Notes under the pieces: generated by a model
What the model saw: only the letters and a program-made list of their open reading frames with translations
What the model was told of the DNA's origin: nothing
Databases searched by the model: none
Source of the DNA: Thermomicrobiales bacterium
GTDB taxonomy: Bacteria; Chloroflexota; Chloroflexia; Thermomicrobiales; UBA6265
Length of the DNA: 34,139 nucleotides
Assembly: GCA_020849415.1 (NCBI GenBank)
Contig: JADLGF010000191.1
Coordinates: forward strand, 1 to 34,139
Direction of reading: 5' to 3'
Shown here: one piece after another, positions 1 through 34,139 of the stretch
Layout of the letters: each line of letters starts with the position of its first letter
How positions within the stretch are numbered: the first letter of the stretch is position 1
Made by a program: the position numbers and the translations under genes

Positions 1-919
1 TCCGGTGTCCATCGTAGTGAATGACGATCGTGCCGTAGCCGTAGCCATCGAGCACGTTACCTTCGCCGAGGTTGCTCCAGATAGTCCGCTGCATCTCGTT
101 CTTGGAACGATCGCTGATCAGCCGGTCATCGCCGAAGAAATGCGCGCTGCCGAACTTGACCATGTCCTCGGCGGTGGAATAGAAGCCGGTCGCGGCGGAC
201 ATGGCGCGGGTATCGACGTGCCCGAGTTCCTTGCGTGTTTCGCGGGAGCCAAGCCCGCTGTGCGCGCCCGCGTATTCACCAAGCCGGTTCGGGTCGAGTT
301 CGGGACCGGTGTTCTTCAGTCCGAGCTTCCGGACGATCGATTCGATCGTGAATTCGTTGAACGTGCTGCCGGCCGCGGCGCCGATGATCATGCCGAGCAG
401 CGAAAAACCGATGTTTGTGTACTTGAACGTCGCTTCCGGCTGCCGCACCGCGCCCTCCTCGAGGGCGATGCGCATGAGTTCGCTATCGTCCGGGAAGGGA
501 AACGTATGCGCCCAGAAGTTGGCATCCACCCCGTCGCGGATAACGCCGCCGGTTTGGGACACGAGTTCCCGTACGGTGACATCGGCGAGCGGTGATCCCG
601 CTTCCTTCAGTTGAGGAATCCACTGACCGGCGGTGTCATCGAGCCGGAGCTTGCCCGCCTCCACGAGTTGCATCATCGCGGTGGCGGCGAAGGTTTTGGA
701 GTGCGATGCAACCCGGAAGAGGTGTGAGGTCGTCAGCGCCTCGCCCGTTTCGATGTTCGAAAATCCGTACGCCTTGCTGAACTGGAGTTTGCCGTCGAAC
801 CAGACCGCAACCTGGGCGCCGGGAGTCCGCAGTTTCCAAACGCGGTACTCGAGCCAGGTATCGACGTAGCTGAGCGCATCTTTCATGTGATCGATCGCGG
901 TGGGGGAGGCGGTTGTCAC
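1..919 (-). CDS. Serine hydrolase, beta-lactamase (class C / esterase) family, 3' end outside window
   Basis: Reading leftwards from a GTG at 919, 306 codons are open to the window edge. The product resembles the class C beta-lactamase / penicillin-binding-protein-like esterases, which use an acylated serine to hydrolyse amide or ester bonds. Visible motifs are S-H-S-K (SxxK nucleophile motif) in the context RVASHSKTFAA, and the Y-T-N (YxN) motif in FKYTNIGFSLLG. The third motif (HxG/KTG) would lie beyond base 1. I chose GTG 919 because GGAG sits seven bases upstream and a stop codon lies just before it; an internal ATG at 886 is the alternative. I see no signal peptide, so it may be cytoplasmic. 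It is transcribed divergently from the 1090 gene. The substrate cannot be inferred. Confidence 0.85.
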   Translation of the reverse strand, partial: MTTASPTAIDHMKDALSYVDTWLEYRVWKLRTPGAQVAVWFDGKLQFSKAYGFSNIETGEALTTSHLFRVASHSKTFAATAMMQLVEAGKLRLDDTAGQWIPQLKEAGSPLADVTVRELVSQTGGVIRDGVDANFWAHTFPFPDDSELMRIALEEGAVRQPEATFKYTNIGFSLLGMIIGAAAGSTFNEFTIESIVRKLGLKNTGPELDPNRLGEYAGAHSGLGSRETRKELGHVDTRAMSAATGFYSTAEDMVKFGSAHFFGDDRLISDRSKNEMQRTIWSNLGEGNVLDGYGYGTIVIHYDGHR

Positions 920-1089
920 GGGCAGGCTCCATGTGATTCACGCGAACGCCGGGCCATCCTCGCCTCAACCAGGCAGAGCCGGCTGATTGCAGCGTATCGG
1001 AGATGCTCGCAACCCGCCAATGGCCCGGGCGAACGCGTCGCGGGTTCGCTATCCTGATGGCGTATCCGACCGTAGCCAGAGGGTGGGCC

Positions 1090-1647
1090 ATGACATCCGG
1101 AGCCCGAATCGAACCGATCGAGCGCGCCACGGGCCGGACCTGGCAATGGTGGCTCGATTTCATGACGTCGATCGGCGCCGAGCAGCTCGATCACGCGGCG
1201 ATCGCACTCCGCGTGGAAGAAGAGCTCCGGGGAGAAATCGAGAGTGCGGCCTGGTGGGCACAGGGGATCACCGTCGCCTGGGAGCAGCAAAGCGGCCGGC
1301 GGCTGCCCGGTCAGCGTGCAGATGGCACCTTCCAGACCAGCATTAGCAAGACGACCGGACTCGATATGCAGGCACTGGCCGAGGCCTGGAGGACGTTCGC
1401 CTCGAGCGATGCCGCTGTGCAGGCTCAGATTTCGGCCGAGCCGCGTCACAGCGGCACCGAAAAACGCATCAACTGGCGCACCAAGGGAAGGGATGGCGTT
1501 GCAATCACCATCAGCAGCGAACCCAGAAAAGGCGGAGGATCGGCACTCGTCGTGCAGGTTGTCGGCAATCCATCTCCGGAAGCGAACAGCACCACGAAGG
1601 CAACGTGGTCGGCTATCTTGTCCCGTTTCATCGCGACGATCCAATAG
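1090..1647 (+). CDS. DUF4287 / SRPBCC-like protein
   Basis: This is a 185-aa protein. Its first half has the pattern of the DUF4287 domain often found fused to AHSA1/SRPBCC domains: T-G-R-T-W-Q-W-W near residue 15, a central WWAQG segment, then GQRADGTFQTSISKT. The second half (about residues 115-185) looks like a shortened START/SRPBCC barrel. Such proteins bind small hydrophobic ligands, but no specific role is established. I preferred the ATG at 1090 over in-frame starts further upstream because the recognisable domain begins right after it and a GGGTGG stretch precedes it. There is no signal peptide or membrane segment. It diverges from the serine hydrolase gene to its left, and no operon partner follows. 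Confidence 0.7.
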   Translation: MTSGARIEPIERATGRTWQWWLDFMTSIGAEQLDHAAIALRVEEELRGEIESAAWWAQGITVAWEQQSGRRLPGQRADGTFQTSISKTTGLDMQALAEAWRTFASSDAAVQAQISAEPRHSGTEKRINWRTKGRDGVAITISSEPRKGGGSALVVQVVGNPSPEANSTTKATWSAILSRFIATIQ

Positions 1648-2230
1648 CTTGACAATCGCAACACATGTTCTTTTCACGCATGTGAACAACCAACTCAAAT
1701 CTTTAGCGCGCGATCTCCTTGGGGACCCATGGAGAATGCCTCGACGCGCCAGGGTAAAAAATAAACGGCTGAAGGTTCCAAGGCAGTTTTGAAGTCGTGC
1801 TCCCCAAGCCCGTGGAGTGTGAGCGCACCGCTCTGACCGCTCGTGTCAGGGGATCGGGAAGGGCGCCATGGCAAGCATCGCGGGCGGGTCGCATCGTTGT
1901 CCCGGTCGCATTCAGTGCTTGACATGTGAGAAGCAGGGAACGGGATGCTTCATGCAGAGAAGCAAAACACTCCGGGTTCGTGTCGGGGACAGGGATGGGA
2001 ATCGGGCGGGATACCCCAGGAATTCCGCCCGATGCACTACCTGAAGGTCTACGGACTTTTGACGAGCGAGTCCGGCGGTCCAAGGGCACCGAGGATGCGT
2101 TTCTCGGCCGGACACCGGATGCGACTGGACGGGCATCCTCCAGTCAGCCGGTTGCGAAACAGACCCGGCGTTTGCTGCGTATACTCCGTGGAGCAGTCAT
2201 GATCGGACGCGATGCTTCAGAGGAGTTTGC
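1648..2230. other. Long intergenic region, no convincing gene
   Basis: About 580 bases separate the SRPBCC-like gene from the exporter. Short open frames exist in several phases, but none shows a recognisable domain or a good start with a ribosome site. A small inverted repeat lies just after the upstream gene: TTCAC at 1673-1677 with GTGAA at 1682-1686, nested with CACATG and CATGTG. A much stronger hairpin lies at 2001-2033. A TATACT at 2180-2185 could be a -10 element for the exporter, but I see no matching -35. Confidence 0.5.
2001..2033. repeat. Strong inverted repeat / hairpin in noncoding DNA
   Basis: ATCGGGCGGGAT (2001-2012) pairs with ATTCCGCCCGAT (2022-2033), giving a 12-bp stem with one G-T pair and a 9-base loop. 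No T-run follows on either strand, so it is not a classic intrinsic terminator. It could be a structured RNA element or a protein-binding palindrome. Confidence 0.6.
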
Positions 2231-2287
2231 AAGACGAACGCGCCCGCGGCCCCGGAATCCCCTTCGGGGCCCTCCTATAAATCGGTT

Positions 2288-3661
2288 TTGAAACAACCGA
2301 ACGTTCGGACGCTGGCGATCTCGCGCATGTCCGCGATGATGGCGGGTTCGACGCTTTCGTACGGCGTCATGGTCTTCATGGCCACGCTTGGCGCGAGCCA
2401 ACTCCAGATCTCGACCGCGAACGCGACTGCCTACCTGGCGGCGTTGATATTCGGTCTGCAGGGCGGGATGGTGGCGGATTCCGCCCCAAAGCGGACGATT
2501 CTTGCGATCGGATTCAGCGTCCAGGCGCTGCTCTGCTTGCTGGTACCCCTTTTCCTCAGCACGAATTTTGGCCCAATGCTGATGCTGATCTTTTTCGCCA
2601 GTGCGATCGCGCAGGTCGTGTCTCCCGGCCTGAAGGCTATCGTCGCCATCGTCGCCACCCCGGATGAAGTCGCGACCACCGGCGCGCTGGTGGCCGTGGT
2701 CGGCTCGATCGGATCAGCCATCGGGGCGTCATTCGTCGCTCCGCTGCTGATCAATCTGAGCGGAATCAACGCTGTGCTGGCCGCGGCCGCCGTTCTCTAC
2801 CTCCTCGGAGCCGTTCGCATCCTGAAGCTGCCGGATCATCACACCGAGCGTGGAAAGGGCACCTTCGCGGCAATTGCCGGCGTTGACTGGAAGCCGCGCG
2901 CGCTCTCCCTGCGCTATAACGCGGAGTGGATCGTGGCCCATCCGGCCATCGCATCGATGTTGCTGGTCGGCATTCTCTGCACGGCGCTGTTCGAGGGGTT
3001 GAATTCGCTGCTGCCGGTGTATGTCCGGGATGTGCTGAACGCGAATCCGGCGAATGCCATCTACATTTTCGCTCCCGCCGGAATCGGGTTCCTGCTGGGG
3101 GCCCTGGGAGGACCGCGGCTCATCTACTGGTTCGGAGAACGAACCCTCCTGTTCGTTTCGCTCGGGTTCATGGTCGCCGGCGCGGCGCTGCTCGGAGTGA
3201 TCAAACTGGTCGCGCCCGTACTCGCGGTGATCAGCCCGCTGCGGTTGCTGGAGCCCTTCGGCATTGAGCTGAGTGACCTGATCCTGGCCGCCGGCGTTGT
3301 TACGCTCCCCGCGAATTTCGGGTCGACCGCCGCCGGTCAGGCCGTTCAGGTGTATATCAATCGCCGGGTGCCGGCGGCCGAGCAGGGCGGTATCTTCGGT
3401 CTGGAGCAGGTTCAACAGAACGCCTTCAATCTTGTCGCGGTGTTCCTGCTCGGCGTGGTTGCGACCTTCACCGGACCAGCCTACATCTTCCTGGTCGCTC
3501 CGCTGATTGTTGCATCGGTCGTGTTGCTGCTTGTTCGCTATAGCCTGAGTCGCGCCGGCAATGAGGTGCGCACAGGCGACGCCACCAGCTTTCTGTTCGA
3601 TCGGCGGGACGAGGAAGATATGGTGGATACCCCCGGTAATGGGGCGAACCGCGAATCCTGA
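2288..3661 (+). CDS. Major facilitator superfamily exporter (MFS_3-like)
   Basis: A 457-aa integral membrane protein of about twelve hydrophobic segments, in the pattern of MFS_3-type drug/siderophore exporters. A short basic loop with GGMVADSAPKR after the second segment is the usual MFS motif A region. The C-terminus is charged and cytoplasmic-like. The start is uncertain. TTG at 2288 is the first accepted start codon but has no ribosome site. The frame stays open upstream, and the extra residues (A-P-rich, then SYKSVLKQPNVRTLAIS) look like a normal MFS N-terminus. The best ribosome site, AGGAG at 2221-2225, precedes an AAG codon (2231-2233) where ATG would be expected. ATG 2327 would cut into the first membrane segment. 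The substrate is unknown. Confidence 0.85.
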   Translation: MKQPNVRTLAISRMSAMMAGSTLSYGVMVFMATLGASQLQISTANATAYLAALIFGLQGGMVADSAPKRTILAIGFSVQALLCLLVPLFLSTNFGPMLMLIFFASAIAQVVSPGLKAIVAIVATPDEVATTGALVAVVGSIGSAIGASFVAPLLINLSGINAVLAAAAVLYLLGAVRILKLPDHHTERGKGTFAAIAGVDWKPRALSLRYNAEWIVAHPAIASMLLVGILCTALFEGLNSLLPVYVRDVLNANPANAIYIFAPAGIGFLLGALGGPRLIYWFGERTLLFVSLGFMVAGAALLGVIKLVAPVLAVISPLRLLEPFGIELSDLILAAGVVTLPANFGSTAAGQAVQVYINRRVPAAEQGGIFGLEQVQQNAFNLVAVFLLGVVATFTGPAYIFLVAPLIVASVVLLLVRYSLSRAGNEVRTGDATSFLFDRRDEEDMVDTPGNGANRES

Positions 3662-3673
3662 TGCGATTCGCCC
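3642..3673 (+). terminator. Possible terminator hairpin at the exporter stop codon
   Basis: GGGCGAA (3642-3648) and TTCGCCC (3667-3673) form the outer stem, with a further three-base pairing inside. The hairpin spans the stop codon of the exporter. It lacks a clear T-run, so termination is only suggested. Confidence 0.35.
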
Positions 3674-3746
3674 GCCGCTGACCGTCCGGTGTCCGTTTCG
3701 AGCGGTGGCGTTCGACTCACGTTGATTCGAGCCACGGGTACACGCT

Positions 3747-4202
3747 GTGGACGCACACTCGAACAAATCGGCACTTGTATCGCCACCCTTGGTAGAGATC
3801 GAACGTCTCGCCCACCAGTCGCGGCTACTGCAAGTCGACACCGCCCTTGCTGTGGAAGATGAGAGGCCAATGAGGAGCTTGCGTCGTCGTCTCGACCCAC
3901 AGACCATCCAGGAACTCGTCACTCGGTACAGTGCAGGAGAGACGTCGGTCAGCCTGAGCACCGAGCCTGGAATCTCGAAATGCGGGCTCATTCGGCTCCT
4001 GCGTGTCGAGGGAGTGACGTTGAGGAAGCAACCCATCACCTCAGAATATGCCAAGCGAGCGGTGTGACTCTATGAAAACGGCATGTCGATTGCTGAAATT
4101 GTCGAGGAGATCGGCTATTCCTACAGCACAGTGCGCAAGTCGCTCTTCGAAGCAAAGCGCTTGTGGCGCTTAGTCTTGGGGGATGAATTTCTGACTTCAT
4201 AA
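3747..4202 (+). pseudogene. Resolvase-tail-like helix-turn-helix protein, copy 1, broken by an in-frame TGA
   Basis: From GTG 3747 the frame reads 106 codons to a TGA at 4065-4067, then continues open in the same frame to TAA at 4200-4202. The part before the stop holds one helix-turn-helix (RRLDPQTIQELVTRYSAGE..., through GLIRLLRVEGV). The part after it holds a second one (LYENGMSIAEIVEEIGYSYSTVRKSL). The same two-HTH layout is common in small proteins related to the DNA-binding tail of serine recombinases. The junction reads KRAV-stop-LYENG, where homologues usually have an arginine, so CGA to TGA is the simplest lesion. A second, shorter copy follows at 4355. The first half alone could still make a 106-aa protein. 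Confidence 0.65.
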
Positions 4203-4354
4203 ATTGTGGTGTTCGCCACCGACTTGGAGGACAGAATCTCTGATGAAAATGTCCTGCATCTGAATAAACACTCAGCGGTGAGACCTTCTCCATTTAAAGT
4301 CGATCCGCTGTCTTTATTGAGCATTGGTTCGAGTAGCGGCGTATAAGGAATATT

Positions 4355-4585
4355 TTGGTACACCGTGTGGACGCGCACTCAAGAAATTGGGGAGGAGCGC
4401 TGCTGCCACCAACCGTTGATGAGTTGGAGAGGCTCGCCAGGCAGGCGCGAATGGTGAAATCAGAGCCTGGAGTCGATCCATCTTCACCAGTGGCACGGAG
4501 TGTACGGAGGCGGTTCACGCCTGAGATCAGACAAGCGATCATCTCCCGGTACGTGGCAGGCGAGTCGGCCAAGCGGCTGGCGCCG
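4355..4585 (+). pseudogene. Resolvase-tail-like helix-turn-helix protein, copy 2, truncated by IS insertion
   Basis: This frame is a diverged duplicate of the gene at 3747. Both start with a VH-x-VDAHS stretch, then share PP-x-x-x-E-x-ERLA-x-Q-x-R, and both have R-R-R-(L/F) followed by a YxAGE turn. The upstream DNA also matches (GGTACAC...TGTGGACGC and CACTC in both). Similarity stops at the turn of the first HTH, exactly where the left end of the IS5-like element begins (4586). No continuation of the gene is recognisable to the right of the element. It is therefore a 5' fragment, probably inactive. Confidence 0.6.
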
Positions 4586-5414
4586 GTTATGCACGTTGGG
4601 AGCCGGTGGCGTACGCTGTGCCACATGGACACACCAAGCCGCCCCGGCTACCCTCCGATATCACCGGTGACGACGAATGGGCGTTTCTCGCTCCCTAACT
4701 GACCTTGATGCGGGACGATGCGCCGCAACGGACGCCCTCCCTGCGCGAACTCTTCAACGGCCCGCGGTACATTGCCCGGTCTGGTCTTCAGTGGCGCTTC
4801 GTGCCGGCCGATCTCCCGCCGACGCTGGATCGCGGCCGATGTCTTTAGTACGATCGTGTCCGATCTGCGGGAGCTGATTCGGATCGGGAGCGGGGGGATT
4901 CCTTAGCCGACCGCGGTGATTCTTGATAGCCTGACGCTGCAAAGCACTCCGGAAAGCGGGCATCGAGGCGGTTCGGACGGGGCCAAACGCCGCACGGTGA
5001 GCAAGGTCCACCTGCCCGTCGATACCCCTGGACACCTGCTGGCGCTGCAGGTGACGCCGGCCAATGAGGAGGATCGCGGCCAGGTCGCCGAACTCGCCGC
5101 CGCCGTGCGGGCGGAAACCGGGGCAACGGTCACCCTGGCGTATGTCGATGCCGGCTACACCGGAGCGGCGGCGCAGACGGCCGCGGCGGCTGAGGGCATA
5201 GCGCTGGCGGTCATCAAGCTGCCGGACGTCAAGCGGGGATTTGTCCGTTTGCCGCGCCGATGGGTGGCCGAGCGGGACTTCGCCTGAACGAGTCGATTCC
5301 GTCAGTTGGCCCGGGATCAGGAGCATCTGGCGGACGTGCTGGAAGGCTTTCACCTGATTGCCTCTACGATGATCATGTGGAACCAAGCTTTCCCCGTTCT
5401 GTGAAGTGCATAAC
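4586..5414 (+). mobile_element. Degenerate IS5-family insertion sequence, 829 bp, with 9-bp terminal inverted repeats
   Basis: GTTATGCAC at 4586-4594 is the exact inverse of GTGCATAAC at 5406-5414, and the pair brackets the transposase remains. The 829-bp length fits small IS5-group elements. I see no clear target-site duplication, so the flanks have drifted or the true ends differ by a few bases. The left end interrupts the second HTH gene copy. The transposase is broken in several places, so the element cannot move on its own. Confidence 0.7.
4625..5404 (+). pseudogene. IS5-family DDE transposase, multiply disrupted
   Basis: The protein can be pieced together from ATG 4625 to TGA 5402-5404. 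The N-terminal part has DITGDDEWAFLAP and ARSGLQWRFVPADLP. The catalytic core keeps the DDE residues: Asp in [15 protein letters not shown], Asp in YVDAGYTG, and Glu in [10 protein letters not shown]. Lesions I can see are a one-base frameshift near 4655, TAA at 4696-4698, a small deletion near 4815 where the PPW...RW segment should be, TAG at 4904-4906, and TGA at 5285-5287 replacing the tryptophan of the usual ER-x-FAW motif. The longest intact stretch is 4916-5287. This is an old, inactive copy. Confidence 0.8.
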
Positions 5415-5694
5415 AGCCTCTCGCGACGGATGACGAACCCCAAAACTGATTGCGGATGTGCCGTCGAGATTGGAGCCGGCTCAAGCGAGGAGACTCGCAA
5501 TAATCCGTCTACGGTGGATGGGCGTTGCGCGGAGACTCTTCGCATACGCTCCGGGTGACGGCCCATTTCATTGATCCAGCCGGCCAGTACGGGTGAACTC
5601 CACATTCGGGTATCCAGGTCTGACTTTCGAAGCAGCATGGGATTCCGGGGGTCCGATTGCGACGGGCTATTGATCAGGCGGAGATGAGGAATCG

Positions 5695-8349
5695 CTATCC
5701 CGGCCCAGGCTGGGCAATACCCTGGGCGATCGCGCTCGCTAACGCGCCCGTACGGGTGGTAGCGCCCAGTTTCTGTATCAGCCGTGCCACGTGACCTTCA
5801 ACGGTACGGACGCTGATGAAAAGTTCATCAGCTATCTCACGATCGCGTAGCCCCAGCATCAGCAGGTCGAGTACCTCGCGTTCACGCGGAGAGAGTGCAG
5901 TCGGAGTGGCTATCCCATCACGATCTGATGCCTGAGGATCACTGGCCGCGACCGCATCGAGCGGCGGCATGGCAAATCCACGGGTGTATAACGTGTCGAA
6001 CGCGTCCTTCCCCAAAGCACGTGAAAGTGTCCGAACATAGAGATCTCTTTGCGAGGCGGTGCCGAGCATGAGTGGCACACCAAGCGTCGCCGACATGCCT
6101 TCGGAAGCACCGAGGAGCAGCGCTGCCTGCTCCAGATCATTGCGCTCGAAGGAGATGGTTGATGCTACGCCGAGCCATTCAGCGAGCACATCCTGGCTCA
6201 GGCCCCGGCTCCGTTCCCACCGCGCCAGACTCTCGCGCTTCGCCCAATTGGCTTGATCGGCGGACCCCACCCGTGAACTGGCCATGGCATAGGCGTTCAG
6301 GATCACGCTCTCATTGAACATCACGCCCGGCTTACGATGCGCCTCAAGTGCTCGGTCCAGCGCAGCCTTCGATTCTGGCAGGCGGTCCGTGTGGAGATAG
6401 AGCACGCCCAGGAAATAGAGCGCACCGCACTCGCCCGTTACGTCACCGAGCGCGGTGTATCGTTCCAATGCGTCGAGCAAAAGTACCTGCGCAGCTTCGT
6501 ATCGTCCAAGGCTCTTGGCCGTTCCTCCGAGCGCATAAATCGCATGCGCTTCGGCGAGTCGGTCTCCCGCCTGACGGGCGAGCGCGAGCGCGGCGGAGTT
6601 GTGCTCCCATGCGATGGTGAACTGCCCTTGCCGCCGCCGCTTGCGTCCAATCGTCATATGGGCTTTGAGCGCCACGGCAACCGGGACACCATTGTCGATC
6701 GCCAAACCGCGAGCCAGCCACGATACCGCCTCGTCGTGGGTGCCGCGTTGTTCCCAATACGAGTGCATCGCCACGGCGAGCAGCAACATGCGATGACTGT
6801 CGCCGACGGATTCGAGCCACCCCAGCGCGGCACGAACGTTGTCTTGCTCGGCTTCCACCGCCATCAATCGCCAGAGGTTTTCAGAGGTCACCTCCGGGGT
6901 ATATCCCCAACCGTCGAATGATCCCCGGACGAGATCGAGCGTCCAACTCGCATGGCGTTCATGGGCGATCTGGTCGTCGCCACTCGCTACGGCTTGTTCC
7001 TGACCGTACGCACGGATAGTCTCAAGCATTTCAAATCTGTACTGTTGGTCGTCTCGATCAACCCGACGCACAAGGCTCTTGTCGATCAGGGACGCGATGA
7101 TATCGAGGAACAGCTCCAGTCTATTGTCGGCACTGGCGACGTCCTGTTCATCGTCCGCCGAGTCGCCGAACGCGACATACGCCCCGGCGTCTTCGGTGAA
7201 TCCTCCGGTGAAAACAGCCAGCCGGCGAGCAACCTGCTGTTCCAGAGGGTTTAGCAGGTCGAAGCTCCAGGCGATGGCATCGCGCATGGTGCGGTGGCGA
7301 GGTGGAGCATCGCGTGGGCCGGTGGTCAGGACATTGAGCTGATGATCAAGCCGATCACGCAGCACCGTGAGCGGCATGGAAGGGACCCGCGCCGCCGCAA
7401 GCTCGATCGCCAGCGGTAACCCGTCAACCAGTCGGCAGATATCCACTACGACCGGGGCCGTACTCTCGTTGAGCCTGAAATCGGGCACCATCGCTTCAGC
7501 GCGATCAACGAAGAGACGCACAGCCGGCGATTGTTCGGCCAATGCCAGTGTCGTCGGTTGCCCGGATTCAGGGAGTTCCAGTCGAGGAACAGGCAAGGCA
7601 TGTTCGGCCGCCAGCCGCAGCCGCGTGCGACTGGTTACCAGCATCGAGACGCCAGGGCAGGCGTCCAGCAAGCTCGCTAATCCCGGCCCGGCTTCGACCA
7701 CCTGCTCGAAATTGTCGAGGACCAGTAAACCACGCCGATCCGACCAGAACGTTTGTATGGCATCGTGCGATGACTGACCGTCGAGAACCTGGACCCCCAG
7801 ACTGGTAGCGATCGCATCGGAAACCAATGTTGCGTCGGTTACGCCCGCGAGCGGAACGAACCAGACGCCGTCATCGAACTCTTCGCTCATGGCGGCGGCA
7901 ATGCTGATCGCAAGGCGCGTCTTGCCAACGCCGCCGGGGCCCGTCAGCGTCACGAGGCGCACACCCGGTCGTCGCAACAAAGCTGTTCCGATGGAAACCT
8001 CATCTTCTCGGCTGATGAGTGAGGTGGATGGACGCGGCAGATGGCCCTTGCTCGCCTTCGCCTTCCCGCCTGAAGCCGGATTTCCCTCAGTGACGGTTGC
8101 CTCGGCGCTCTTTTCCTGGGTGCGAGGGTACATTTTCCTGGCCCGTTGCTGGTGCCAGGCTTCGAGTTGTGGCTGAGCTATAGCAAAAACACCATGCTGT
8201 TTTTCAGCGACGAGCGCGCCACTTGAAATGGCACGACGAATAGTTCGCTCGTTCACCCCGACGTGTGCGGCCGCTTCCTGGGCGGTCATGGTGGCCGGCA
8301 GCGCCTCCTGTCCGGTGTCCGGTGTTCGCTGAGAGCCGGAAGACGTCAT
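5695..8349 (-). CDS. LuxR-family STAND transcriptional regulator with an N-terminal excisionase-like HTH
   Basis: An 884-aa regulator. Residues about 21-70 form an excisionase/MerR-like HTH ([20 protein letters not shown]). A linker follows, then an NB-ARC-type ATPase with Walker A GPGGVGKT at 137-144 and Walker [10 protein letters not shown] near residue 205. Next is a long helical, TPR-like region with many AL/EA repeats. The last ~65 residues are a LuxR HTH ([15 protein letters not shown] ... [15 protein letters not shown]). STAND proteins of this type (MalT-like) switch on with ATP and a ligand. I chose ATG 8349 because GAGG lies seven bases upstream; an ATG at 8448 would add 33 residues of unlikely sequence. 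It is divergent from the exported-protein operon and could control it, but no operator is identified. Confidence 0.85.
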
Positions 8350-8654
8350 GCCATGACCTCGTTCATCGGTTTGCAGTCTGAGGTGCCCATTCCCGATCAC
8401 CACAATCTCGCTCACTTCGAGCGCACATATGGATAAGCATGGGCACACGGATTCCTGAGTCAGGGTTGGTCACATGGCGGACGAACCCGGCCGGATCTGG
8501 CCTCTCGATTGTACGGTGTCCGGTTCGGTTTCGGGACAGGAAACAGGTAATTTCCCGCTCGTTAATCCGGGTTCCGCACTCGTAGTCTCTCCATGGGTCC
8601 CACGCCAGGTTGGCACGGATAAAGCGAGCGGATGCAGATCAAGGAGATGTGAAG
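8350..8654. promoter_or_regulatory. Divergent intergenic region between the LuxR regulator and the 8655 gene
   Basis: About 305 bases must carry the promoters of the leftward regulator and of the rightward gene run. I see no convincing -35/-10 pair. A GGTGTCCGG word occurs near 8313 and again near 8513, but it is too short and GC-rich to call an operator. Confidence 0.3.
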
Positions 8655-9002
8655 GTGTCGGCCTTGCTCATCTGTCTCCGCCACGCGGATGTCGCGACGT
8701 GGCACCACGCATTTCTCGTGAACCGGGATGTGCGGCGGGCTTATGGAGCGAGGGTCGAGCGGATTTTCTTCAATGCGGAGCACCCCGCCGAAGTGTGGGT
8801 GCTGATCGATTGGGACGATACCGCCCGGGCGCAACTCTACGCACGTTCAGACGATCTGATCGACCTGTTCGAGCAGGAAGGGGTGAACATCGAACCGAGA
8901 CTCTGGCTCCTCAATGAGATGGCCGACCCCTCGGGCGCTGGCGCGATTCCGCTTGCAAACGAGAGAGGCGTCCCACCAGACAACGGCACGGAGAGCCGCT
9001 GA
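8655..9002 (+). CDS. Small ferredoxin-like-fold (Dabb/ABM-type) protein, function unknown
   Basis: A 115-aa soluble protein starting at GTG 8655, with AAGGAG eight bases upstream; an in-frame TTG at 8610 has no ribosome site. It begins SALLICLRHADVATWHHAFL, then ARVERIFFNAEHPAEVWVLIDWDD and RSDDLIDLFEQEGV. The alternation of strands and helices, with a central WVLIDWDD strand, resembles small dimeric alpha/beta-barrel (Dabb, antibiotic-monooxygenase-like) proteins that act on or bind small molecules. No catalytic residue is diagnostic. It precedes the exported protein P1 by 96 bases and may be the first gene of that operon. The tail after residue 95 looks disordered. Confidence 0.6.
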   Translation: MSALLICLRHADVATWHHAFLVNRDVRRAYGARVERIFFNAEHPAEVWVLIDWDDTARAQLYARSDDLIDLFEQEGVNIEPRLWLLNEMADPSGAGAIPLANERGVPPDNGTESR

Positions 9003-9098
9003 GGTCCAGCGGTTCAGAGCGGACCGATCCGCTCGTATTTCCATTCCCCGATTTCTACCCGCTCCGATGAGTCACGTACCACGCAGGAGGCATTCCCG

Positions 9099-9968
9099 AT
9101 GGATACGACACGTTTCGACGCCGTCTCGCGCTACCTTGCCCAGACGTTGAATCGACGCCAGGTCATGGCCCAGGGTGGGGCAGTCGCCGGTGCGGCCGCC
9201 GTCGCCGGCATCGGCCTGACCTCAGTTGCCGCCAAAGCCGCGCAATCGACGCAAGATGCCGACCAGGCGGGCGCGACCCTCACATCGTCCACCCTCTTCG
9301 TTCAGTCGTTCATGTCCGGCAGTGTCACCCCGGCGGCAGAAGCGCACAACTTTACCGTCAACCTCGAACGCGGACTCGGACAGACGATCTTCTTTTCCGA
9401 TCGACCGCAGCGTCAGGTCGGGACGCTGAAGACTGAGGAGTTCCTGGCGAAGCTGGGCTTCATGCCGGACAACCCGCCGAATGCCGCGATCGTCGCGGAG
9501 CAGAGTGATGGATCGACCGTGTTCGCGGTGGTCGAGCTGTTCAACCCGACCTACGACGCGGACGAGGCGAATCTCACGTACGAGGTGACGGTCCTCGACG
9601 ACTGGCAGCGGATGGACATGGAGTTCGAGCACGATCCGATGGATCTGCAGGGAGAGGCAGCCACATTCGGCGCCGCCCACCTCCTGATCGATGGCATCCT
9701 CGATTGCCCGGACGCCTCGCTCCAGTGCCTGAACGGTGACGCCGTCGTCGGCACGATCGATGACCACGATGGCTACTGCTACAGCTGGGGGGATATCGCC
9801 TGCGTGCCGTGCCAGCCGTGGGGCGTTGGGCCGTCTTACTTCGTTGACCTCTGCAACGAGCGCTTCGAGGCGTGCGAAGGTGACTGCGGCCTCTGGAACT
9901 ACTGCAGCCTGGATGCACCGCTCGGCAATACGCTCTGCCGGGACTCGGACGCCCGCAGCAACTTCTAG
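9099..9968 (+). CDS. Tat-exported FSDRPxR-domain cysteine-rich protein, paralog P1
   Basis: A 289-aa protein with AGGAGG eight bases before its ATG. Residues 1-48 are a Tat leader: an FDAVSRYLAQTLNRRQVM stretch, a hydrophobic Ala/Gly-rich core and an AKAA-type cleavage region. The next domain holds LFVQSF, FSDRPQR at 99-105, DNPPNAAI, FAVVELFNPTYD and LTYEV. It matches a widespread but, to my knowledge, uncharacterised exported domain. The C-terminal ~90 residues hold about ten cysteines, with the family signatures HDGYCYSW and CVPCQPW. P1 is the most diverged of the six paralogs and stands alone ahead of the redox genes. Only 23 bases separate it from the next gene. Its biochemical role is unknown. 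Confidence 0.85.
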   Translation: MDTTRFDAVSRYLAQTLNRRQVMAQGGAVAGAAAVAGIGLTSVAAKAAQSTQDADQAGATLTSSTLFVQSFMSGSVTPAAEAHNFTVNLERGLGQTIFFSDRPQRQVGTLKTEEFLAKLGFMPDNPPNAAIVAEQSDGSTVFAVVELFNPTYDADEANLTYEVTVLDDWQRMDMEFEHDPMDLQGEAATFGAAHLLIDGILDCPDASLQCLNGDAVVGTIDDHDGYCYSWGDIACVPCQPWGVGPSYFVDLCNERFEACEGDCGLWNYCSLDAPLGNTLCRDSDARSNF

Positions 9969-9991
9969 AGATCGCGGAAGGATCGAGCAGC

Positions 9992-11083
9992 GTGTTCACG
10001 TTCATCGGCGCCGCTGGCGTCACGCTTGTCCTGACGATGTGTGTCTGGATGATCGTCCAATCTCGCGACCGCCAGCGCCGCATGAACGAGCGGCTCGACG
10101 ATCTCGCACTGCAATTCGCGTCTAGGCCGACGAACATGGTTCCGTCGGCCCAGGCCGAATCCCGGCCAAATCGGGATTCGGTGCTCGACGCGCTCAAGGG
10201 TGATCGCGCGCCCGGGTTCTCCTTGCCCGACGCTGACGGCACGCCTGTCACCCTCGATGCCCTGCGTGCTCAAGGAAAGCCGGTTGTGCTCTTCTTCACC
10301 GATCCCCGCTGCGGCCCCTGTTTCGACTTGTTGCCGGACATCGGTGGTTGGCAGCGGACCTACAGCGACCACCTCACGCTGGCGCTCGTGAGCTCCGGCG
10401 ATGCCGAAACGAACGCGGCGATGGTCCGGGGGTACGGCATTTCGACGGTCTTGCGGCAGCACGATATGGAGGTGGTGCTTGGCTACAACCTCGCCCAGGC
10501 TCCCGCCGCTGTCCTGATTTCTCCCGAGGGATTCGTGATGGCGGGGCCACGATACGGCGTGCAGGCTGCCCGATCCTTGATGGCCGAAGCCCTGGGAGTG
10601 GCGATGCCGCCCACCCCGATTCGCTCAGTCCAGGAAGTGCGTCGAGGCGAACTGGCCCCGTCGATTCGTCTGCCTGACCTGTCCGGCGCGATCGTTGATC
10701 TCGACTCCTATCGCGGATGGCCGACGCTGCTGCTCTTCTGGAATCCGGGATGCAGCTTCTGCCAGGCGTTACTCTCGGATGTCCTGGCGTACGAGCTACT
10801 TGACCGGCGTCCGAATATCCTCGTGATTTCCCGAGGCCCAATTGGACTCAATACAGCATTGGGCTTTGTCTCTCCCGTTGTGATCGACGAGGGGAAGGTG
10901 CTCGGCAAGGCGTTTGGCGCCACCGGCACTCCCGCCGCACTTGTCCTCGACGCCAGTGGACGAGTAGCCACGCCAGTCGCGCGGGGCCTCGATCAGGTCC
11001 GTATGTTGCTTGCGTCCACCGCGACGGCCATGTTGGCGAAGTCGCCCACTTCCGACGCCGATTCGGAATCAGCCAGTGCCTGA
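9992..11083 (+). CDS. Membrane-anchored protein with two TlpA/MauD-like thioredoxin domains
   Basis: A 363-aa protein from GTG 9992, with GGAAGGA upstream. Residues 3-23 form one membrane anchor, so both domains face outside. Domain 1 (about 70-205) has APGFSLPDADGTPVTLDAL and the active site CGPC at 107-110. Domain 2 (about 218-345) has APSIRLPDLSGAIVDLDSY and a second pair, CSFC, at 254-257. Both keep the cis-proline context (QAPAAVLI; TGTPAALVL). TlpA/MauD-type proteins reduce or isomerise disulfides in exported proteins, and MauD serves the cysteine-rich methylamine dehydrogenase small subunit. Two active domains in one chain are unusual. Its position next to cysteine-rich P1 suggests that the P proteins are its substrates. 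This last step is inference. Confidence 0.8.
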   Translation: MFTFIGAAGVTLVLTMCVWMIVQSRDRQRRMNERLDDLALQFASRPTNMVPSAQAESRPNRDSVLDALKGDRAPGFSLPDADGTPVTLDALRAQGKPVVLFFTDPRCGPCFDLLPDIGGWQRTYSDHLTLALVSSGDAETNAAMVRGYGISTVLRQHDMEVVLGYNLAQAPAAVLISPEGFVMAGPRYGVQAARSLMAEALGVAMPPTPIRSVQEVRRGELAPSIRLPDLSGAIVDLDSYRGWPTLLLFWNPGCSFCQALLSDVLAYELLDRRPNILVISRGPIGLNTALGFVSPVVIDEGKVLGKAFGATGTPAALVLDASGRVATPVARGLDQVRMLLASTATAMLAKSPTSDADSESASA

Positions 11084-11105
11084 CCTCAGGCTAAGGAGAG
11101 TATCC

Positions 11106-12164
11106 ATGACACCATTGAACCGATCAATCAGTCGCCGGGGTTTGGTTGGAGGTACTGCGGCGAGTGCGGCATCGTTCGCGATCGCTGCCCAGTCACCGGT
11201 GGCGCTCGCCCAGACACCGGTCGCCTCGTCAACAGCATCTGTTCCCGAATGGGATGAGATCGACCAGCAACTGCAGGCAGTTTCGCCGTTGGTCGCACTC
11301 ACCGTCGCCGAACTCGCCGGCGATGAGATTGGCACGATCCACGAGTTGAATCCCGAGCTCGTGCTGCCCATTGGATCGAGCTTCAAGCTCTGGATCCTTG
11401 GTGCCCTGGCGATGTCAGTCGCGTCCGGTGAAAGCGCCTGGAATGCGCCGATGCAGATCGAAGAGGCGCACAGGAGCGTGCCGGGTGGCGATTTTCGCTA
11501 CCTCCCGGCAGGCACTACCTTCACCACCCGTTACTTCGCCGAGCGCATGATCCAGAAGAGCGACAACACTGCCACCGATCACACGATGTTCCACGTCGGG
11601 CGCGAGAGCGTCGAAGCTGCCATGGCGGCCATGGGTCACCATGATCCATCGCTGAATGTTCCGATGCTTTCGACGCGGGAACTCTCGATGCTCAAGTTCG
11701 CGTCGCCAACGGAGCAGGTGGACGCCTTCGTGGCCGCCGATGTGCCGGAACGACGCCGGATCCTGGAGGAGGAGATCGACATCCTCCCGTTCTCTGCGCT
11801 CTCTGACCTTGACCAGACCAGGCCGTTGGAGATCGATCGCATCGAGTGGTTCGCCAAGCGCGGCGATCTCGTCAAGACCATGGCCTGGCTGCATGGCACC
11901 GCAGGGAATGACGAGCTGCTGCCGGTGCGAGAAATCCTCACCCTGGAAACACCGATTCCGTTCGACGGGGAGACCTGGAACTATGTCGGGTACAAGGGTG
12001 GTTCGGAGATGGGTCTGCTCAGCACCTCCTGGCTGCTCGATCGGGCCGATGGCCGCACGTTTGTGTACACCATCGGCTTTGTCGATCCCGACGCGGCCAT
12101 CGATATGAACGCGGCGGTTGCGGTCATGGCGAACGGTCGTGATCGCCTGGCCCTCGTTCCCTGA
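11106..12164 (+). CDS. Tat-exported class A beta-lactamase-like serine hydrolase
   Basis: A 352-aa protein with AAGGAGA eight bases before ATG 11106. The leader has SRRGLVGG and ends near ALAQ (about residue 36). The active-site motifs are in the expected order: SSFK at 91-94 (SxxK), SDN at 152-154, and YKGG near residue 298 in place of KTG. No clear omega-loop ExxLN is visible, so true beta-lactamase activity is doubtful; a peptidase or esterase role is as likely. It is the third gene of the operon, 22 bases after the double-thioredoxin gene. Its link to the P proteins is unknown; it could process or be co-exported with them. Confidence 0.8.
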   Translation: MTPLNRSISRRGLVGGTAASAASFAIAAQSPVALAQTPVASSTASVPEWDEIDQQLQAVSPLVALTVAELAGDEIGTIHELNPELVLPIGSSFKLWILGALAMSVASGESAWNAPMQIEEAHRSVPGGDFRYLPAGTTFTTRYFAERMIQKSDNTATDHTMFHVGRESVEAAMAAMGHHDPSLNVPMLSTRELSMLKFASPTEQVDAFVAADVPERRRILEEEIDILPFSALSDLDQTRPLEIDRIEWFAKRGDLVKTMAWLHGTAGNDELLPVREILTLETPIPFDGETWNYVGYKGGSEMGLLSTSWLLDRADGRTFVYTIGFVDPDAAIDMNAAVAVMANGRDRLALVP

Positions 12165-12221
12165 TCCCGGCTACGCCCACCTTCAGACCGGCTTTCGTCA
12201 CCACAAAAGGACCACACCACC

Positions 12222-13637
12222 ATGGCCCAAGCGAATTCTCGGCCGATGCCGACCGCCCAGAGTCCCAATAGCGAGGCTGGACCGTTCTCCCGCCGCACCG
12301 CCCTTCGCCAAGGCGCGGCCGGCGTCGCGACCGCGTCCCTCGTTGCGGCCGGGAGCGCCACCATTTGGTCGGGCGATGCGCGTGCTCAGAGCAGCGCACC
12401 CCTCGCAACACCGGTCCCGGCGGGTGGTCCGACGCTGGACCAGATCGCATTCGCCTCCAGCATGGATGGCCAGTTCATCCGTGCGCTGGACACCATTCCC
12501 TACCGTGGAGCGGACGTAGGTGAGTCGTTCATTACTGCCCGCCGAATTCCGGATGGTGACACGGAGGCGTGGTACCGGGAGTGGTGGCAGTTGGCGGAGC
12601 GCACCGAGGGCTATGCGAACGAGGCGCTCGCCGCCGGGAATACCGTGAGTGCGCGAGATGCCTTTCTGAGGGCCTGCACGTACTATCGGCAGGCAAGTCT
12701 GTATCTGTTCAAGCCACCCTTGCAGCAAGGCCTCGTCGATTCGTTCGCCAATCAGCGTCGCGTCTTTGTGCAGGCGATGGCCCTGTTCGACCGGCCAGGC
12801 GAGGCCATTGACATCCCCTACGAAGGCACAACGCTGCCGGGATATCTGTTTCTGCCCGCCAGGCAAGACGAGCCGTTCCCTCTGCTCATCATCACTGGTG
12901 GCTACGACGGCACCCGCGAAGAGTCTTATTTCGCGGGCGGCGCGGCGGCGATCGAACGCGGCTGGGCTTGCCTTGTTTTCGATGGGCCCGGCCAGGGCGA
13001 GGCGCTCGTCGAGCAGAACCTCTTTTTCCGCCCCGATTGGGAGAACGTAGTGACGCCGGTTGTTGACGCGGCCCTGCAGCGACCGGAAATCGACCCTACC
13101 CGCATTGCGCTGATGGGACGCAGCTGGGGCGGGTATCTGGCGCCTCGCGCCGCGACGGCCGAACACCGGATCGGCGCCGTGATTGCCGATGCTGCCCAAT
13201 ATGACCCCGCTGCACGAGCGCCCATGCTGCTGCCCGAAGATTTGCGTCCACTGCTCGCATCCGGGGACGATGACACGACGCTCAGTGCCTGGCTCGAGAG
13301 TGCGATGGCGTCCTCACCCGAAATCGCCTTCTCGATGAACCGGGGCATGCTGACCCACGGTTTGGCATCTCCCCTGGAGTACGTGCAGGGCTACGGGCCG
13401 TACACCCTGAACGGCATCGCCGATCAGATTCAGTGCCCGGCCCTCATCATCGAAGGGGAGGCGGACTTCCGTGGAGGCGATGCGAAGCCGCTCTACGACG
13501 CCATCACCTCACCCGGCTCAGCATATCTTCTCTTCTCCAATGCCGATGGAGCAGGGTTGCACGACGAAGCTGGAGCAGCCAGCCTCTTTGCCCTCCGTGT
13601 CTTCAACTGGCTGAATGGCGTGTTCAGTCTTGCCTGA
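12222..13637 (+). CDS. Tat-exported alpha/beta hydrolase (FrsA / pseudooxynicotine-hydrolase-like)
   Basis: A 471-aa protein. The Tat leader has FSRRTALRQGAAG and ends around DARAQ (residue 56). A helical N-terminal cap (about 85-190) precedes the hydrolase core, as in 2,6-dihydroxypseudooxynicotine hydrolase and FrsA-like enzymes. The core shows the GGYDG oxyanion-region turn, FDGPGQGE, the nucleophile elbow GRSWGG (Ser about 301), a GEADFRGGD loop with the likely acid Asp (about 415), and HDEAG with the likely catalytic His (about 447). Substrate unknown; esterase, C-C hydrolase or peptidase are all possible. It lies 57 bases after the beta-lactamase-like gene and 21 bases before the MauE-MauD-like fusion, so co-transcription is likely. 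Confidence 0.82.
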   Translation: MAQANSRPMPTAQSPNSEAGPFSRRTALRQGAAGVATASLVAAGSATIWSGDARAQSSAPLATPVPAGGPTLDQIAFASSMDGQFIRALDTIPYRGADVGESFITARRIPDGDTEAWYREWWQLAERTEGYANEALAAGNTVSARDAFLRACTYYRQASLYLFKPPLQQGLVDSFANQRRVFVQAMALFDRPGEAIDIPYEGTTLPGYLFLPARQDEPFPLLIITGGYDGTREESYFAGGAAAIERGWACLVFDGPGQGEALVEQNLFFRPDWENVVTPVVDAALQRPEIDPTRIALMGRSWGGYLAPRAATAEHRIGAVIADAAQYDPAARAPMLLPEDLRPLLASGDDDTTLSAWLESAMASSPEIAFSMNRGMLTHGLASPLEYVQGYGPYTLNGIADQIQCPALIIEGEADFRGGDAKPLYDAITSPGSAYLLFSNADGAGLHDEAGAASLFALRVFNWLNGVFSLA

Positions 13638-13658
13638 GATATTGCAGGAGGGAGCGAC

Positions 13659-14735
13659 GTGGATGTCCTGATCATTGCGGCGAGTCTGATCCTCTCGGCC
13701 GTGTTTCTCCTGTCTGGCGCGAGCAAGCTGATGGATCGTGCTGGTTCACAGACGGCCGTGCGCGACTTCGGTGTGCCGAGTGTCCTGGTCCCGGCTACCG
13801 CGGTGCTGCTGCCACTGGCGGAGTTGAGTATTGCTTGCGCGCTCATTCCCAATCGCACGGTGGTTTGGGGCGCACGGGCGGCACTGGTGCTGCTGGGCAT
13901 CTTCATCGCTGGCATTGTCCTGAATATGGTGCAGGGCCGACGACCGGATTGCCATTGCTTTGGCCTGCTGCACTCCGAACCGATCGGGTGGCCGACCATC
14001 GCTCGCAATCTGCTCCTCATGCTGCTGGCGCTGATGATTCTCGGTGGCTCGAGCGGTCTCGAAAATCTCCGCGACTCGGTTTTTGGACTCGTTGGGGGTG
14101 GGCAGTCGGCGCCTGAGTCTGTACGGCTCATCACGCTCGTGTTGGCCGGGATGGTCGCGATGGCGACCCTGCACCTGATGCTGGTCATGCAGGAGGAGCG
14201 ATTGCTCAATCGTCGATTGAGCGTGTTGGCCGCTCCCGGTGCGGCGGCGTCTCCTGTCGGTCAAAGTGATCGGGGACGGCGAGCATTGGATGCACTGCCA
14301 GTGGCCCTTGATGTCGGCGCGCGGGCTCCGGACTTCCACTTGCCATGCCTGGCTGGATCAGATGTGTCGCTCGCGGAGAATTTCTCTGCCGGGCAAGCAA
14401 CTTTCCTGATCTTCGTTGACCCAACCTGTGGTCCCTGTTCGCAGCTGTTGCGCGAACTTCCGACGTGGAAGAGCGCCCACCCGCATGGACCTGACCTGCT
14501 GGTTGTGAGCCGGGGTGACGAAGCCGCCAACCGCGCCAAGACCATGGGGATAGCGAACGATCGTGTTGTCCTCCAACACGATCGAGAGGTGTCGTTTGCC
14601 TACGGGATTCAGGGCACACCATCTGCGGTGTTTGTGACTCCCGATGGAACGATCGGGTCGCCGGTCGCTGGAGGCATCGGCGCGGTTCGAGCGCTTCTTG
14701 CAAAGGAGTCAAATGATGAACCCCACTCGATTTGA
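13659..14735 (+). CDS. MauE-MauD-like fusion: membrane redox domain plus thioredoxin domain
   Basis: A 358-aa protein from GTG 13659, with GGAGGGAG just upstream. Residues 1-130 are a MauE/DoxX-type membrane domain of four hydrophobic segments. Its PDCHCFG motif (cysteines at 98 and 100) is the signature redox pair of the MauE family. A fifth hydrophobic segment (about 156-177) leads to a TlpA/MauD-like thioredoxin domain (about 215-350) with APDFHLP, DPTCGPC (CGPC at 257-260) and QGTPSAVFV around the cis-proline. In mau clusters MauE and MauD are separate proteins needed for the disulfide-rich small subunit of methylamine dehydrogenase. No mauA or mauB is seen here. The gene overlaps the start of P2 by 20 bases, pointing to coupled translation. 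Confidence 0.85.
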   Translation: MDVLIIAASLILSAVFLLSGASKLMDRAGSQTAVRDFGVPSVLVPATAVLLPLAELSIACALIPNRTVVWGARAALVLLGIFIAGIVLNMVQGRRPDCHCFGLLHSEPIGWPTIARNLLLMLLALMILGGSSGLENLRDSVFGLVGGGQSAPESVRLITLVLAGMVAMATLHLMLVMQEERLLNRRLSVLAAPGAAASPVGQSDRGRRALDALPVALDVGARAPDFHLPCLAGSDVSLAENFSAGQATFLIFVDPTCGPCSQLLRELPTWKSAHPHGPDLLVVSRGDEAANRAKTMGIANDRVVLQHDREVSFAYGIQGTPSAVFVTPDGTIGSPVAGGIGAVRALLAKESNDEPHSI

Positions 14736-15546
14736 TACCATCACCCGCCTCTTCGCGGACCGCAAACTCACCCGACGGCAATCCCTCGCGGCCGGCGCCG
14801 GGCTCGCAGCCGGTATTGCCGGCTCCAGGCTCGCTTCCGCCCAGGAGGCTTCGCCAGAAGCGCTCCCGATAACGCCGGATGCGGATCACGGGCCAGAAAT
14901 GCTCTTCGTCCAGTCCTTCCATTCCGGCAGCATCGTGCCCAGCGAACGGGCCGAGGGACGCTATACCGTTACCCTGGAGCATGGACTTGGAGAGACCATC
15001 TACTTCTCCGATCGCCCCGACCGCATCGTCGGCTCGACCCCGACGGCCGCGTTTCTCGACGGCCTCGGTTTCCCTGAGGACAACCCGCCCAACGCAGCCA
15101 TCCTGACGCAGAATCCGGACGGCGATGCCACCCTGGCCGTGGTCGAACTCTTCGATCCCGTCTATGACGCGGAGACGGCGACGCTCACCTATGACGTGTC
15201 GGTCCTCGAGCATTGGAAGGACGGCACGGATCTTGCCTTCACCGAGACGCCGGTGGACCTTGGCGCGCTTGGCGACACCTTTGGCACGGCCCACCTCTTC
15301 ATCGATGACTGTGGTGACTGGGAAATCACCTGTTACTCCATCCCCTCCAAGGGCATCAACGGCCATGTCGGAAGCATCCTGACTGACGAACACGATGGAT
15401 TCTGCTACAGCTGGGAAGCCGCTTTTTGCCTCCCCTGCCAGCCGTGGATCGCGGACGGGTACAGCGCCTATCGCTATTGGAACCAACAGTGCAACGAGCG
15501 TTTCCCGGACTGCCTGGGCATATGTCAGGCGAGGAACGTGGTCTGA
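14716..15546 (+). CDS. Tat-exported FSDRPxR-domain cysteine-rich protein, paralog P2
   Basis: A 276-aa protein. Two ATGs lie close together (14713 and 14716); AAAGGAG at 14702-14708 is best spaced for 14716. The start lies inside the end of the MauE-MauD gene. The leader has FDTITRLFADRKLTRRQSL and ends near SAQE (43). The FSDRPDR motif is at 98-103, PPNAAIL at 124-130 and VVELFDPVYD at 142-151. No cysteine occurs before residue 199; then eight occur at 199, 206, 230, 238, 241, 259, 266 and 270, including HDGFCYSW, CLPCQPW and CNERFPDC. This is the reference layout for the family. The even number of cysteines, confined to the C-terminal domain, suggests up to four disulfides. Confidence 0.85.
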   Translation: MNPTRFDTITRLFADRKLTRRQSLAAGAGLAAGIAGSRLASAQEASPEALPITPDADHGPEMLFVQSFHSGSIVPSERAEGRYTVTLEHGLGETIYFSDRPDRIVGSTPTAAFLDGLGFPEDNPPNAAILTQNPDGDATLAVVELFDPVYDAETATLTYDVSVLEHWKDGTDLAFTETPVDLGALGDTFGTAHLFIDDCGDWEITCYSIPSKGINGHVGSILTDEHDGFCYSWEAAFCLPCQPWIADGYSAYRYWNQQCNERFPDCLGICQARNVV

Positions 15547-15577
15547 CGGTGCTGATCTATCGAGCGGAGCAATTCCC

Positions 15578-16408
15578 ATGAACCCAAGTCGACTTGATGC
15601 CATCACCCGCCTCTTCGCGGATCGCAAGCTCTCACGCCGCCAGACGCTCGGCGCCGGCGCCGGGCTCGCCGCCGGCGTTGCCGGCTCCAGGCTCACGGCC
15701 GCCCAGGACGCCTCGCCGGAGGCGCCCCCGATCGTGCCGGACGCCGATCACGGGCCGGAAATGCTCTTCGTCCAGTCGTTCCAGTCCGGGAGCATCGTGC
15801 CCAGCGAGCAGGCCGAGGGACGCTACACCATCACCCTCGATCACGGCCTGGGTGAGACCATCTATTTCTCCGACCGCCCCGATCGTATTGTCGGCTCGAC
15901 TCCGACCGCCGCATTTCTCGATGGCCTCGGCTTTCCTGAAGACAACCCGCCCAACGCAGCCATCCTGACCCAGAATCCGGATGGCGATGCCACCCTGGCC
16001 GTCGTCGAATTGTTCGATCCGGTCTACGACGCGGAGACAGCGACCCTCACCTACGATGTCTCGGTCCTCGAGCACTGGAAGGACGGCACCAGGCTCGCCT
16101 TCACCCAGACACCGGTGGACGTAGCCGCGATAGGCGACACCTTTGGCACGGCCCACCTCTTCATCGATGACTGTCAAGGCTCGGATATCCTCTGCTACTC
16201 CCCCGACCGCACCCTGGGCATCCACGGCCATGTTGGAAGCATCCTGTATTCCGAACACGACGGGTTCTGTTACAGCTGGGGAGCGTGGGAGTGCCTCCCC
16301 TGCCAGCCGTGGATTGCAGACGCGGAGGGTGCCTTCCGCTACTGGAACCAACAGTGCAACGTGCGTTTCCCCGATTGCCTGGAAAACTGTGCGTCCAAAT
16401 ACCTCTGA
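15578..16408 (+). CDS. Tat-exported FSDRPxR-domain cysteine-rich protein, paralog P3
   Basis: A 276-aa protein with GGAG eight bases before ATG 15578, 31 bases after P2. It is the closest relative of P2. From the DADHGPEMLFVQSF segment through VLEHWKDG the two differ at only a handful of residues, and their DNA is also nearly alike. The differences gather in the stretch between the second and third cysteines (CYSPDRTLGIHGHVG here) and in the last ten residues. All eight cysteines are kept, with HDGFCYSW, CLPCQPW and CNVRFPDC. The leader has KLSRRQTLGAG. P3 probably arose by recent tandem duplication. Function unknown; it presumably shares the location and redox maturation of its siblings. Confidence 0.85.
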   Translation: MNPSRLDAITRLFADRKLSRRQTLGAGAGLAAGVAGSRLTAAQDASPEAPPIVPDADHGPEMLFVQSFQSGSIVPSEQAEGRYTITLDHGLGETIYFSDRPDRIVGSTPTAAFLDGLGFPEDNPPNAAILTQNPDGDATLAVVELFDPVYDAETATLTYDVSVLEHWKDGTRLAFTQTPVDVAAIGDTFGTAHLFIDDCQGSDILCYSPDRTLGIHGHVGSILYSEHDGFCYSWGAWECLPCQPWIADAEGAFRYWNQQCNVRFPDCLENCASKYL

Positions 16409-16437
16409 TCGTGCTGATCTGTCCTGAGGAGTACATC

Positions 16438-17259
16438 ATGAACCCCAATATGATCGATACAATCACCCGTCTCTTCGCCGACCGCAAGCTCTCCCGGCGA
16501 CAGACCCTCGCCGCCGGGGCACTTGCCGCCCCGGCTCTCCCTTCTGTCGCCCAGGACGCTACCCCGATCGTACTGGAAGCCACCCCGGTCGCGCCGGATG
16601 CGGATCACGGGCCGGAAATGCTCTTCGTCCAGTCCTTCCAGTCCGGCAGCATCGTGCCCAGCGAGCGTGCCGAAGGACGGTACACCGTCACGCTCGATCA
16701 CGGCCTTGGCGAGACCATCTACTTCTCCGATCGACCCGACCGCCTCGTCGGCTCGACGCCAACGGCCGCCTTCCTCGATGGTCTCGGCTTCCCTGAGGAG
16801 AACCCGCCCAACGCCGCCATCCTGACCCGGAATCCGAACGGCGATAGCAATATGGCCGTTGTGGAACTCTTCGATCCGGTCTACGACGCAGAGACAGCGA
16901 CGCTCACCTATGACATATCGGTCCTTGAGCACTGGGAAGACAGCACCGACCTGGCCTTCACCCAAACGCCAGTGGATGTTGGAACGATCGGCGAAACGTT
17001 TGGCAGCGCCCATCTCTTCATTGATGACTGTGCCGACGAAGATATTACCTGTGTAACCAGCAATTCCGATGGACTCCTCGGCATCATCCCCAACGCCGAC
17101 TTTGATGGTTGGTGTTACAGCTGGTGGCCGGCGGCACGATGCCTTCCCTGCCAGCCGTGGAACAGATCGTTCACCAGCGCCTCAGAGTACTGGACCGGCA
17201 TCTGCCGCGCCCGATTTTGCCCGGAGACGTGGACCTGCTGGGCTGGAACCTTTCGATAG
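16438..17259 (+). CDS. Tat-exported FSDRPxR-domain cysteine-rich protein, paralog P4
   Basis: A 273-aa protein, 29 bases after P3, with GAGGAG before ATG 16438. The leader is shorter in its hydrophobic core (LAAGALAAPALPSVAQ). The FSDRPDR and PPNAAIL segments are the same as in P2/P3. The C-terminal domain keeps eight cysteines but differs at the end: the usual CNxRFxxCxxxC is replaced by CRARFCPETWTC, which shifts the spacing of the last two cysteines. The CYSW and CLPCQPW signatures are intact, with FDGWCYSW replacing HDG. The altered cysteine pattern suggests a changed disulfide map or binding surface. Its operon position argues for co-expression with the other paralogs. Confidence 0.85.
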   Translation: MNPNMIDTITRLFADRKLSRRQTLAAGALAAPALPSVAQDATPIVLEATPVAPDADHGPEMLFVQSFQSGSIVPSERAEGRYTVTLDHGLGETIYFSDRPDRLVGSTPTAAFLDGLGFPEENPPNAAILTRNPNGDSNMAVVELFDPVYDAETATLTYDISVLEHWEDSTDLAFTQTPVDVGTIGETFGSAHLFIDDCADEDITCVTSNSDGLLGIIPNADFDGWCYSWWPAARCLPCQPWNRSFTSASEYWTGICRARFCPETWTCWAGTFR

Positions 17260-17307
17260 CGTGAGTCCGCTTTCAACCGCGACCCTGCAGTACCGAAGGA
17301 GACAACG

Positions 17308-18138
17308 ATGAACCCAACTCGGCTTGATACCATCACCCGCCTCTTCGCCGACCGCAAACTCTCCCGGCGTCAGTCGTTCACTGCCGGCGCCGGGCTCGCC
17401 GTCGGAACACTTGCCGCGCCGGTTCTTGCCGATGCCGCCCAGGAAGCGACCCCAATCGCACCGGACGCGGAGCACGGACCGGAGATGCTCTTCGTCCAAT
17501 CGTTCCAGTCGGGCAGTATCGCGCCCAGCGAACGGGTCGAGGGGCGTTACACCATCACCCTCGATCACGGCCTGGGCGAGACCATCTACTTCTCCGATCG
17601 CCCCGAACGGATCGTCGGCTCGACTCCGACCGCCGCCTTCCTTAATGGTCTCGGTTTCCCCGAGGACAACCCGCCCAACGCCGCCATCCTGACTGAGTCC
17701 GCCACTGGAGAAACGACCCTGGCCGTGGTGGAACTCTTCGACCCGGTCTATGACGCGGAGACGGCGACGCTCACCTATGACGTGTCGGTCCTCGAACACT
17801 GGCAGGACAGCACCGAGCTTGCCTTCACCCAGACGCTGGTGGACGTCAGTGCGATCGGCGACACCTTCGGCACGGCCCACCTCTTCATCGATGATTGCTC
17901 CACCTCAACCATCATGTGTCTCGATCGCCATACCATGCGGCACGTTGCCGGACTGATCGGGGACGATGCCCATGATGGCTGGTGCTACAGCTGGAGCGCC
18001 GCATTTTGTCTCCCCTGCCAACCGTGGCTTGGCGGCGCCGATTTGGCTAGTATCCAGGACTACTGGAATCAGCAGTGCAATGCTACGTACACGGAGTGCA
18101 AGTCCGACTGCTTTGCATACGGGGCAACGAGCGAGTGA
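17308..18138 (+). CDS. Tat-exported FSDRPxR-domain cysteine-rich protein, paralog P5
   Basis: A 276-aa protein with AAGGAGA before ATG 17308, 48 bases after P4. The leader has KLSRRQSFTAG and ends near DAAQ. The central domain is close to P2-P4 (FSDRPER, PPNAAIL, VVELFDPVYD). Between cysteines two and three it carries its own segment, DRHTMRHVAGLIGDDA, then HDGWCYSW and CLPCQPW. The end has CNATYTECKSDC, so the usual Arg-Phe is lost while the cysteine spacing is kept. Eight cysteines in total. As with the others, no enzymatic motif is recognisable. The mature protein should be acidic and extracytoplasmic. Confidence 0.85.
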   Translation: MNPTRLDTITRLFADRKLSRRQSFTAGAGLAVGTLAAPVLADAAQEATPIAPDAEHGPEMLFVQSFQSGSIAPSERVEGRYTITLDHGLGETIYFSDRPERIVGSTPTAAFLNGLGFPEDNPPNAAILTESATGETTLAVVELFDPVYDAETATLTYDVSVLEHWQDSTELAFTQTLVDVSAIGDTFGTAHLFIDDCSTSTIMCLDRHTMRHVAGLIGDDAHDGWCYSWSAAFCLPCQPWLGGADLASIQDYWNQQCNATYTECKSDCFAYGATSE

Positions 18139-18227
18139 ACTGTCGCCCGTGACACCAGCCGTGCAGGCGCCTCTCCCCACGAAATCTCTGTTGACAGCAT
18201 CGCCTGATATCGCATTGGAGGTCCTGA

Positions 18228-19103
18228 ATGGATCCAAACCGCTTTGATTCGATCTCGAAACTGCTCGCGTCTCGTCGCCTCTCCCGGCGGAGGGTGGTAG
18301 CGGAAGCAGCGACAGGAATCGCCGCAGGCGCGGCCGCCGTGGCCGGCCTTCATACGGAAGCTGCGGCGCAGGAGGCGACCCCGGCACCGCACGCCGATCA
18401 CGGTCCCGCCATGCTGTTTGTTCAATCGTTCAATTCCGGGAGCATTGCCCCGATAGCGGGTGAAGAAGGGCGTTACACGGTGACGCTCGACCACGGCCTG
18501 GGCCAGACGGTCTACTTCTCTGACCGGCCCGACCGAATTGTCGGAGCCAGTGCCACAGACAAATTCCTTAACGGATTGGGGTTCACGCCGGACAACCCGC
18601 CCAACGCGGCATTGGTCATCGAATCAGCCTCCGGGACAACGGACCTGGCCGTCGTCGAGTTGTTCACTCCCACGTTTGACCCGTCTGGGCCAACGGTGAC
18701 GTACGAGATGGTAGACCTGCGGCAATGGGAAGAATCGCATGAAACAGGCCTCGCGGAGGTACCAAATGATCTGGGGAATCTGGAGCCCACATTTGGCACA
18801 GCCCACCTGTTCATCGATGACTGTCCAGACTGGGACATCGTTTGCGTGCCGGATGACGGCAGCGGCTACAACCCGGAGACAAAAACTCCCCAGGCCGGAA
18901 TCATTCCAGCGAGTGAACATGACGGCTGGTGCTATGACTGGAACGCGGATACGTGTATGCCATGTGCTCCCTGGTTCGCTGGCAGCGAGGGGTGGAATCT
19001 CGCCCGGATCTACTGGGCGGATCAGTGCAACCGGCGTTTTGCGGTATGTGAAGACGACTGCTTCCCTTGGGGAGTGTGTTTGGGCTGTACTTCCTCGATG
19101 TGA
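18228..19103 (+). CDS. Tat-exported FSDRPxR-domain cysteine-rich protein, paralog P6
   Basis: A 291-aa protein with GGAGG six bases before ATG 18228, 89 bases after P5. It is clearly more diverged than P2-P5: the leader reads FDSISKLLASRRLSRRRVV, and the central domain has FSDRPDR, DNPPNAALVI and VVELFTPTFD. The insertion between cysteines two and three is the longest of the set. The signatures are varied to HDGWCYDW and CMPCAPW. Two extra cysteines near the end (GVCLGC) bring the total to ten, as in P1. So the outer members, P1 and P6, are the older or faster-changing ones. It ends where the decayed duplicate begins. Confidence 0.85.
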   Translation: MDPNRFDSISKLLASRRLSRRRVVAEAATGIAAGAAAVAGLHTEAAAQEATPAPHADHGPAMLFVQSFNSGSIAPIAGEEGRYTVTLDHGLGQTVYFSDRPDRIVGASATDKFLNGLGFTPDNPPNAALVIESASGTTDLAVVELFTPTFDPSGPTVTYEMVDLRQWEESHETGLAEVPNDLGNLEPTFGTAHLFIDDCPDWDIVCVPDDGSGYNPETKTPQAGIIPASEHDGWCYDWNADTCMPCAPWFAGSEGWNLARIYWADQCNRRFAVCEDDCFPWGVCLGCTSSM

Positions 19104-19177
19104 GTGAGGTCGACCTCCAACAGCCCGAGACACCAGGATCTTGGGGGCGATACGCGAGGCATGGCATTTCATCCAGT

Positions 19178-19276
19178 CCATTGGTCGAATCGGAACTAGA
19201 TGGGACAGGCCATGCCGTCGTGGAATTGCTCGCCCCGGTCTATTGCGATTCCTCGTACGTCGTCACCCGCGAGATG
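19178..19276 (+). pseudogene. Fragment of a seventh P-family gene
   Basis: The translation LVESELDGTGHAVVELL followed by APVY and YVVTREM lines up with the P6 segment LVIESASGTTDLAVVELF followed by TPTF and VTYEM. Only this central piece of about 33 codons is recognisable; the leader, FSDRP motif and cysteine domain are missing. It runs in the same frame directly into the remnant of the MauE-MauD gene. That suggests a deletion joined the two. Confidence 0.55.
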
Positions 19277-19882
19277 GCCTTCGCGGAGTCGGAGTCTTTG
19301 AGACTCATCACGCTGCTCTTGGCAGGGAAGCTTGCCGCGGTGGCCACGCACCTGCTGCTGGTGATGCGAGATGAACGGCAGGTTAATCGACGACTGGAAA
19401 CCTTGGTTGCTTCCGGGGCGGCAGTCTTGCCTGGGCAGCGAGACGATCACGGGCGGCATGGATCGGGCAGCCAGCCAGTGGCTCTGGAAGTCGGGGCTCA
19501 GGCGCCGGACTTCCACTTGCCCACGTTGGCTGGAAGAGAAGTGTCGATGGCAGAGATACGGCCCACCTGGCAATCGGCCGCACTCATCTGCACTGACCCA
19601 ATATGTGACCCCGCACGCAGCTATTGCGCGAACTCCCCGCCTGAGTGGATGCCCACCCGGGTGGGCCCGATCTGCTGGTCGTGAGCCGAGGCGATGAAAC
19701 CGCCAATCGAGCTAAGGCCGTGGGGATAGCCCTGACCGAGTTGTCCGCCAGTACGATCGAGAGGTAGCGTTTGCCTATGGGATTCAGGGCACACCATGGG
19801 CGGTGCTGGTTGCGCCAGACGGCGCGATTGGCTCACCAGTAGCGGTGGGTGTATCGGCGCGGTTCGTACCCTTCTCGCGACA
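19277..19882 (+). pseudogene. Decayed second copy of the MauE-MauD fusion (C-terminal half)
   Basis: The translation matches the 13659 gene from its last membrane segment onward: ESLRLITLLLAGK, HLLLVMRDERQVNRRLE, then GAQAPDFHLPTLAGREVS. At the active site a one-base deletion turns DPTCGPCSQLL into DPICDPARSYC, destroying the CxxC. After the shift, the DNA still matches in other frames: VVSRGDE... around 19680, then FAYGIQGTP around 19770-19795, and GSPVAVG near the end. The four-segment MauE domain with its CxC motif is absent. This is a clear pseudogene and shows that the redox gene has been duplicated along with P-family DNA. Confidence 0.75.
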
Positions 19883-20132
19883 CAACCGCCACCCGACTGA
19901 CATCCAGAGTAACGAGAGCATGCGCGGGGCGCGCCTTGCGACTCACTGGATCTGGGGTGGGCAACCTTTGCGGTTCGAAGCGGTTGTTTATCATAACGTC
20001 AATTGCGAGTTGCTGGCGGCGGATTTCGCTCAGATCTGGATCAAGTACGATGGAGACGAGTTCTCACCATCGACCGAGATGCAGACCGTCATCGCCCAAG
20101 TGTGGGCTTCTGCCCGAATGAATGCGACCCAC

Positions 20133-20164
20133 AAAAAACGGCGCCGAGTCAACGCCCGGTGCCG
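20133..20164 (-). terminator. Intrinsic terminator of the tRNA-Arg transcript
   Basis: On the minus strand CGGCACC (from 20164) pairs with GGCGCCG (ending 20139), with one G-T pair and a 12-base loop, and a run of six T follows (20138-20133). It lies about 60 bases downstream of the tRNA-Arg 3' end and fits a classic Rho-independent terminator. The stretch 19883-20132 beyond it shows nothing I recognise. Confidence 0.75.
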
Positions 20165-20222
20165 CTGATTCGTCGGACATAGGCCCGGATTCCTCGCTGC
20201 ATGTTCGAGGAACACCAGCTTG

Positions 20223-20295
20223 TACCCCAGGCAGGGATCGAACCTGCGACATTCCGCTTAGAAGGCGGATGCTCTATCCACTGAGCTACTGGGGC
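20223..20295 (-). tRNA. tRNA-Arg (anticodon UCU)
   Basis: On the minus strand the 73-nt cloverleaf starts at 20295. The acceptor stem is GCCCCAG with CTGGGGT (first pair G-U). The D arm is GCTC...GAGC. The anticodon stem TCCGC/GCGGA pairs fully around the loop CTTCTAA, giving anticodon TCT. The T arm is GCAGG-TTCGATC-CCTGC. CCA is not encoded. It should decode AGA. Confidence 0.95.
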
Positions 20296-20327
20296 ACGGT
20301 CTCCGCCGGTGGCGAAGCGCCTCCCGG

Positions 20328-20333
20328 ATTATA
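20328..20333 (-). promoter_or_regulatory. -10 element of the tRNA-Arg promoter
   Basis: The minus strand reads a perfect TATAAT 33 bases upstream of the tRNA 5' end, which would place the transcript start about 25 bases ahead of the tRNA. No good -35 hexamer is visible at the usual distance. Confidence 0.5.
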
Positions 20334-20348
20334 CCCCTCCAAATTGCG

Positions 20349-20395
20349 CGAGATCGCTACGCAGCCGAGCCGAAATCGGGTAATATCCGATCTCG
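20349..20395. repeat. 8-bp inverted repeat upstream of the binding-protein gene
   Basis: CGAGATCG (20349-20356) is the exact inverse of CGATCTCG (20388-20395). A nested ATCGG (20375-20379) and CCGAT (20387-20391) flank an AT-rich core. It sits between the tRNA promoter and the gene at 20461, where an operator or a leader hairpin would lie. Confidence 0.45.
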
Positions 20396-20460
20396 TAACT
20401 CAGACTTGGTGGCGGCCGATCGGCGCCGCGCCACAGCCGCTCGCTACCTGGAGGAACCTC

Positions 20461-21468
20461 GTGACGCTCCCGTCGATTTCCCGCCGCTCCGCGCTCATCG
20501 GCGCGGCTGCGTTCGGCCTGCTCGTTCGCAACAACGCCTCCGCTCAGTCGACTCCTGAAGCCGATGCGTTCCCGGTAACGATCGAGCACCTCTACGGCTC
20601 GACCACGATCGAGAAGGCTCCGGAGCGGATTCTCACCATTGGCTGGTCGACGCAGGATGCGGTCATCGCTCTCGGTGAAACGCCGATCGCGATTCCGGAC
20701 AACTCCTGGGGCGGCGATGCCGACGGCTTCCTCCCGTGGACCCGCGCCGCGCTCGATGAAGCGAATCTGCCGGTCGTCTACACCGAGCTCGATGGCCTGC
20801 CGTTCGAGCAGTTCATCGAACTCGCGCCCGATCTGATCCTCGCGCCCTATTCCGGCGTGACCGAAGATGATTACAAACTCCTCGCGGCCATTGCTCCGAC
20901 CGTCGCACCGGCCGAAGGGCTCTGGGCCAGCTCCTGGCAGGATCTCACCCTGGTGACCGGCGCGGCGCTGGGCAAGCCGACTGAGGCCGAGCAGCTCATC
21001 ATCGATGTCGATACCACCGTCCAGGAGGGAGCCGCGGCGTATCCGGAACTCGCCGGCAAGACCTTCATCTACGGCAACATGGGCGATGCCTCCACCTCCT
21101 TCAACATCTACACCGTCACCGATCCGCGGCCGCAGTTCCTCGAATCGATCGGGCTCGTGCCGGCCGAGGTGGTCGTGACCCTTTCCGATGATCCGGCCAA
21201 CATCTACTTCGGCCCGGTCAGCTACGAACTGGCCGAGACCCTGGTGGCCGATATCACCGTCTTCTGGTTCACCGATGAAGCGGAATACGAGGCGGCGCAG
21301 GCGACCGAGTACTTCCAGGCGCTGCCGGCGGCGAAGAACGGCACCTTCGCGGCCATCGTCGGCCAATCCCTGGTGATGGCGACCTCCGCCTTCTCCCCGC
21401 TCTCGATCCCGTACGCACTCGAAGCGTTCCTGCCGGTCCTCGCGGCCGCGGCGGCCAACGTCGAGTAG
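20461..21468 (+). CDS. Tat-exported substrate-binding protein, iron-siderophore type ABC transporter
   Basis: A 335-aa protein from GTG 20461, with GGAGG six bases upstream; earlier in-frame starts run through the tRNA region and are rejected. The leader SRRSALIGAAAFGLL ends at SAQS (about 27). The mature part follows the FecB/FhuD-type pattern: a short strand, then GSTTIEKAPERILTIGW, DAVIALGETPIAI, ELAPDLILAPYSG and an inter-lobe helix, then LAGKTFIYGN and the second lobe. Such proteins capture ferric siderophores or cobalamin outside the cell. No permease or ATPase gene is adjacent, so it must work with a transporter encoded elsewhere. A strong hairpin terminator follows. An inverted repeat upstream may be a control site. 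Confidence 0.85.
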   Translation: MTLPSISRRSALIGAAAFGLLVRNNASAQSTPEADAFPVTIEHLYGSTTIEKAPERILTIGWSTQDAVIALGETPIAIPDNSWGGDADGFLPWTRAALDEANLPVVYTELDGLPFEQFIELAPDLILAPYSGVTEDDYKLLAAIAPTVAPAEGLWASSWQDLTLVTGAALGKPTEAEQLIIDVDTTVQEGAAAYPELAGKTFIYGNMGDASTSFNIYTVTDPRPQFLESIGLVPAEVVVTLSDDPANIYFGPVSYELAETLVADITVFWFTDEAEYEAAQATEYFQALPAAKNGTFAAIVGQSLVMATSAFSPLSIPYALEAFLPVLAAAAANVE

Positions 21469-21493
21469 GCAGACTGCACAAAACCGCGTTCAG

Positions 21494-21529
21494 AAATGGC
21501 TCGGTGGCTCATGCCATCGGGCCATTTTC
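21494..21529 (+). terminator. Hairpin terminator after the binding-protein gene
   Basis: AAATGGC (21494-21500) pairs with GCCATTT (21521-21527). A second pairing, TGGC with GCCA, sits around a TCAT loop inside. The right arm ends in four T. It lies 26 bases past the stop codon and is A/T-rich on both sides, so it may work in both directions. Confidence 0.6.
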
Positions 21530-21603
21530 TCCTCATCCGACCACGCACCGGGCCGGTATCATTGCGTCGAACCGGCGGTGAACTGGCAAAGGGCAGGGTG
21601 GCG

Positions 21604-22404
21604 ATGACGACGTTGAAGATCGGGCTGGCGGCCGTTCGCAATCCGGCGACAGTCGAGGAGCGAATGGCGATCGTCGAGCGCGTCATGCTCGATGCGGCGG
21701 CACAAAAGGTGGCGATTGTCTGCTTCCCGGAGGCCTACCTGCCCGGGCTGCGAGGACTCGATTTCGAGGTTCCGCCAGCCGATCAGGCAAGGCAAAAGGC
21801 CTGTCTGGCGCGCCTACAGGGGCTTGCAAAGCGGGCGAATGTCGCGGCCATCATGGGCATGGAGTGGCAAGGTGAGCAGGGGCTGCTCAACGTCGCGTTC
21901 GTGATCGACCGGAACGGCGACATCCAGGGAATGCAGCCGAAGAACCAGATCGCGCCGAGCGAGGACCCGTACTACGTGCCGGGCGGAGAGCGGCGGCTCT
22001 TCGAAATCGATGGAGTCCCGTTCGGAATCACGATCTGTCACGAAGGCTGGCGCTATCCCGAGTCGGTCCGCTGGTCGGCGGTGCGCGGCGCCAGAATCGT
22101 CTTCCATCCCCAGATTACCGGCAGCGATTTCACCGGTCCAACGCTGACTCGCTGGGGCGATCCCGATGCTCCGTACTACGAAAAAGCGATGATCCTGCGC
22201 GCCTGCGAGAACGAAATCTGGTTCGCCTCCGTCAACAGCGCGTTCGAGTATCAGGAATCCGCCACCACCGTCATTGCCCCGGACGGTGCGCCGGCGGCGT
22301 GGGTGCCGTACGGTGAGGAAGCATTGCTGGTGCACGAGATCGATCTTGCCCGGGCGACCGGCATTTACGCGGATCGCTATCGCCCCGAGTTCTACCCGGA
22401 ATAA
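21604..22404 (+). CDS. Carbon-nitrogen hydrolase (nitrilase superfamily)
   Basis: A 266-aa cytoplasmic enzyme. The catalytic Glu-Lys-Cys triad is visible in order: Glu in CFPEAYLPG, Lys in MQPKNQIAPSE, and Cys in ITICHEGWRYPE. A second Glu in the lid region and the NSAFEY and VIAPDG strands also fit the family. Members hydrolyse amides, nitriles or carbamoyl compounds; which one cannot be told here. ATG 21604 is preferred, with AGGG a few bases upstream; GTG 21598 is in frame and also possible. It lies alone between a terminator and the promoter of the OsmC-like gene. Confidence 0.85.
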   Translation: MTTLKIGLAAVRNPATVEERMAIVERVMLDAAAQKVAIVCFPEAYLPGLRGLDFEVPPADQARQKACLARLQGLAKRANVAAIMGMEWQGEQGLLNVAFVIDRNGDIQGMQPKNQIAPSEDPYYVPGGERRLFEIDGVPFGITICHEGWRYPESVRWSAVRGARIVFHPQITGSDFTGPTLTRWGDPDAPYYEKAMILRACENEIWFASVNSAFEYQESATTVIAPDGAPAAWVPYGEEALLVHEIDLARATGIYADRYRPEFYPE

Positions 22405-22429
22405 GATGGCAGCATTGCGTGATTCTCGA

Positions 22430-22460
22430 TTGACAAGTACAGAATAAAATCGGCTACACT
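22430..22460 (+). promoter_or_regulatory. Sigma-70-type promoter of the OsmC-like gene
   Basis: A perfect TTGACA at 22430-22435 is followed by TACACT at 22455-22460. The spacing of 19 is longer than ideal. The pair lies 40 bases ahead of the GTG start of the next gene, in an AT-rich patch that stands out from the GC-rich surroundings. Confidence 0.5.
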
Positions 22461-22499
22461 CTCTCCATCTATCGATGATTCGGTGGACAGGAGGAGGCC

Positions 22500-23024
22500 G
22501 TGAGTGACGCCAGGAAAACACGCCAACTCGTGCGTGACGTGATCGCGAACGGTGAATCTCGCTCGGTTCCCACCCGTTCGATCGAGGCGCGCGTTCACAC
22601 CGTCGGATGCAGCGGGTTGCGCACCATCTCGATCCGCGGATTCCGGCTCTCATCGGGAGAAGGCGGGCACATCGCCGGCTTCGATCTCGGACCCGGTCCG
22701 GAAGAGTATCTCCTCGGAGCGGTCGGCGCCAGCCTGGCGCAGGCGGCCGCCCAGGTCGCCTGCGAACTGGATCTGCGCATCGATCGGCTCGATCTCGCGC
22801 TCGAAGCCCAGATCACGACCGATGGAACCCCGGGCCGAATCGATGCAATCACGGTGATCGCCAGACTCGAGACGGATGAGCCGGTTGGAGCGTTCGAACG
22901 CGTCGCGAAGGCGGTTCTAGCCAAGTCGAACGTCGCGCAAACGTTGAGCGTCCCAATCGAACTGATGCTCGACCTGGTCCCCACCGATCCAGGGCGGCCA
23001 TCAGCGGATGACTGGCAAATCTGA
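22500..23024 (+). CDS. OsmC/Ohr-family protein lacking the usual peroxidatic cysteine
   Basis: A 174-aa protein from GTG 22500, with an AGGAGG run five bases upstream. The middle part, GPGPEEYLLGAVGASLAQAAAQVACEL, matches the central helix of OsmC/Ohr proteins, which reduce organic peroxides using two cysteines. Here the first cysteine of the usual A-C motif is serine (GAS), and no second cysteine occurs in the later conserved strand. The only nearby cysteine (VAC) is offset by two helix turns. So it may bind a ligand or be regulatory rather than act as a peroxidase. It converges with the leftward operon, with only eight bases between the stops. Confidence 0.7.
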   Translation: MSDARKTRQLVRDVIANGESRSVPTRSIEARVHTVGCSGLRTISIRGFRLSSGEGGHIAGFDLGPGPEEYLLGAVGASLAQAAAQVACELDLRIDRLDLALEAQITTDGTPGRIDAITVIARLETDEPVGAFERVAKAVLAKSNVAQTLSVPIELMLDLVPTDPGRPSADDWQI

Positions 23025-23032
23025 ATCCAACC

Positions 23033-23392
23033 TCACTCCGCGGGCTTCTGCAGCGCGCGGCCGTGGGCCCGGAGATCAGCGAGAAACTGCTTCATCGACG
23101 GACCGAGCAATTCGCCGGCGGCGTCGACCGTGACCAGCGTCGTCCCCGGCTTGCCGACATCCCCGCGCGCGGCGATCTCGCCCGTCACGCGTGGCAGCAG
23201 CCCCTCTTTTCCGCCCAATACGAACACGTGATTCGGGCGAGCCGATTTGCCCGACTTATAGCCGCGCTCGGTAAACCAGGCGATAGCGTATTCAAGCACT
23301 TCGGCTGGCTTCATCTTGCTGACCGCGTTCTTCTGGAAGGCGGTGCGCTGCATTTCCGCCTTGATAGCGTTGCGATCGGTCGCTTCGGTCAT
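23033..23392 (-). CDS. Conserved-looking protein of unknown function
   Basis: A 119-aa protein whose ATG lies four bases after the UPF0173 stop codon, so it is almost surely co-transcribed and translated with that gene. The N-terminal half is helical and charged (MKPAEVLEYAIAWFTERGYKSGK). The second half has strand-like pieces, HVFVLGGKEGLLPRV and GTTLVTVDAAGEL. No signal peptide, membrane segment or cysteine. I do not recognise the family. Confidence 0.6.
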   Translation of the reverse strand: MTEATDRNAIKAEMQRTAFQKNAVSKMKPAEVLEYAIAWFTERGYKSGKSARPNHVFVLGGKEGLLPRVTGEIAARGDVGKPGTTLVTVDAAGELLGPSMKQFLADLRAHGRALQKPAE

Positions 23393-23396
23393 GCCA

Positions 23397-24092
23397 CTAG
23401 TCCAGCGTGGTCGATTCGCCCGGTGCGAGAATCGTCACCGTCGAATTGGTGGCAGCCTCGACCTCGGCCTTGAACGCCGCGCCATCCTGCCGGATCGGGG
23501 GGAAGGTGTTGTAGTGGCAGGGGATCACCCGCGTGGCGTTGAGGAACTTCGCCGCCCGCACGCCGTCCTTCGGCCCCATCGTGAACTTGTCGCCGATCGG
23601 GATCACCGCCAGGTCGAGCCCTTCCTCGCCGATCAACTGCATGTCGCCGAAGAGCGCGGTGTCCCCGGCGAAGTACATCGTCAGCCCGCCGAATCGGACG
23701 ATCATACCGGCCGGTACGCCCGGCGCTACCGCTCCGGTTTCGTCCGAGTACGTCGAGGAGTGCCAGGCGGGCGTCAGCTTAACGGTGCCGCCGGGAAAGG
23801 GGAGGGTACCGCCGTGATTGCCGCCAACCACGTTCTCCAGTCCCTTACCGGAGAGGTAGTTCGCCAGTTCGTTGATCGTGCAGATCGTGGCGCCGGTGCG
23901 GGCCGCGATCGCCGGCGCATCGCCGACGTGATCGCCATGCGCGTGGGTGATCAGGATTGCATCCGCCTCAACGGAATCGGCCGCAATCTGGTTGACCGGA
24001 TTCCCCGTAAACCAGGGATCGATCAGCACCGTGTGCGTACCGTCGTTCAAAATGAAGGCCGAATGCCCGACCCACGTCAATTCCACACTCAT
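23397..24092 (-). CDS. Metal-dependent hydrolase, UPF0173 / metallo-beta-lactamase fold
   Basis: A 231-aa protein of the UPF0173 type, the same length as its relatives. It begins ELTWVGHSAFIL, then LIDPWFTGNP, and has the metal-binding motif THAHGDHVGDA (HxHxDH). Further ligands sit in GGNHGG, YFAGDTALFGDM and a late CHYNTFP. Members bind two zinc ions; the physiological substrate is not established. AGGTGA lies just before the ATG. It is the third gene of a leftward group after the deacetylase and the amidohydrolase, and is followed after four bases by the unknown 119-aa gene. Confidence 0.9.
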   Translation of the reverse strand: MSVELTWVGHSAFILNDGTHTVLIDPWFTGNPVNQIAADSVEADAILITHAHGDHVGDAPAIAARTGATICTINELANYLSGKGLENVVGGNHGGTLPFPGGTVKLTPAWHSSTYSDETGAVAPGVPAGMIVRFGGLTMYFAGDTALFGDMQLIGEEGLDLAVIPIGDKFTMGPKDGVRAAKFLNATRVIPCHYNTFPPIRQDGAAFKAEVEAATNSTVTILAPGESTTLD

Positions 24093-24147
24093 CGTTCACC
24101 TGCTTTCGCGAACCCGGTACCCCGAACTCCGAACCTCGCACAACGTG

Positions 24148-25743
24148 CTAGCGTTCGTAAACGACTTCGCCTTCGGAGATCGTGAGATCGATCTTGACCT
24201 CCTTGAGGTCGTCCGGGGCGAGCGCGTCGAGATTTGTTTCGAAGACGGCGATATCGCCGAGCTTGCCCGGCTCCAGCGAACCCTTGATACCCTCTTCGAA
24301 TGAGGCGTACGCCCCGGCCCACGTGTAGGCGCGGAGCGCGTCGTCAAGCGAGATCGCCTGCTCGCCCCAGACGACGTCGCCGTTGACATCCTTGCGCGTC
24401 ACCATCCCGTAGAGGCCGATCGAAGCGGTCGGCACGACTACGGGGGCGTCGGTGCTGGCGGCCGCCACGATGCCATGGGCCTTGAAACTGGCCATCGCGT
24501 TCGAATAGCGCAGCCGCTCCTCGCCGACATTCTGCGCGTAGGCGGGTGCGAAGAAGTAGTTGAAGGATGTCCCCGGAATCGGCACCACCCCGGCCGCCTT
24601 CATCCGCACCAGCACGTCCTCGCTGACCAGCAGCGCATGCTCGATCCGGTGACGGGTGTCAGCGCGCGGACTCTTCGCGATCGCCTCCTCGTACCCCTGC
24701 AGGATGACATCGACTGCGTCGTCGCCGATGGCGTGAATCGCCACCTGGAAGCCGGCGTTGTGGGCCTTGAGAATCTTCTCCTTCATCACCGTCGGCTCTT
24801 CCATCCAGAGACCGTGATTGTCCGGCTCACCCTCGTACGGCGCCTTCATCCGGGCGGTGCGACCGCCAAGCGAACCATCGCTGAAGAGTTTGGCCGAGCC
24901 GATGCGCAGCCGGTCGTCGCCGAAGCCCGTTTGCAGTCCGAGGCCGATCATGTGATCGAGCATCTCGTCGATCATCATCATCAGGTAGGTGCGGACCTTG
25001 ATCTCTCCCGATTGCCGGAGCTGCTGGTAGGCGTGCATCTCCTCGATCCGGCGGATGCCGGCCTCGATCGTGCTGGTGACGCCCGTCTCAAGGAAGGCCT
25101 GATGACCGGCCCTGATCGCCGCCGCAATCTCGTCCGTTGTCGGCGCCGGCATGTGCGCTCGGACCAGGTTCATGGCCGATTCACGCAGCACCCCGGTCGG
25201 TTCGCCGTGCTCGTCGCGATCGATCGTGCCGCCATCCGGATCAGGCGTGTTGCGGTCGATTCCCGCGAGGTTGAGCAGGTAGCTGTTGGCAACCGCGATG
25301 TGATGGCAGGCGCGCAGCAGGAAAACAGGCTGGTTCACCGCCACTGGATCGATGTCGTGCCGGGTCGGGTGGCGCTGATCGTCGAGCTGGGCCTGATCGT
25401 AGCCGCGTCCAAGCACCGGCTTGCCGGCCGGCGTCGCAGCTGCCCGTTCCTGCACCTTGGTCACAATCTCGGCGATAGTGGTGACATTCGGTCGCCGCAG
25501 ATTGAGATCGAGCAGCGACGCCCCAAGACCCATCGGGTGGGAGTGGGCGTCGTTCAGGCCCGGGGTGGCGGTGCGGCCGGTCAGGTCGATCGATTGCGCG
25601 CGCGAACCGGCGGCCTCCCGCGCCTCGGCGTTGGAGCCGACCGCGGCGATGCGTCCGTTGCGAATCGCCACTGCCTCGGCGAATGGCTGCGTGGGGTTCA
25701 TCGTTTTGAAACGGCCGTTGATGAGCAAGAGATCGGCTGGCAC
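24148..25743 (-). CDS. YtcJ-type amidohydrolase (amidohydrolase family 3)
   Basis: A 531-aa enzyme. The start is set by GGAGGA eight to ten bases before GTG 25743; an ATG at 25779 would add twelve residues but has no ribosome site. The N-terminal strand region ADLLLINGRFKTMNP and the metal motif NDAHSHPMGLG (HxH) open the TIM barrel. Later pieces include GRGYDQAQLDD, SDGSLGGRTARM, the metal-binding HAIGDDAVD and RIEHALLV, and the late STDAPVV. It ends with the beta-sandwich signature LEPGKLGDIAVFE. Family members hydrolyse amide or N-formyl bonds outside the peptide chain; the substrate is not evident. It is part of the leftward operon. Confidence 0.9.
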   Translation of the reverse strand: MPADLLLINGRFKTMNPTQPFAEAVAIRNGRIAAVGSNAEAREAAGSRAQSIDLTGRTATPGLNDAHSHPMGLGASLLDLNLRRPNVTTIAEIVTKVQERAAATPAGKPVLGRGYDQAQLDDQRHPTRHDIDPVAVNQPVFLLRACHHIAVANSYLLNLAGIDRNTPDPDGGTIDRDEHGEPTGVLRESAMNLVRAHMPAPTTDEIAAAIRAGHQAFLETGVTSTIEAGIRRIEEMHAYQQLRQSGEIKVRTYLMMMIDEMLDHMIGLGLQTGFGDDRLRIGSAKLFSDGSLGGRTARMKAPYEGEPDNHGLWMEEPTVMKEKILKAHNAGFQVAIHAIGDDAVDVILQGYEEAIAKSPRADTRHRIEHALLVSEDVLVRMKAAGVVPIPGTSFNYFFAPAYAQNVGEERLRYSNAMASFKAHGIVAAASTDAPVVVPTASIGLYGMVTRKDVNGDVVWGEQAISLDDALRAYTWAGAYASFEEGIKGSLEPGKLGDIAVFETNLDALAPDDLKEVKIDLTISEGEVVYER

Positions 25744-25804
25744 TGCGATGACTCCTCCGTGGCTGGACGCATTCGACATTCAATGACGCAATGGTAAAGC
25801 AGCA

Positions 25805-26611
25805 CTATCCGATGGCGCGTTCCCGCCACCAGCGCGCGATCTGCCCGGCCGGCGCGATCCAGATGTCCCCGAGCGACACCGCGTAATCGATGAAGCGGGC
25901 AAGCCCCCGCGCCGGACCCGGCCGGCCGGTGACGAACGGGTGCAGGGTCAGCGACATCAAGCCGCCGTCCTCGCGCAGTTGATCGAGATCGTCCTGCCAG
26001 GCGTTCGCCACCTGATTCGGCGAGGCAATGTTGTCAACGTACCAGTTGTAGTCATCCCAGAGCCACGACGGCGGCAGATTGACCAACGGCGGCAGGAGCG
26101 GATCGGGCTGTTCGAGGGAGGGCAAATCGCCGTTCGGGATGTCCATGATCCACTCGAGCCCGAGTTCCTGGGCGATCCGGTGGGTCGCTTCGTTGTAGCG
26201 CCAGCCGCCCGTCTTGTGGCCGGTCGGGGCGTGGCCCATGATCCGCTCCAGCGCCTCGCGGGTGCGGAGGAAGTCGTCCCGCTGCTCCACCTCCGACATC
26301 GTGTGGAGGTAGCGGTGATCCCAGGTGTGCAGCGCGATCTCGTGACCCTCGGCGGCAGCCCGTCGAAGCGTGTCCGGATCGTCGACTGCCACCTGTCCGA
26401 CCCAGCAGTAGGTCGCCTGGAGATCGAAATCGGCCATGATGCGGAGTGATCGTTCGACGCCGGCGCGGTCGTACTCGGTCTGGGAGAGCCAATAGGTGTC
26501 GGACGGATCGCGGTAGTTCCGCTCGCCGTAGACACCATCGACATCGAAACTGATACAGAGGGCGGCCCGGTGATTCGCCGGCCAGTTTGATGGAGTTGGG
26601 TATCGTTCCAC
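25805..26611 (-). CDS. Polysaccharide deacetylase family protein (PuuE-like)
   Basis: A 268-aa cytoplasmic protein with the NodB fold. Motif 1 is ISFDVDG, with the catalytic and metal Asp pair. Motif 2 is HEIALHTWDHRYL, where the HxxxH pair binds metal. Motif 3 is GHKTGGWRYN. Motif 4 may be SLTLHPFVTGRPG, with a late His. Lack of a signal peptide and the F-D-V-D-G form resemble the intracellular allantoinase/PuuE-type and peptidoglycan-deacetylase-like branch that acts on small amides rather than on wall polymers. It is the first gene of a leftward run with an amidohydrolase next, which suggests a shared pathway for breaking C-N bonds. Confidence 0.88.
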   Translation of the reverse strand: MERYPTPSNWPANHRAALCISFDVDGVYGERNYRDPSDTYWLSQTEYDRAGVERSLRIMADFDLQATYCWVGQVAVDDPDTLRRAAAEGHEIALHTWDHRYLHTMSEVEQRDDFLRTREALERIMGHAPTGHKTGGWRYNEATHRIAQELGLEWIMDIPNGDLPSLEQPDPLLPPLVNLPPSWLWDDYNWYVDNIASPNQVANAWQDDLDQLREDGGLMSLTLHPFVTGRPGPARGLARFIDYAVSLGDIWIAPAGQIARWWRERAIG

Positions 26612-26686
26612 GGTCTTGCCTCGCTGATGCGGTTCGGTTCCCGGCTATTATCTCCCGAGTGACGGCATACGAGCGGGAGCGACAGG

Positions 26687-27637
26687 GTGGCATCGGGCGC
26701 GAACCAGAACAAATTCCTCGGCAGTCTGCTCGGTATGGGCATCGGCGATGCGCTTGGCATGCCGGTGGCGGGGCTTTCGCCGGCCGAGATCGAAGCCCGA
26801 TTCGGCCGGATCGCGGGCTACCACCCGCGTCAGCTCGATGCTGACACCGAGATCAAGGCGGGCGAGTTCACCGACGAATCGGAGATCGCGCTCTGCATCG
26901 TCGAGGCGGCCACCGCCAACGATGGCGTCTTCGATCCCGACCTGATCGGACCGCGCATGCTCTTTCTCGCTCGCGGCGAATCGAAGCGCTGGATGCACGG
27001 AGATACCTTGCGCGCCCTCGAAATCGCCGAAGAGCGTCTCGAGTTTCACCAACCGCTCGACGATGACGGCTCGGCCAGCCCCGACATCGCGGCGCGAGGA
27101 GTGCCGATCGGCCTGATGCACGCGGTCGGGAGCAAGCGGACGTCCGAATTGCTGGAGGATGTCGAACGCGTTGTCCGGATCACGCATGGGAGCCCGCTGG
27201 CAATCTCCGGCGCGTCCGCCATCGCCCTCGGGGTGGAACTTGCCGCGCGGGGCGGCATGGAGCCGCGGGCCTGGGCGCACGAAGCGGCGCGCCACCTCAA
27301 CGATGGCGAAGTGGCGCGGGCGTTGCGCGCTGAGCCCGCCACGCAGGCTGGCGACGGACTGGCTGACGTCATCGCGGCCGCGTTTTTCGATGCATCGCAC
27401 GCTGCTGGCTTCGAGGAGGCGGTGCTGACCGCCGTCAACCGCGGTGGTCCGGCCGATGCGCGCGGCGCGCTCACCGGCGCGCTTGCCGGAGCGCGTTTTG
27501 GAGCCGGCGGCATCCCGCAACCGCTGATCGATGCCAGCGAGGGGCGCATCTACGTATCGCTCGCCGCCCCATGGTTCCACCGGGTGGCGATCCGCAGGGC
27601 CGGCCTAACGATCGACCTTCGCCGCGACCTGACCTGA
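26687..27637 (+). CDS. ADP-ribosylglycohydrolase-like protein with altered metal motifs
   Basis: A 316-aa all-helical protein from GTG 26687, with GGAG upstream. The first helix, FLGSLLGMGIGDALGMPV, is diagnostic of the DraG/ARH family, which removes ADP-ribose from proteins or small molecules using two magnesium ions. The usual TDDT motif appears as FTDESE. The late GGDADT motif appears as GGPADARGALTGALAGARFG, so one metal-binding Asp is Pro and the Thr is Ala. Activity may be lost or changed. The gene is divergent from the deacetylase, and its last 33 bases overlap the end of the opposing acetyltransferase gene. Confidence 0.85.
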   Translation: MASGANQNKFLGSLLGMGIGDALGMPVAGLSPAEIEARFGRIAGYHPRQLDADTEIKAGEFTDESEIALCIVEAATANDGVFDPDLIGPRMLFLARGESKRWMHGDTLRALEIAEERLEFHQPLDDDGSASPDIAARGVPIGLMHAVGSKRTSELLEDVERVVRITHGSPLAISGASAIALGVELAARGGMEPRAWAHEAARHLNDGEVARALRAEPATQAGDGLADVIAAAFFDASHAAGFEEAVLTAVNRGGPADARGALTGALAGARFGAGGIPQPLIDASEGRIYVSLAAPWFHRVAIRRAGLTIDLRRDLT

Positions 27638-28168
27638 TTCGCTCCGCCGCCGGTACTCCGTTTTCATCATTCCCATCAGCAGCAGATCGTGCCAGCCGCC
27701 TTCGAGCCAGATCGTGCGCTCCAGACGACCCTCATGCACGAAGCCGAGTTTCTCGTAGAGCCGGATCGCCGGCGCGTTCCAGTCGATCACCGACAGCCAG
27801 ACTCGCTCGATCTGTCGGTCACTGAAGAGGTGTTCCAGCAGGGTGTGGCAGGCGTCGGCGCCGTACCCCTTGCCCCGACCCGCCTCCGCGCCGAGCATGA
27901 TGCTCAGTTCGCAGGTGCGATCGATCGGATCGAGTTCATCGAAATCGACCCGGCCGATCAATTCACCGAACTCGTTATCGACCGCGAAGTGGCCATCCCG
28001 ATCGAAGCTGGCGAAGCGCCCGGTCAGGTCCGCTTCAAACAGGGTGTCGGAAATCACCGGATGATTGGCCCAGTTGCGTGTCACCGCCCGGTCGCGAAAC
28101 CACGAGCGCATCGCGGGCAGATCATCGGCGCGGAATGGACGCAGCGTGACGCGTTCGCCGTACAACAT
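27605..28168 (-). CDS. GNAT N-acetyltransferase, RimJ/RimL type
   Basis: A 187-aa acetyltransferase. The start YGERVTLRPFRADDLPAM is typical of the RimJ/RimL group. The acetyl-CoA binding loop is GRGKGYGADA, and the C-terminal helix-strand NAPAIRLYEKLGFVHEGR is a hallmark of the family. Substrates may be protein N-termini or small molecules such as antibiotics. The 3' end overlaps the convergent DraG-like gene by 33 bases. A CIRCE element and the dnaJ promoter lie just upstream in the opposite direction. Confidence 0.9.
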   Translation of the reverse strand: MLYGERVTLRPFRADDLPAMRSWFRDRAVTRNWANHPVISDTLFEADLTGRFASFDRDGHFAVDNEFGELIGRVDFDELDPIDRTCELSIMLGAEAGRGKGYGADACHTLLEHLFSDRQIERVWLSVIDWNAPAIRLYEKLGFVHEGRLERTIWLEGGWHDLLLMGMMKTEYRRRSESGQVAAKVDR

Positions 28169-28183
28169 ACGCAGGCCTCCGGT

Positions 28184-28210
28184 TTAGCACTCAAGGAAGC
28201 TGAGTGCTAG
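28184..28210 (+). promoter_or_regulatory. CIRCE operator (HrcA-binding site) over the dnaJ promoter
   Basis: TTAGCACTC (28184-28192), nine bases, then GAGTGCTAG (28202-28210). This matches the CIRCE consensus TTAGCACTC-N9-GAGTGCTAA except for the last base. A TG-C-TAGACT extended -10 (28205-28213) overlaps the right arm, so bound HrcA would block RNA polymerase. The site lies about 120 bases ahead of dnaJ. Confidence 0.9.
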
Positions 28211-28236
28211 ACTTGCCGTCGCTCGGCAGCGGTTGA

Positions 28237-29448
<1,212 letters not shown>

Positions 29449-29500
29449 TGCGGTGGGAACGGCTTTTTTGGGTCATACCCGGGAATCGCCAAAACCGCCG

Positions 29501-29509
29501 TGGTATGAT
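29501..29509 (+). promoter_or_regulatory. Extended -10 promoter of the tRNA-Gln / glmU transcript
   Basis: TG-G-TATGAT (TG at 29501-29502, TATGAT at 29504-29509) fits an extended -10. The tRNA begins 27 bases later, so the start point would lie about 20 bases ahead of it. No -35 hexamer is evident. Confidence 0.5.
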
Positions 29510-29535
29510 TCTGCGCGGCCCAAATGGCCGCACAT

Positions 29536-29606
29536 TGGCGGATGGTGAAGAGGTATCACACGGGTCTTTGGATCCCAGGTCCCAGGTTCGAATCCTGGTC
29601 CGCCAG
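29536..29606 (+). tRNA. tRNA-Gln (anticodon UUG)
   Basis: A 71-nt cloverleaf. The acceptor stem TGGCGGA/TCCGCCA pairs fully and has the U1-A72 pair and G73 typical of Gln. The D stem is GTG/CAC. The anticodon loop CTTTGGA gives TTG. The T arm is CCAGG-TTCGAAT-CCTGG. The anticodon stem CGGGT/TCCCA has only its three middle pairs; the outer pair is C-A and the inner one U-U. It lies 47 bases before glmU. Confidence 0.85.
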
Positions 29607-29653
29607 CCGCCCGGCTCCCCGAACGATACTCCCCGGATCGGAGCTCGCTGCTC

Positions 29654-31069
29654 GTGAACGCCCGTGATCAGGCAGACGATTCGGCTGGTTCGCCGCGAAC
29701 GGCGCTGATCGTGCTGGCCGCCGGCGCCGGCACGCGGATGAAATCCTCACTCGCCAAACCGCTCCACCGCCTCGCCGGCCTGACGATGGTTGAGCATGTG
29801 CTCGAGGCGGGTGCCGCGATCGAGCCCGACCTGACGATTCTCGTCGCGAGCGAGCAGACGGCCGGCATCCCCGAAGCGATCGGGCGCACCGACATCTCAA
29901 TCGTCATCCAGAACCCGCCGCGAGGCACTGGCCATGCCCTCAGGCTGGCGCTGGAAGCCCACCCCGGCATCGAGCGCTGCGTGATGCTCTATGCGGATCA
30001 CCCGCTCCTGACCGGAGAGGTCGTTGCCCGGCTCTTCGAAGCGCAGGGCGCGCCGGGAGTCAAGCTTGCGGCCCTCACCATGCCGGCCGCGCCGGGAACC
30101 GGATACGGCCGAATTGAGCGCACGAACGACCATGCGACGCGCATCATCGAAAAGGCCGACGATATCGAGCGCTACGCAGAATACGAAGCCAATAGCGGCA
30201 TGATGGCGCTCGATGCCGTTTGGGCTTTGCCGGAACTGCGCGCCATCAAAGAGAGTCCCAAAGGTGAGTTCTATGTCACCGATCTAGTCGAAGCGGCTAC
30301 CCGAGCGGGTGGCGATCCCTGGCCGGTCACGACCGTTCAGGAATCGCCGGAATTTCTCTGGGGCATCAACGATCGCGTCGAACTCGCCAACGCCGAAACC
30401 CTGCTGCTCAACCGCATCCAAACCGATCTGATGCGTTCCGGCGTTACGATTCGCCGGCCGGAAACCGTCACGATCGAAGCCGGCGTCACGATCGGCCCGG
30501 ACACGGTCATCGAACCGGGTTGCGTGATCCGGCGCGGGACGATCATCGGCTCAGGCTGCGCGATCGGTCCCAACGCGATCATCGAAGCCTCGTCCATCGG
30601 CAATAACGTGCGTGTCGTTGCCTCGATGGTGGAGCGATCCCGCATCGGGGACGGCTCCGATGTCGGGCCGTTCAGCCATCTGCGGGCCGGCAGCGATATC
30701 GCCGCCGGTGTCCACATCGGCAACTATGTCGAAGTCAAACAGAGCCGGCTCGAATCTGGCGTTCGGGTTGGGCACGTTTCATACCTCGGCGACGCCCACA
30801 TCGGCCCAAAGAGCAACATCGGCGCCGGTACGATCACCGCCAATTACGACGGAACGTCCAAACACCCGACGACGGTCGGCGCGAATGTTCTGATCGGAAG
30901 CGATACCATGCTGGTAGCGCCGGTGAACATTGGCGACGGCGCGAAAACCGGAGCCGGCTCGGTGGTGACCCGCGATGTCGCACCGGGAGAAACGGTGATA
31001 GGGGTTCCGGCCAAACCGCGGAACCCGGCTGAACCGAAAACGCAGGGTAAAGGAGAGCACCAGGGGTGA
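29654..31069 (+). CDS. glmU: Bifunctional UDP-GlcNAc pyrophosphorylase / glucosamine-1-phosphate acetyltransferase
   Basis: A 471-aa enzyme that makes UDP-GlcNAc, the precursor of peptidoglycan. The N-terminal uridyltransferase has LAAGAGTRMKSSLAKPLH (nucleotide binding), then YADHPLLTG, TGYGRIE and GEFYVTDL. From about residue 255 a left-handed beta-helix of hexapeptide repeats (VTIGPDTVIEPGCVI and on) forms the acetyltransferase. The catalytic and acetyl-CoA-binding stretch includes GHVSYLGDAHIG and NYDGTSKHPT, with the late GAGSVVTRDV. The GTG start at 29654 fits the family length. The stop overlaps the start of prs, so translation is coupled. The tRNA-Gln promoter upstream probably drives this group. 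Confidence 0.96.
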   Translation: MNARDQADDSAGSPRTALIVLAAGAGTRMKSSLAKPLHRLAGLTMVEHVLEAGAAIEPDLTILVASEQTAGIPEAIGRTDISIVIQNPPRGTGHALRLALEAHPGIERCVMLYADHPLLTGEVVARLFEAQGAPGVKLAALTMPAAPGTGYGRIERTNDHATRIIEKADDIERYAEYEANSGMMALDAVWALPELRAIKESPKGEFYVTDLVEAATRAGGDPWPVTTVQESPEFLWGINDRVELANAETLLLNRIQTDLMRSGVTIRRPETVTIEAGVTIGPDTVIEPGCVIRRGTIIGSGCAIGPNAIIEASSIGNNVRVVASMVERSRIGDGSDVGPFSHLRAGSDIAAGVHIGNYVEVKQSRLESGVRVGHVSYLGDAHIGPKSNIGAGTITANYDGTSKHPTTVGANVLIGSDTMLVAPVNIGDGAKTGAGSVVTRDVAPGETVIGVPAKPRNPAEPKTQGKGEHQG

Positions 31070-32010
31070 TGGACGGCAGATTGCAGGTCTTTGCGGGCAA
31101 TTCTCACCCGCAGCTTGCGAACGACATTATGAAGTCGCTCGAAGCGCCATTGGGCCGCGCTGTCATTGGAGAGTGGAAAAACGGCGAAACGCGGGTCAAG
31201 CTCGACGAAAATGTCCGCGGTTCCGATGTCTTTGTCATTCAATCGATCTGTAATCCGGTTGACCATCACCTGATGGAACTGCTGCTGATCATCGATGCGC
31301 TGCGCCGCGCCTCGGCCGATCGGATCACGGCGGTCATTCCGTACTACGGTTACGCCAAGCAGGAAAAGAAGACCAGCGGTCGCGAACCGATCTCGGCCAA
31401 GCTGGTCGCGAATCTGATCGTCACCGCCGGCGCCCACCGGGTGCTGACGCTCGATCTGCACGCTCCCGCCATCGAGGGCTTCTTCGATATCCCGGTCGAT
31501 CATCTGCGCGCGACTCCGCTCCTGGCCAAGCGTTTCAAGCAGATGACCGACGCGCAGGACATCGTGGCGGTCAGCCCGGATGCCGGCGGGGTCGCCCGGG
31601 CCGATGATTTCCGCACGCGTATTGGCGCGCCGCTGGCGATCATCTCCAAACGCCACCCGGAGGCGGACGAAACCGAAGTGCTGGAGATGGTCGGCGATGT
31701 CGACGGCAAAACGGCCGTCATTGTCGATGACATGATCAGCACCGGCGGCACGCTGGTCGAAGCGGCCCGGCTGCTGAAGGCGCGTGGCGCCTCCGATGTG
31801 ATCACCGCCGCCACGCACGGCATCTTCGCCGGCGATGCGCTCGACCTGATCGAGCAATCGCCGATTTCGAAGGTGTTCATCACCGACAGCATTCCGCTTC
31901 CGAACGGCTGGCAATCGAAACCGATCGAACTGGTTTCCATTGCGCCGTTACTGGCGGAAGCGATCATGCGTATCCATAAAGACCTGAGCGTCAGCGCTCT
32001 CTTCTACTAA
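31069..32010 (+). CDS. prs: Ribose-phosphate pyrophosphokinase (PRPP synthetase)
   Basis: A 313-aa enzyme that makes PRPP from ribose 5-phosphate and ATP for nucleotide, His and Trp synthesis. Motifs are FAGNSHPQLA at the N-terminus, YYGYAKQEKK (ATP loop), the divalent-metal signature LDLHAPAIEGFFDIPVDHL, VSPDAGGVARA, and the PRPP loop VIVDDMISTGGTL. ATG 31069 overlaps the glmU stop; GTG 31066 is an equally workable start one codon earlier. AAAGGAG lies 10-13 bases upstream. The glmU-prs order is common in bacteria. A G/C-rich hairpin follows the stop. Confidence 0.96.
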   Translation: MDGRLQVFAGNSHPQLANDIMKSLEAPLGRAVIGEWKNGETRVKLDENVRGSDVFVIQSICNPVDHHLMELLLIIDALRRASADRITAVIPYYGYAKQEKKTSGREPISAKLVANLIVTAGAHRVLTLDLHAPAIEGFFDIPVDHLRATPLLAKRFKQMTDAQDIVAVSPDAGGVARADDFRTRIGAPLAIISKRHPEADETEVLEMVGDVDGKTAVIVDDMISTGGTLVEAARLLKARGASDVITAATHGIFAGDALDLIEQSPISKVFITDSIPLPNGWQSKPIELVSIAPLLAEAIMRIHKDLSVSALFY

Positions 32011-32019
32011 ACGCGGAGG

Positions 32020-32044
32020 CGGGCGGGTTGCGAAAACCCGCCCG
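32020..32044 (+). terminator. Strong hairpin after prs
   Basis: CGGGCGGGTT (32020-32029) pairs perfectly with AACCCGCCCG (32035-32044) around a five-base loop. There is no T-run after it, so it may pause or protect the transcript rather than end it. It separates prs from the CBS-protein gene. Confidence 0.55.
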
Positions 32045-32066
32045 TGGTCATTGCAAACGGAACACA

Positions 32067-33380
32067 ATGGACAGCAGGCTGATCCTCGAACTGGTCATTG
32101 CGATCGTCGCACTCGCGATCTATGCCGTTTCCGGCGTCGCCGAACTCGGCGGCGACATCTTCAGCCGCCGCCGCGCCCAGGAGATGCAGGAAGAGATTCG
32201 CAGCGGCAAGCGCACCACGGTGGCGCTGGTGGAAGGCGCCCGCGCCTACCGAGCGTCGATGGTGGCGGTGCGGGTAGCGTCGGCGATCGTCGCGGTCGTG
32301 ATGATCGAGGACCTAATCGAGCGCGTCTTCGACAACTATCACCTGCTGCTCAACTTCGTTTTCCTGCTGTTGACCCTGGTGATCGCCGGTATCGGGTTCC
32401 CGCGGGTGGTGCTGAATCACGGTTCGGACGGCCTGATCGAGTTCTGTGTCCGTCTTTCCGCGCGACTGGCCCGGCTCTTCCGCCCCCTTATCACCGTCAG
32501 CGACGCGTTGGCGGCCCCGGTCCGACTGCTCCTGCCGGGCCGCGATGGCGTGCTGAACACCACCGAAGAGGAGATTCGCGACGCCACCGGCAAGGCGCAG
32601 GAAGACGAGGCGCTCCAGGCCGCCGAACAGGAGATGATCGACGGTGTACTCGAACTCGAGGACCTGACCGCCAGCGACATCATGGTCCCGCGGCTCGATA
32701 TGGTGGCGGTGAGTGTCAATACCCCGCCGGCGCAAATCCTGCAGATCATCACCACCACCGGCCACAGCCGCATCCCGATCTACGATCAGGCGATCGACGA
32801 GATGCTCGGGGTGCTCCACGCCAAGGACCTGTTGCCGTTCGTCACCCGCAACGTGAGTGAGGTCCGAATTCGCCGGCTGCTGCGGCCTGCCTACATCGTT
32901 CCGGAGTCGAAGCGGGTCGATGAGCTACTGCGCGATATGCGCCGCCAACGCCAGCAGATCGCGATCGTCGCAGATGAGTACGGCGGCATCGCCGGCATCG
33001 TCACGATCGAAGACATCGTGGAAGAGATCATCGGCGAGATTCACGACGAATATGACCGTACCGTGGAAGAAGAGATCGTCGAGCTCTCGGATGATGTGCT
33101 CGAGGTGTCGGGCGGCGTGGTGATGCACGAGGTCGTCGATCACTTCGAACTCGATGCCGACGACTTCGACGATGTCGATTACGACACCATCGGCGGCTTC
33201 GTGCTCAAGCACCTGGAACGGCTGCCGGTGACGGGCGATATCGTCGAGGCGGGCGGCATCCGGGTCGAAGTGCTGCGCGTCGAGCGGCACCGGGTGCGCC
33301 GGGTCCGGATCGAGCGGATTGCACCGGAATCCGAAAACGGCGCAACCGATGCCTCCGAGCGGCCGACCGGCGACGAATGA
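32067..33380 (+). CDS. CorC/HlyC-type membrane protein with CBS domains
   Basis: A 437-aa protein. The N-terminal ~125 residues have about three hydrophobic segments in a DUF21-like arrangement, though the usual DUF21 sequence is weak. A linker with [14 protein letters not shown] and [23 protein letters not shown] leads into a CBS pair (about 195-325). The second CBS has [28 protein letters not shown], the standard signature of this family. The last ~90 residues are a CorC_HlyC domain ([21 protein letters not shown]). Relatives act in magnesium or cobalt efflux or in membrane stress. ATG 32067 is preferred over an upstream in-frame start that lies inside the prs hairpin. The stop overlaps birA by four bases (ATGA). 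Confidence 0.88.
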
Positions 33381-34132
33381 ACCGCCTCGGGCTGCCAAGA
33401 CACCACTTCGCCTCAATCCCAAGCACGATGGATCGCCTGACAGAACTTGCGTTGCAGGGTGCTCCGGAAGGGACGATCGTCGTCGCCGGTGAACAGACCG
33501 CCGGCCGGGGCCGGGGCGGCCGAAGTTGGGTGACCCCGCCGGACGCGGCGCTGCTGATGTCGGTGCTGCTCCGCCCGAAGCTGGCTCCCGAGGAGTTGTC
33601 TCCTTTCCCGCTGATTGCCGGCCTCGCGGTGGCGGAAGGGATCGAGGCGCTGGTCGGCGCGTCGTTGCCGGCCAGGATCGACCTCAAGTGGCCGAACGAT
33701 CTCTTCTGCACCGGCCGCAAGCTCTGCGGGGTGCTAATGCAGGCCCGGAGCTCACGTGGTGGTGTCGAGTTCGTCAATCTCGGCATCGGCGTCAACATCA
33801 ATACCCCGCGAGAATCCCTGCCGGATACCGCGACCAGCCTCGCAGCCCTCACGGATACGACCTGGTCGCTCGAAGCGGTTGAGCGGGCGGTGCTCGATCG
33901 ACTTGCCGATCGATACGATGATTTCCGTACCGCCGGACCCGCCGCGGGACTCGCCGCCTGGTTCGAGCGCGCGCTTTATCGGAACGAAAACGTGCGGATC
34001 GAGAACGTCGGCACGGTGGTTTCAGGTTGCTTCATCGGCGTGACCGCAACCGGCGCGTTGCAACTGCGAACCGAGGCCGGGATCGAGGAGATCGTTGCCG
34101 GCGATCTCACCCGCGGTCCCAGGCCGCTGTAA
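33377..34132 (+). CDS. birA: Biotin--[acetyl-CoA-carboxylase] ligase, monofunctional
   Basis: A 251-aa enzyme that attaches biotin to the carrier domain of acetyl-CoA carboxylase through biotinyl-AMP. The class I catalytic domain shows STMD, the adenylate loop AGEQTAGRGRGGRSW, LLMSVLLRP, LKWPNDLFCTGRKLCGVLMQ and VNLGIGVNIN. The C-terminal SH3-like part holds GTVVSGCFIGV and GALQLRTEAGIEEI. The N-terminal DNA-binding wing of E. coli BirA is missing, so it cannot repress biotin genes. The ATG overlaps the CBS-protein stop, indicating coupled translation. The gene ends seven bases before the window edge. Confidence 0.95.
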   Translation: MNRLGLPRHHFASIPSTMDRLTELALQGAPEGTIVVAGEQTAGRGRGGRSWVTPPDAALLMSVLLRPKLAPEELSPFPLIAGLAVAEGIEALVGASLPARIDLKWPNDLFCTGRKLCGVLMQARSSRGGVEFVNLGIGVNINTPRESLPDTATSLAALTDTTWSLEAVERAVLDRLADRYDDFRTAGPAAGLAAWFERALYRNENVRIENVGTVVSGCFIGVTATGALQLRTEAGIEEIVAGDLTRGPRPL

Positions 34133-34139
34133 CTGGCGA

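Follow-up and report, generated by a model that had tools for sequence, protein, structure and literature searches.

What links six exported, cysteine-rich paralogs to the membrane-bound redox proteins of the MauE and TlpA types that are encoded in the same run of genes? MauE is known mainly from the maturation of methylamine dehydrogenase. The locus addressed here is located on contig C191 (34,139 bp, analysed at its full length and hereafter called the window) of a 2.8-Mb Thermomicrobiales MAG (G000) that is 69% complete. We consider it fairly probable that this operon exports a family of disulfide-rich constant-variable proteins and supplies part of the MauE/TlpA machinery for their oxidative folding.

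The ten-gene run and its redox proteins

Genes were called with a simple ORF and GC3 rule. The 10-kb same-strand run of the original prediction is borne out: ten genes occupy positions 9099-19103 of the plus strand, separated by gaps of 22-90 bp and with a single overlap (E/F), and they encode six paralogs, a double TlpA protein, a MauE-TlpA fusion and two exported hydrolases. The prediction had listed the paralogs and the redox pair correctly, and had made no use of the hydrolases, the upstream regulator or the constant/variable pattern described below. The run starts with paralog A (9099..9968), which has a Tat-type signal, a cysteine-free FSDRP domain and a C-terminal domain with 10 cysteines, and continues with gene B (9992..11083), gene C (11106..12164; a Tat-type exported serine hydrolase resembling class A beta-lactamases, Pfam Beta-lactamase2 7.7e-17), gene D (12222..13637; a Tat-type exported alpha/beta hydrolase, S15/FrsA-like by Pfam) and gene E (13659..14735). 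It is completed by paralogs F (14716..15546), G (15578..16408), H (16438..17259) and I (17308..18138), with 8 cysteines each, and J (18228..19103), with 10. The 3' end of gene E contains the ATG of F, which is preceded by AAAGGAG, an arrangement in which translational coupling of E and F is likely. Promoter and terminator scans of the locus gave scores not above those of shuffled sequence.

The double-thioredoxin membrane protein that had been predicted is gene B, in which an N-terminal membrane segment is followed by two TlpA-like domains (CGPC, CSFC; Pfam AhpC-TSA/Thioredoxin_2), and the predicted MauE-MauD-like fusion is gene E, in which a MauE membrane domain (DCHCFG; PF07291, 102.4 bits against a cut-off of 27, 2.9e-29) is joined to one TlpA domain (CGPC; AhpC-TSA, 1.5e-8). 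The MauD equivalog TIGR02661 reached 63 and 33.7 bits, under its cut-off of 188.6, and these proteins are therefore regarded as relatives of TlpA and not as MauD; the best NCBIfam matches of the redox proteins include ResA as well as MauD. A degenerate second MauE-TlpA copy, detected by tblastn with residues 153-358 of gene E (52-71% identity in three frames), lies past paralog J on the same strand (19292..19904), beyond the end previously given for the run. Its MauE half is gone, its TlpA half is spread over three frames, and CGPC has become CDPA.

As anticipated, neither MauA (PF02975) nor MauB (PF06433) was found in this 69% complete genome, and MauA was also missing from the rest of its family (f1); a methylamine dehydrogenase system was rejected on these grounds. 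The locus is similar to methylamine dehydrogenase maturation in that MauE and TlpA/MauD-like domains adjoin an exported protein or domain with many cysteines. It differs in that MauE forms a fusion with TlpA and is accompanied by a double TlpA, MauA and MauB are lacking, and the substrates form an unrelated family (by Pfam) with six members.

The gene order is shared with HKST-UBA75 (G058, locus L007), a member of another genus, with identities to the window of 84% (A), 86% (B), 88% (C), 87% (D) and 73% (E). This conservation, together with dN/dS values of 0.14-0.31 for genes B-E between the two genomes, indicates that the run is not a chance assembly. RR-type signals are present on genes C and D as well, and a relative of gene C adjoins a paralog in another genome (L008, 67% identity). 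A LuxR-type gene (5695..8448, minus strand; NB-ARC/NACHT ATPase, TPR and LuxR HTH by Pfam) is located divergently upstream of the run and, by its position, is likely to regulate it. Relatives of it neighbour paralogs at 6 further loci (192 kb) and occur 4 times in 441 kb of MauE loci and not once in a 400-kb control made up of large contigs of nine genomes. Two paralogs of another genome (G050) are interleaved with beta-lactamase-family and alpha/beta hydrolases and adjoin a LuxR gene. The two exported hydrolases and the LuxR-type regulator would complete the unit.

An exported family with a constant and a variable half

The six paralogs are homologous, with 43-49% identity to paralog A and at most 83% among themselves; the FSDRPxR motif and the C-terminal cysteines are invariant across them. 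Their products have 273-291 aa (about 220 aa in the mature form), and each consists of an RR-containing, hydrophobic Tat-type signal, an N-terminal domain of about 135 aa without cysteine, and the cysteine-rich C-terminal domain, in agreement with the architecture originally described. The Pfam TAT_signal scores of the paralogs are under the cut-off, and export via Tat is predicted from the RR signals; each paralog would leave the cell by this route. No family match was obtained in Pfam, NCBIfam, PHROGs or PDB sequences, and a Foldseek search of the PDB with two AlphaFold models of moderate confidence (pLDDT 66 and 73) returned no relative at E<=0.001. We found no description of the exported FSDRP family in the sources searched, and in this respect it deserves the label "undescribed" that it had been given. 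The label does not hold for the combination of MauE with a cysteine-rich partner in the absence of methylamine dehydrogenase, which was proposed earlier for Streptomyces (PMC7794033).

Members of the family are present in 16 of the 61 genomes of the order, all belonging to f1, and one genome holds 12 matches. Among 400 genomes of the phylum, full-length relatives are confined to f1, and the three distant matches cover mainly the N-terminal domain. This domain is also found without the cysteine-rich domain or redox genes: a single-domain protein (L054 type) has an N-terminal domain homologous to that of the paralogs (E 2e-9 to those of the window) but lacks their cysteine-rich C-terminal domain, and is in turn matched by Rhizobium hypothetical proteins (about 43%). 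On a Rhizobium leguminosarum plasmid, an N-domain relative (L137, 2369-3055) is located two genes from an annotated cysteine-rich repeat protein.

The mature paralogs A, F, G, H, I and J contain 10, 8, 8, 8, 8 and 10 cysteines, the 8-10 originally counted, all of them in the C-terminal domain. Across the family, the N-terminal domain has none and the number in the C-terminal domain is even (8 or 10) in 29 of 29 homologues, which are mutually related and hence not 29 independent trials of evenness; for two of them, which the script left unsplit, the count of the whole mature protein (10) was taken. The number shifts in steps of two despite widely varying C-terminal sequences, which is the pattern that fully paired disulfides give. 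Judged from these sequences, it is highly probable that all 8-10 C-terminal cysteines are paired. The C-terminal types differ by locus: besides the CYSW/CxPC type, there are a knottin-like 8-Cys type and a different 10-Cys type (L038, L051). The knottin-like C-termini are carried on FSDRP N-terminal domains (L047, 4625-5359; L050, 3424-3990), and that of L047 matches Pfam cystine-knot families without significance (E 0.14). One further copy (L039), outside the 29, has a pentapeptide-like repeat and 6 cysteines.

The two halves of the paralogs appear to have evolved differently. Within the window, F, G, H and I have N-domains that are 83-93% identical, whereas their C-domains are 38-65% identical. 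The N-domain of I is closer to that of F in the window (84%) than to that of its G058 counterpart (76%), and in the N-domain tree the three copies of G058 are united in a starred clade (97/98). The reverse applies to the C-domain, where I of the window is 75% identical to I of G058 and 48% to F, a grouping that is starred (98/99). The F and G copies are not cleanly separated, and it is therefore chiefly the I and A pairs that carry the orthology signal. Paralog J of G058 (L007, 18625-19494) has a J-like start, a second N-domain half of the F/G type and one in-frame TAG. We infer that the N-domains are homogenised within a genome by gene conversion, while the C-domains would diverge or be replaced; exchange of C-domains would give a similar pattern. 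Similar N-domains and diverging C-domains are expected if the former are a common platform and the latter carry specificity, which is the division of roles that we envisage.

MauE beside exported cysteine-rich proteins in Thermomicrobiales

MauE genes were located in 61 genomes and their surroundings were read. Genes within two of MauE were screened for a Tat-type signal, a minimum of 8 cysteines and a cysteine content of 2.8% or more; 11 of 154 such neighbours passed this strict filter, compared with none of 422 genes of the control. The Fisher p value is about 4e-7, or 2e-5 without the FSDRP family, with neighbouring genes and related genomes treated as independent. The window locus does not figure in the 11/154, as the simple gene caller chose poor starts there. 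The partners of MauE are unrelated to each other and comprise the FSDRP family, STIG1-like proteins with 74 and 84 cysteines, a 16-Cys family and MauA-like proteins (PF02975). The STIG1-like repeat proteins (L077, 3210-4760, in G005; L089, 2129-4780, in G007) have Tat-type signals and are encoded beside MauE-TlpA fusions. The 16-Cys family is encoded beside MauE; in L075 the two are separated by a TlpA/MauD-like gene. PF02975 occurs in six genomes of one genus, with one to three matches each, at least one of which has MauE no more than a few kb away; MauB exceeded its cut-off in none of the 61 genomes, including all six of these. The loci of this genus are L105 (G022), L098 (G026), L102 (G024), L094 (G023), L100 (G028) and L109 (G027). 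In three of them, the MauA-like gene directly adjoins a gene of about 600 aa with a MauE domain; the N-terminal approximately 400 aa of this product in L105 have no Pfam match.

Outside the window, MauE is present in 4 paralog loci, compared with about 0.08 expected. In the MauE-TlpA tree the paralog-linked copies do not form one clade, and starred branches force at least three changes: the copies of the window and G058 sit together on a long branch, and two from G035 cluster with other genes of the genome that carries them. A common origin of all paralog-linked copies is thereby rejected, and this repeated, phylogenetically separate pairing makes hitch-hiking a harder explanation. Thermomicrobiales also possess core fusions of MauE with two to four TlpA domains (e.g., L058 in the same genome as the window). 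They have the same domains as the redox genes of the run, and genes B and E together equal a four-domain core fusion in domain content. However, the core gene adjoins PPX/CHAD/RsgA-type genes (judged by eye), usually with no cysteine-rich neighbour, and gene E forms a long branch separate from the core fusions. The redox genes of the run are probably local copies of a general MauE-TlpA system that these genomes also have elsewhere and that was recruited repeatedly next to genes for exported cysteine-rich proteins.

Precedents exist outside this order. A survey of Streptomyces RiPPs (decRiPPter) found MauE and MauD encoded next to products that contain 8 or more cysteines, and a role for these proteins outside methylamine metabolism was proposed (PMC7794033). 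Those clusters are similar in that MauE (and MauD) occurs without other mau genes; they differ in that their products are predicted RiPP precursors, compared with Tat-type proteins of about 220 aa in the mature form and with a constant domain here. A RiPP cluster was rejected for the run, given products of 273-291 aa and the lack of a RiPP-modifying enzyme by Pfam/NCBIfam. In the open-access literature searched, we came upon no further study of MauE-TlpA fusions. The idea of pairing MauE with cysteine-rich proteins is thus not new; for its breadth in Thermomicrobiales, the sources searched yielded no earlier account.

The role of the redox proteins

In the mechanism that we favour, the MauE half of gene E would shuttle electrons to or from the outer TlpA domains of E and B, with the quinone pool or a different carrier at the other end, and these TlpA domains would form or reshuffle the disulfides of the paralogs. 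The resulting mature proteins would have a variable, fully disulfide-paired C-terminal domain next to a constant beta domain free of cysteine. As in a MauE-assisted folding module, an exported cysteine-rich substrate is encoded alongside, its cysteines being presumably paired. Both the electron flow and the disulfide role are proposed by analogy with MauE and MauD in methylamine dehydrogenase maturation.

It should be noted that CGPC is a motif typical of reductants, and that the TlpA motifs are mostly CGPC, so that electrons may flow in either direction. The redox pair could instead be a reductase or isomerase (DsbC/DsbD- or ResA-like) that corrects wrong disulfides, with VKOR/DsbA or the core MauE-TlpA as the general oxidase that makes them, a reading that we hold to be unlikely. 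The CGPC motifs, the ResA matches and the presence of MauE in every paralog-bearing genome, usually besides the local gene, are compatible with this reading, but MauE has been linked to disulfide formation in MauA, according to work cited in PMC7794033.

In another reading, the redox pair and the two hydrolases would be functionally unrelated to the tandem secreted family and simply lie beside it. About two-thirds of the paralog loci sampled, many of them on short contigs, have no MauE or TlpA nearby; in G050, which is 96% complete, both paralogs have 8-10 cysteines, sit with hydrolases and have no MauE/TlpA in 20 kb, and the AVDCRST_MAG49 contig (L008) keeps the paralog, the hydrolase and the regulator, with a TlpA remnant as the only trace of the redox genes. 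Against these observations stand the separate repeated pairings in the tree, the excess of MauE over expectation, the general MauE/cysteine-rich pattern and the whole run kept in a second genus, and we regard a lack of any functional link as improbable. The same loci do show that the pairing is neither obligate nor strictly dedicated. Paralogs that occur widely without MauE/TlpA neighbours had been named beforehand as an argument against a dedicated machine, and this was partly what we found, many paralogs having no such gene nearby. A MauE gene, often a core MauE-TlpA fusion, is present in 16 of 16 paralog-bearing genomes; little weight is given to this co-occurrence, as MauE is widespread in any case (p 0.02 within f1). 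These MauE genes elsewhere in the genome could serve the paralogs without redox neighbours.

It is very improbable that the C-terminal domains bind metal (zinc-ribbon or cluster type) with TlpA keeping their thiols reduced for loading: CxPC pairs, a non-significant match of paralog G to the zinc-ribbon-like DUF7479 (E 0.34) and the action of TlpA homologues in metal-centre assembly (TlpA/Sco in that of CuA) would fit, but the cysteine counts vary (8 or 10) and are even without exception, and other MauE partners have 16 to 84 cysteines and include MauA-like proteins of a disulfide-bonded family.

A disulfide-making module for exported cysteine-rich proteins, originally proposed as a dedicated one, is well supported by association: the even counts in 29 of 29 homologues, the 11/154 versus 0/422 neighbours, the repeated recruitment and the orphan MauA-like genes beside MauE all point to it. 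More tentatively, MauE-TlpA might be a general modular platform for oxidative folding in Thermomicrobiales that has been recruited repeatedly to serve distinct families of extracellular cysteine-rich proteins, and the FSDRP family a constant-variable display system in which a gene-converted platform carries diversifying disulfide-rich recognition domains. If true, MauE-TlpA would serve a little-studied lineage as a general disulfide system and might be put to use in the production of cysteine-rich proteins, and the FSDRP family would offer a testable bacterial case of domain diversification, in which N-terminal domains are homogenised and disulfide-rich C-terminal domains are swapped.
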